Of a stretch of 64,000 bases of DNA, positions 1 through 64,000 are shown in pieces. The stretch spans positions 7,790,324-7,854,323 of the forward strand of contig NC_088299.1 in assembly GCF_032854445.1 (NCBI RefSeq), written 5' to 3'. The position numbers and the translations under genes are program-made. This DNA is from Liolophura sinensis. Lineage: Eukaryota > Mollusca > Polyplacophora > Chitonida > Chitonidae. Each line of letters starts with the position of its first letter. Position 1 is the stretch's first letter. A model generated the notes under the pieces. That model was given only the letters and a program-made list of their open reading frames with translations. It made no database searches and was not told the DNA's origin.

Positions 1-27
1 GTTAATGAGAGAACATTATGGGATATG

Positions 28-203
28 CTGGCTTCCTCTCCGGCTGTATATGGAAAGGTCTGCCAACTACTTGCGGATGGTCGTGGGTTTCCCCGGGCTC
101 TCCCCAGTTTCCTCCCATCAAAATGCTGCCCGCCGTCGTATAATTGAAATATTGCAGAGTACGGTGTAAACACCAATCAAAATAAATAAAAAAATAAACA
201 TGC
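28..203 (+). mobile_element. SINE family A, 5'-truncated copy
   Basis: Carries the family 3' body: GGATGGTCGTGGGTTTCCCC, GCCGTCGTATAA, GTGTAAACACCAATCAA and an AAATAAA tail. Confidence 0.85.
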
Positions 204-567
204 TGGTAAGAGACAGCCAAGCTGGTGAATTGTTAATACCTCTTGCTACCATTTGTCTAAACTGTGCATTCACTGCTTTCAGCAAACGCACGCAGCATGG
301 TTCTTCACAACCTTATTTTTCACCAACATGAAAATTAGATAAATTTTTCTAAGTACTTTAGAAATCATCATTCTTTTAGCTTTATGAATAGATGCTTAGA
401 TATAAATACTCCATCAATATTCTGGGCTACACTATACAAAATACAACAGTTTGCTGAAGGGCGTTTATGAATAAGATGTAGTTACATTACAATAATTTCT
501 CAGCATTTTGTAAACTGTTAAATTTTTAACACAGTAGAAAGTCTAAGCCTTATATTATAAATGCTTT

Positions 568-805
568 CAGGGGCCTCCGTCACCGAGGGGGTTAGAACCC
601 AGAAGCCTCCCACCAATGCTGTCGCTGTGAGTTTAAGTCCAGCTCATGCTGGCTTCCTCTCCGGCCGTACGTGTGAAGGTCTTTCAGCAACCTGCGGATG
701 GTCGTGGGTTTTCCCTGGGCTCTGTCCGGTTTCCTGTGAAACCGGAAATATTCTTGTGTATCGCCTAAAACACCCATCAAATAAATAAATAAATAAATAT
801 AAATG
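568..805 (+). mobile_element. SINE family A, near-complete copy
   Basis: The tRNA-like head starts GGGGCCTCCGTCACCGAGGG; a B-box-like GAGTTTAAGTCC follows, then the family body and a tail of AAATAAAT repeats. Confidence 0.88.
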
Positions 806-2084
806 CTTTTCTCTTCTCCACCACGGCCCAAATGTTCGATTTAAAATAAGTACAATAATATAACATTTCAGTGTTAAGACAGTAAGTTTAGAAAATACTT
901 ATACATTGCACTGAAATGTGGTAAACATTTAAACTGGTGGCAAAACCTCCGTGCTCTCCGGTTAAGGACATATATACGGTTAATGAAATCTTTATTTACA
1001 GAGAAATCAAAATGCAGATGTATGCACTAGCGTCGTGTTTAAATTAACAGCAAGGCACCCCGGCATTGCATTTCACAAAAAATTCTCATTTTTAATTCTT
1101 TTCTTAGATACTAGTTTTCCGTAGATCTTTTTTTTCTCTTTTTTTTCCTTAAGGAGGGTAAATACCAATGATCAATGAAAGAATCAATTTGCATATGCGA
1201 GACCAGAACACATTTATTTGCATCAAGACATTTTCTACACAGAAGTATCAAGAAATTATATATCCATACCTGATTTGCGAAATTATAAACGCAGCAATTT
1301 GCTCAGCGGTAATAACGTTTATCAGTTGTAGTGAGACAAAGCCACGCCTTAATCGTATTTAACTATTCTTACACAAATGATATTTCTTTACCTGGTATTT
1401 CCTCGTGAAAATTATTCACCGTCGTCAGCTTGATTTATTTCATTCATTGAATCATCAATACCCGGGGGACAGAAGCAGGTATCTATTGGTCTTGATGTAT
1501 TGTGATTTAAATATTTCATTAATATTTAACGCAGTACTTCGTATTCGTGTGAAATTTACTTACACGAATTGTGAGTTTTTATTAGTAAGTTAGTAATTAG
1601 TAAGTAAGTGCATGTCTGTTTTGTGAAAATATAGACGTGGTAATGGGCTTAGCAATGTTTAAGTAACATCCACTGACTTCCATATATCCATTCACGCTGG
1701 AAAAATACAACAATCGATTTCTGGCTTCTGTTTATGTATTACGAAGCTGTCTGCGTAAGAACGTTAGCCCTTATAACCATGATAATAGTTCCAGTGGAAC
1801 TACAGTAAAGAACTTCAAAGACGTCTCTCTTTCTCAAGTTACACCGACCTACGTCAATAAAACATTTCAGCTGTGACCACCAGTTGTTTGAGGGCATTTG
1901 ATGTTCAAACAAAGGAATTCCAAAGCAAAAACCCGAAAGTCGCAAGTTACAAGAAAACGTGTAAAGCCTACATAAAGTCTGCACCAATAGAAGAGTATAG
2001 GCTAATTTCAGTTTACAATGTGCATGGTACATCTCTTTTGTACTGCATTTCAGCATAACTTGGAAACAAGGCGGGTTGCTCGCT
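806..2084. other. Unassigned intergenic DNA
   Basis: AT-rich with scattered short frames below 65 codons. No repeat family or splice-paired exon was recognised. Confidence 0.5.
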
Positions 2085-2325
2085 GGCTGCGCCATGAAAT
2101 GGTATTTCTCACAACCGCCATTTCATCGACGAGGTAAAGAGTTCGACTCCACCTTTCATTAGTTTGTCAGTGCTTTGCTCAGCGAAGTTTCATGGGTACC
2201 TAATAAGGAAAGACGTTTTTCCTGGGTTCTTCCTTGTTTCTTCCACTCTGATAACACTGATAATAGACGAATAGGTAAAATGTGTCGAGTAAGGCGTAAA
2301 ACACAAATCACTAAGAAAATCTCCA
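2085..2325 (+). mobile_element. Strongly diverged SINE family A copy
   Basis: GAGTTCGACTCC resembles a B box and GAGTAAGGCGTAAAACACAA matches the family tail, with an eroded body between. Confidence 0.5.
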
Positions 2326-2527
2326 CTCCTTGTATACAGAAATATCAAGCTACATTTTAAGAACATTTCCTTGCGAAGAATGCAACATACTTGAAAACTT
2401 GTAAAAACAAAAAAACATTTTACTTATTCATTTCTTTGACGATTGGGAAGTTTTAAGTATAGAAGCAAGAGTTCTAGTAAGCGGACATCTCCAGATTTGG
2501 GCCTTTGCTGGAGTATGTAAATATTTT

Positions 2528-3172
2528 GTACTGGTTTCCCCAAATCCAACAGTTAATTCCTTGTATTGGCCTTGTTATGTCCTGTTGACCTCAAGTCAGT
2601 GGTGCGCCTCTGCTACAATGATCCTGTACTGGCCTGCGCCTATAATCCTACAGTTAATTCCTGCTAGTCACATGTCATGTGTTGGTCATGTCCTACTGTA
2701 CTCGATTATCTTATACTGGCCTACCCAAACCCAACAGTTAATTCATGCTGGCCACATATCAGTGTTGACCCTTTTCTGCTGTACGTCATTATCTTATACT
2801 GGCCTACCCAAATGCAACAATTAGTTCATGCTGGCCACATATCAGTGTTGACCTTTTGCTACTGTACGTCATTATCTTATACTGGCCTACCAAAATCCAA
2901 CAGTTAATTCATGCTGGCCACATATCAGGGTTGAGCCTTTGCTACTGTATTTTGTTGTACTGGCCTGCCCTATAATTCAACAGTTGATTCCTGCTTGTGA
3001 CATGTCATTGTTGACCCTCTGCTACTATACGCCATGGTCCTGTACTTGTCTTCTCTAATCCTACAGCTAAGTCCTGCTGGTCACACGTCAGGTTTGACCC
3101 TGTGCCGCTGTACGCCATGATCTTGTACTGGTCTCTCCTAATCCTACAGTTAAGTTCTTTTGCCCACATGTT
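2528..3172. repeat. ~83-bp tandem repeat, about 7-8 diverged copies
   Basis: Copies share TTATACTGGCCTACCCAAA, CAACAGTTAATTCATGCTGG and CACATATCAGTGTTGACC. The middle copies are most alike and the edges are diverged, as in arrays growing from the centre. Confidence 0.85.
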
Positions 3173-4107
3173 ATCTGTGATCTACGAAAATTTCGATGAG
3201 CTTCAAAATGACTTCGGAGCTCATTCGGAAATCAGGCTGTTCCTGATGAACTTTCCCTTCTCCAAACAAAGCCAGTTCGCTGTACATGGCACCGTCGAGA
3301 AATTACAATCCCATCGATCCGTCTAGCTCAGAACTGGTCTTTTTACCAAACTGACAGGCTAGACGAGTCTCATTAAAGGGCTAAGGTGTGATGAATGTGG
3401 AGCAGACCACAAAGGAACACTGCTTCACCATTAACATCTATATATTCTGCGTTTGGAAGCCGTGCGTTCGCAACCCGTTGTTGCTGATTTTCTTTCATGA
3501 GTTTCTTTACTACCTTAAAAGAACGCTGAAAGACGAGGATTTTAGAGCTACATGACAGTGTATCTCGCTCGGTGATATAGAGTTAGTTTATCTACATTTT
3601 ACAAATCATTTAACACTAAAACGTAAAAGATCCCTTACCACTCAATCAGTCTAACAGCATAAATCCTGTTATTAAGCAATACAGATTGCTTGTAGTCTCG
3701 ATTTCGTTCATTTCTTATTTAGCTACACACGCATGTTGTACGGCCTATAATGGATCCAGTCCTTTGACAAAAGACGAATATCTTATAAATAAACTATACA
3801 TGTTAAATTCGACCATATTTTCGGAACTTCAATTTGACATATGTCTCGTGATTTCTGATATAATAATGTTCGGCTAAATTTTGAAATGTAATTATTAGCT
3901 AATTATGTTTTACTGTGAACATTTCAGTTTGCATGCGCAAATGCATTGTGTTTTAAGATGATACTTATCTGTTTGAATTTAACATATAATCATCTGATTT
4001 TAACCAAACTAACTTGCATTAAGATCCCATAGAACTCAAATGGGTTTCAAAACAAGCTTAAATTTTCAATGCGTGCGGGGTAAAGGTTTCATTTCTTTTA
4101 GAGAGTG
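3173..4107. other. Unassigned intergenic DNA
   Basis: Nothing recognised beyond the fading edge of the ~83-bp array. Confidence 0.5.
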
Positions 4108-5015
4108 GCCCATATTCAGTTCTCTGTAAAACCATGCTCGCCACCAAAATTGCCTTTAGTCAGTGACACGTAATAACAGAAGCTCTACACATGGATATGT
4201 TGGAAGTCTGTATTATTGCAAGGAAAATAAAGTTAGAATACTTTTTGTAATTCATAATGTTAGTCCAAAAAGAATACTTTTCGTAATTCATAATGTTAGT
4301 CCAAAAAGAATACTTTTCGTAATTCATAATGTTAGTCCATAAAGAATACTTTTCGTAATTCATAATGTTAGTCCAAAAAGAATACTTTTCGTAATTCATA
4401 ATGTTAGTCCATAAAGAATACTTTTCGTAATTCATAATGTTAGTCCATAAAGAATACTTTTCGTAATTCATAATGTTAGTCCATAAAGAATACTTTTCGT
4501 AATTCATAATGTTAGTCCATAAAGAATACTTTTCGTAATTCATAATGTTACTTCATAAATCCATAAGCTCGGTTTCGACACCAAGAACCCATTGCCTCTG
4601 GTGACATTATAATCATTCAAAAACCAGTGTTGTTGCTTTTTGTTTCACGGAGAGCGGTACGAGTTTACCTAAATTGCTATCTAACTGGTATCGACTTAAC
4701 TGTAAACCCTGTTACTGACACTGCCATATTTGAAACTGTTTACACGTTTTAGTACGATATAAACTTAATAAATGAATTTTATTTTATGTCTTGTGGTATA
4801 TGATTTTATAGCGGTGCGGATTTAGAGATGGGTGATAGGAATTTAAAACCATGTAGTATATTTGCAGAGACGGTATAGTGTAGGCTGTGCTACTGCTTTT
4901 GAATAATTATGACGTCACCCAAGGTAATGAGTTCTTGGTGTCGAATCTAAACGTATGGAGTTTAGGAAATTTTGGTGGCGAGTATGACTGAATTTACAGA
5001 CAGCTGAATATAGGC
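4108..5015. mobile_element. Inverted-repeat (foldback-like) element with internal minisatellite
   Basis: The left arm has TGCTCGCCACCAAAATT (about 4134-4150) and TTTCGACACCAAGAACCCAT (about 4573-4592). The right arm has their inverse complements in mirrored order (about 4895-5010, with TTGGTGTCGAA and AATTTTGGTGGCGAGTATG). The left arm is interrupted by about 400 bases holding the 36-bp repeat. A related single-copy fragment without the array is at 18640-18760. No transposase is seen, so it would be non-autonomous. Confidence 0.65.
4232..4550. repeat. 36-bp minisatellite, about 8-9 copies
   Basis: Unit core CTTTTCGTAATTCATAATGT, with units alternating between CCAAAAAG and CCATAAAG. It is open on the minus strand as a 12-residue repeat with a methionine per unit, but there is no coding context. 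Confidence 0.92.
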
Positions 5016-6657
5016 GACTCTGTAAAAGAAATAGACTATAGATAGCGTTATAACAGCTCAGTTTGTTATTTCTGTGAACTAAATGTGTCCTGTGTATACA
5101 GCTTTCGATCATCGATATCCATTTAAGGACAATAGCAATTGCCGGAGGGAAAGCTAGAATATGTACAACTTGAATCGACATAATACCTGCTAACACGCAC
5201 TAACATGGTAATACCGGTAGCGATATATCGGTTGCATTTGCTCTGGTAGAGCCGTATTACCGGCTTAACCGCTAGAAGCGTGTATGAACTTAAATCGGCT
5301 ATATTGAAGAAGGTGTACTTACCACACATGAACTCTAGTAGGAAATGTCCTTGATAATACTGGTAATGTGAAATCTCGTGTAGCGGAGAGCTATGATCCC
5401 TAGCACTATCCTAGAAGCAGCAGCGGTATGTGGGGGACGATGTGTGGCCCGCCGTATCTGGCCTCGTAATGGTTCCACCGTATCGCTCATACCCGGTATA
5501 TTATCCGTTACTACACGCCATCGATCCAAACCGACAGCTCGGGTACATGTAAGCTAGATCTGGGTCATCAGTGATCAAGGTCAAGGCCGTGTGTGCGTTG
5601 CATCGTCAAGCCCACAGAGAGTTGGCAAATAGAGCAGCGGGTTGCTCGACTGATCTATCGGATGTTTGAGTGTTTGAAGATTTGAATAATATCCTTGTTG
5701 ACTTTGTAAATTCGATTGAGGGAATGATCGATTGATAAATGGGATGAATGGTCAACGGGTGAATCTGATTGAATGAGCAGCTGTTCCAATGAATAAGTCA
5801 TTAAGCCTTAACGCCATTTGGCTGTTCAGTTGACTGACAGTAAGGTATTGCTGTGTAAAATAGTAAAACTGATGTATACTACTCACTCGTGTTTGCAAGA
5901 TTGCACCACGTTTACCTTCAAGGCTTAGTACCAGCTGAGTAAAGATCCAGTTTGTTGCAAGCAATATGGACGTTTGTGTTAAATAAATGAGAAGAGTTGT
6001 TATTGTTGTTGTTATTACTGTTTTTATGATCATTATCACCTGATTAATATGCTGATTCGCGTTAACTTATATGTATTATGGCATGTTGACGAAAACCATG
6101 GCAACCATTCAGACAACAGAGCCCAACAAAACTAGCTGTAAAAACAGCATGCGATGCACTTCCACGGAAATGAGCTGTGCGGTTTCTGTCTGGTTAGGGT
6201 TACAATATATGTCTGTTTAATTTGAATTGTATTGTTTCCATTTATCGATATAGAAATGTTTCCCGAATGCATATAACGAATTGTTGCGAAATACTGTAAT
6301 GTTTGAAGTACAATACCTTGTTTCATCTAGCAGTGAATTTGTTGTGATATTGTAGCGTGCTCTTTTTATCACCACGAGCAGCTCGGAGTGTGGGAAGGTG
6401 GAGCTGTTGTTGTTGTTTGTCTCGCTGTTGGTGATGGTTTCTTAAACACAAACTGGTCAGATTATTTTTGGTGATTTACAAAGTACTATGAAAGACATAA
6501 CGTGGCAATGACTCCAATGTAGTCAGAATTTGAACTGTTTTTATTAGCTGATTATTTTCTTATGTGATCAGTTTTGATCTTTGCGGGACAAAGGTTTTGT
6601 ACGCATAGTTACCGTTATGGCTTCTTTCAGAGGCATTTAGGAATTGGGATGGTATAG
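5016..6657. other. Unassigned intergenic DNA
   Basis: Several minus-strand frames of 64-95 codons lack any recognisable domain or mutual splice phase. Confidence 0.45.
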
Positions 6658-6852
6658 ATTGACAGAGGCATTACTTATGGATAACAATTCCTGGATTTAT
6701 TGTGTTGGTGACGTTTCGATGCCTGGATTTATTGTGTTGGTGACGTTTCGATGCCTGGATTTATTGTGTTGGTGACGTTTCGATGCATCGAAACGTCACC
6801 AACACAATAAATCCAGGAATAGTTATCCATAAGTAATGCCTCTGTCAATCTA
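6658..6852. repeat. Long hairpin with 32-bp repeats at its centre
   Basis: TTGACAGAGGCATTACTTAT (from about 6659) returns as its inverse complement at about 6833-6852, with a 62-base near-perfect arm on each side. The centre holds three direct copies of a 32-base unit (core TTATTGTGTTGGTGACGTTT) and one inverted copy. Only one arm mismatch was seen by eye, implying recent origin. Confidence 0.85.
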
Positions 6853-7299
6853 GATACCGTTATGTTAGCACAGTTTGTGAATTCTATAAGCTGTATGGGT
6901 AGCTTGTAGAGGTATTATAATAGATTTATGATCTGGTCTGCTTTTTTATTCTTGTGATGTATCGTTATTTTAAATTAAGCAACCTTGCCCAAATGCCTAT
7001 GTGCCCGGGAACGCAGCGGTTTACGCTGTGATGTGATACTTGTTTTTTTTCCTCTCTCCCTCTTCTTTTTAATTTTTATTATTTATTTACTTATTATTAC
7101 TTATTATTATTATTTTCTCTAATATGGCGAAAATCATAATCATGACCTCAATCGAACTGGTGATTTAAACATGATTTATAGAATGTTCAAGCACGTCAGA
7201 AAAAAAATTGAGATCTGTATACAATGAACAGTTCATTGCTATATCTTCTTTATGTGACATCAGGACACCCAGAACATAGCACGGAAAAAAAACTCAACC

Positions 7300-8330
7300 T
7301 GTGTCAAGCTAATCACTTAAACATTCCTACATAAAGTTGCAGCTGGGTGAACCAGAAGTGGTTTCGACCCTAGACACCATAGCCCATCCATCTGGCATCT
7401 CAAGAGAGAATGTTTTTGACAACCAGCCAATCAAACTACATTGCTATTTGTAAGCTTTTTCCCACCTGAGCAGAACACACCTTTTTCTGACACAGGACTC
7501 AGTTGTTCCCAGTAAATTATCAGCAGGAGTCGGCCTGTAGGATTCAACATTTATCGGTTTATTCTCAATCTGGATTATCACATATCATAAGGATTAATCA
7601 GCAGTAATCCAATATTGCTCCGGATTTTACCGGAATCGCTATTGAGAATTCTGTTTATTCTGTGACAATTCCCATGAGACAGATATGCTCTGGAATCCTC
7701 ACAGCCTGTTCATTACACAAACATCAGCGATGGGATTAGCTTTAGAATCAGTCATGGTCTCATCCCAGATAACACCCCAAACATATCTAACTGCCCTGGT
7801 GGAAGACTTCATATTAATAATAGAAATTTATCACCTAACTAACTCTTTCTGCCATGCTTATGCCTGGTTCAGGTTACCGGGGAGTAGTGTAGCGCCATAC
7901 GTTTACCGCGTGTAGTTTGGCTGCCTCGATGGGACTAGAAAAACCTGAAGGTCTTGAATCTTTTGCCAGTATGTCAGTCTGAACCATGGTCTGTTGTATT
8001 TGTTCTGAAATCCGACACATGCAAAGACGGAATATGATTCATTCCAGGTCTGTCGGACAGGCCATTTGATTTGGGCGACATCGGACCTTAACACAGCAGC
8101 ACGTCAAAATAACCGTTCATATTACCAGCTATCAACCTAAATGGAAATTCCCAAGACAACTTATAACACAAACCACCAAAGAACCAAGAAGATATATAAA
8201 CTTGGAAATTAATACGGTTTCGTGCAAAGAGAAGCAGGCGAATGAATTATACCAGTATCCAAATCGTGTACCACGCCAGTTATTTCTAAGGGACATATCG
8301 CCGAAAGAAATTCAGAAATTTTGAGTTGGT
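7300..8330 (+). repeat. Degenerate ~1 kb repeat unit, copy 1
   Basis: Starts near CACTTAAACATTCCTACA and contains GAGACAGATATGCTCTGGAA (about 7676), AACTCTTTCTGCC and ACCACCAAAGAACCAAGAAG. It is the first member of the array ending at 17.5 kb. No intact reading frame is shared between copies. Confidence 0.75.
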
Positions 8331-8934
8331 TCAGCAAAATACACAATGAGTTGCATTTGACTCCCGACTAAATCTCCTTGGTCTATATTTTCCGCAAAAT
8401 GTCAATTAAAAGAATCATAAGGGGAAATCCGTCACTGATCTTAACTGTCCGCCCCACGAGACAACATGTAAATGAAGCAACGCAAAGATTCCCGCTCGTG
8501 GATCGCACATGTAAACAATAGGATAGATTAAAAGCGAATTATAAGTCAAGTAAACCAAATACGATCTTCGTTTTTATCGATAATGTTGTATAAGATATTT
8601 GTAATTCCCAGCGATCTGTTCGGCAGAACTGAACTTACACGGTAGACCGCATAATTACAACGCAATACCGTGTCTGGCAATTCAAGTTCCTTGAGCATCT
8701 CCTGTCGTCTAGTTAACAAGGGGAGGTAAGTGACTAAAAAAATCAGTCACTCTAAATACAGCGACTCGAGTGAGTTGATGGTTGAAGGGAAACCTCAAAT
8801 AATACTGCACATGCGATTGTTATCTTCATAACTCTTCACATATTCAACGTGCCAACATAATTCAACTGTATGAAAATAAGACTTCTTACCCGGGAATCAT
8901 TACTTGTTTTGTGCATTGGAAAAACCACTGCCAG

Positions 8935-9720
8935 TCGCAAACTAATCGGTTAAACATTCCTACGTAACACTGCAGCTAAGACCATCAACGAATGGTTTCA
9001 ACCCATAACACCATAGCTCATTGACTTGGCATTTCTAGGGAGAATCCGAGACCCGCTTTTTAATTGCCGTTGCCTTTAGCTTATTGTTATTTTTAAGGTT
9101 TTTTTCATCTCTGCAGAAGAAGCCTTTGTCTCTCTGACAACTGAGCTGTCCGCAGTAAATTATGAGCAGGTGTTTTTATCCTCAATCTGGTTTTATCACA
9201 GATTATACGGAGTAATGAACAGCAATCAAATACTAGTCCGGATTGTTCCGATCTCGCTGCTTGGATTTCTGTTTGTTTTCTGGAACTGTATCTGGCAGTT
9301 CCCATGAGATGCACTCGGGAATCCACACAGTTCATCTATAGTACAAACAACAAAGAGGGTATCAGCAATAGAATCAGTGATGGTCTACTCACAGAAAACT
9401 CACAGTATCGATCTGCCCTGGTGGAAGAGTTCACATTAATAATCGAAATTCCTCAGTTGGGTGACTCTTTCTACTCTGTTTGCTCCTGGCCCACGATAAC
9501 GGAAACCACAGCCAGACGTTTACAGCCTGTAGTTTGCCTGTCTCCATGCGTATACCAACCAGATGCATTTTCTGTAGGCTTTGTTCTAGAATCTCACACA
9601 CGCAGAGAAGAAATCTAATTCATTTGTGCTCTGGCCATACGATATGGGTAGCAATGGATCTTAACACCCAGGCGTTGAAACAGACATTCGTATAAAAAGC
9701 TGTCAACCAAAATATTCAAC
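8935..9720 (+). repeat. Degenerate ~1 kb repeat unit, copy 2
   Basis: Shares AAACTAATCGGTTAAACATT, CTCATTGACTTGGCAT, GAGTTCACATTAATAATCGA and CATTCGTATA with copy 1, in the same orientation. Confidence 0.7.
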
Positions 9721-9879
9721 TGCTGTTTTAGGTTGTTTTAGAAATGGGTCCTCCATTATTGATTGAAACGCCCCTTCGTGGATCACAAACGCTGTGCGAA
9801 GTCTATATTCGCATGTACAAATAGTTTAATGCTACTTTTTTGTGCGAAGGACAGATGGCCAAGTAACTGATATTACTTT

Positions 9880-10600
9880 GTACAGAGTATCATTGCTAAG
9901 CTAACAAGACTGCTTTCCATCCCTCCACATCATAGCCTATCGACCCGTCACCTCAAGGGGCCATGTTTTTTGTCAATCGAGACTATCAAACCGAGACTGG
10001 CTTTTTAATTACCGTCTGCTTTGCTTTAGTGCTGTCTTTAAGCATTTTTATCTGAGCAGAAGACGCCTTTATCTGACGGATGACCGAGATGTAAGCCTCT
10101 AAGCCCCTGGATTTTACCGATTTTGCTATTGTGGGAATATTGTGTATTCTCTGAAACTATATCTGGCAGTTCCAATGAGACAGATATGCTCTGGAATCCT
10201 CACCGTCGGTTCATTACACAAACATCAGCGATGTGATCAGCTTTAGAATCAGTCATGATCTCATCCCAGATAACACCCCAAACGTTTCTAACTGCCTTGA
10301 TGGAAGACTTTATAGTCATAATCAAAATTTATCACCTAACTAACTCTTTCTGCCCTGCTTATGCCTGGTTCATGATACCGGGGACTACGGTAGCGCCATA
10401 TGATTACCGCGTGTAGTTTGGGACTACACGATGGGACGAGCAAAACCCGAAGGTGTTGAACGCTTGCCAGCATACCAAACTAATTCATTGTCCGTAGGTT
10501 TTGTTCTGGAAGCTGACATAAGCAAAGACGGAATTTGACTTATCAGGCTCTGTCAGACATTCCATTTTAGTTGGGCAATAATGCACCTGATCATTGTACA
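9880..10600 (+). repeat. Degenerate ~1 kb repeat unit, copy 3
   Basis: Contains ATGAGACAGATATGCTCTGG and ATTACCGCGTGTAGTTTGGG. It is most like copy 1 in the region ACACCCCAAACG. Confidence 0.72.
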
Positions 10601-10679
10601 GGTATATACATTACCTGATTCTTATAAACATTGTACACATGCCTTTTTCATTTTCTTTATCTTGCGTGGCTTATGCGCA

Positions 10680-11690
10680 TGAACAGTTCATTGCTGCATC
10701 TTCTTTATGTGACACCAGGACACCCAGAACAGTGCACGGGAAAAAAACAGCAAATCGCAAACTAATCGCTTAAACATTCCTACTTAAAACTGGAGCTGAG
10801 TGAACCAGGAGTAGTTTCGATCTATAACATCATAGCTCATCCACCTGGCATCTCAAGAGAGAATGTTTTCGACAATCGACCAATCAAACTGAGACACGCC
10901 TTTTAATTACCTTGGCCGTGACTTTATTGCCATTTGTAAGCTTTTTCCCCACCTGAGCAGAAGACACCCTTATCTGACTGAGAACTCAGTTGTTCCCAGT
11001 AAATTATCAGCAGGTGTCGGCCTCTAGGTTTTACCTTTATCCGTTTATCCCCTACCCGATTTGTCACAGATCATACGGATCAGTCAGCAGTAATCCAATA
11101 GCTACTCAGATATCAGTAACTATAAGACAGGCAAGCTCTGGAATCCTCACAGTCTTTCCACGTCAAAAATGTCAGCTATAGAATCAGTAATGGCATCAAT
11201 ATTGGTCTCGGTCCAGATATGGACTCCAGATTATCTAACTGTCCGAAAGTTATCACCAGAATAACTCTTTCTGCTCTGCTTGTTCCTGGTCCAGGATACT
11301 GAAGGTATCAAAGCCGAAGGTGAAGGTGTTAAGCGTTTGCTGGTCTACCAATCTGATGCGTTGTATGTTGCCTATGATTTGAAATCTGACACATGCAAAT
11401 TCGGAATCTGATTTATTGGGCTCTGCCGGACAAGTTATATTCATGATTTGGACGACATACGCCTAGGTGTCAAACCAGACATTCGTATAACAGCCGTCGA
11501 CCAAGATGGATATTCCGGGTCAATGAATGCAAGATATATTCATAAAACAACGTTTAATACCATCCACCAAAGAACTAAGAAAGTATAATGAAGTTAGGAA
11601 GGATTCAGGCAAAAGAAGCAGTTAACAGTTTTCAATTATGATGGAAACAATTTTCAAGGCGCTTGAATTAAATCAGTATACAAATAGTGT
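10680..11690 (+). repeat. Degenerate ~1 kb repeat unit, copy 4
   Basis: Contains AAACTAATCGCTTAAACATT, CAGTTGTTCCCAGTAAATTA and AGACAGGCAAGCTCTGGAAT. The middle is shortened relative to copy 1. Confidence 0.72.
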
Positions 11691-11794
11691 AGCGGGTTAG
11701 TTTTTTTTAAGTCGTCGATAATATGTATCACAGCTGCACCTTGATTGAAATCATCTTGTTCACCTTTCAGTATTATTCATTTCCTTGTTCTTAC

Positions 11795-12960
11795 GTGGCG
11801 TATAAACATGAACAGTTAACTGCTGCAACGGCTTGATCAGAGAACGGGCACCGAGCACAATACACTGAGACAACCATTGCCAGTTGCAAACTAATCGTTT
11901 AAACATTCCTTCTGAGCCAAAACATTGCACCTGAACTAAAAAGGAATGGTTTCCGCCTATACCCTTGTAGCTCATCCACTAGACATCTCAAGGGAGAGGG
12001 TTTTGGTCAGTTGGCCAACAAACCCTACACCCGCTTTTTAATTACCATAGACTTTAGTTTATTGCCATTTTAAGGTTTTCTCCGCCTGAGCAAAACACAA
12101 TTATATTTTACGAACGACTGAGATGTTCTCTGTAAATTATCAGCAGGTGTCGCCCTCTTGGGTTTATCCTCTATCGGTTTATCCCCAATCTGCTTTATCA
12201 CAGCTCTTAAGGATTAATCAACCGCAATCCAATTCTACTCTGGAGTTTACTGAAATCGCTACTTGGATATCGGTTTTTTTTCTGGAACTGTATCTGGCAG
12301 TTCCCATGAGACAGACATGCTCTGGAATCCTCACAATCTGTCCATTCCACAAACATCATTGATCATGGGATCAACAATAGCATCAGTCATGTTAGTGATG
12401 GTCTCATCCAAGATTATACCTCAGACGCATCTACCTGCCTTGTTAAAAGAGTTCACATTAATAATCGAAATTTATAACCTGACTAACTCTTTCTGCTCGG
12501 CTTATTCCTGGCTCATGATATCGGAGGCTACCGTAGGGTCATACGTTACTGCCTGTAGTTTGGCTGCCTCGATTTGACGAGGAAAACCCAAAGGTGTTGA
12601 ACATTTGCCAATATTCCAATCTGAATCATCCTCTGATGCCTTCGTTCTCGAATCTGACAGATGCAAAGACGAAATATCATTCATTCAAGCTGTATCAGAC
12701 AGGCCATTTGATTTTGGCAACAATGAACCTTAACCCAGCTGGGCGTCAAAACAGGCGCTCGTATACCAGCCATCAACTAAAATGGAAATTCCCAAAATCA
12801 ACTTTTAACACAAACCACCAAAGAACCAAGAAAGCGTATGAAGTTAGAAATTAGGACACATTCATGTAAAAAGAGCCAGTCACCATTTTCCAGTTGTGAT
12901 GGAAAGGCGCAAGGAATGTTCTAGGAGAATGAAGATTTTGTTCAGATAATCAAAACATGT
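11795..12960 (+). repeat. Degenerate ~1 kb repeat unit, copy 5
   Basis: One of the longest copies, with TTATCAGCAGGTGTCGCCCT, GAGACAGACATGCTCTGGAA and ACCACCAAAGAACCAAGAAA. Confidence 0.75.
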
Positions 12961-13074
12961 ATCCCAATTGCGCTTGGGTTGAATCTGTTCACATATCCAA
13001 CGTGTTAACATAATTCAACGCGATGAAAGTAAAGTCCCTTACCCCGGAACTGTTACTTGCTTTGTGATATGTAC

Positions 13075-13720
13075 ATGTATTATACATTTTGTTGATCTTG
13101 CGTGGATAATATCCATGGACAGTTGCATTTGCTTTTTGAGACAACAGGACACCCTGCACAGTGCACTGGGAAAAAAAAACACTTCCAGTGGAAAACATAT
13201 GGGTTAAGTATTCCTATATAAAACTGCAGCTGAGCCAACAGAAAATAGTTCCTATCCATAGCTCCATAGCTCATCCACGTGTCATCTCAAAAGAAGGCGT
13301 TTTTGTCAATTAACCAATTAAACCTACATACGCTTTTTAATTACCTTTGCCTTTAGTTTACTTTTATCCTTAAAATTTTTTTCAACAGCATGACCAGAAG
13401 AGACCTTAATGTAATAGACGAGTGAGGGGTTCGCGGTAAATGAGCAGGTATCGTCCTCTTGGGATTAATTAACAGTAGTCCGATACTGCCCCGAACTGCT
13501 CAGATCTCGCTACAGGGATTTCTCTTTGTCCTGTGGAACTGTATATGGCAGTTCTCATGAGACAGATATGATCTGGATGCCTTGCAATCTGTCCATTCCA
13601 CAAACATCAGTGACACAATAGCATCAGTGATGGTCTCGTCCCAGATAACACCACAGAAGTATCTAACAACCTTGTTGGAAGAGTTCACAATAATCGAAAG
13701 GACCTGGTACTGTAAGACGG
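13075..13720 (+). repeat. Degenerate ~1 kb repeat unit, copy 6 (3' truncated)
   Basis: Contains CATGAGACAGATATGATCTG and GATGGTCTCGTCCCAGATAA, and stops in the ATAATCGAAA region. Confidence 0.7.
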
Positions 13721-14169
13721 AGAAACGGCCCCAGAGGAGTACGATAAGAAAGTGAAAATTTCAAAATCCAATCACAGTCCTATAAATTTCAAAATCAGCA
13801 GTATAAAACTAAAAAAAATATTTATAAATGCCGTAAGAGATGGTTGCTCAGTAATAACTTGGCAAGAATGCACTCTCGCTCAAAGACGCCAATTTTTCGT
13901 TCAAACAAGGCACTGTGTCTTTAATTTACAATACGAAGATCAACCTTAACCCCCAAAATATCTTTACTGAATGTTTCATGTGCGTTCTGGTTAACGTTGG
14001 CCTTCATGTGTAAAAAGTAAATTTTATAATGAGATCAGATTTGTCAAATTTTGGCAAGTTTAAAATTCGTTTTTATGCCATAATTTGTCAGGCATCCTTC
14101 ATAGTAAAGTGAACTAACTAAGTTACTATGTAGAACAGCTTGCATTTCGGGAAAGATTTCAAATCGTTG

Positions 14170-14238
14170 TTGGTTGTTTTCTTTGGTTTTGTTTTGTTTT
14201 TTTGTTTTGTTTTTGTTTTGTTTTGTTTTGTTTTTTTT
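14170..14238. repeat. GTTTT-rich low-complexity run
   Basis: Repeated GTTTTGTTTTGTTTTGTTTT with a few T insertions. Confidence 0.95.
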
Positions 14239-14807
14239 GGCAACATGCATTTTGTGCGAGATAAGAGATAGGCTGCCATGCATTAAATAAGCATTATCAT
14301 GAACTAGAAGGGATAAGTGTTAAGTTATGGTATTACGTAACGTGTGTCAACTGTAGTGAAATCATACGTGAATCCTTGTTGAGGGCACATGTGGTCCTTT
14401 AGCTATTATTAACTTTAACATGTTATGCGTAGCGGAAGTATATATATGGCTGAACATGTGTTATATAGGTATTTAAATGATTGGTGCATAACTGCATAAA
14501 GTTACTTTTGTGGTGCAGTGATTTTCTCCACTCTGTAGTCTCCGATACAAAAAAAGATATTTCAGTGCGACTAGAGCGTTCTAACATTTTTCGATTGTAT
14601 GACCCATACATTTCTTCAGTGTACGTTTGGACCTTCATAAGTTGCATGCTTGCCATATTACAGGAAAAGAAAAGCAAAACAGAAATGAAAAAGAAGTAGC
14701 CTCACGAGTGTGTCAGAAGCTGTCACTCACAGCTATAGTCAGTTTCGCTTCTTGAGGTGTACGCTTTCTTGCACTGAGGCCGATTCCCCGCCTTACCATA
14801 TCAGGGT

Positions 14808-16330
14808 TTGTTATCACATGAATAAATCTTTCTGCTTTGCTCGTGCTTGGTTCGGTACAGGGAACTACTGTAGCGCCACACGTTTACCACCTGTAGTTTG
14901 ACTGTCTCGATGTGACTAGGCAATACTGAGGGTGTTGAACGTTTGCCAATATGCCAGCTTGAACCATGGTCCGTTGTCTTTGTTCTGGATCTACATACAC
15001 ATAAGAACAAATCTGATTTATCATGCTCTGTCAGACAGTCTATTCAGTTTGTGCGACAATTTAATTTCCCTTTCTCTGTTTGCACTGTTTTAATGTTACT
15101 GTATGTTGAATGTGATGACAATTTCAATAATTCTAGATCAATGATTTCTAATACATTTCAATTAACATCACTGCATTTTTTCTACCTAATTCGGCTTAGC
15201 CATGGTGCAACGTTTTCACCCAGGTGGAAACCAAAGAAAAAGTTACAAAAGTTAAGAAAAAATGGAAAATGTCGTATATGGGCCACCGTATATAACTCAT
15301 GTACAATGATCAAGAGAGAGGGTTTTTTGTCAATTGGACAACCAAAGGTTTTAGTTTAATTTTATCTTTAACCTTTGTCACCTGAACAGAAGACATCTTT
15401 AACTGACGGACGACTGTGTTGTCGACAGTAAATTAAGCCCCAATCTGATTGGTCAAAAGTCTTTGATTTCCTGTGATGAATAGTTACTAAGTCTAAATTT
15501 TAACTAAAAATGGACTATTTTGTCAAGAAATCAGACATATTAGAGGGACTCAGGAGGACAACTGAGTTGTACGCAGTGATCTCCAGGGCCAAATCTCGAC
15601 TTGTTCATTAATAAACTGGTTAATCACAGATCTTATTTTTAATTATCAGTAATCCAATACTACTCCGGATTTTACAAATTTCAGTACTTGGATTCTCTCT
15701 ATTTGGCAGTTTCCCGTGAGACAAATATGCTCTGCAAACTTCGCAATCCATCCATACTATAAACATCAGGGATTGAATCAGTGATGGTCCCATCCTAGAT
15801 AATATCCCAGACGTAGGCCTACCTATCTGCCCTAGTGGAAGAGTTAATAATCGAAATTTATGACTTAAATACCTCTTCTAATCCCTTTGTTCCTGGTTCG
15901 GGCGACCACCCCCTGTAGTTTGGCTGTCTGGATTGAACTAGTAAAGCTAATGGTGTGGGCCGTTTGGCACTCTACCAACCTGATTCATTGTCTGTTGCCT
16001 TTGATCTGAAATACACCACGTGCAAAGGCGGAACCTGATTTGTTAGGCTCTGTCGGACATGTTATATCCATGATTTGGACGACATACGCCTAGGCGTCAA
16101 ACCAGACATTCGTTTACCAGCCGTCGACCAAGATGGACGTTCTGGGTTAATAAAAGGTCCCCATTCCTTAAACAGCGTTTAAAACAAACAACCAAAGAAT
16201 TAAGAAAGTATATGAAGTTAAGACGGATTTAGACAAAAGAAGCAGTCAACAGTTTTCAGTTATGATGGAAAGAATGTTATAGACGTATGAATTAAATCAG
16301 CATCCAAAAGTCGTCGATAATATGTATCAC
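14808..16330 (+). repeat. Degenerate ~1 kb repeat unit, copies 7-8 (interrupted)
   Basis: 14808-15065 matches the unit's 3' third (CTACTGTAGCGCCACACGTT). The unit restarts at about 15305 (GAACAGAAGACATCTTTAAC) and runs to about 16330, with an unrelated insert near 15440-15540. Confidence 0.65.
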
Positions 16331-16439
16331 AGCTGCACCTTGGTTGTACCTGTGCATAGATCCAAAGTGGCGGCCTAACTGTAGACGATAAAATCATCTT
16401 GTTCATCTTTCAGTATTATTCATTTCGTTCATCTTACGT

Positions 16440-17500
16440 GGCTTATAACCATAAACAGTTAATTGCACCCAGCACTGTGCACTGGAAAATCCGTTGCCAG
16501 TTGCAAACTAATCGCTTAAACATTCCCATGTAATATTGCAGCTGAGTGAAAAAGGAACGGTTTCAACCTATAACCTTATAGCTCATCCACTAGACATCTC
16601 AAGAGAGACTATTTTTGGCCAATTGGCCAACAAACCCTACACGCGTTTCTTGATTACCATATTCTTTTGTTGATTGCCATTTTTAAGGTTTTCTCCACCT
16701 GAGTAGAACACCCCTTTTTCTGACGAACGACTGAGTTGTTCACGGCAAATTATCAGCAGGTGTCGGTTCCTAGGGCTTAACCTCTATCCGTTCATCCCCA
16801 ATCTGGATTATCACAGATCACAAGGGTTAATTAGCAGTAATCCAATATTGCTCCGGGTTTTCCCGAACTTGCTACTGTGAGTTTTGTGCTTTCTCTGGAA
16901 CTGTAGCTGGCAGTTCTCATGAGACAGACAGGCTCCGGAATTCTCACCATCTTTCCATACAACAACTATTACCGATGTGAATAACAATATCATCAGTGAT
17001 GGTCTCATCCCGGATAACACCCCAGGCCTATCTAACTGCCTTGGTGGAGTTGCTCACATTAATCGAAATTTATCAACTGACCAACTCTTTCTGCTCTGAC
17101 TGTGAGAGACACTGCTACAGAGTCAGACGTTTGCCGCCTGTAGTTTTGCTGCCTCAGTGGGACTAGGAAACCGGAAGGTGTTGAACGTTTGCCAGAATAC
17201 TAAACTGACTCATTGTCCCTATGTTCCTTTGTGATCAAATGCAAACACAAATTCTGATTTATGTGGATTTGTCAGACAGCCCATTTTATTTGGAGTGCAG
17301 TAGACCAGAAAATGCTATATACATTACCTGCTTTGTGATATATATACATGTATTATTCATTTGATCGATCTTGCCTGGCTTACATTTACGGATCGTTCAT
17401 TACAGCACCTGCTTTATGCTGGCACCCAGCATGGTGGATTAGAAAATCGGCCGTCATTCACAAACTTATCGGTTAAAATTTTCTCCATAAAGTTGCAGTT
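16440..17500 (+). repeat. Degenerate ~1 kb repeat unit, copies 9-10
   Basis: A full copy carries GAGTTGTTCACGGCAAATTA and TCATGAGACAGACAGGCTCC. A second start (CAAACTTATCGGTTAAAATT) at about 17460 is broken off where reverse-transcriptase-like sequence begins. Confidence 0.68.
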
Positions 17501-17569
17501 GAGTCAACAAGGATGACCATGAGATGTTTCCCTGTTCATCGAGTTTCTCATTTATAACGTCTATTTGAA

Positions 17570-18200
17570 ATTCAGGGAAAACATATGTCAACAGTGTGTA
17601 TGTAGTCCGGTGGGTTCCAGTTGTGTTCCCCTTTTGGCTGACCTATACCTGTTCTTGTATGAATACGACTGTGTACGGAGACTATTAGGAATAACGCTCA
17701 CCAGACCCGATCTTTCTCATTCACTAAACAATATATGATGATCTTGATGAACTTCCGGCTTTAAACAATCAATATATAACAAAGGCTGTGGAAGAGATTT
17801 ATCCGCCTTCGCAGGATTTGAAGACATTACAGCTTATCTCGACATATATTTGTAGAAAGACCAAAACGGTTTCATCTCTCGCAGACTTTACGACAGGTAT
17901 GGTTTGAATTCGACATAGTACATTATCCTTACTTGGGCAGCAATGTACCGAAGGGTCCTGCACATGACGTGTACATATCTCGCTTTGTAGCATTTGTTAG
18001 ATCCTCTGTGTTGTGTCACGACTTCAGTCAATGTCACAAATTATGACTACAAAAACTAGTCTGTGAAGGTTATTCTATCAAACGGCTTCATTCCAAATTT
18101 CTTATGTTTTACCATGAGTATATTTCTCTTGTAAGTAAAAATACTGACAAACTGTCCAAAGCCTCTGGCGCATTGCTTTACGATTGTGTCTAATTCCGCT
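17570..18200 (+). pseudogene. Decayed retroelement reverse-transcriptase fragment
   Basis: Readable pieces in shifting frames resemble the C-terminal half of a retrotransposon reverse transcriptase: a CSPFG-like stretch near 17620, IYPPSQDLK near 17800, LYD near 17887, and YPYLGSNVPKGPAHDVYISR from about 17914. The last piece continues with a single stop to about 18145. Several frameshifts and stops show it is dead. The class (Penelope-like or another non-LTR group) cannot be settled by eye. Confidence 0.65.
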
Positions 18201-18369
18201 TACCCGGGGTATAGGGGTTTGGCATTCTTCGTGCTGAATTAGATTACCACTGAATATATTAATAGTCGCAATTAAAGCGCAACTGAGACACGTATTTTAT
18301 TATCGACCACGTATGTACTAGCATAGTACACGATCTGAAAACTGATTTCACTCATTCGCCAAAAACATA

Positions 18370-18500
18370 CCTTGTGTCTTTCCAGCATCATTAAAACTGT
18401 TGACTGCTTCTCTTTGGATGATTCCGTCCTAATTTCGTACTTCATATACTTCTTAGTTCTCTGGTAGTTTGTGTTAAACATCGCTTTGGGAGTTGGCTCT
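18370..18500 (-). repeat. Inverted fragment of the ~1 kb unit
   Basis: Its inverse complement gives TAAGAAGTATATGAAGT and AGAGAAGCAGTCAACAGTTT, the 3' end of the array unit. It is the only copy in opposite orientation and is followed by a fragment of the 4.1 kb element. Confidence 0.7.
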
Positions 18501-18639
18501 GCGGTTATTGATATAGAACGTTCATCTTCGTTGACTGTTGGTATACGAATGTCTATTTCGACGCATAAGCTCTATCCAACAGACATTCATATACAACTAG
18601 TTTTTGAATTATGCGTGTCGAAAGGAAGGTGATGCAGTA

Positions 18640-18765
18640 TAAAACTATGAATTATAAAAAGTACTCAAATTGCATATTCATGGAAATAACATTGATGTCT
18701 TACATCAATCAGTGTGTAGAGTCTGTGGTGTTACATGTCACTGATTATAGGCAATTGGTTTGGCA
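18640..18765 (-). repeat. Fragment related to the 4.1 kb inverted-repeat element
   Basis: ATGAATTATAAAAAGTA followed by GTGTAGAG..CTGTGGTGTTACATGTCACTGA mirrors the inverse complement of 4140-4260, but without tandem copies. It shows the single-copy state from which the 36-bp array could have grown. Confidence 0.65.
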
Positions 18766-20605
18766 CTGCTTTGGTTTCTTACGCATGCTAAGACCGAATC
18801 TGATTTATTACATTCTAACAGGCACTCTAATTTATTTATACAATCTATGTTTATTTTCTTAATAAAATACTACCCTTATTATATACTTTATGAAACAGAA
18901 TCTGTAAAACTCACATTGGATCGTCTCATTAAATTGTCGTAGACATGTGAGCAATTAAACAAAAAAACACGCCAATTACCACAGCAAGATATCAAAAAGT
19001 GGGGAAAGCTAGAAACAACTAGCGGAGCAAACACCATCATAACTAAATACAGCCAAACACTAAATACTGTAGGCTTGTTTTAAGCTAGCCAATAGAAGAC
19101 GTTTCCATTACTACAAAACTCCATTATAGTGGAGATGCTAGTAAAACTATAGCATGGGAAGGAAATTTGTTAGCACTTGTTTAAAACCGGACGCCAACAG
19201 TTATTCTGTAGACTTCCTGTATTGACAATAATAGTATCATGGTTTTCTTACGAAACAAAACATAACTTGTATAATAACAGAGTAAAACTGCTGCAAACGT
19301 TTTCCGAAAACATTAGGAAAATTGCTTTAAAATTCTTCTAAAAAAACGTACGATTTGAAACTATCAGGCTATGTGTTCTTGGCAAAGCTATTTCAGAAGT
19401 GCTCTCTACTAAAAAAGACATTCTAATTCTCTACACCTTTCATTGTTGCCGTAAACTGGACAAAATACTACTTTCACTATCACAAAATGGACATTAATAG
19501 GATTTTCTTTGATTTTCTTTCTTTGATTCCTTGTGGTGAAGAATAAGTGCTTGAATTATTTCTTTTGGATTGTGATGTAAAACAATCCTGACGATGCTAA
19601 TTAGGAACTGTTACCTTCAGATAACGGAATAAAACCACTAAGAGTTGTATTCGAACCAATGACCTCTGATGAAATGAATCTATGCTCTTTTACCCTGTCA
19701 AATGACTTAAGTTTGCAATCCTACCAACGCAAAAATAATAGATAGCATATGGCGTGCTTGGAAACAATTCTCCCATTAGAAAGAAGCTATCTCTTCAAAG
19801 TGGAAATGGAAGACAACAGTCCAAATCCCGTTGGGTAAAACTGTCGTTACCTGACACGGTGCCTTTTTCAAACAAATGCCGAAGTATACCTGCTGTCTTC
19901 GTTTCCAACGACTGCGTTTTCACAAGCGTCCACCGTTCACTGGCGCCGTGCTAGTCAGTGATTTTTTCCGGAGAGATATTGGCAAAACCTTAAAAGTTTG
20001 CATGATACACCTCTGGAATAATCATTTAAAGGAATTTCTGGCATGAGATCGAGTTAATGAAGCTCAGTTGGCAATTTGTGTTTCATGCTTCCAGTCTATA
20101 AATGGCGAAAACTGACAAGAGACCTGATGTTATTGGGTAGGTGTGACCATTTGCAAAGTATTACACCGTTATCGCTTGTCTGGTTTTAACCTCCATGCTG
20201 TAGTCTTTGGCGTTAATCTTTTGCTGCTCCTTTGCCTAGGCTCAAGTCAAATCAAGGTATCGCTGGACCTGTGTTTGGAGAGAGGCCATGGTTCACGGTT
20301 TTGACAAAAACTTCCAAGCCCTTAACCCCATACAGGCAAATTTGTTTTGACTTGCAGGCTACAAATTCATGGAATCTTTGTTTGAACGTGCTGGACTACG
20401 ACAGAAATCGACGATAATAGAAAAGGCAGATCGTCCATTCATCGGTTAAGTTGTCAATGCGTTATAGATCTGACTCAAATGCGGGATACGGCTTTTTTAA
20501 TTTTTTAATCATTCAGCATGACTTGATTTTAACGAAAATTCCTTATTTTGAGAAATAAGAGGTGGTATAAAATACTTAGATAACCGTGCCAACGAAGGCA
20601 TCAGG
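18766..20605. other. Unassigned intergenic DNA
   Basis: No gene or repeat family recognised up to the TATG microsatellite. Confidence 0.5.
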
Positions 20606-20637
<32 letters not shown>

Positions 20638-20815
20638 TGTATGTATGTATGTATGTATGTATGTATGTATGTATGTATGTATGTATGTATGTATGTATGT
20701 ATGTATGTGTGTGTATGTGTGTGTGTGTGGGGGGGTGCGTGCGTGCGTGCGTGCGTGCGTGTATGTATGTATGTATGTATGTATGTATGTATGTATGTAT
20801 GTATGTATGTATATA
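20606..20815. repeat. TATG microsatellite with GTGC interruption
   Basis: Long runs of TATG surround a GTGTGT, poly-G and GTGC section at 20706-20760. All three forward frames stay open here, which is an artefact. Confidence 0.97.
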
Positions 20816-20924
20816 TGCTTGGGTTTACGTCGTAGTCAACATTTTCTCAATCATATAACGACGAATAATGCGTGTATATGTACTTGTGTACATATAGGGC
20901 CTACTGTGTAATCTTGCGACAGGG

Positions 20925-21005
20925 CGAGTCCATGCCACCAGTGCTGCCGCCACTTAACTATCCTGTCAAAGACACCAGACATGACACCAGTTAAACCAGC
21001 TATGT
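20925..21005 (-). mobile_element. SINE family C fragment
   Basis: GTCCATGCCACCAGTGCTGC and GACACCAGACATGACACCAG. Confidence 0.65.
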
Positions 21006-21469
21006 TAGCTTGTTATAAACTCTCAGTCTTGAGAGTCACGCGAGGCAGGTATGACACGATCCGGATTCGAAGGCGTGAAGATCGATTCCACTTAAGGACT
21101 GGTGTTAAAAACACCAGCTGATAAAAGTAAGAGATTGACGATGAGTCAGGGCGTTAGCATTACGATGAGGCAACGTAAAGTTATCCATCCACAAATTTCT
21201 GGCATAAACAACTTACCATAAATCAGTGCCAGGATGCCAAGTAATTCTCTTCGCTTCGTGACAAATAACTCGCTTTACACATCACCGCGTCCAGTTGCGT
21301 TCAGGTGAACAACGGATATTGCATTAGCACCCGAAGCCTTCGTAGACAGCACTGTTTATTTGTTGAGACCAGCCTAGAGGTTACCCAGTATTACCAGCCT
21401 TGTTAAGACTCATAAACGCATTTAGCTTAGAGTTACAATGGATCTTTCGGAAAAACATTAGTCGCCTCC

Positions 21470-21690
21470 GAACCGCCGATGAGGTAGCAAACCATAATCT
21501 ACTTCTGACTAGTTTGGCTGCGGCTTTGATATAAGAGGTTTCTCTCTCGCTGGCGAAGAGATTTCATTTACACCGCACACTCCGTTTTCCTCCGAGTTTC
21601 AATCTAGACGCCGTCGTCAAAATAATTGCGAACACGGTCGTAGGTGTTAAACAATAATGAAATAAAGAAATAAATATTTAAATTGTTATA
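21470..21690 (+). mobile_element. Diverged SINE family A copy
   Basis: GACGCCGTCGTCAAAATAAT, ACACGGTCGTAGGTGTTAAA and AAATAAAGAAATAAA resemble the 3' half of the family. Confidence 0.5.
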
Positions 21691-21904
21691 TAAAATTGGT
21701 CAAAACGAGCTTGTATTGTTTGTAACAGTCTGAGGTTTAACGTTCAACAAACATGTCTATTTTAACGAGAAAAATTTCACATAACGTCAGAAGAAGAATT
21801 AGTAAAACGTACATTAAATACAGTTTCCGTTTTTTTTGTTGTATGCAACTTGTAAGATTACGCTCGTGATTCCGGAACATTAAAATCTGTCATTACAGTC
21901 CTTA

Positions 21905-22020
21905 GAGCCTCTTATAATTGCTTCTCCCGGGGTTCCTCCTACCATAATGCTGGTCGATGTCGTATAAGTGAAATATTTTCGAGTACGGCGTAAAACACCA
22001 ATCAAATGAAGAAATATAAC
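21905..22020 (+). mobile_element. SINE family A, 3' end only
   Basis: CATAATGCTGGTCGATGTCG, AAGTGAAATATTTTCGAGTA and CGGCGTAAAACACCAATCAA. Confidence 0.8.
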
Positions 22021-22731
22021 TGGTTCACAGACAGATGTGCAGACATATAAATAGTGTGTTGCCATTGTAATTCGGGGTCGACACTGAAAGCTCCACGCGC
22101 GTGCCTTCCCAGTGGCTCCACATCTTACAATGCCTCCAGTTTGACCTCTCACACCCCGTGGGAATGACGTGCCGTTCTCAAAGCATGGGATGTTTCTAAT
22201 TCAGAATGGCATTTAAAGGGGAAGCTTCAGCTGACCCAATTCAGTCTAAATTCGGTATCCATTTGGCTCAGTCAGATTTTAGCGTGGTTAGTCCTAATCA
22301 ACCACAAATCCCGATAACAATTACATGTTAACCATTATCGATTATTGCCTATAAGGTCTTGTCAAGAAGTCACGTAACATCGTCCTCTTCATTGAGTGGT
22401 ATGATGATTTATTTTGTAAAAAGGTTTACAACTTAAACTTATCGAACCATAAACTATATATGCTGTTACAGACTGAGGGATTACTTAGCAATTTGTCATC
22501 ATTTGGTTTTTGCTTCCACGCTGAGGAAATTATTATCAGTTTATCAGTTAGATCTTGCATTTTACGTGAGTGCTAACATACATATTTTGACTAAACCCAT
22601 AAACGTGAGCTTTGAACAATCCATTTGAATATAATCGATCATGGTTAAGCTCGTTCAGCAAGATTGTTTGATATACATTTTAGCTGGTGTGCTTATTTGG
22701 CGATGTTAGAAGCTCCAGTGTATATTTTCAC

Positions 22732-22802
22732 ATCCATCCATCCATCCATTCACGCACGCACGCGCGCGCGCGCACACGCACACGCACACGCACACACACA
22801 AA
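22732..22802. repeat. Compound ATCC / CGCA / CACA microsatellite
   Basis: CATCCATCCATCCATC, then ACGCACGCACGCGCGCGC, then CACACGCACACGCACAC. Confidence 0.95.
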
Positions 22803-23849
22803 CATATTTGAATTTTGTTATTCTAGGTCACCTTATTTTGGCCATACTGGATTTCAAGCAACCCTTTAAACATCTTCTCAGGAACTTACTGACGGTTCAT
22901 TCTAAAACATGCTAGGAAAAACTTTAAGTTATGTATATTCAATGGCCTGTCTTTTGAAAACTTTCAGATCTTAACTTCAGATTTATAATCTGCACCAAGC
23001 CGCAGTCCAAGGTACGTTTTTTTCTTGAGATTTAAACCAGTTTAATCTATCGTCAATACTTTTCTCGCTACAAATGTTTAAATGACATCACCATATGTCA
23101 GAAAAAAAAATTAAGCTCATCATTTAACCTAGATTTAGAGGGAAACTAATATGCTCTTTAACTGATCAGTCGACTGTCCATGATTTTCCACAAAGGGCTG
23201 TTTGTCTTAATCCATTCGCATCTCTGTATTGCTGTCACAATATTATTGCCATGGCACTAATTCCTCTGTGCTGAGGCGAACCTGAAAACCATCAGCGAAG
23301 ACTGCTTGGAAGCCGTAAAACTGTAGACAGTCCTATTGTTTTATATATCCTGTCAATAAAGAATCTTTACGTTGAATTGATAGCATATGCGTGTTATATT
23401 TAACAGAATAATGTTGCAATAATTATTGCGCAGAGCTGGCGTGCTAACTCCCTCGGTTGCCGGACGTGGATTGTTTTCGTTGGTTTTGGCCTGGCATTTA
23501 ATATCCAAAATGCCAAACACTGACACTTTATCGTATCAACACAATACAATTTTCTCCTAGTAAACCATGGATATCATTCGGTGGGTGTAATAAAACCGGG
23601 CTTGCAGGGTGGGTTTTTCGACATCTACTTTTTCGTGAAATTGTACATTTGTCAAATCGTATCGTCTTAACGCGGTTTATCAAGTAGACTTTTTGTCATT
23701 TCACTTGTCGAATTCGACGCGTCGTTGTGACAAATCGCGCCATGTAAACATGGCTTTACCTTGATGAACACTAAAAAGAAACACCTTTTATACCTGGTAT
23801 TACATAACTCAGAACTTCTGAGAAATGCTATATTGATATCTCAAGGATG

Positions 23850-24165
23850 ACGAAAAGCAGAAAACAAGTTCAACATACCGTAAAATAAGTTTTGCATTTA
23901 TTCAATAATGTACGACAACATATGGATCGATCCTGTCGCAATACGGACAAATACAAGGTAAAATATGCATTCCATCAAGTTTCGGCATATAACGTACTCC
24001 AGACTTTTAGAGGTTCATGGTATTTCACTTTTGTTTCAGATGACAAGAATCAGAAGACCCTTATCAGAAGATCAGAAAATAAGTTCAACATACCATAAAA
24101 TAAGTTTTGTATTTATTCAGTAATGTCCGACAGCATATGGATCAATCCTGTCGCTATATATGACA
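23850..24165. repeat. Direct duplication, ~100 bp copies about 216 bp apart
   Basis: AAGTTCAACATACCGTAAAA and ATATGGATCGATCCTGTCGC recur as AAGTTCAACATACCATAAAA and ATATGGATCAATCCTGTCGC. Confidence 0.85.
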
Positions 24166-27100
24166 TTTCACTTTTGGTGAAGATGATCTATATATCCGGG
24201 CACCATACCTACCGACATTCTAACATTGGCGGTATTTGGGACAGATATTATGACAAAAGCAACGACAAATGAACCGGAAAATGTTCAATCCTGACAAAAA
24301 AAATTGTAAATTACATGTATGCTTAAAGTATGTGCCTTTAAAAACTGCCTTTAATAAAATTAAACCAAAACATACTACGATAAAAGGGAATTCGATAACA
24401 GGTAACGGGTGAAATATGTGAAAACAGCACGTTTTTCCTTCCTACTGTTCGAATGAACTTTATGTCTATATAGGCCTACGTACAGGTGAACAATTGAGAG
24501 TGGTACACAAAGAAATGTATATTTGTACACAGAGACTAGTACAAAAATATGTGTAGAGGTACACACACAGAATACAGAATGTACATACTGGTACACACAT
24601 TCAACAAATGCTCGTATACAAGGACAAAGTGTACTGGTATATACCAAGACAATATATACTAATACATGAAAACGGTGCCGAATGCTTATTTGGTGTCTCA
24701 GATGAGGAAGACCTGGCTAAAATCAAGCCGTTAATGTAACATCTTACACCATATAAAACAAGGAAACAACTTGGAAGACCGTTTCACTATTACATACACT
24801 AGTAACAGTGCCTCGAGAAACCTGGCCTTTAAACTCATCTAGACATATCTACACCAAAAAGTCTAAAATCAGTTTTACATGGGAAACGAGCTGATCAACA
24901 CCTTATGTGAATGAAGACATTTGTGTGTAACTCTGTCACATCAACGTACCACCAGGAAGACTGAAAACAAATGTTTAAGTATTATGCAAACTGGTCGGAA
25001 TGTAACATAAAACAGCAAAAGAAAAGAAAAGAATATTGGAAAATAAAATGCAGTCATGATAACACTATAACTGCAAAATCTAACGAAAGGAATGAGAGAA
25101 ACAAGACTTACATGTATGTAGACCACGCAAACGTCATATCCGATATCTGTTTCAATCATACAAGCTGGCCACCAAGCTAAGAGGTAGAAAACATGTAAAC
25201 TACATGTAATAAGGAAAAGCCGGCATCGAAAGCAAGCCCGTAGACTAGACCAAAAGGATGGTAACAGTCACTCAGATCATAACTAAGAAAGCAACAAATT
25301 TTATGGGATGTAAACTAATCGACAAAACTAAGCTGAAATAATAAGCTTAGTGTGCGAGTGCAACGCGAGGAAACACATTTCGTTTCAAAAAATTTTAAAA
25401 TCTGTTCCATAATAAACATTATGGCATGATTGTTGTTCTGCTCGGCAGATCTTCGGACGTTCCAAAGTACCACATAATGTGGTCCAAACATTGTGTTTCA
25501 CAGAAGAAAGTACATGACTGACAACGTTCGGAACAGGAAACTAATCAAGGCCTCGCTATACAGTTAGACGTATATCACTAGGATAAATTAGTGTATTTCA
25601 CTTTAAGTTTGGTATGGAAAATGCGCTTTTCTCAAACCAAGCCATATAATTTTTCTCGCTGGAAAAGATTCCATTAAGTACTCGCAGATACCTTACAAAA
25701 GGCAAAAAAAAAATAAATAAATAAATAAACAAAAAAAAAACAGTTACTGTGGAACAATTTCAAAAATATAAACAATAACAAAATAACTGAAAAAAAGACA
25801 CAAAAAAACACAAATCAAGTTAACAAAAAGATAAAATATAACAAAAACCAGTCGACATCAAAGAAAACTAGGAACAAATTCATGGATTTCGCAAAATAAA
25901 TAAACCCGAAGTCTTAAAATACTAACTAAAATGGATGTCAGAACAGAGAGCCTTGAGGACCATAAAACTATACAAAACCTAAGGGAATCAGGAAGAGCAT
26001 TGAGCAAAACGCTGTATATATGGATTTCTCACTAAAATATTTGGTACGCTGTTCTAGTATCATATTTGTATGACATTATTTCATACTTGTATACGTAAAT
26101 GACGGAAGCACTTTTTCCTGAACATTATAAGATGAGCAAATGTTCGAGATTTGGAATTCAAAAATGTATGTAGAGAAGGCCTAATTATGAGAGTGTAAGA
26201 TGCAAGTGTTCAGCCACTGACCATACAAAAAACAGTGTATCTGAGAAGCTTTACAGTCTTAACCCATTCAGGAACAACCTATCTGGCAATACAGATTTGG
26301 ACATGTAACACACGTTTTGCCTCTTTCATTCCATAAAACTCTGCACACGCAAAACAAATTTGTATGCAGCAAGATATATATATATGTATATATAAAATAG
26401 TGTCTGTGAACAGTTGTAGGAAGGAAGATTGTTCACCAACAATTAAGAGTGAGTTCAGTCTCCTCTTCTCACAATATTACCTCTCCTCTGTTAATTTAAT
26501 TCTTTAAAATCCTCAATATCACATAAACGTAATTACTTATCTACAATCATTCCTTCAACACATCTCATAATTCACAGAGAAAACAACGAGATTCTCGAAC
26601 ATAGAACAAGTGCATGATGATGCAGGTTTTTTGAACTTCCACATTAAAACCAAACTGATATGGACACCAACACCGATCAGGAAATCTTAGGGAAAAAAAT
26701 TATTTTTTAATACCGGGTGATTTGCAACATTGTTCCAACAACTGAGAGACCAATCCAGATGGCAACAGTGAAGACCAGGTAAATATCAATAGGACTTTTC
26801 TTTCTATTGATATCCAAATAATACCTGGGTTAATAATGTGGTTCAAGTAAAAATGAAAATTGTAACCCTCATGAATTTAAATGTACACATCATGGATTTA
26901 AATGTACACATCATGAATTTAAATGTACACATCATGAATTTAAAGCTGCAGCTGAAATTAATCACTCCCACTCTGTCTACATTAGGTTTCAGTGTCATAA
27001 ACTCAAACCAGCTTAGTTCACGGACAAAATACATATTTACATGTATAAAAACACCACAATATAATTAAAATTCTAGTGTGCACAATTCAATAAATAAAAA

Positions 27101-28419
27101 AAGATGTACATAACATGACAAATGTTTAGTTTTCTATTTCTATCATTAAATATTCTGTTCAACAAAGTCAGCAATGACATGGTATGCTAAATACACAAAC
27201 CATCATAATGCTAAAAAGAAAAAAAAAGTCTTTTAGTAAAGCAGTTAGGTTAAATTGTTAATTAGCTCTTAACTGATTTGGAAGAACATGTTAAAACAAT
27301 TGTAAAATTAAATATACGCACAAAGTGGAAGTATTTTTCCATAAAATACACATAAACAATCCTTCATAAACATTTGTTCTACTTGCTATTACTTGTTCCG
27401 TTGCTATGTCACATTAAATAATCATTTAGTGCGTCTCACTACTGAGAGAAAAACAAAAGGCATGGCATGAAATGAATGAAAAATACTGAGTGTACAATGA
27501 TGACGTGAGCTTTGAAAGAACTGAACAGATACATGAATATATAATGTGAATTTTAATGAGGAACCAACCATAAATCCTCTTGATCTACTCCATGGATTAA
27601 TATGTAGCACATACATATAAGAGAAGACTGATTTATTGCACTTAAATCTGTATGCATAGTGTATCAAATCAGAAAATATCCACACATTTTTAACACATTT
27701 GAACACTAGTATTTGAATGGGTGATTATGCCTTAACGCCACACTGGCAAAATTTCAGCCATATTATGGTGACGCTAGTATTTGAGTCCCTGCACATATAC
27801 AATAAATCTGTAGGTCAGATATTGGTGGTAAATCTTTAAGCTTAACAGACTACATAAAATTCAGTCACCAAACACTCTACCTACTGGCATTTATGATTAG
27901 GTGTATACATCATATTCCTATCCTACTTTTATTACTCATGTGGTTTTGATGGACAAAAACATACTGACAGTATACAAGACTAATTATTTTTCTGGATGGA
28001 CTTCAACTGTTCTCTAAAGCAACACTGGGAACTGTCAGCCAAAAAACTTAGGGTAAATTCTACCGGAGAAATCTTTTCCTGCAACATACGTTAAATTTCG
28101 AAGGGCATTGTTCACAATTATGATAATTATTTTACATGTTGATTTCTTCATAAATAAAATCTCATCTTCAAAAGCTTTAACACAGATCAAAGCAGTTATA
28201 CCTGAATTTTCCCTAAAAGTTGAATACAAACCTCTACGGGAGTTATTATGTCTAAAGACGTACATGTAATCACAGTTTCAAGAGTTCGCATTGTCATTAT
28301 GCTTTCAGTATACTGACTCTGTATTGTTTTTCCTGTGCTTTTCCTAACAAAACCTGACTTTACAAACAACAACAAGATTACAGATGACCTCAGATTTTGC
28401 TTAAACGTCAACAAACACC
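24166..28419. other. Unassigned intergenic DNA downstream of SEL1L3
   Basis: Very AT-rich, with A-runs near 25.7 kb, a GTACACA-rich stretch at 24.48-24.66 kb and the small 21-bp repeat. No exon was recognised. Confidence 0.5.
26873..26945. repeat. 21-bp tandem repeat, 3-4 copies
   Basis: Unit AATTTAAATGTACACATCAT+G lies in the intergenic region downstream of SEL1L3. Confidence 0.85.
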
Positions 28420-28425
28420 TTTAAT
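28420..28425 (-). terminator. Candidate SEL1L3 polyadenylation signal ATTAAA
   Basis: The minus strand has ATTAAA about 95 bases after the stop, the nearest hexamer of the common set; no AATAAA is seen on this strand nearby. Confidence 0.4.
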
Positions 28426-28515
28426 CCACAAGACAATGAGATATGCATAAATAAATGAATGGGTGAGTCTTTCCATAACACAGTAGAGAAACATCAATGG
28501 AAAACAATCTGCTGG

Positions 28516-28641
28516 CTAGACTGTGTCAGGAGTTAATTCCCCTGTTGTCATGGTTGCTGGATTTCTCAAACCTTTAAAATAAGTATAAATAGAGAGGAGA
28601 GTTGCAGATGTAACGACTGTTATTCCTATTGCTGATGACAC
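28516..28641 (-). CDS. SEL1L3: SEL1L3 exon 24 (membrane helix and stop)
   Basis: The acceptor CTTTTCAG enters in phase 0. The hydrophobic stretch VSSAIGITVVTSATLLSIY is a single transmembrane helix, followed by YFKGLRNPATM and a short tail ending TPDTV and TAG. The C terminus resembles a PDZ-type ligand, but this is only a pattern. Confidence 0.88.
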   Translation of the reverse strand: MSSAIGITVVTSATLLSIYTYFKGLRNPATMTTGELTPDTV

Positions 28642-31600
28642 CTGAAAAGAAAGAAAATCTCACAGTATATGAAAATGAATGGAAAAATGATTATAGAACA
28701 CATATTGTGTCCGAAATAAAAGTTTGAAATTTTAATCCAAATTAGAAATTTAACCTGGAGTGCTACTTTTATAAATATATATGGTCCAAACATGTTTAAA
28801 TTCATATTATATCTGATCAGGCCATTTACACAGTGTCAAGTTGCACTGTACAAGGGCCATAATGACCATCCTCCAGCTATATTCATTTAAAAGCAAAATT
28901 TTTTAATAAACTGTCAATGGTCATATAATTTGTACAAATTCAATTAAGATGTCATCTTGTCATTTCAAGCCAATTGCACAAAGCCAGTTTAGATTTAGGA
29001 CAGAGTGTGAAATTTAATTTTGACACATATCTGGTAACCACTGGAGACAAACATGAGAATAACTGTCCTGTGTTTACATACAAACAGATGCACACTTTGA
29101 AGTTCCTGGGACATGAACTACACGGTATATTGAAAATTTCAATTTGGCTGAAGTCAAAATCCATTTCCGGAATTGACCCCTATATTAGTTATGCCATTTA
29201 TTCTGCCATTCTGAGATGTGTCTCTTAGGCCTGTGACTTACCGTCATCCACATCCTGTAACGTGTCCAGACATCCAGCAGCTGAATCCTCCAGAGGGCCA
29301 GGCTGCAAGGGAGGTAAGCCTCAGTCTTTGGAGACTCCTTACATCTAAAGAAAAACAAACAATAAAAGCAAATTTAGTTATTGTTATTCACTGATTTGAT
29401 TGATGATTTAAAGGTGTGTTCAAGACTATTTCACTTATACAGCAGGACCCAGCAGAGCCATAGGTAAACCCACGACCATCCGCAAGTTGCTGACAGGCCT
29501 TCCCACGTGACTTCCCACGTGCAATAAATAAATTGCAGTGGGTTTGGCAAACTTAACTTCATTACTCAAGGGCCGATCAGCAGGAAATTGTGAGACAACT
29601 ATACCATATACACATAAATATATACATCAGCTTTTCAAATCTTTTTTATTTCATCTAGATCCTGAATGACATGAAATGTCTCAGAAAGATTGAGAATAGT
29701 CAGAGAATAGACAGACAACAGACATGGAATAGATTCCAGTCAGAATGTAGATCTTGCATACATTGTCAAGAAAACAAATTTGCAATAGATGCGACATCTC
29801 ATCCACCCATTTCTCCCCCACGCCATCTTCTCTTACATCTTAATCTGGAATTCTAATGAGGCCGTGCTTTGCGCCATGTCAAACCAATCAGAAACATGCC
29901 CACACATCACTCACAACCTAAGTGCATATGGTTACAAGGCAATACAGTGTGTTTGCATGATGTAAACGAAAACAGCATCATGCATGATGTAAACGAAAAC
30001 AGCATCATGCATGATGAAAACGAAAACAGCATCATGCATGATGAAAACGAAAACAGCATCATGCATGATGTAAACGAAAACAGCATCATGCATGATGTAA
30101 ACGAACACAGCATCATGATCATTCTCAGGATACTTTATCTATACATATATATATTTGATCCAGTATCGTCTCTTCTTTTAAGTAAATGACACATGTTAAA
30201 AGTTACGAGGTCAAAAAGCTGAATAAGCTAAAGACAGGAATAGAATGAGCGACTTAAAAAGCAGTGGTAGACACAACCATCTCAAGACTGGAGGAGGTAT
30301 TCAATGTGGCCATACCTGCTATAGAGTTCAGTGAGAAGTGTGACGTTACTTCTCATGGCTCGGCGCGGCACCCTCAGTACACGTAGCACACCCTCGTTAA
30401 GTTGTACACCCTCCTCTACCATGAAGGCCAGGTTAAATATTGCCTATAACAAAAAAAAAAAAATCTTCAGTGCAAATTAACAGTGGAATAGAGTTGTTTT
30501 ACGTTGTTTATAAACGTTTATATGCAACTCAAATAAAACTTGCTTTAAAAATTTTAAGTACATGATTAATCTCAAAATTTGGACGTGCATAAATCAAAAA
30601 TTCCAAATTGAATACTAAATCAACATTTCAATTAAAGTGTAAAATAAGGCTGATCAAAATCAAATAAAAATAGATTACTTGAAAGAAGCTAAACTTAAAG
30701 TGAAATACAATACAGTTTTATTTCTGTCAACTGAATATGATACAATAACTACGTTCGGCACAACATACATGTGGATCTCTTTTTAGCGCAGCCCTGGTGT
30801 AAAAATCCACAGCGCGATCTGCATCCCTGTTACCCTCACAGCCATACCAGTGATAATCTCCCATCTTTATTAAAGCTACAACAACAACATGATGTAAGTC
30901 ATCACATCAATAAGATAAATGATATAAATAATGAAAAAAACACACAAATTCCACTTTTACTCCTATTTTGTGCTGACACTAAACCATTAGTTTGGGACAA
31001 GTGGTTCAGATAGTCGTGCAAAATGAACCCCTTTCAAAATTCACGAATTTTTTACTGATATGACAATTACCAATTTAATGTCTAGAGGAAACCAGAGTAC
31101 CCACAGTGAAAAAACACTACTGGCTGACTCTCCTTTGTGTGACTGTCATATTCATGGAAATTTCCAGCAAACTTCATCCCAGAATGGGAACTGTATTACA
31201 TAACTGAACTTGTCTCTAGTCTTGTACTGTATTTTACAAAAAATATTGTTGATAAAACAGCTATTAAACTCCCTGATGACTTACCATATGGATCTATGTG
31301 TTGTTCTTCTCTCTGAAGAGAGATGTTAAAGCGATGCCATTGACATTCCTTTTCCACATAAGTCACTATACCTTCCTAGTCAAAAAAAGAAAAATATACC
31401 ATGCTTAATTAAATATTTGCATTTCCATACACATCCCCCCTAATGATTATACACTCTAGAGCACAAAGCACAAAAGTATTTTACTGCGAGTGTTCCCTTA
31501 GTCCGACCACTACTGCATCTCTGAAGTTGTAAAATTCAAATTAACACTGTGTATAATCTGCAAAGTGCATTTTTATCATGCTTTGAGAATGAGAAAATAG

Positions 31601-34600
31601 TATCAAAAAGTCTTCAGACATATGCCATACCTCCATCTGCAATACGATAAAAATTAAGAATATAGCTTTCAGATATGAAATTCTCTATTCTCTAAAAATA
31701 ATCAGATTGCGAAATTAGCATAAAAAGGTATTTTATTTATTTATTTATTTCATTGGTGTTTTACGCCGTACTCAAGAATATTTCACTTATACGACCGCAG
31801 CCAGCATTATGGTAGGAGGAAACCGGGCACAGCCCGGGGGAAACCCACGACCATCCGCAGGTTGCTGGCAGACCTTCCCACATACAGCCGGGCATAAAAA
31901 GGTAATTAGACAGCCCTAAACATCTACATGTACCATGCCTCCCATACTAATTTTAGAAACTCATACATGAATTGGGCCGTGGTACTAGCCCTGTTTTGGT
32001 TCTGTGTCACTCACCAGTACTGACAAACCATAATTAAGAGTATTTAATAAAAAAATTCCTCCCACAGATAAATGCTGTTGCAGAGCACATATAGATAAAG
32101 AGTATTCCTTGCACATTGTGGTTGAATGTATGTTAAAAAAAAACCCAATCAGCTCTAAAAACAATCCCATTATAGTAATCCTAGAGTTCCATCTGTGGCA
32201 TAAAGTGGGATAACTAACTTACCTGGGAGCAATCAAGAGGAGATAACTCTAACATACAAATTCACTTTGCTGACTTGGAGAAGATGTTTTCATAGTTGTG
32301 AATGTGCAAGTCTAAGGAACAGTATGTTACAGAGACATTTTTTTTTTTAATTACATACCTTATTTTCCTCACAGAGAATAGCTAGGTTAAAATTGCCCAC
32401 TTCTATTCCACTTTCAGCAGCGAGTAAATAATAAAACAGAGCCAGAGGTCTGAAACACAACATTTGATCAAACTCACAAATAGTCAAGCTATTTATAAAG
32501 CTGCAGTATTTCACTGAACAATTATACTACATGTAATTACCTGTTTTATTCATCAAATAATTGAATTTCTTGTAGCTCTATTTCAGGCAGAATTGAAAAA
32601 TTTCCTTCAAAACATCAAGTTCAACAGAAACCATTTTCTAATTGCAGTATATTTTAAAACAACATAAAAATAAAAATGGATGGAAATATAAACACTTACA
32701 TGTTTCCTTCCTTGTAAGTTTTCAAAGCTTTCCTCAAAACATGGCCTATGTGAGGATTCTTTTCAGCCATAAATCGTGCCCATCTGCCGAAGGAAATAAT
32801 AAATTTTGTCAAACCATCATGCAAGTGTCATGTGGACACATTTTCTTTTTTCTGTGAGATACTGTAGCAGCATCATTCAGCTCGAGCAAAGATGACCTTT
32901 TAGAGGTGGCTAAATTTTAATATGCAACAGTGAAAAAATTAGAAATACAGGGGAATTCTCCTCGCTAACACTTCCCTGTCCAAACTAAGCTGCATAAGGC
33001 TTTGTCCAATATTATGTGATTCAGTCATATAACTTTTTCGTTTAGAGATAAACTGCACATAAACACCCTAAATGTATATATCACATTGGGTGCAGGGAGT
33101 GAAATCACTTTTCAATGACTTGATGTTAGATCTGAAGTACACCTTTCCGGTATATTGTTGATTGGCATATTACACCATGCTAAAGAATATTACCTACATA
33201 TGATGGCAATCAGTTTTATAGGCAAAGAAACCCTGAGAGCAAACTACCAGCCTTTTGCATGTAAGCTGTTTGGTCTTTTCACCTGTCCAGAAATCTCATT
33301 GAGTATGCTATACATGTGACTGACAAGTCAATACCCACAAACTGCATGTAAGACTACCTGAAAAGTACTACAAAACCCTGTCGGCTACTTATTGCCATTA
33401 AGGCTTTGCAAAGGAATCTGTTAATTACCAATTTTTGTCAGTATATGTTACATTAACGCACTTCCTTAGTCAATGGGTACGCTTCCTTCCTTTCTCATTT
33501 TCTTGTTTTTTTCTTTCTTATTTGCATTGGCAGTACAACCTGTTTATAAACATTTGACTTCTATGCACTTTTATGTTACACCTCATACAATCAGTGTTAA
33601 CTTTTGAAAATCAACATGCACTTAAAACTGTACTTAGGTTTAACGAGAGCCTTTCTTTTACCACATGGCCACAAAATGTAACATATCACTGGAGGTGTGG
33701 GTTTAACCCCGGCTTTGGCGATTATTATACCCCAGAAACTTTGGTCTCCCCCACCCATAAAACTGACTGCCATTGTATAGCATGATAATTCTGGAATGTA
33801 GTGTTAAACAATAAATTAATATTTAAATAAACAACGAGTAGTGACTCACTCGACAGCCATGACAGTGTTTGGGCTTAGCTGGTCTGTGCCCTTTATCAGG
33901 AACTGTGACAGGATCACTCCAGCGTCAAACTGGTGACGAGCTGCTGCCCACTCAAAACAACTTAAACGCCTTGTGCTAAGGAGAATAAAGAAGAAAGAGA
34001 ATCAGGGGGTATTTACAGTGTAACCTAAATCTCCATGTTAAATGTCCAACAGTGAATGCAAGAATACAGAGATATAAAGTTAGTATATTACCTTGTCAAT
34101 AGTGGGGTTAATATGTCAGTGAATTATCTTGCCAATACTGTGGTTGGGATGCCAGTGTTTTACTTTATCAACAGTGTGGTTGGGATATCAGTGTAGTACA
34201 TTGTCAACAGAGTGGTTGGAATGTCAGTGTAGTATTTGTTAATAGTATTTTTGGGATGTCAGTATATTGCCTTGGCAATAGTGTAGTTGGGATGTCAGTA
34301 TATTACCTTGTCAATAGTGTGGTTGGGATGTCAGTATATTACCTTGTCAATAGTGTGGTTGGGAAGTCAGTATATTACCTTGTCAACAGTGTGGTTGGGA
34401 TGTCAGTATATTACCTTGTCAACAGTGTGGTTGGGATGTCAGTATATTACCTTGTCAACAGCGTGATTGGGATGTCAGTATATTACCTTGTCAACAGTGT
34501 GGTTGGGGTGTCAGTATATTACCTTGTCAATAGTGTGGTTGGGGTGTCAGTATACTGCCTTGTCAATGGTGTGGTTGGGGTGTCAGTATTCTACCTTGTC

Positions 34601-37600
34601 AACAGTGTGGTTGGGATGTCGGTATATTACCTTGTCAACAGTGTGGTTGGGATACTTCCCCGTCAAGTACATATGTCCGAGGTTATGTCCAGCATCAGGA
34701 TTGCCCAGCTTGAAGGCCCTTTCTAAGAAAGCTGCCGCCTTCGTGTAATTCTTCTCCATTTCCAGGGCATGCCAGCCTAGAGCGCTGAGGGCATTTGGGT
34801 TACCCTGAAACATACCAGATTCAGGAGAAATGGTTAATTAAGGAAAGCCTCTTGTTTCCCTGTACCAATCTAGAGGATGGTTCCACAAAGCCATTTCTAC
34901 CTTAAGTCACAATTCAAAAATCTTGATACACTGCAGCTTAATTTTTCAGTACTGGAAGTTGAATTTTAACACACCTGTCTCAAGATGACATTGATGAGGT
35001 GGTCAGAAATTTTCTAAAAACCCCAAAATAACCTTTCTGATATGAACAAGTCATATTCTAAATTGTTAAATTAAGTCAGTATGTAGATAAAATACAAATG
35101 AAATAACCTACCCTTTCAGCTGATCTCTCCATCAGCTCCAAGCCTTTAGTTACATTCTTTTTTGTACCTTGTCCCTACAAAAATACAATCATTTAAATGA
35201 CAAGTACATGTATAAGTATACCTAAACAAAATAACTGATGACCAGCACTAATAATCATTATTAATTATCACACATAAAAAGAAATTGTCATGAGAATACT
35301 GTTTTTTTCAAATTACAGTTTCCACTCACCTTAATACTAAAAATAGTACGATGTGGAAAACAAAGCAGGACAGACATTTCCACAAGGGGGATGAATCAAT
35401 CAGAATAATGCTACAATTAAGCTGATATACAGTAATTACAGTTTCCATTCAGATGAAAAACAGACGAAGTCATACAAGTATTTTGAGCAATAACAAGCAG
35501 GCCTGGGCAATGAAGGCCAGAAAATTCTTAAGAGGGTCTGAAAATACCTCACACTACCTGCAAATTACATCAGCAAGCACCTGTTCCAACAAAACCTGCT
35601 GCTTTTGTTTTGTTTCGATTTTTTTTCAATTTTAAAGAACAAAGTCTGAAATGAACAAATCAGAGGAAAATTCTCATGCCTGAACAAGAAATTAAAACCA
35701 AAAAAAAAAAAGGGCAGATACTCACCCTCATGAGAACAATCCCATAGTCGTACATAGACACTGGGTCTTGCTGTTCAGCTCCCAGTCGGAAATACTCCAG
35801 TGCCGCCTGAACATTACGCTGCAAACCCTGACTACCCCAGAAGAGCGATCGAGCGACATATTGCTGAAACAATTCATTTATTTATCTCATTACTTTTTTA
35901 TGCCGAACTCAAGAATATTTCATTTATATGACAACTGGTTTTGCTGAGCAGTCCATGCCAGACCAGCCTAAAGGTTTTGAGTAGCTAGCCACAAGCGCGC
36001 CATTAACTCACTTACAGCTGGCTCTTAGAATTATCACTATGTTTCTCCACTATGGTGGCCAGTTCACTAGAATACTCTTTCAGAATTCCAACTTCAAGCC
36101 ACAGGCACACCCCAGCCTAACCACTAGCACACTAGTGTCGCATCCCGAGGATATGGTCAGTCATTTGCTATATGCAGTAATTTAATCTTTAAATACACAC
36201 AGAAACCAAACTAGAAGCTGTAATTTCAGACAGACTGATACATCATTGAAAGTTCCAAAGCTTTTGGGTTTTATACAAAGGGTTAAAAGATGAGAATAAA
36301 GACAATCTGCATTGTAGAACAGTATTAAACTGTTAATGGTCATATAACAAAGAGATTAAATAACTTAAGCACTACAATACCAAAGAGGCCCGTTTCACAC
36401 AGCGCACTTAACGCTACATGCACGTATCTTGTTGATGCTATATCACCATGTTTCACGTGAATGTAGCACTACAAGCGCTTTTTGAAACGGGGCCCAGATG
36501 ATTATAGCAGTGCACTGTACAGCACTGATTTACCTGCGCTCCCAACACTCCCTGTTTAGCCTGGTGTTTCATCCACATAAAGATGTCCCCTTCTTCATCC
36601 GTTTGTTCTTTCATCTGAAGTTCATCAGTTAACCTCACTGACTCTGTCACAATCTGTAACAATGATGATACAATGATTCAGATACATTCATTCAGTCACA
36701 ATCTGTAACAATGTTGGTGTATCTGACACAATCTGTAACAATTATACACCCATTTTGTAACATTCTATTTCATGATGATCTGATTCTATCACAATTTATA
36801 ATAATTATACACTTAATCTGTTACAATTTGTAACAATGATACACCAATTCAAAATCTATAAGTATTTATTGCACTGATATCACAATATGCAACAATGATT
36901 TAATGTTTCAGTGCCAGTAAGACAATCTCCAACAATCTGAAATAATGTCACATAAAATGATATGAGTGAGTGAGTGAGTGCTTATGGTTTAACAGTGTAC
37001 TTAACAATTTTTCAGCCATATGACGACGAAGGAATCCTTACAGTGCATGTAATGTGCCTCCTTGTTGCAGGACCCATTTCCAACGCTCTTTTATCTAGTG
37101 CTGCTTCACTGAGCCGACTTACGGTAGGCAAGTAAGCAGCCCCGCCCGAGCCATTATATCAATATGGGTCAACCAGTCGTTGCACTATCCCCTTCATGCT
37201 GAACGCCAAGCAAGGACGTTAGAACTTCCTCTTTTAAAGTCTTAGGTGTGACATGACCCAGGATTGACCCTAGATCTACTGCTCCCGAAGAGGAAAATGA
37301 TATGAGAATTCACTGCACCAGATACTTGTAACAATAATATTTGAGGAAATGAAACTTAAGACATATATGACACTGTCTTACATCTGTGTCTTTGTGTATT
37401 TCTCTGTCCTCTCTTGCCTGTTCAGCCACATACTTGTAATACACTGAAAACAAATATAAGCATTCACCTTTCTATAAATCCAGTCATTATATTAACTTGG
37501 AATAAAGACATACAAACTTGTACCTAAAGTTATTACTATATTCTTGAAGCAGTATGTCATATGACCAACAACAGAGAAACTTTTAACTGACATTCGGAAG

Positions 37601-40600
37601 TTCAGTAACTAACAAAAGTTTTATTATTCAGAGTAGTAACAGATTAAAGTAAAACCAGCAAATCTGGCCCATTAATGTTAAGAGGTAGAGAAATTATGGT
37701 AACCTCCATCAAAACATGAAACAGAACTAACTTGTTTTCTCTTTCTCAGAAACTGCAATCAGGATAGTTGTGCTATGTGAGTTTGAAGGCTACTTATATA
37801 CAGCCATATTTAGCTTAAATGTGAATTCTAAAATTCACATTTTCAGTATTGTTTGAGAAGTGCACAAAATTGCCTTCTTTGGTGTATATTATATGCATTA
37901 TTTACCGTCTACTCCTCTAAAATTCTATTTAATAACATGTAGATGATAAAAACTGTTCTGAATACATGCAACAAGGCAAGCTTACACATTAAATCATGAT
38001 TAAGGACCTTACTAAACCTATCATGAAGAGAGAGAAATTGAGACAAATGTGACGACTCACTAAAAGCCTGTTCCTTGTCCAGTGGAATGCCGTCCAGACC
38101 TAGGTTGTGTTTACTAGCCAGGGACATCATGGACAGGCGGTGTCGTTCAAGCGATGCCAGCATGAGAAAAGCGTGGGACTGTAGGCAAAAGTAAAAAGCT
38201 TGAAACATAACTTTACAGAATTATTCAATGCCATTGTTTTGTCATATTTTGACAGAATTTAAACAACTTTATTTATTTATTTATCTATTTATTTATTTAT
38301 TTGAGCATTTGTTTAATGCCATATATGTTTAATGCCATACTCAGCTAGAATGGTCATCTGTTTTTACGAGTGGAGGAAACTGGTAGGTCATATTGGTTGA
38401 AAGCAAACTTCATACAAGCCCACACAAAAGTGAACTGTTGATCCCCTCATTGCCACTATTAAGGGCCCTACAACTATGGAAGCAGGGAAAGCTGGGAAAG
38501 CTGGGAAAGCTGGGAAATTTAGAAAATTCCCTGTTTGAGAATAATATTATTGACTACATGTCTCATATAACCTTGTGACTTGCCCTTGGTCATTCTTTCC
38601 CGGTCTGCTCTCTTTAACCGCATATTAAACAGGCAAATCTGGAGAAGGCCAAAACTTGGCTAATTCAAAACCTCTCCAAAAACTTGCATTGAAAATTTCC
38701 ATGTAGTAACATGTACTTGTAATTTTGTCATTAATTTTACATCACATCAACATAAGCTTTCTATGGGGGGGATGAAGGATTTGATTCGGCAAAATTAAAA
38801 AAAGATGGTAATCAATAGAAGCGGTAAATGTTTTAAAGCTAGTCCCCAGAAGCATCACATGTATGTGTGTAATGACATCAAGACAATGATTTCATGTCTA
38901 TGTGAAAAACAATTAAATTGCCTTTCATTACTTCCACATTCTCACAATTATCATCATTATAATGTACCAGACTTACCTGTATCTCATCAGACTTCACCCA
39001 GAATCCATTGTTCAGTATGACCGACAGCATGTACATGGCATCGTAACTGTCGTAACACGCAGCCTGTTTCAACAGTCTGATCACTGAGGGCACACTTTCC
39101 ACAGAGTTGTCCTACACAGACAGATAAAAGTTGTTTATGTGACAACAACTAAGTCTACTTGTAGTCTACAGTACAGCTGGATCCTAACCATCAATCCTAG
39201 GAGCATGGTTGATCTACAGTACAGCCTAATCCCAACCATCAATCCTAGGAGCATGACTGACCTACGGTACAGCCGGATCCCAACCATCAATCCTAGGAGC
39301 ATGGTTGACCTACAGTACAGCCCAATCCCAACCATCAATCCTAGGAGCATGGTTGACCTACGGTACAGCCAAATCCTAACCATCAATCCCAGGAGCATGG
39401 TTGACCTACAGTACAGCCCAATCCCAACCATCAATCCTAGGAGCATGGTTGACCTACAGTACAGCCCAATCCCAACCATCAATCCTAGGAGCATGGTTGA
39501 CCTACGGTACAGCCAGATCCTAACCATCAATCCTAGGAGCATGGTTGACCTACAGTACAGCCAGATCCTAACCAACAATCCTAGGAGCATGGTTGACCTA
39601 CGGTACAGCTGGACCCTAACCATCAATCCTAGGAGCATGGTTGACCTACAGTACACCCCAATCCCAACCATCAATCCTTGGAGCATGGCTGACCTACAGT
39701 ACAGCCATATCCTAACCATCAATCCTAGGGGCAAGGTTGACCTATGGTACAGCCAAATCCTAACCATCAATCCTAGGAGCATGGTTGACCTACAGTACAG
39801 CCAGATCCTAACCATCAATCCTAGGAGCATGGTTGACCTACAGTTGACTCAAGATTAAAGGGAAAAACATTAACATGCTGACCTTTACACGTGTCAGCGG
39901 TTCAAATTTTATAAATTGTAGGTCTTGTGTAATGTATCGACATGACTCATTACATATACATTTTCAACAGAGGCTTTTTAAGGTTTTTATATAAGGACAA
40001 AAAAGTCAAATATTTCTGCGTAACTTTGTACCCAACATGAAACAGTGATAAATTTACTGCTAAGCCAAAGAACTCGTGTCCGTTTCCATATTATGAAATA
40101 TTGCCATGGTTGAACAGAGCCGTCCTGTGCAGCGTGAACTTTATAGAAAGCAAAGTGTTACATACAAATATATTTGTCGGCACATATATAACTCTGCCAT
40201 AAATGCCTCTAAGTAGGCATGTTATTTAATAATTAGAGAAGTAATTTATATTAAACCAAAACATCGTATACTCAAGACGCCGGGTACAAACTTGAATCCC
40301 CTGTCCTCATGAGAACGGTGTATACGGGTGGTGGGTCAAAACAATAGGGATCCCAAACAGTAAGCTATTAAAACTCGAATTTTGTGCAAAAATCGTGTAC
40401 AAGTAAATATGCTGCGGGCCCTCACAGTGTTCATAACAGACATGACGGTGTACAGGAAAATGGTCCGTATGTTGCGTTAAAACATCTGATGATCATGGGC
40501 TGAGGGCATGCTGACAGTCCGCCAAGGGTCGGCCAAGGATCCACTTAAAATGGCCAGAGGATCACGTCATATGAAGGTGCATGGGCGGCATATCGTACAC

Positions 40601-43600
40601 TGACCATGGGCCGACCATCAGCATATTCTCCAGCTGCAATGGGTGCAGGATTGATGGTTAGGATCCGGCCATACTGTAGTGCTGCCTCACTGGAACAACA
40701 TGCCAAAGACATGATGATGCTTACCTGGTCACATTATACTGAAACCAGGCCAACCAGTACTTGGCCTATTCCTCTTATACTCAGTGCCAGGATCCAAGTT
40801 TACTGATGTGAAAGTCTTATGTATGTGTTACCTAGGTAGTTATGACTAGGAGTTGAACACCAAATCTATGGCTTTCCAAGCCACTGCTTATTAGGAGGCT
40901 AATGTAGTAAAATGGGTGAATAAAACAAACTGAAGCTAACTATCAATAAGGAAAAACACAAATGTTGCTGGGCCTGCATTGTATTACATCAATCTGAACC
41001 ACAATGGCCAAAAATTTTTTAAAAAAATCAAATTCCATGAGACATTATTTTTCTTTCAACAAAGCAGAAAGGGCATTTTACTAATTATGTACATTGAGAA
41101 TAGCTACAGTAACAGTACAATAAACGACTTACAGCACAGAGAGTAAAACCAGAGCAGCAAGATACACTGTAGCTGTTAAATGGTCACGTCACCAATGAAA
41201 TCTGTCCCCTTGTCTATTTATCTCAGTTAAGGTTTCATCTTCACTGTTCATGTAAATGCTAAAATACTAGGAAAGTACATGCCACTAGAACCATGGCTTG
41301 AGCAGAATTAGGTAAAAAAAGAATCCAATTTATTAGATAATAGACTTCACTGTTCTAGAATTACTCAAAATGCTGTGTTGTCATCACATTTAACATGCAA
41401 TAACATTAAAACAGAATGTTCTACTGCAATTACAGGTACTTACTATTTTGGCCACAACTTTTTTATAAATGGCATCTCCTATGTCTTTACGACTGACCAT
41501 CTGACCACTGAGTATCAGCTGTTTGACCAGTTTGTTCACAATTCCATACTGTTTTGACCGCGGAGCCTCCCATATTGGACACTGATTTCCTTCTGCGGCA
41601 AGTTTCTGGTTAACTCTGATGTCATCAAAGAAGTTTGGACACGAAACTGGTGACATAAAATAAAGAACATGGTGAACTCCTAAAATCCTGTCCATGTTAA
41701 GAAAAATGTTCTTGATCACTCAACACTCTGGCATTCTCACTGGTCACTTACTCTCCAATCAGGTTATCTTTAATGTCAAGTGTCCTAGCTCAACAGTCTG
41801 GCAATCTCATTGGTCACTTACCCTCCAATCAGGTTATCTTTAATGTCAAGTGTCCTAGCTCAACAGTCTGGCATTCTCATTAGTCACTTACCCTCCAATC
41901 AGGTTATCTTTAATGTCAAGTGTCCTAGCTCAATTGCCATATTACATGTGCCTCACTTTTTTCACTTGACCATGACGTCATAAAGTTAGCGCTCTAACTT
42001 TGATGTGGCTTTTCTTTAAAGCTGATTGAAAAGAACTAATAATATCAATAATGAGATGATGAAATGAATTCAAGTGACTATTAAAATCACAGAAATGTTC
42101 AACAAGAGACCACACCTGTAACTGATTGATTTATTTATTTGATTCTTGTTTCATGTCATTCTCTGGAATTTTTTCACTTATACTATGGTGGTCATGCCAT
42201 TTTATATGTAAAGGACACCGAACCACCTATGGTAAACCACCAACCTTCTGCAACATACTAACAAACTTCCCTATAAATGTATTTTACTCAGTAAGGCATA
42301 TTCACTTTCTGGTAACCATGGTAACATGCTCTTACCTTCCTGGTCCCGGATTTTCTTCAGAATACGACACTGGTATATCCGGTGTTGTATTTTACTTGTG
42401 TAAGTCTGACAGCGCTCTCCTCGGGCGGTTATCCCCAGCTCGAACATTGGGTGATACGGGCTGGGACGAGGAAGCTGTAAACAAGGTAAAAATATGGCAT
42501 TAGACAACATTTTACTCAGGCCTACATTATCCTTGCTAGCATATATTTTAATCACCAGGTCACATAAGACATGGTTTCACTACTTTATTTTAAATTCTAG
42601 AGATTTTCCTGCTTGGTTCTTGGGGCATTTGGTAGCCAGCAGTGCTATGTTGTGTGACTTTTAAAGCTTTATCAAAAATACTTTTGCTACATAAACTACT
42701 TGTATTTATTTATTTATTTATTTGGTCGGTATTTTACTGATGAATATTTCACCTATATGATGGTGGCCAGCATTATGGCGGGAGGAAACCGAGCAGAGCT
42801 CGGGGGGAACCCACGACCATTTGCAGGTTGATGACAGACCTTCCCACGTACAGTACACTACTTGTAATTCTGACATTTACATTAAGGTATATAAATCAGT
42901 TTCAAACTACCTGGCCTGCATAGAAGGCTTTGTTTCTGTAGAAAGTAGCCTTGCCGATGTATCCTTTGAATGAGGGCATCAGCTCTGAACCACCAAAGGT
43001 AAAAATGTCCTCTGTGTCATCATAAACAACATCTTCATAAATACTGAAAGCAAAAATAAGCACGAATTACATGAAAATACGAAACAATTGATAATGCACA
43101 CTCTGAAGGCATTGCTTTTTAAGAAAATGAACGATTAAAGTAAAAATTTATTTATTTATTTATTTGATTGGTGTTTTACGCCATACTCAAGAATATTTCA
43201 CTTATACGACAGCGGCCAGCATTATGGTGGGTGGAAACTGGGTAGAGCCGGGGGACCCATCTGTAGGTTGATGCCAGACTTTCCCACGAATGGCCGGAGA
43301 GGAAGACAGCATGAGCTGGACTTGAACTCACAGCGACAGCATTGGTGAGAGGCTTCTGGGTCATTACGGTGCGCTAGCGCGCTAACCAACTGAGCCACGG
43401 AGGCCCCCTCAAAGTATAAAGAATATCTCACCAAACCTTCTTCCTGTAATTAGGCCACACCAGTTTTAGTTCACGTTTTATGAGAGAGACATCAAAAAAT
43501 GAAATGAAAATAAAATTGAGTGATTGAGTGAGTGCTTGGGGTTTAAAGTCACACTTAACATATGATGACGAAGGAATCATTAGAGTGCATGTAATGTGCC

Positions 43601-46600
43601 TCCTTGTTGCAGGACAGATTTCACTGCTCTTTTATCTTGTGCTGCTTTACTGAGATGACTTACCGAAGGGAAGTAAGCCGCCCCACCTAAGCCATTATAC
43701 TGATATGGGTCAATCACTTCTTGCACTATCCCCTTCATGCTGAGGGCCAAGCGATGAAGTTACAACTTCCTTTTTTTTAAAGTCTTAGGTGTGACTCTAC
43801 CCAGGATTCACCCTGGATCTACCCCTCCCGAAGACACTCTACTAACTGTGCCATCGGGGCTGGTAAAATAAAATTGAAAGTCCACCTTTAGATTTGCCCC
43901 ATCTTAATATTTTTTATGATTTTCCTATTTTTCAAGGCTTTTCGTTCACATACATGTCTTTAACCATGTTAACAGGAACAATTGCGCCCCAAATTAGATG
44001 ATCTTGCATTTTTAAAACGCTTAATTCATAACCTCCTCTGCCACTATGAAAAAGATTCATTCTACCCATTAAACAAAAAATAAGGTCAGTGCAACGACTG
44101 GTTGACCCGAGGCACCACAGTGAAGCAGAACTGGATAAAAGAGCAGTGGAAATCTGTCCTGCAACAAGGAGCCACATTACATGCACTCTAAGGATTCCTT
44201 CATCATCATATGAATGAAGAATTGTTAAGTACGACGTTAAACCCCAAGCTCTCACTCACTCAAACAAAAATTTAAATTGGTGTGGCCTTCCTGTTAACTG
44301 ACAACTCTTACACTTGTATCGAATGTATCCCATTTGGCAAATTGGTACCCGACAGAGGCCATAATCCTGACCATGATTCACACACGTAAGTGTAAAATTC
44401 TAGAGTACGGACTTACATGTCAAGCCAACAAAATAACTAAAAACATAAATAAATAAATAAAAACTACTTGTACATGAACAAGTATCGGCTAAATAATGTA
44501 TGCAATAGAGCCTACAGAAAATGTTTATACCGCAAGGAGCGATGCAACAAAACTTACTTCAAATATGTGTTCAGTGATTTGTTGAAGTTTTCTCCATACT
44601 CCACATCCAATGCCCACTGGAAACAAAAATAAATTTGAATCATAAAATGGCAAATGTTCCCATACATGTACTTGTACACGTCCTGAAAAGTGAACAACAA
44701 CAACACAATGACCAGTGGAAATAAAGAAGAGCAGTCAGTCACTGGATAAAAGCAGGTTGCATGCACTGTTCTATACCTGTCCTATTGTTCCCATTATGTC
44801 CTTTTGTCTCAAGTATAACTTATAAGTCCCTGATGAATATTCAAACAAACAGCTGGGAAGGTAGGATTTGAATTCAAACATAGATTAATTGTTTTTGTGT
44901 CATGGATAGGCCAGATACATTTGTTTGTTTGTTTGTTTTCTTCTTTATATATATTTTGGAGTGATATCACAGTGGTGTCTCCTTGTTTGTTCGCAGCACT
45001 GCCTCAATGGAATACCATATCAATGACACCAGACATGACACCCCAGTCAGCCATAATTCATATACATATACAGAGTAGACCAGTTCTTGGCTTATCCTAT
45101 TTAAACCACATTTGCTGAGCTCCAAGCCAGAGAATTGTGAATAATAATAACTAAAAAAAGATATTACTCCCCTCACCGTGCCTGTGACCTCATTGGTCAG
45201 ACAGAGGCTGACCTAGTAGCAGTATTAGCCAATCATAGTTCTGCTAGAGGTAAGAGATGTAAATGTACCTGTTTTTTCCTGAAACTGAACACCATATGAA
45301 TCCACTGTAATTTTGGAATGACAAAAGGTGTCAGCACTGCCATTGGCTGTCCACTCCTTAACATAAACTGGATGTGTAATTTTCCTGCAAAAATGAATTT
45401 AAAAAAAAAAAATGAACACATTAACAAAATAATAAAATAAGTTATGTTCTTCATGGGAAATGTTACATTATACTACTTTTATTTTATTTTGTTTTATTTA
45501 TTTATTCATTTGATTGGTATTTTATGCTGTACTGAAGATTATTTCATTTATACAACGGCAGCCAGCATTGTGGTGGGAGGAAACTGGGCAGAATCTTGGG
45601 GAAACCCATGACCATCCGCAGGTTGCTGGCTGACAGCCAGAGAGAAAGCCACCACGCTATTTTCAAAGAACATACAGTTTGATGGGAACTGATAAGAATT
45701 ACAGGACAGGGTTATCACTTAATTAGTACTTAGATCTGAAAACATCAGATCTGAGTACTTAATGTAATGATTTTTGAGGATATGAAATTGATCCATAGAT
45801 TGTACTCTTTGCTTCCAAGTATTATGCCTATATGATGACTTTTAATGAATGCTTTTGTAGACGTACCTTCAGGATTAAAACAGAGAAGAGGAGAAAGGAA
45901 CAAATCATTTCTGCTGAAGTGATGCATGAGGCTGCAGAGCCTGGCCCCTGGGCAGTACTCCAGTATGTAAACCCACATGGACACTGTGAAACTGAAACAG
46001 AAAATAAAAACGGCTGGCTGAGCGAACAATATATAATTAAAAGCCGCTCTGGCCATAAAAACCTCCACCCCAGCAAAATGTGCAATTCCACTGATCTACA
46101 TAAACAAATGGACAACACTCTACATTTCTGTCCTATCTCTTAATAAGCCCTGTCAACATTTCAGGAGCTCACCAGTTCATGCAGGTTATGGTGGTGTGTT
46201 CTCACAAACTAAGACGGCTAAAATCATAATTTAACTGTACCTATACCAACAGTACTGTTGAGTTTACAGACCTATCTATGCAAGATATGTATATTCAATG
46301 TGGCAACTCCTCTAATATGAAAATCACGTCTTTTACTGGCATTTACAAGAATACCACCACCCCCGACAACACAGAGGCACATTATGCACTCTAAGGACTC
46401 CTTTGACGTCCTAAAACTGAAACATTGTTAAGTACGGTGTTAAACTCCAAGCACTCACTCACTCTCTCAACCATAAATTTAATCCAGAACTTAATGGAAT
46501 GGTCCTTAGTCCAAGGCCAAAAATTCATCTAAATGTGGATAACTTTTCCTAAAAAAGTTGTCAAAAGGAGACAGACAGACAAACAACTGCAAAAACTTGA

Positions 46601-49600
46601 CCTCCTTTGCAACAGGTAATAGTATATAATGTAATGGAGGTTACTTTTATTAAACTAATATGACATGCACAGATATGTTATTAATTTATTTATTTAAAAT
46701 GAATAAATAACACATTTACACCATATTTACGCCACACTCAAGAATATTTCAAGAATTCAAGCTGACCACAGCAACCAACACAGTGAGAGGACAGACCTGT
46801 GGAAAAACTATGACCCCTGCAGGTTGTTGAAAAAACGTCCCATGTAAACCGAAGAGGTAGCCAGCACGAGCGGGACTTGAACTCACAGCGATCACATCGG
46901 CGAGATGCTCCTGAGGCATTGTGCTGCTCCAGCATGCTACATGTAACAACTAGCCCACGAAGATTATTTAAGTTTTACATTCGGGGGTATTCCAGTTCCA
47001 TCCATCAATCAAACTGACTCTCACTGTACAAGTGAAAAAGTTCTTGCAGTGAAAACCACATTAGAAAAGCTGTATACCATCCTCAGATACCATACAACCT
47101 ATTCCAATATCTCCTACACGATGTACATCTAAATGCAAAGATATAACTCACAATTAAAGCTTACACTTTTTTCCAGGCATATGTATGAGTTCTAATACAT
47201 GTATCTTCTAAGATAAAAACAAGGGATGAACAATCGGAATGTCACTTGCATATCAACCAAGCTGCACAATTTTAGACACAAGACAGAAAATCCCTTTGTA
47301 TATACAGGCACATCCACTCTATTCCACTGATGTCAAAGTGACTTACTCTGGCAGCTGTGTTGTTCTCTGTCCTTCCAGATTTCTGTCGGTGTATCTGTCA
47401 AAATGTCTAAACACTCCGTGAAAGGAGCCAGAAAAAGCTGCTGGATAACGGACAACTTCTACTGTCTCTGAAAAATAACATAACAATACGTCACTAAGCA
47501 GCATGCAATAAAGTTATTACCTATTACCAGCGGAAGAAAATTCAAATAAAATTCTTAAATTGTATGGTGCCTTGAGGTAAAGACAGGCATATCTACTCCA
47601 TTAGGTGGACTAAGCAAGTGAAAAAGAAAATATTCGTGTTACATTAACTGTATATTCGTCTTACAATTACATGAGCATACCAGATGTCCCGAACATGAGA
47701 AGAAATCAAATTTTTCTTAAGTAATTACAAACATTTCTAACAACTAGCTGCTTTTATCAAAAGAAATATAAACAATCTGTCTCTAAAATGACAACAAAAA
47801 ATAAAATAGATAAAAAAAAAATTTTTTTAAAAATATTAACACTTTGTAGTAAATACAAAAAGAAAAAAAAACAAGTAGGCAACAACAGACTTACCTATTT
47901 CTTTGGGACAAAATCCAATTTTTGACCAATCGAGCATCCTGAATACACTACTTGACCATGAAAGGCATATTCTTTGATCTGGAGGCCTTATATATGGTGA
48001 CACCACAGAAGTGTTGTAAGATACCTTTACAAATGCATGTTTATACGGTTCCTTTCTGGCAAGGCCCAGTTTAGACCATCTATGAGAGTCTATAACCCAG
48101 GCTCGTATGACCACACGAGACAAAATCTCAATATCTGGGTTGTATCGGTCAGGTCGATACGCATATTTGCCCGCCAAGTGAATGTGGACATTTTTATGGA
48201 GCACAGAACTGTCTTTGCCACCTGAACACTTCCATACTTTTCTGTAAATCTTTTCGGATTTTCTTCTCTCAGTGTCAGCTGTAATTTCCACTCCAGTTGT
48301 TCTGGTACGGCTGCACCTGTACTCAACAGTCAGAGTCACACTATTGTCAATCACAGTTGGGGAGTTCAAAACCTGGATCAAGTCCTGGTTCCGTAAGGAG
48401 TCTTTGCTTATCACAACTGACATCGTGTCTGGCTTGGCTCGTTCATTTTGCTGTGAACACACCACTGCAACCTAGAAAAACAAACAAACAATCAAAATAA
48501 AAGAAATAAATAAAGAAGAAAAATCAAAAAAGAAAGACATAAATAAAAAATGTGGCAGGATTACAGATTCCTCACAGATAACAGAACGATGATTTAAAAC
48601 CTAGCCATGAGAAATACTGTATTTCAACTACAGTTTAGCATTTTGCAAGTGACTGTAATTCTTCAATCTTTTCACATGTTTGCCAGGTGTTTAATTTTAT
48701 TCTGATGGCATTATTCATTAGCCGACTGATAAAATTATACATTTTGTGAAGCCCTGAAACTGGCCAATCCAATACATGTAGTTTTGTCTCCAAAATCAAA
48801 TTAAAAATATGCATAAATTGGTTTGAAAGCTGATCTTTCATTTGCAAAAAGGTTGAGGAATTAGGGTTCACATTTTGCTTTATTCTGATTGGTTCATCCA
48901 CCTATAGGGCCACTTAAGAGGGTTTTTATTAAGTTTGATTAATTTCTTAACAGAAAAACTTAAAGTCTTGCATCAAAAGAATCATTTTAAGACCTTTATG
49001 TTTAGGTGCTTCTGAAAGTGCATTTTGACATAAATAACTCTGGATGGAGTGCTTTACATGCCCCCACCACAGCCACCACCACCATCTTTTTCTTTTTTCA
49101 CAGTTTCTTCAGACATGAGTAGCCTGGGTACTAACTTATCGATTTCAAAAACAAACATAAACTAATACATATTTTATACATATATTTATTCAACTTAAAA
49201 ATAGGTGACACTAAAATAAATGTGTGGATCTATGTATTATCAACTGTAATCCAATTCAAAACTGATGGTGGAGATATAAGTAGGCACAAACAATTGGACA
49301 GGATACATGTCCATGAATACTCAGCAATGTACACCACCAACTGCAAATAATTCAGCTGTAACAACTTACTAGCTTCAGCTCAACTTGATAAGAAATTTAC
49401 ATTGGGCAAAAAAAAAAAAAAAAAATCGATCGTTATTGATAACATAGCACCAGCTCAATAACCCACTGCAATTAACACTATCTGACCCTATCAACAACGG
49501 AATGTTAAGATAACCTGCATGGTCATTGCTATTGCCATGTTTTTATGGTTATCGCTATTGCCATGTTTTAAGAGAAGGTAAATAAGGTATCATTATCCAC

Positions 49601-50452
49601 ATTTTGTTAACATTCTCAATAGCCCTGTTCTAATTACATGTTTGTATGTCATATCGTTAAATAAGAACCGGTATAAAAAAAAAAAACACTTTCAGAAGTT
49701 GACTTTGAACTATTAACTTTCCAAGTCATTGTGAAAGGGTGAAAAAATGTTTTGTATAACTAGTGTGAGGATTTTGTGACTTTTCACACCATCATTCTAT
49801 ATATCTAAAACGCTTTAAACTGACACTTAACTTTAACTGATTAATTCTACATATACATGTATACAAATATACAGGTTTGGGTTTTAAATTTGGGTTGCCT
49901 TGAGGTCTGATTAAACCAAGCTATGCACAGCAAAGTCACTGTGACGTAGAGTTATCAAGTTACAAGTCATCGAGCAATGATAAAATAAGTCGATAGGCAA
50001 CACATGTTACCACTTAAGCTAGCCTGCCACGTTGTTGCACGTCAAGAAGTCACCGTGTACCTAAATCAAAGATTGTGCGTGTAAACAAACCAAAACTGTA
50101 TTGACGACTACAAGTTTCAGCAGTTCTGATGCACACAAATAATGACAAATAAATTGAGGAAGATGTCAATTTTTAAATTCTCTGCAAAATGCGGGAATTT
50201 TGGGACTACGAAACAAGAAAAGTTCGCTAAAAACGGGACCGGTGATTCCGCAAATGCCTACTATCATGAAAACCTACATGGCTTCAACTTTGCATTACTA
50301 AAACTATAACATAGGATGAATGTCAAATATTTAGTGACTGATGATATAAAGAAATGTTTATGCACTGCTGTAACGCCTTACCTGGGTTGCAAACACCGTC
50401 AAAAAAGCGAAGAAAGCGCAGCGTGTTGATAAAGTTTTAACCGAACCGCCAT
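28516..50452 (-). CDS. SEL1L3: SEL1L3-like protein (sel-1 homolog 3), whole gene
   Basis: A 24-exon gene for a type I membrane protein of about 1040-1060 residues (human SEL1L3 about 1130). Exons 2-24 are listed separately; every junction is GT-AG and the phases chain without a break except the choice made at exon 16. From the N terminus: a cysteine-containing beta-rich region (exon 2), a concanavalin/laminin-G-like sandwich (exons 3-7, with FTVSMWVYILEYC, KLQWIHMVFSF, FTFGGSELMPSFKGYIGKA), a helical linker, then Sel1 repeats (exons 10-22). The repeats include DEEGDIFMWMKHQAKQG, LFWGSQGLQRN and AEKNPHIGHVLRKAL, which match the vertebrate SEL1L3 repeat order. A hydrophobic helix in exon 24 is followed by a short tail. 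SEL1L3 function is poorly known; the Sel1 repeats suggest protein-protein contacts in the secretory route. Confidence 0.93.
29242..29344 (-). CDS. SEL1L3: SEL1L3 exon 23
   Basis: Phase 2 in, phase 0 out. It encodes CKESPKTEAYLPCSLALWRI and QLLDVWTRYRMWM, with the conserved PCSLA motif just before the membrane segment. Confidence 0.9.
29400..29520 (-). mobile_element. SINE family A fragment (SEL1L3 intron 22)
   Basis: TTTCACTTATACAGCAG and ACCCACGACCATCCGCAAG are the inverse of the family body. Confidence 0.7.
29958..30118. repeat. 27-bp minisatellite, about 6 copies, in SEL1L3 intron 22
   Basis: Unit GATGTAAACGAAAACAGCAT plus CATGCAT; each junction forms the palindrome-like CATCATGCATGATG. 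It reads as a 9-residue repeat on both strands but is intronic. Confidence 0.88.
30316..30443 (-). CDS. SEL1L3: SEL1L3 exon 22
   Basis: Phase 0 in, phase 2 out. It encodes AIFNLAFMVEEGVQLNEGVL and NVTLLTELYSR, the last Sel1 helix set. Confidence 0.9.
30769..30875 (-). CDS. SEL1L3: SEL1L3 exon 21
   Basis: Phase 1 in, phase 0 out. It encodes LIKMGDYHWYGCEGNRDADR and AVDFYTRAALKRDPH, the penultimate Sel1 repeat. Confidence 0.9.
31285..31375 (-). CDS. SEL1L3: SEL1L3 exon 20
   Basis: Phase 0 in, phase 1 out. It encodes VTYVEKECQWHRFNISLQRE, with the conserved C-x-W-R-(Y/F)-(Y/F)-N-x-S pattern of SEL1L3. Confidence 0.87.
31725..31893 (-). mobile_element. SINE family A copy (SEL1L3 intron 19)
   Basis: ATTTATTTATTT, GGTGTTTTACGCCGTACTCA and AACCCACGACCATCCGCAGG; the head is missing. 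Confidence 0.88.
32359..32449 (-). CDS. SEL1L3: SEL1L3 exon 19
   Basis: Phase 2 in, phase 0 out. It encodes LALFYYLLAAESGIEVGNFN and LAILCEENK, a Sel1 repeat also recognisable in vertebrates (LAAETGIEVSQ). Confidence 0.92.
32700..32783 (-). CDS. SEL1L3: SEL1L3 exon 18
   Basis: Phase 2 in and out. It encodes EWARFMAEKNPHIGHVLRKA, very close to the vertebrate AEKNGYLGHVIRK segment. Confidence 0.9.
33685..33835 (+). mobile_element. Diverged SINE family A-like copy (SEL1L3 intron 17)
   Basis: GGTGTGGGTTTAACCCC, ATGTAGTGTTAAACAATAA and a TTAATATTTAAATAAA tail; only loosely similar. Confidence 0.4.
33850..33975 (-). CDS. SEL1L3: SEL1L3 exon 17
   Basis: The acceptor is TCTCCTTAG|CACAAGG, entered in phase 2, and the donor GTCGA|GTGAGT leaves in phase 2. 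It encodes TRRLSCFEWAARHQFDAGVI and LSQFLIKGTDQLSPNTVMAV. Confidence 0.87.
34090..34655. repeat. 36-bp minisatellite at the SEL1L3 exon 16 / intron junction
   Basis: About 15 units of 36 bases (plus strand core GTCAGTATATTACCTTGTCA). On the gene strand each unit contains TTGACAAGGTAATATAC, a good splice donor, and the first unit directly follows the exon 16 coding sequence. One unit near 34215-34250 is 35 bases. The long plus-strand open frame here is a by-product of the unit length. Confidence 0.9.
34656..34804 (-). CDS. SEL1L3: SEL1L3 exon 16 (3' end uncertain)
   Basis: The acceptor TGTTTCAG|GGTAACC is secure (phase 0). It encodes NPNALSALGWHALEMEKNYT, AFLERAFKLGNPDAG and HNLGHMYLTG. The end given uses GGGAA|GTATCC, the only nearby donor found with the phase exon 17 needs. 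A stronger-looking donor CAAG|GTAATA at 34631 lies in a 36-bp minisatellite but is phase 0. Spacing compared with vertebrate SEL1L3 would favour the longer version, so the junction is open. Confidence 0.8.
35112..35174 (-). CDS. SEL1L3: SEL1L3 exon 15
   Basis: Phase 0 in and out. It encodes GQGTKKNVTKGLELMERSAE, the loop and helix that complete the repeat begun in exon 14. Confidence 0.88.
35726..35863 (-). CDS. SEL1L3: SEL1L3 exon 14
   Basis: Phase 0 in and out (ATGAGG|GTGAGT). It encodes YVARSLFWGSQGLQRNVQAA and DPVSMYDYGIVLMR, a textbook Sel1 repeat. Confidence 0.92.
35872..35960 (-). mobile_element. SINE family A fragment (SEL1L3 intron 13)
   Basis: TTTATTTATCTCATTAC, CCGAACTCAAGAATATTTCA, then loss of similarity. 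Confidence 0.65.
36534..36653 (-). CDS. SEL1L3: SEL1L3 exon 13
   Basis: Phase 0 in and out. It encodes IVTESVRLTDELQMKEQTDE and EGDIFMWMKHQAKQGVLGAQ, closely similar to the vertebrate SEL1L3 segment GDVFMWLKHEA. The acceptor GTTACAG|ATTGTGAC is repeated twice more upstream in the intron. Confidence 0.9.
36650..36745. repeat. Triplicated acceptor-like sequence before SEL1L3 exon 13
   Basis: CACAATCTGTAACAAT occurs at about 36650, 36697 and 36731 (plus strand); on the gene strand each is TTGTTACAG|ATTGTG. Only the copy next to the exon keeps the frame open. Confidence 0.75.
36961..37296 (-). mobile_element. SINE family B, near-complete copy (SEL1L3 intron 12)
   Basis: On the plus strand it starts with GTGAGTGAGTGAGTGC and continues with CATATGACGACGAAGGAATC and GTAATGTGCCTCCTTGTTGC. 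It ends in the inverse of a tRNA-like head (ATTGACCCTAGATCTACTGC, CTCCCGAAG). Confidence 0.85.
37382..37443 (-). CDS. SEL1L3: SEL1L3 exon 12
   Basis: Phase 1 in, phase 0 out. It encodes YYKYVAEQAREDREIHKDTD, the second helix of a Sel1 repeat. Confidence 0.85.
38061..38178 (-). CDS. SEL1L3: SEL1L3 exon 11
   Basis: Phase 0 in, phase 1 out (TTTTA|GTGAGT). It encodes SHAFLMLASLERHRLSMMSL and LGLDGIPLDKEQAF, a Sel1 repeat with the usual G-(I/V)-P...D...A loop. Confidence 0.87.
38265..38420 (-). mobile_element. Diverged SINE family A copy (SEL1L3 intron 10)
   Basis: Long ATTTATTT run, GTTTAATGCCATACTCAG and GGAGGAAACTGG. Confidence 0.6.
38484..38520. repeat. 10-bp tandem repeat AGCTGGGAAA
   Basis: Three to four exact or near-exact copies in SEL1L3 intron 10. 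Confidence 0.9.
38977..39111 (-). CDS. SEL1L3: SEL1L3 exon 10 (first Sel1 repeat)
   Basis: Phase 0 in and out. It encodes VIRLLKQAACYDSYDAMYML, matching the Sel1 helix pair. Confidence 0.88.
39186..39846. repeat. 48-bp minisatellite, about 14 copies, in SEL1L3 intron 9
   Basis: Units of 48 bases (core ACCATCAATCCTAGGAGCAT) with a few substitutions each. Both strands stay open for over 230 codons because 48 is a multiple of three; both are artefacts. A single inverted relative of the unit is found at about 40643-40679. Confidence 0.9.
40600..40810 (-). mobile_element. SINE family C fragment (SEL1L3 intron 9)
   Basis: GTGCTGCCTCACTGGAACAA, GGTCACATTATACTGAAACC and CTTGGCCTATTCC match the other family C copies. 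It includes an inverted single copy of the 48-bp minisatellite unit at about 40643-40679. Confidence 0.6.
41444..41646 (-). CDS. SEL1L3: SEL1L3 exon 9
   Basis: The acceptor is TGTCACCAG (phase 1) and the donor ATA|GTAAGT (phase 0). It encodes SCPNFFDDIRVNQKLAAEG and LVKQLILSGQMVSRKDIGD, a helical run-in to the Sel1 repeats. Confidence 0.88.
41731..41935. repeat. 70-bp tandem repeat, about 3 copies, in SEL1L3 intron 8
   Basis: Unit core AATCAGGTTATCTTTAATGT. On the gene strand each unit carries GGAGGGTAAGTGAC, a consensus-like donor without an exon in phase, so it is read as cryptic. Confidence 0.85.
42125..42265 (-). mobile_element. Diverged SINE family A copy (SEL1L3 intron 8)
   Basis: ATTTATTTATTTGATTC, TTCACTTATACTATGGTGG and AACCTTCTGCAAC. 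Confidence 0.6.
42336..42474 (-). CDS. SEL1L3: SEL1L3 exon 8
   Basis: Phase 0 in, phase 1 out (CAGGAAG|GTAAGA). It encodes LPRPSPYHPMFELGITAR through QCRILKKIRDQE, a cysteine-containing linker after the lectin-like domain. Confidence 0.85.
42700..42860 (-). mobile_element. SINE family A copy (SEL1L3 intron 7)
   Basis: TATTTATTTATTTATTTGG, CAGCATTATGGCGGGAGGAA and ACCCACGACCATTTGCAGG. Confidence 0.88.
42911..43043 (-). CDS. SEL1L3: SEL1L3 exon 7 (end of lectin-like domain)
   Basis: Phase 2 in, phase 0 out. It encodes YEDVVYDDTEDIFTFGGS and FKGYIGKATFYRNKAFYAG, the characteristic final LamG strands. Confidence 0.88.
43145..43410 (-). mobile_element. SINE family A, full-length reference copy (SEL1L3 intron 6)
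   Basis: On the minus strand it starts GGGGCCTCCGTGGCTCAGTT (A box TGGCTCAGTTGG). It has GAGTTCAAGTCC as B box about 60 bases on and ends with CACCAATCAAATAAATAAAT. This is the structure of a tRNA-derived SINE. Confidence 0.93.
43517..43863 (-). mobile_element. SINE family B, full-length copy (SEL1L3 intron 6)
   Basis: The right end on the minus strand reads GCCCCGATGGCACAGTTAGT with AGATCCAGGGTGAATCCTGG as B-box region. It extends through GGAGGCACATTACATGCACT to CCCCAAGCACTCACTCAATC. Confidence 0.92.
44085..44268 (+). mobile_element. SINE family B, 5'-truncated copy (SEL1L3 intron 6)
   Basis: CAACGACTGGTTGACCCGAG, ATCTGTCCTGCAACAAGGAG and GTACGACGTTAAACCCCAAG, ending in CACTCACTC. Confidence 0.9.
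44558..44616 (-). CDS. SEL1L3: SEL1L3 exon 6
   Basis: Phase 0 in, phase 2 out (TTGAA|GTAAGT). It encodes WALDVEYGENFNKSLNTYL, a short surface segment between lectin-like strands. Confidence 0.8.
44985..45130 (-). mobile_element. SINE family C fragment (SEL1L3 intron 5)
   Basis: GACACCAGACATGACACCCC, CAGTTCTTGGCTTATCC and AGCCAGAGAATTG. Confidence 0.65.
45269..45384 (-). CDS. SEL1L3: SEL1L3 exon 5 (lectin-like domain)
   Basis: Phase 1 in, phase 0 out. It encodes KLHIQFMLRSGQPMAVLTP and LQWIHMVFSFRKKQ; the W-I-H-M-V-F pattern is the usual LamG core strand. Confidence 0.88.
45480..45660 (-). mobile_element. SINE family A copy (SEL1L3 intron 4)
   Basis: TTTATTTATTTATTCATTTG, GGCAGCCAGCATTGTGGTGG and CCATGACCATCCGCAGGTTG. 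Confidence 0.85.
45867..45991 (-). CDS. SEL1L3: SEL1L3 exon 4 (lectin-like domain)
   Basis: Phase 2 in, phase 1 out, acceptor CTGTTTCAG. It encodes FTVSMWVYILEYCPGARLC and LMHHFSRNDLFLSPLLCFN, typical of a LamG/ConA-like fold strand pair. The plus strand is also open here for about 100 codons, but that is a shadow. Confidence 0.88.
46368..46470 (+). mobile_element. SINE family B, 3' end (SEL1L3 intron 3)
   Basis: GAGGCACATTATGCACTCTA, GTTAAGTACGGTGTTAAACT and CCAAGCACTCACTCACTC. Confidence 0.85.
46685..46965 (-). mobile_element. SINE family A, diverged nearly full-length copy (SEL1L3 intron 3)
   Basis: TTTACGCCACACTCAAGAAT, ACTATGACCCCTGCAGGTTG and GGGACTTGAACTCACAGCGA (inverse B box), ending in a head-like CTAGCCCACGAAG. 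Confidence 0.8.
47347..47467 (-). CDS. SEL1L3: SEL1L3 exon 3
   Basis: Phase 1 in, phase 2 out. It encodes VEVVRYPAAFSGSFHGVFR and HFDRYTDRNLEGQRTTQLP, the segment leading into the lectin-like sandwich. Confidence 0.85.
47895..48471 (-). CDS. SEL1L3: SEL1L3 exon 2
   Basis: The acceptor is TTTCTAG|GTTGCAG (phase 0) and the donor is AAATAG|GTAAGT (phase 1). It encodes 192 residues starting VAVVCSQQNERAK, with a beta-rich, cysteine-containing N-terminal region (VTLTVEYRCSR, ICLSWSSSVFRMLDW). This is the largest exon and the first with a secure frame. Confidence 0.85.
48474..50382. other. Presumed SEL1L3 intron 1
   Basis: Long AT-rich intron with an A-run at about 49408-49426. No SINE of families A-C was recognised in it, unlike the later introns. 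Confidence 0.5.
50383..50452 (-). CDS. SEL1L3: Provisional SEL1L3 exon 1 (signal-peptide exon, frame unresolved)
   Basis: An ATG in good context (CAACATGGCGG) lies 70 bases before a donor ACCCAG|GTAAGG. Exon 2 starts in phase 0, but the ATG frame does not end in phase 0 at this donor. The frame that does end in phase 0 closes with a hydrophobic TVFATQ segment like a signal peptide but has no ATG. The exon position is plausible; the exact start or an indel near the T-run at about 50401 is unresolved. Confidence 0.4.
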
Positions 50453-50560
50453 GTTGCCGAGATGAAATGACGTCGGCAAGTGGAGGGAATCCCTTCGAAC
50501 TGTCAAACTAGGATAAAAATAGACCATTGTCAGACAGTCTGATTGGTTGGTCTACGTGTA
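50453..50560 (-). promoter_or_regulatory. SEL1L3 promoter-like region
   Basis: The 100 bases before the provisional ATG contain a CRE-like TGACGTC at 50468-50474 and a CCAAT box (minus strand) at 50542-50546, in a locally CpG-containing stretch. No TATA box is seen at a suitable distance. Confidence 0.4.
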
Positions 50561-51737
50561 TGTCACCTGCAAGAGCTGTTGCGATCGACTGTTTTTTTTA
50601 TTTATTTATATATGCATCTCAAGACAGAGGAACATACATATTTGTACATATATTCCAGTCTGCCATATTCTTTGCCACTGAGCATAAGATATTAATTATC
50701 ATTATGTTGGGGGGTGGGGGGAGGGGGGTAGGAGCATTTTTTCATGAAATGTAGGAAAACTAGGAAAAAAAAAAAAAAAAGATATCTAATATAGACAAAG
50801 CGAAAGCCGCCTGCTATAATAGATTGTAGGCGTATGGTTAATGGGATTTGTTTTTAAACACAATTTCGCACACTACTATCCTATTATTTCCACTCGCGGG
50901 GTGGTATTTTAGCCGGTATATAGATTGTCTATACGATTGTAGATCTACATATATACATCCGTTCTTCCCATGCAGCTATACAGATAAAATTCGTCTCCAG
51001 ACATCATATCATGGCCTTTCACCAATTAATATGATATGACCTCCATTTGCCACGAGGTTTCTCTCTCTGAAACTTTGCCATGTGTCCCAGACGTGGGAAA
51101 GTTCGTTCGCATTAAAACAGTTTCATGCAAACATATAACTGTTTCGCCTACCTAAATGTATGAAGCCATAAATTAATGAGGTTAAAAAGTCTTTGAATAC
51201 ATATTTTAGCACCAACCAAACTGTCATGTTACATTGAAGATTGACATGTATGCACAAAGAGCTTTACAGAGATTCGAACTCACGCTTTCGCGCATGATAC
51301 CATCGAAACATATCGATCGAATCCATGCGGGTTTGAGTGTGCAATAAAGGTGAAACCGATGTATGTATGTATGTATGTATGTACATATACGTGTGCACGT
51401 ATATGCATGTATACTTGGGACGTGTATGTACGAGTGTGTATATATAAGCCTCCGATAGGTGTAGCCTATACCGTGATATGAGGGTTATATGAATAGGTCT
51501 GCCCAATATGTTATGCATGTATACCGCCTACATAGGATAAAGGCCTCTGTATGCAACATTTAACTTTTTACCTTTTTATGTGCATTTATGCTATACACTG
51601 CTACCTCCTCTAAGTAAAAACATTCAATGGTTTCCCATTATTCGATTCTGCAACATACTGCTCTCTATAGACTGCCTTGGGTGATACTACAGGTACACAA
51701 AATACCGATGACACGTGATCTACATCATGATTAATAC
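50561..51737. other. Intergenic DNA between CTCF and SEL1L3
   Basis: Contains a G-run near 50705-50730, an A-run near 50763-50780 and a short GTAT run at 51360-51382. No gene was recognised. Confidence 0.5.
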
Positions 51738-51986
51738 GCTCAAAAAAAAAACGGTAAGTTTTAACAGAAAGTCTGTTGTCTGAGTCATGCTACAATGTAT
51801 TCTGTTTACAACACAACATTCTGTCAAAGTCAATACAATATTATGTTAGTCTAATAGAATCATTCAGATGAATTCATAGAATATGTGTGCTATATTTAAC
51901 AGAACAATTTGCTGTATAATAGCAGAATACATTTTAGCATCACTCAGACAAAAGACATTCTGTAAAATTTAACAGATTTTTTTTAG
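51738..51986. mobile_element. MITE with ~65-bp terminal inverted repeats
   Basis: The left end has TTTTAACAGAAAGTCTGTTG and GCTACAATGTATTCTG. The inverse of the right end gives AAATTTTACAGAATGTCTTT and GCTAAAATGTATTCTG. The length is about 250 bases with no coding capacity. A short related motif (GTTATATTTAACAGAATAAT) occurs at about 23394. Confidence 0.78.
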
Positions 51987-52444
51987 TGTAATATCATCAT
52001 ACTGGTCCCTATATAGGCAACTATCGGGGTAATAATAAACAGCATCATATAGATGTGCAACAGCCATTGCATCCAAGGTATAATGGGCCCCTACATGACT
52101 GCATGGGCGCAAGATCATATATAGATTTCAATTTAATATATATAGATATATATATAGTTACAAGCCGTTGTATACAGTTTCAGCTATACTGTTTTGTCAA
52201 CCGCTTAATAATTGTCACCAAGAGGAGGGCCAAAAGTTCCCTGTACAGGCCAGGTTTTCAGCTCAAAGCCAGAGAGGTGTCCTACAAGCGATTGAAAGAC
52301 TAGCGTCTCTATAACCGTGCACTGTAGACCGCGGCCCGCTCACGCGGCATCTTTTAGCAAAAAACAAAGATTCTGTGATCACGACACAATGTTCTCGAGT
52401 AGCATAAAGATTATGCAATAACTGAAATTTCTCTATATACGTTC

Positions 52445-52702
52445 AGCTCAGTTTGTTAGCGCGCTAACGCAGTGTAATGACCCAGAAGCCTCTCACCAAT
52501 GCGGTCGCTGCTAGTTCAAGTCCAGCTCATGCTGGCTTCCTCTCCGACCATAAGTGAGGAGGTTAGCCAGCAACCTGCGGATGGTCGTGGGTTTCCCCCG
52601 GGAACTGCCCGGTTTCACCACAATGCTGGCCGCCGTCGTATAAGTGAAATATTCTTGAGTACGGCGTAAAATATCAATCAAATAAATAAATAAATAAAAT
52701 CT
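52445..52702 (+). mobile_element. SINE family A, full-length copy
   Basis: CAGCTCAGTTTGTTAGCGCG, CTAGTTCAAGTCCAGCTCAT, CCTGCGGATGGTCGTGGGTT and TATCAATCAAATAAATAAAT. Confidence 0.92.
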
Positions 52703-52898
52703 GTAAACGTTCACGTTTTTACAAGAAATTGTGTGCTCTTTCTAACATTATGGATAAGTTTGCTGGCATTCTAATGAGCAGTGTTCGATTCAACGCATTG
52801 CACATGCGTGCAAATACATATATATGGTCAAGGCAGCCAGAATTTGGCGACATGGAGTCACGTATATTCTGATAGCCTGCATTTAATATTAAGGGATT

Positions 52899-53045
52899 AG
52901 TGTCCAGATTCATAATTTATTCATAATTAGCTACCGGTGCATATATTGTTAAACTGAGTGTAACAAAAATATCTAATTAGTGTCCAGATTCATAATTTAT
53001 TCATAACTAGCTACCCGTGTATATATTGTTAAACTGAAACAAAAA
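52899..53045. repeat. 80-bp tandem duplication
   Basis: AGTGTCCAGATTCATAATTT appears at 52899 and 52979, followed by nearly the same GCTACC(G/C)GTG(C/T)ATATATTG. Confidence 0.9.
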
Positions 53046-53115
53046 TATCGAAAAAGGATACATTATTCTGGGTAATATCGCACTTAAAATCACTAGATAA
53101 TGAGGCTGGTGTTTT

Positions 53116-53496
53116 ATGCATTTTTTCCCTCAAGACTCGGTAGTCTGCGACGAATACGTCATACAAGTCCAACGTTTCGCTAGAAGAGTGACAACATGCA
53201 TATCGAATTTCTCCATGAACTATTTTGCTGTGCTGCATACGTTTGTAAAAACTGGTCATCGAAGAATCCTGGAGATAGTTTTTTTGAAGTCTCTAGACGA
53301 TTTGGCCGTATTAAAGGAAGGCGTGCATTTACAGCACAAGAAGAAAGGATTTTGTATCCACCACAAACAACCGTGCCTGATCTCTCGAGTTACAGCTGAA
53401 AGCTGCGACAGGAATACAGCCGAACCGGACGTCCACATCCTATCTGCATCCTACACGACTCAATTCGGAAAGCCGACAACAGTATGTACCGGTTAG
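53116..53496 (+). other. Orphan open region, no homology recognised
   Basis: An ATG-started 126-codon frame on the plus strand overlaps other frames that are also open for 60 or more codons on both strands. Base composition is more even than the surroundings. No domain, signal peptide or splice context was recognised. It could be a decayed exon or chance. Confidence 0.2.
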
Positions 53497-54179
53497 TCCT
53501 CATCGCATATAGGTAGGAATGTTGAATCCCACTAGGAATAGATTGATATTTATTGTTAAGCGGACAGAGGGAAAGAATAGTAAATAAATATTAAATCTTA
53601 AAATAAACACGTGCACAGAGTAACACAGGGTATAGCTACAGCTTACCAGTCTGTATATTGCCAGTGCGGTTGGAAATGCCTACACAAAGATCAAATTCAA
53701 AGTCCGAAAAACTCAGAATCTGAAGTCTGGCCAGAGATACCAGTGTCCTAAATCGGAACTTAAGCACCATCCACTATGGGTTTCAAATTGATACGGCGGT
53801 ATGTTTGCTTCTGAGTAGCTAGTATCCATCTGAAAATGGCATCGTTTTGATACGAATCCGCTGGTTATTTAGGCCATACAGCTAGGCTCGAGTTGCTAGT
53901 CACCCGCTGAGCTGTAAAGGCAGACAGAGATCGCTAGGGCAGTAAATCAATTGTTTTTGGTGGATTTAAAGTCATTATTACGTAACTCTGAAGCCTTCCC
54001 GGTAACATACTGTTTAAACACGTTGTAATCTTTACAATCAGGGCCAGTACCTTCCAGAAACTAATCCTTTAACATTTTCACGTATTTCACGAATTTCGAA
54101 AAATACTGCATGCATAAACCAGGATTGTTTCCACATGACTGTTTATTAAATATGTGTATACATGCTTGGAGATAAACGT

Positions 54180-54430
54180 CGTATACTTAACAATTTTTGA
54201 CGACGAAGAGTCATCAGGTGTGCGTGCTTGTGTTGTGTCTTCTTGTGGCAGGTCGGGTGCATGCCGCCAAAGTGCTGCCGCTACTGATGTATCATACCGA
54301 AAACACCAGACATGTCACCCCAGTCACATTATACTGATAGCATTTTCAGTAACTGTAGAGTTTTGTCGAAACAAAACACTTCGCCAGATAGGCTATCAGA
54401 TAAACCTTCTGGCTTCAAGCCGATGGTAAA
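54180..54430 (-). mobile_element. SINE family C copy
   Basis: ACTTAACAATTTTTGACGAC at the left end is shared with the family B tail; then GGGTGCATGCCGCCAAAGTG, CACCAGACATGTCACCCCAG and CACATTATACTGAT. Confidence 0.75.
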
Positions 54431-54721
54431 CATGAAGATGGATTCGAACTTTCGAACATTCGAAAGTTGTATCCCGCAAAAATGACTGGTTCGTCGTTAT
54501 TAAAGTCACTAGTCTATGTTTAAAGGTACACGTATATATGATGTAAAAGATTTGAGCAACTGACAACAGTGTCGCTTGCAGCCGCTAAAACTTCAAGAAA
54601 TATAACTATTATACCAGTTCTTTTGAGTTCTTGTGGTTCATCTATCCTTTCAACAAGGGGGCAGACAAAAAAAATAAATAAATAAACAATTTAAAAAAAA
54701 TACATATAAAGAATTGAGTTC

Positions 54722-54906
54722 CATTTATTAATTTATTTGATTGGTGTTTTACGCCAAGAATGTTTCACTTATACGACGGCGGCCAGCATTATGGTGGGAG
54801 GAAACCGGGCAGAGCCCGGGGGAAACCCACGACCATCCGCAGGTTGCTGAAAGACCTTCTCACACGGCCGGAGAGGAAGCCAGCACGAGCTGGACTTGAA
54901 TTAAGT
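54722..54906 (-). mobile_element. SINE family A copy
   Basis: GATTGGTGTTTTACGCCAAG, GGCAGAGCCCGGGGGAAACC and GCCAGCACGAGCTGGACTTG; the tRNA-like head is missing beyond the B box. Confidence 0.92.
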
Positions 54907-56277
54907 TCCACTGATCATGGAAAGACGATTTGAGGTTTGTGTGGAAGGAAAGCAAGGATATTATCCTCCTAAGAAAAGTAAAGTTTCAACACCAAGAGTA
55001 ATAATTTACCTCCCTCAAAATTGTCTGCAACAATAAGTTTACACTAAAAGTAATACTGTCTCTGCATTTGGATCCAAAACAAAACGTGACCTTTCTCACT
55101 TAAATTGGGTCAAAGTTGTTAACTTTTGATTATTTTTGCTTTGGCGATGACCAAATTAGGGTTAGTGCTCAATGTCCTGTCAGAACATCGTCGCCACTGA
55201 GGGCGCGCCATTGAGTCTATGTTTAACCCTTTTAACGGCATATCACTGTGGGCAGAGGAAACCACGCAGAACCAAGAGAAACATGTTCCCAAGCCTTCGT
55301 CACTCCACGTAAATCCGAAGACAAACCAGCGAGAGATTGAGTCACTCGACTTCTGACAGGTCAAGGGCTATACAACTTTGTGGATAAGCCATTAACCTCT
55401 TTGATCAGTAAGGTCCCTGGAGCCGTATTTATCAAGAGTCTAATCAAAGAATTCGGTCAAAAATTACAATTAAAATATTTTGCTCTGTGCAGTTTAAAAT
55501 TTGTACACTGACTGTCTACTGCATTACCAACCACAATTTGAGTTCCTTCCCGTTTGAGTTTGGCATAAGCATTTGCAATTCATGACTTCAGTCTTACGTT
55601 GCTTGACAAAATACCACAGAACCAGGAACCTATCTTAGACTTCAGTCAGGGGGCCTTGACAAAATACCACAGAACCAAGAACCTATCATAGACTTCAGTC
55701 AGACTGGGTCTTAAGTTGTAATATTATTGACGAACTTAGACTTGAACACTAATATTAACTTTTGTATTAAAAATAAAAATCCCCAAGGCTGGCAACGATT
55801 GTAATACAAACGGTTTTGAAGTTAAGAATATTTCTGACTAAAATCTGAGACAGTTTCGTGGTCCAGCGGGGAGGGGGGACATGATCTCTGTTTAATAATG
55901 AATCAAAACCACCACTTTCAAAGAATAGGTTTTTTATTTTGAACTTAACGCGTGTAAAGCAAATGTTATATATAAATTGTATGTGGCTCCAATTTCATAT
56001 CTGAGCACATTTAAATTTGTACAAAAAAGAAAAGAAAAAAAATTATTTCATTTTTGAATATCTTCCTCTAACCCTTTGCTAAGGGAAAAAACATACAAAT
56101 TGAACTTTTCAGCTGTCTGGCAATGGGAAAATGTCACAGTTGTTGGATGAAGCAGAAAATGGTCTTGGAATACAAAGTGATGGAAACTTGTTAAGTTGGG
56201 ACAAAATGCCAATACAAAAAAAAATACTGCTTAACTTATTGATGTATAATTTGATTACATGTAACCGTGTATCAAGT
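54907..56277. other. Intergenic DNA downstream of CTCF
   Basis: Apart from the 53-bp duplication no feature was recognised. Confidence 0.5.
55602..55715. repeat. 53-bp tandem duplication
   Basis: CTTGACAAAATACCACAGAA appears twice, 53 bases apart, each followed by AACCTATC(T/A)TAGACTTCAG. Confidence 0.9.
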
Positions 56278-56283
56278 TTTATT
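56278..56283 (-). terminator. CTCF polyadenylation signal AATAAA
   Basis: The minus strand reads AATAAA about 80 bases after the CTCF stop codon. It is the nearest canonical hexamer, giving a short 3' UTR of about 100-110 bases. Confidence 0.6.
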
Positions 56284-56364
56284 CAATAGTGTAAATGCAA
56301 TTTAGGTATACTTGATAAATATATAGCCACAGCACAATCAGCATCGCCATCTTCTCAGTAATGT

Positions 56365-56384
56365 TCACTTCTTCCCAGTCAATC
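56365..56384 (-). CDS. CTCF: CTCF terminal coding micro-exon
   Basis: After the acceptor TTCCTTCAG|GATTGAC the frame, entered in phase 1, reads (G)LTGKK and then the stop TGA at 56367-56365. Only 20 coding bases are involved, so the call depends on the phase match and on the good acceptor. An AATAAA signal follows at 56278-56283. Confidence 0.65.
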
Positions 56385-59300
56385 CTGAAGGAAAACGAAG
56401 AGAATGTCAAATATAGTCAAAGGTCAAATGAAATAATGTAGCCATACATAATCTTACGATAACAATGCAGCATTTTAGGTAGAAACTGTAAAATTATAAT
56501 TTTCCTCTATTTAACTGGCTTGTATGTGTAGTTTACTTTGTACAGTAGTTTGCTTAAAAAAACCTGACATGCAATACCTGTTTGATCCTGAAGTTTCGTT
56601 TCAGAGATTCAAGACTTTCCATTGTTTGTTTCTAAGATTTTCTACCTGCCTGTTTGCTTGACTGCTTAAATCTGATTGATTGTAAGACTACCTACCTGGA
56701 TGTTTCTTAGACTGTCTACCTGGTTGCTAATGCATATGCTACATGCTTGTTCAGGAGATTGTTTATGAAACTGCCTTCCTGTTGTTTGTGAGATAGTGTA
56801 CCTGCTTGTTTGTGAGACAGCCTTCACGTACCTATTTGTCTGTGACATTGCCCAACAATTTGTTTGTAAGATCGTCTACTTGCTTCCTTTTGTCTGAGAG
56901 TACCTACTTGTTTGTGACATTGCCCACCCATTTGTTTGTGAGATTCTCAGCTAGTTTTAGAGATTGCATAGTGCCTGTTCATGAGATTGTCTACCAGCTT
57001 GTTTATGAGATTGCCTACCTGCATGTATGTGAGATTGTCTACCTGCTAGTTTGTGAGATATCCTACCAGCTTGTTTGCGAGATTGCCCATCTCCACTTGT
57101 TTGTGAGATAGTCTACCTGCTTGTTTGTGAGATTGCCTACCTGCTTGTTTGGCAGCATTTTCCAAACGCCTTGATCTCTTTGGAGAGCTGACCTCTATAT
57201 CAGCCTTACGCTTTCTAGCTCTGAAATACAGAAAACAATTTGCATGCACGAATTTGGACAACAACTTTCCCTCCTGTAATAATCTCAGTGCTGCCAAAGA
57301 GAACTGAAGATGACTGTTGGTCTGGGTGAACAACTTGGCTCTATGAACCATTATACATACACCTCAGCATTCATATCAATGACAGGTTAAAAGAACACAT
57401 TTATACAACCTATACATTAAATAAGAGAGCTGTATTAACTGTGTGGAATTCTATTTTTTTCACATTTTTTAAAGATTTGTAAGAGAGAAAAACTGTTTTA
57501 AACGTCGTTATTTTCTATAAAATCCACCGATTTGAGTCACGCCAAGTTTTAGGCTTGTTCAATGAAAGACCTTTCCTCCTCTTAAATATTCATTCCAATG
57601 TCTCTTGCTTCAGGTTTTACTCCTGCCATATGATTAACAGGCATTTCCAGTATTGTGACAATCATGCATTTTAAAGCATGTGAAAGTAAACTCTAAAGGA
57701 ATTTGGGATGTACTAGAGGGTCACATCATGCATACACACGTGGCTGTACAATAGGCTGCCAAAATGCGTCTGAAATGCCATGCCCTCAAGCTACTGGGCA
57801 AAGATAAGCACAATGAAGTATGTAATCTGTTAAAATGGTGGCCTAAAGGGTATTTCTAAGACTTTGATGTTTAACTATTAAATACTCCAATAACAAGTAC
57901 TGCTGACAGAAAATTGAGATGTTTTATTTAACCTTCTGTATAACTCTTTCATTTAAGGTATACATATAAGTTGTATAAAGGTGTTCTTTCCTCTAAACCT
58001 GACAGGTGAAATATCCATATTAAGGACACTTAGTCTCAGGAAGAAGTTTTTAATGGGCTGATCAACAGACTAAAAAACCCACAGCCTGAGAATTCTATCA
58101 ATCTATCAAGTAGACAAAACCTTATTCAAATGTAGCTTTACTGACATGTTCCCCAGAGTTTTACAACGTATACATGTACAAGTGAGGCTATTTCACATAC
58201 ATACAGACATGTTAATATATATACTAATAGTTAGAGAAAACTGGACAGATATCGGGCAAAACCAATTATACACCTGCAGAGCTGCCAATAAAAAGACATA
58301 TCAGCTGGTGCAGAATGGATTCGAAGCTGCATTGTGATTGTTGAAAGAATGTAGTGAACAATACAAAACTGAGTCATTGAAGTATGACAGGCACTTGCCA
58401 AACCATGATATGGGCTAGTCATTGAAGTATGACAGGCACTTGCCAAACCATGATATAGGCTAGTCACTGAAGTATGACAGGCACTTGCCAAACCATGATA
58501 TAGGCTAGTCATTGAAGTATGACAGGCACTTGCCAAACCATGATATAGGCTAGTCACTGAAGTATGACAGGCACTTGCCAAACCATGATATAGGCTAGTC
58601 ACTGAAGTATGACAGGCACTTGCCAAACCATGATATAGGCTAGTCACTGAAGTATGACAGGCACTTGCCAAACCATGATATAGACTGACTTTGGACACAC
58701 ATTCACATCTGACTACAAAAAAAAAAATCCTCTGTGGCTCACCTTAAGCTTTTGTCCTCTTGACTGTCTGGCTTAGGGCTGGCTGTGACAGGGGATACCA
58801 CACCTTTGGGTGAGGATCGAGTGGTCATTCGGCCACGGGGAGGCAGTATAGGTGTGGAGGATGGTGTTGTCTGGACTTCTGGTTTCTCGCCTTTAACATG
58901 TGAATCAACACACTCCTCCACCTTCTTTTTAGGAGGACGTCCCCGGCGTCTTGGAGTTGGTGCTTCTGTAAAAATTGACAAGCAAAGAAGTTAAGACTAC
59001 ATCTAAATGATGGTATGCAGTTATTTAGTTATCTGGTAAATGCCTTTCTCTTCACTAAAACTATCACAATATATTACTGATGCTTGGCCATATGCACATT
59101 GAAGTTTAGTGAGAATTGCCTCAAAATCACACACAGTAAAAAACATTAATCGTACATTTCTACTTTTTACATGGTGTTTTAATAAGGTGTAAGCAGGTAA
59201 ATAAATACATGTAGGTAATAACAAAACGTTAATCAACAAAGTATTAGCCAGTAGACAGTTGGTCTAGTTTAAATCATAGGTTGCATTCGGAGGCACACAT

Positions 59301-62300
59301 GCATAACACAGATTCACAGACTTTTTTTACACCTATAATGTGCAAGTGCATGTACGTATAAAGGGTAAAGTACTTGCATTTCTCTTCACTCCTGAATATT
59401 TTTAATTAAGCACCAGGTCAAAAGTATCACAGTTTTAAGTTTACGGTGTACTGTTTTTACCCTGTGCAATTTGTGGTTTTGTGGCCACATCACCTTCCCC
59501 TTTCTCTCCTTGGCTTAGAGCAGGCATGCTTTCTTCAGCGGTCTCTGGAACTGCATTAAGAGTAGTGGACTCTCGTCCCACAGACTGAGATGGCTCAGTG
59601 ACACTTTCAACTGCCGGAGACGGTTCCACTGCTGTAGTCGCCTCTGATATTGTCTCCACTACAGTCCTCTTCACTGCTGACATCTCCACTGCTGTCATCT
59701 CAGCTGGGGACATCTCCACTGCTGTTGTGTCCTCTGATGTTGTCTCCTGTGCTTCAAGTGCAGATGACTCTTGATCTGCGGTACTCTCATCCACCACCGA
59801 TTCAATTGGTTCTGAGGTCTGAACTTCTGTAGCTTTCATTTCTGGTTCTGAGGGTTCCTCTTGTGGGAGCGTATTCAACAAAGAGGCTGCTGATTTACTG
59901 GCAGTGGGAAATTTCTGGGCACCTCTGTCCGACCTGGACCCTGCGTAACTCTTGTAGTGCTTTTTCACCTTTTTTAATGGTACATATGTTCGCTGCGTTC
60001 CATCAGATACCTCCTGAATTGTAAATGAAACTCCCTTGTGTGAAGACTCAGTTTTCCTATTTTTTGGTGCTTCAGGTGTACTGTCTTCTTCCTCCGATTC
60101 AAACTCAACCTGGGTTCCTGCCTCCTGGCACACTTGATTCTGCAAAAGAAATTAGCAAACTGTAATCCACCTATTTATGACTAGTTGTAACTTCTACATT
60201 AAACTCAAAGAATATTTCATTTCTATCATGGCATATACTACCCAACAAACTTGCTGATATAACAAGGTTCACTGACCTACAAAGAACCTTGACTATAACC
60301 AACAAAAAAGTGCCCTTTATCATCCAAAATAACTGAGAAGGCATTGTAATTCAAAAAGGTAGATGCCACTGCTGTTTGAAGATGCCCCAACCAGACTTAA
60401 ATTTTAAAGGCATGCAAAAACTGAATCGATGCTGACTGACTGATTGACTTGTATATGGTGGATATACAATGTAGGAGTAGGATATCCTAGGTTAAACCCT
60501 ACAGCCTCAGTCACGCTTGAATTATTCTGTCAAACCTAAAAATTCAGCTCCGGTTAGGCATTGTCTGGACTTCATAATTTCTCACCCCAGCGATGATGGG
60601 GCATCCCTTTAACAACATGTATCATTTAACTTACATGTACTGGAAAGGCTCCCGACAATACAGCACAATTTGTTAAAATGTTGCTTGAGAGATGTGAAAT
60701 TTCTGATCTGTTAAGCACACATGTAGTTTACTGTAAATCTTCAACCTTTTCAACCAATGAAGCACTATTTTCAGTGCAATTTATGCATACAATTATGGTG
60801 ACAACACTAAAAATTGTGTCAATAAAGAAGAATAAAAACTGTGCAACTTATTTCTCTACATCCCATAGTTCTCTCAGAATGTTTCAAAATATTGCTTCGA
60901 AAGATTGAAGATTTAAGGTATTTGTAGTGTCTGTAGGGTCTTCATTATCTTTTTTGAGCACAAAGCTACCCTGGAAAAATGGATAGCTATACTGTACCTG
61001 ATCCATTTCCTACATAAGTAGTAGGCTTCGCGTAGCTAGTAAACCATCTTTAATGAGCCCCTTGAGTGAAAGTCATAACCTCTATATCTACTCACCTCAT
61101 CCAGATGGAGCTCTTCCTCCTCTGAGGGGGCAGTTACTTGGGGAACAGAGGCTGAGGGGACTGTTTCTTGAAGGACATGCACTGAGGGTACAGACTTGGG
61201 GGGTCCATTCACTGAATCTGGTGTAGTCTCAGTGATGGAGCTATTCTCAGATGGACCAGTAAGAGGCTGATCAGGAATGGACTGATCAACAATAGATTCA
61301 CCAGCAACAGACACATCTGTAATGGTCCTAACACCCTCATCCTCAGATACATAAGGGTTGCCTTTCCCTCCCACTCGCACCACTTTAACTTTAGAGTTGA
61401 CAGGGAGCTGTCCCATGTCCTCTGCTGAGGTGTTTACTTCTGTAACAGTGTTCTGGTAAGTCTGCACAGCTAAGTCCACCATGTTGTCAGTGGACTTGTC
61501 TTCAACTTCACTCGGGTCTTCCTCCATGGGATCTTCCACAGGGTCATCAGGGTTAATCTCTTCCACATGGCCATCCAGGTGGACAATGACCACTTGTGGG
61601 GTTTTACCAGCGGGGTTCGTGAGGCGGCCCTCCTGCAATTCGGCCCGAATGTTTCTCTGTAGCATTTCAGTGGATGGGCCTTCAGTGGTTTGGAAGACCT
61701 TGCAAATGTGACTATCTGGGTCATGAAGGGCCATGTGTCTCATCAGGTTGCCCTTATGAGCAAAGGATCTGTCACACTCAGCACAATAGAACAACTTATT
61801 TTTAGGAGAGGGGGCGATGTATTCCGGTGTGTGGTACAAGTTCTTGTGCCGTTTCAAAAGCTGCTTTTGTCTGAAGGATTGTCCACAGCCATCACATTCA
61901 TACGGTTTTTCACCAGAGTGTGTCAGCATATGACTGTCCAAATGACGCTTTGACAAAGCAGCATACTCACATTTATCACATTTGTAGCATTTCTCACCTT
62001 CATGAGTTCTTACATGCACCTTGAACTGGTAGCGATCTGGAAAGGTCTGAAGACATCGCTCACATTGTAAAGGCTCCTCTGCCGTGTGTAGCTTCTGCAT
62101 GTGGATTTTCAAGTCTGTCTTGCGTCCGCAAGTAGTGGGACACAGTTCACACTGAAATACAGGCTTGTTGCCAGAGTGGATGAGTCGGTGAGCCTTGAGG
62201 CTATTGCTCTGGGTGAAGCGTGACTGACAGATATCGCACTCGTACGGTTTCTCTCCTGTGTGAATTCGCAGATGACGCTTAAGCTTGTAGGCATCCGGAC

Positions 62301-63943
62301 TAGCATATGGACAGTGCGGACAGTGATAAGGGCGCTCCCCAGTGTGAGATCTCATGTGTCGCTTAAGTTTACTCAGCTCCACACTGGCGTAGTCACACTC
62401 TGTACACTTGTGTGGTTTCTCAAATGAATGGCGGTAACGGACATGGCGTACAAGTTCCCCAGAGGTTGTGAAACTGGATTCACACTGTCGACACTTGTGA
62501 GGCCGGAGACCAGTATGCGTGTTGACATGATTCTGCAGGGAGGCTAACGTTTTAAACCCACGGCTACAGATACCACACTTGTGTGGACGCTCTTGGGAAT
62601 GTGATTTCATGTGGCGGGTTAAAAGGTAACGCTTCGGGCTGGTATAGTTACAGTAATGGCACATCAGCTGGGAAGGGGAGGTAGGTGATCCAGGCTTTTT
62701 CAAACGGATGATCTTTCTGGCGGTTCCGTGTTCATCAATTATCTCTTCAATCACCTCTCTTGTATCGTCTCTTGTAAAGTCGTATACTGACATGTCCACA
62801 CCCATACCCCTTGTAGAGCCCTCTCGTTCACCCTCAGGCTGTGAGACGATCAGCACATAGCTCACTTCACCACCTTGGTTTAACTCTGATGGCATAATGG
62901 TCACAGTTTGGTAACTGTTCCCTGGAGTGTTCAGGATGACCTGACCATTGGGCAAAGTGGAAACCTCTGATGTGCCCATCACTTGTATGTTCTCTGTGCC
63001 ACTACCATCAGGGGCCTGCACTGCCACAAGCTGAGGCTGGGAACTGTCAGAACTCTGCAAGGCCACCAGATGAGCTCCATGAAGTTCTGGCTGGGACACT
63101 GTCACGCTCTGCAGGCTTCCCAAGGCACTGCTGGAGTTCGCCGCAACGGACGCCAAGACCGCGACTGGGTCTGAGCCATCCATGATGGTTTCTCCTTGCA
63201 CAATCTGCTGGATTTGCTCTTGAGTTGCCTGGCTCACATCATCCTCACCAGACTGCAATGTTTCTTCCGAGAACTGAGAAATGTCCACGGTGACATTCCC
63301 CTCTCCCATCTGAACAGCATGCTGGCCATCAGGAGCAACCATCTGAACTGTGTGTTCACTTACACTGGTACTTGTAGTTATCACATCCTCTGGAACCTCC
63401 ACGCCTGCTTGAGAAATACTTCCCTGTTCGGCAACCGTTTCAAAGTCTGTCCCCACATGAACCTCCGAAGATCCTGAGAGCTCAGCAATCTGCGCATGGA
63501 CGGCTGATAACTGCTCAGCAGCATCTAGGATATCCTCTTTTACTACATTCGACTCTTCTAGGATTCCAGATGTCTCAGGATTCATTGCTGCTTCTGCCTC
63601 GGCGGCTGAGGCCACAACGAAGCCCTGAATGGGCAGAGAGACAGGCACATCAGCACCATTTTGTTCCTCGCTATGTTGAAGAAGAGGTTGACCATCATAA
63701 TAAACAGTGTCATAGTTAACAGTCTCTGGTTCTTTATCAGCTGATGTTTCTGCCACTTCTTCTGGGTTAGTCTCAGGATGAGGGATTTGGGTGAGAGTGG
63801 CTGCTTGAAAATGAGGCTGCTCACCTCCTTCTATCTCCTTATTGAAGCTAACCAGGTAATTTTGAATATCTGACAAATTCTGACAGTCTGGGTTTGGATC
63901 TGCCTCTGCACCACTCATGTTGCTAAATTACATGTAGTAAGGC
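56365..63943 (-). CDS. CTCF: CTCF, 11-zinc-finger insulator protein (whole gene, 5 coding exons)
   Basis: This is the orthologue of CTCF, the nuclear DNA-binding protein that defines chromatin loop boundaries with cohesin. Coding exons are 63918-61096, 60139-59461, 58965-58743, 57220-57141 and 56384-56365; all junctions are GT-AG and all phases agree (0,1,2,1). The predicted product is about 1274 residues, much longer than the roughly 730 of vertebrate CTCF, mainly through long low-complexity N- and C-terminal arms. Residues 419-732 form eleven consecutive C2H2 fingers with the CTCF finger order; fingers 3-5 carry near-identical TSGELVRH, SVELSKLKRH and AYKLKRH helices. VDMSVYDF at residues 374-381 corresponds to the vertebrate cohesin-binding YDF motif. 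Exon 3 encodes an AT-hook (RRRGRPPKKK) and exon 4 a basic NLS-like stretch. The 5' UTR exon lies outside the window, because an acceptor is seen at 63944-63945. Confidence 0.95.
56600..57155 (-). repeat. Degenerate 24-bp minisatellite in CTCF intron 4, overlapping the donor
   Basis: About twenty units follow the pattern CTACCTGCTTGTTTGTGAGA (plus strand) with variable TTGC ends. On the coding strand the best units read ACAAGCAGGTAG, which recreates the exon 4 donor. The right end of the array runs into the last bases of exon 4. Confidence 0.8.
57141..57220 (-). CDS. CTCF: CTCF coding exon 4 (basic NLS-like segment)
   Basis: The acceptor is TATTTCAG|AGCTAG (phase 2) and the donor is CAAGCAG|GTAGGC (phase 1). 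It encodes ARKRKADIEVSSPKRSRR followed by LENAAKQA, a likely nuclear localisation signal. The 24 bases covering the donor are the first unit of a degenerate repeat filling the next intron. A second donor of the same quality and phase lies exactly 24 bases downstream (exon end 57117) and would add eight residues. Confidence 0.8.
58365..58690. repeat. 45-bp minisatellite, about 7 copies, in CTCF intron 3
   Basis: Units of 45 bases (core GTATGACAGGCACTTGCC) are nearly identical, differing at a few positions such as CATTGAAG/CACTGAAG. Because 45 is a multiple of three the array stays open as a 15-residue repeat on the minus strand, but it lies wholly inside an intron. Confidence 0.9.
58743..58965 (-). 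CDS. CTCF: CTCF coding exon 3 (AT-hook)
   Basis: The acceptor TTTTTACAG|AAGCACC joins in phase 1 and the donor CTTAAG|GTGAGC ends in phase 2. The segment TPRRRGRPPKKK is a canonical AT-hook core (RGRPPK). Vertebrate CTCF has an equivalent AT-hook-like KKRRGRPPGR in its C-terminal arm, so this exon confirms that the downstream exons belong to CTCF and not to a separate gene. A second basic-proline stretch (PPRGRMTTRSSPKG) follows. Confidence 0.85.
59461..60139 (-). CDS. CTCF: CTCF coding exon 2
   Basis: The acceptor is TTTTGCAG|AATCAAG (phase 0) and the donor is GCACAGG|GTAAAA (phase 1). The exon encodes 226 residues of C-terminal arm: an acidic start (FESEEEDS), a basic KKVKKHYKSYAGSR segment, then a long S/T/E/V-rich stretch with many TAVEMS-type short repeats. 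Reading on past the donor meets a stop at 59441, so an alternative terminal exon is formally possible, but the phase-matched splice to exon 3 is better supported. Confidence 0.85.
61096..63918 (-). CDS. CTCF: CTCF coding exon 1 (N-terminal arm and all zinc fingers)
   Basis: The exon encodes 941 codons, starting at ATG 63918 (context CAACATGAG) and ending at the donor GATGAG|GTGAGT, phase 0. Residues 1-400 are acidic, Q/E/S-rich and probably disordered. Fingers 1-11 follow as one block (residues 419-732), with standard TGEKP-type linkers between fingers 4, 5 and 6. After finger 11 comes a second acidic arm rich in P, E, S and T. An intronless zinc-finger block differs from vertebrate CTCF, whose fingers are split over several exons (known of the family). 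The open frame continues about 20 codons past the donor to a stop at 61036, so intron retention would give a truncated 960-residue form. Confidence 0.95.
63928..63933 (-). promoter_or_regulatory. Start-stop minimal uORF (ATGTAA) upstream of the CTCF start
   Basis: If the acceptor ATATTTCAG|GCC at about 63943 is used, the CTCF leader contains ATG immediately followed by TAA, ten bases before the main ATG. Start-stop elements are known to stall scanning ribosomes. The function here is inference. Confidence 0.4.
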
Positions 63944-64000
63944 CTGAAATATAAAATAAAATGTTCAAAAAACACTGCATCAACAAAAATGCCCAAAAGA

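Follow-up and report, generated by a model that had tools for sequence, protein, structure and literature searches.

Where a minisatellite lies across the end of an exon, does it give the gene a spare splice donor that is used, or is it a boundary copied into its own intron while the original donor does the splicing? The question is raised by the CTCF gene of the chiton Liolophura sinensis, on the minus strand of the window (the whole stretch of 64,000 nucleotides that was analysed), in which the last bases of exon 4 and the first of intron 4 belong to a 24-bp tandem repeat. The answer favoured here, with some confidence, is that the array is probably a boundary-born minisatellite of the type named 'mirage' in amphioxus, and that donor 1, the one at the end of exon 4 proper, is the one mainly spliced.

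That the gene is CTCF, as in the original prediction, is borne out by the zinc-finger frame of exon 1, whose best PDB relative is human CTCF (E 2.8e-110; best non-CTCF chain 2.5e-67). From ZF1 on, 164 of 307 residues are identical in the alignment with human CTCF, and 10 C2H2 patterns are within the aligned block. Five exons, all on the minus strand, read through in frame to 1274 residues ending ..RARKRKADIEVSSPKRSRRLENAAKQAGLTGKK. The coding part of exon 1 (61096..63918), with the zinc fingers in a 941-aa open frame, ends at the donor GAG|GTGAGT. For exon 2 (59461..60139) three ends were tried, of which 59461 alone stays in frame through to exon 5; the inferred exon 2 donor scores 4.6 bits. 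Exon 3 (58743..58965), which encodes the AT-hook-like PRRRGRPPKKK, is an open frame between the acceptor TTTTTACAG and the donor AAG|GTGAGC. Exon 4 (57141..57220) has 80 nt encoding a basic segment, with its last 10 bases in repeat unit 1; it is flanked by the acceptor CTGTATTTCAG and the donor CAG|GTAGGC, and the frame that it keeps closes in exon 5 as ..NAAKQAGLTGKK followed by the stop. The coding part of exon 5 (56365..56384; GLTGKK, stop TGA) follows the acceptor TTTTCCTTCAG, and AATAAA at 56283-56278 on the same strand goes with this exon.

When CTCF-like paralogues were sought in the 609-Mb genome, 78 matches were listed (48 of 562 candidates being scored) and all but the gene's own locus were 28–46% identical; among the candidates scored it therefore appears to be the only CTCF-like gene of the genome. 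The genome search found no second allele or paralogue of the array: array plus exon 4 gave one full match, as did the gene. As expected, no CTCF orthologue was present in the bacterial and archaeal contigs. Ahead of the fingers SVYDF (window 62776-62790) aligns with the same letters in human CTCF, and is presumably the cohesin-binding YDF motif. Coding exon 2 has an imperfect 15/30-bp repeat (TTAVEMS..TAVEMS, window 59625-59748), a second repeat which could vary the protein. Intron 3 has a 45-bp array (window 58372-58683, 98% matches) that is about 60 bp past the exon 3 donor without touching it, and is likely to be length-variable.

The 24-bp repeat predicted to contain the end of exon 4 and the start of intron 4 is real. 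Tandem Repeats Finder (TRF) places it at 56901-57151 (score 232, 10.6 copies, 72% matches) with an additional 48-bp row back to 56759; further phased units extend to about 56632, and the autocorrelation at 24 is 0.49. On TRF and the phased units together, the array across the exon 4/intron 4 boundary occupies 56632..57150. Twelve positions within it agree with unit 1 in at least 18 of 24 bases; the best match outside is 17/24 (112,954 positions, window 1-56500, both strands). From matches of at least 18/24 to unit 1, 16 units were phased by hand, with start-to-start spacings of 24 (nine times), 26, 23, 50, 54, 59 and 67. Unit 1 (57127..57150) contains the boundary itself, being made of 10 exon and 14 intron bases, and holds donor 1 (last exon base 57141); the similarity of the array to exon 4 ends 10–11 bases into the exon. 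Unit 2 (57103..57126) holds donor 2, CAG|GTAGAC (last exon base 57117), which is in frame. Splice signals are kept in the copies, the +1 G in 14 of the 16 units and the +2 T in 15.

Unit 1 agrees with the leave-one-out consensus at 23/24 and is the most central of the 16 units (mean identity 19.0/24). A search of the 609-Mb genome for the unit with up to 3 mismatches gave 7 matches, all inside the CTCF array (reversed control 0). Since unit 1 is the most central and the unit is found only at the CTCF locus, local growth out of the boundary is the most likely origin of the array. A 24-bp stretch over the exon 4 donor, with its 10 exon and 14 intron bases, would have been duplicated in tandem, and the copies then amplified into intron 4 by slippage or unequal exchange. 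Unit 1 would stay near the ancestral sequence because it is still exon end and donor, while the other units drift as intron, with donor 1 as the main splice site. We infer this route, including the order of exon first and array second, from the units as they now stand.

In a genome rich in repeats an ordinary intronic minisatellite could also touch a donor by chance. Of the window, 5.7% is minisatellite sequence (11 arrays of at least 90 bp, hand-picked from its TRF list), and with random placement the probability that at least one of the 8 CTCF junctions would be covered is 0.37; the central place of unit 1 among its copies argues the other way. A different idea, that the array supplies CTCF binding sites for autoregulation of the gene, comes from the look of the unit, CAAGCAGGTAGGC, which by eye resembles the CTCF core plus an extra base. 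With an approximate JASPAR matrix, however, the best array score is 0.24 of 30.6 bits, and 87% of 300 Markov sequences score as well or better; on these figures binding sites were rejected, having next to no chance of being the explanation.

If the array grew from the boundary, its copies of the donor become the issue. Strengths in bits are from approximate human splice matrices, applied here to a mollusc. Donor 1, CAG|GTAGGC at 57141, scores 10.0 bits with a U1 pairing energy of -10.7 kcal/mol. The original prediction had the same donor 24 bases on. CAG|GT does recur exactly 24 bases on, at 57117, but it continues as GTAGAC and not GTAGGC; with the +5G lost, it scores 5.8 bits and -8.0 kcal/mol, weaker by 4.2 bits and 2.7 kcal/mol, and the claim that it competes with donor 1 on equal terms is not supported. 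What was foreseen about the product holds: splicing from 57117 in place of 57141 keeps the frame and adds GRQSHKQA, for a predicted 1282 aa instead of 1274, and this extension would be beside the basic NLS-like segment (KRKADIEVSSPKRSRR).

Beyond donor 1, six array donors reach at least 6 bits (57067, 57019, 56928, 56908, 56832 and 56696). The two that match donor 1 in strength are CAG|GTAGGC with last exon base 57019 (57013..57021, +122) and, from donor scoring, CAG|GTAGGT with last exon base 56696 (56690..56698, +445), and neither keeps the frame. The 26-bp step after unit 2 puts the donors at 57067, 57043 and 57019 out of frame. When exon 4 is extended past unit 2, frame reading gives the TAG at 57046..57048 as the first in-frame stop. 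The later listed array donors are out of frame or beyond this TAG (57019 is both), and among the listed donors donor 2 alone is in frame. If 57019 were used, or the intron retained, the predicted protein would have 1299 aa and the tail GRQSHKQAGRLSHKQVEMGNLANKLVGYLTN; in the 57019 case its stop codon is 27 nt upstream of the junction.

In the 15 units other than unit 1, the donor columns score 0.793 versus 0.791 for the rest (9th of 24 rotations); conserved no better than the remaining columns, they give no indication that the spare donors are under selection. RNA folding gives low accessibility at all six donors tested (0.001–0.014; regional median 0.030), donor 2 being slightly more open at 0.014 than donor 1 at 0.001. 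Of intronic 24-mers, 61% leave a given frame open when added as an extension; with the coverage of the window by minisatellites given above, an open copy that keeps the frame is no improbable event in itself.

The original prediction went on to propose that donors 1 and 2 are both used, that CTCF is made with and without GRQSHKQA, and that copy number at the array edge alters the tail. It is correct in phase, open frame and the eight residues, and donor 2 outscores the inferred exon 2 donor and so could be used. The loss of the +5G with the weakness that goes with it, and the fact that donor 2 is the sole listed array donor to keep the frame, are against it. Nearly all splicing of CTCF exon 4 most likely goes through donor 1, a dominance that we infer; the spare in-frame donor is weak and probably seldom used. 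A change in copy number would be expected to alter the protein by way of a donor only when units 1 and 2 are touched.

Known systems bear on both sides of this. Mirages in amphioxus are minisatellite-like duplications of exon/intron boundaries in Adh3, globins, troponin C and PGBD5 (PMC3087553, PMC3902484). Boundaries of both kinds, 5′ and 3′, can be affected, and lengths differ from one haplotype to another. Mirages have been proposed as a source of new introns and are reported to be without effect on regular splicing (PMC3087553, PMC3902484), which for arrays so comparable is a further point against two donors in use at CTCF. The CTCF array is like them in having tandem copies over an exon/intron boundary, many with splice signals, though it differs in being in a 609-Mb genome with contigs of up to 96 Mb, in its 24-bp unit and in its gene. 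On anatomy it fits the mirage definition.

The splice-donor minisatellite of human IFI6 (6-16) was reportedly described by Turri et al. in 1995. In minisatellites of this type successive units are reported to stay in frame. Several donors in use in IFI6 come from its repeat units; two downstream units act as donors, giving three mRNAs, and downstream units can lengthen the product (PMC4526556). Since repeat-unit donors are used in IFI6, alternative in-frame donor use in CTCF is possible, but it is not supported. Units downstream of the exon carry donors in both cases. In CTCF, however, only one array donor is in frame and it is weak, whereas in IFI6, as described, downstream donors are used. 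With the 26-bp step directly after unit 2, the CTCF array lacks the in-frame succession of units needed for a protein-length system. Taken as a whole, regular use of two donors in CTCF is unlikely.

Human segmental-duplication genes also have variable internal tandem repeats at their exon-intron boundaries, which are said to be able to produce novel introns through the activation of cryptic splice sites (PMC2812944). The CTCF array shares with these the position of a minisatellite at an exon-intron boundary. They are described as recent expansions in primate paralogues, most with alternative transcripts, whereas the CTCF case is one old degenerate array known from genomic sequence. In the model of Rogers, introns are gained via tandem duplication of AG/GT segments (as cited in PMC3087553). 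The tandem copies with AG|GT in CTCF are of this kind; the intron 4 acceptor TTTTCCTTCAG, ending at 56385, is unlike the model in being outside the array, and so nothing shows that intron 4 was made by the array. In the literature searched, with its partial coverage, no boundary-spanning minisatellite was found for CTCF or for molluscs.

The genome has other arrays at exon ends. The sole weak genome-wide relative of the CTCF array (69% identical over query bases 98-231, E 2.3e-6) is in an SLC36-like gene at L002:1140-1665 (G000:C8), where an exon ..LLIVDAAIVISQT ends TCACAAACAG|GTGGGT, which is unit 1 of an array with a 28-bp period. On its own the array-bearing exon matches nothing in Pfam or PDB; the exons before and after it match Aa_trans. 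This relative, likewise at an exon end, is what would be expected if a mobile repeat family with a donor had inserted at CTCF, but the genome search with up to 3 mismatches found no copy of the unit elsewhere. The period at L002 is 28 bp and the exon part reads ISQTG in the SLC36-like frame, so independent birth is the simpler account; a mobile origin, with the unit found at the CTCF locus only, was rejected as highly improbable.

Seventeen arrays with a unit donor of at least 8 bits were inspected, 14 of them from a 170-kb sample. Five of these 14 begin at a recognisable exon, and as two of the five are copies of one, they represent four separate origins. A DIS3L-like exon has a weak PDB match to DIS3-like exonuclease 1 (E 0.019), an Ig exon matches I-set at E 0.0055, below the curated cut-off, and an EGF-type exon, in two near-identical inverted copies, matches cEGF at E 0.0018, also below cut-off. 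A TBCK-like exon itself has no match; its neighbours match RabGAP-TBC (above cut-off) and Pkinase (just below). The array at L016 likely starts at an exon, and no recognisable exon was seen, among the 14, at L007, L015, L017 (four arrays), L019 or the second L022 plus-strand array. In the exon-end arrays the exon part of the unit is roughly 4 to 40 bases. That several arrays start at exon ends in this manner is a second point against mere chance contact at CTCF.

Acceptor sides are involved as well. In a minus-strand gene (G000:C10) two RabGAP-TBC exons each have an array spanning the acceptor side (L031:1826-2195 and L031:511-772), in which copies of the acceptor and of the exon start (RQGDMFNVL.. 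in the first) lie upstream; this mirrors the arrangement in CTCF.

How common such arrays are was addressed in 264 kb: the window, three stretches around the SLC36-like gene, and 17 stretches of 10 kb taken at even spacing from a single contig. A unit donor of at least 10 bits was present in 11 of 53 arrays, with 1.2–1.4 expected from non-repeat segments of the same length (Markov shuffles 2.2, reversed motif 1). For the 170-kb sample (L006-L022) the count is 9 of 37 against 0.96 expected; arrays within one locus are not independent, and counted by locus the excess is 7/14 against 0.93. A plain count of the donor motif agrees (7 of 37 units; reversed motif 1), and one of 20 permuted control motifs at 10 bits reached 7 (1.2 expected). 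There is no acceptor excess in L006-L022, with 6 of 37 at 8 bits or more and 5.9 expected. A second set of 12 arrays (L024, L025, L031-L049) showed no donor excess (0/12 at 10 bits or more, 0.61 expected), and acceptors of at least 8 bits in 6 of 12 versus 1.89 expected (P 0.005).

An exon-based test took 31 of 33 RabGAP-TBC matches, leaving out C7:55680458 and L021 (gene already known to be array-bearing); the counts exclude five donors and one acceptor that scored under 5 bits. None of the 26 usable donors is tandem-repeated (random positions 5.4%). Of the 30 acceptors one is repeated, and inspection by eye adds another from that gene (L031). Boundary-spanning arrays are present at both exon ends in this genome, and the 0/26 tempers the donor excess of the 170-kb sample. 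The same negative result favours chance contact at CTCF; set beside the central unit 1 and the exon-end arrays elsewhere, chance is nonetheless a rather improbable origin.

The window has further repeats of other kinds. Between 7288 and 17068 there are diverged direct copies of adjoining pieces, each piece being 85–296 nt long and present two to six times, as would follow from repetition of a longer segment; in four of the copies there are TTATCAGCAGGTGTCGG-like sites (12–16 bits by an approximate CTCF matrix). A dispersed SINE-like repeat (ACCCACGACCATCCGCAGGTTGCTG..), molluscan in appearance, occurs in both orientations at 29447, 31822, 42788, 45583, 54804 and other positions. Scans against Rfam at gathering thresholds and for tRNAs gave no hits. 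A long 36-bp array at 34082-34653 is within an open frame of more than 200 codons on one strand, and a long 48-bp array at 39166-39844 is within open frames of that length on both.

For CTCF itself the consequence of its boundary-born array is probably small, and the wider interest is in the class of arrays in this genome rather than in eight residues. Minisatellites over exon boundaries, known from amphioxus, have been put forward as one way in which new introns arise. If this genome has them at the frequency that the 170-kb sample suggests, they would provide many natural tests of how the spliceosome chooses one donor from tandem copies that are nearly identical, and would allow the gain of introns through tandem duplication to be tested directly. 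That this animal, which is outside the cephalochordates, has a large class of boundary-born minisatellites, especially at donors, in thousands of genes and with a CTCF tail that varies between individuals, is a tentative proposition and the balance is somewhat against it. Were the large class true, the genome would hold stacks of spare splice sites with pieces of exon attached, a standing supply for new exon ends and new introns.
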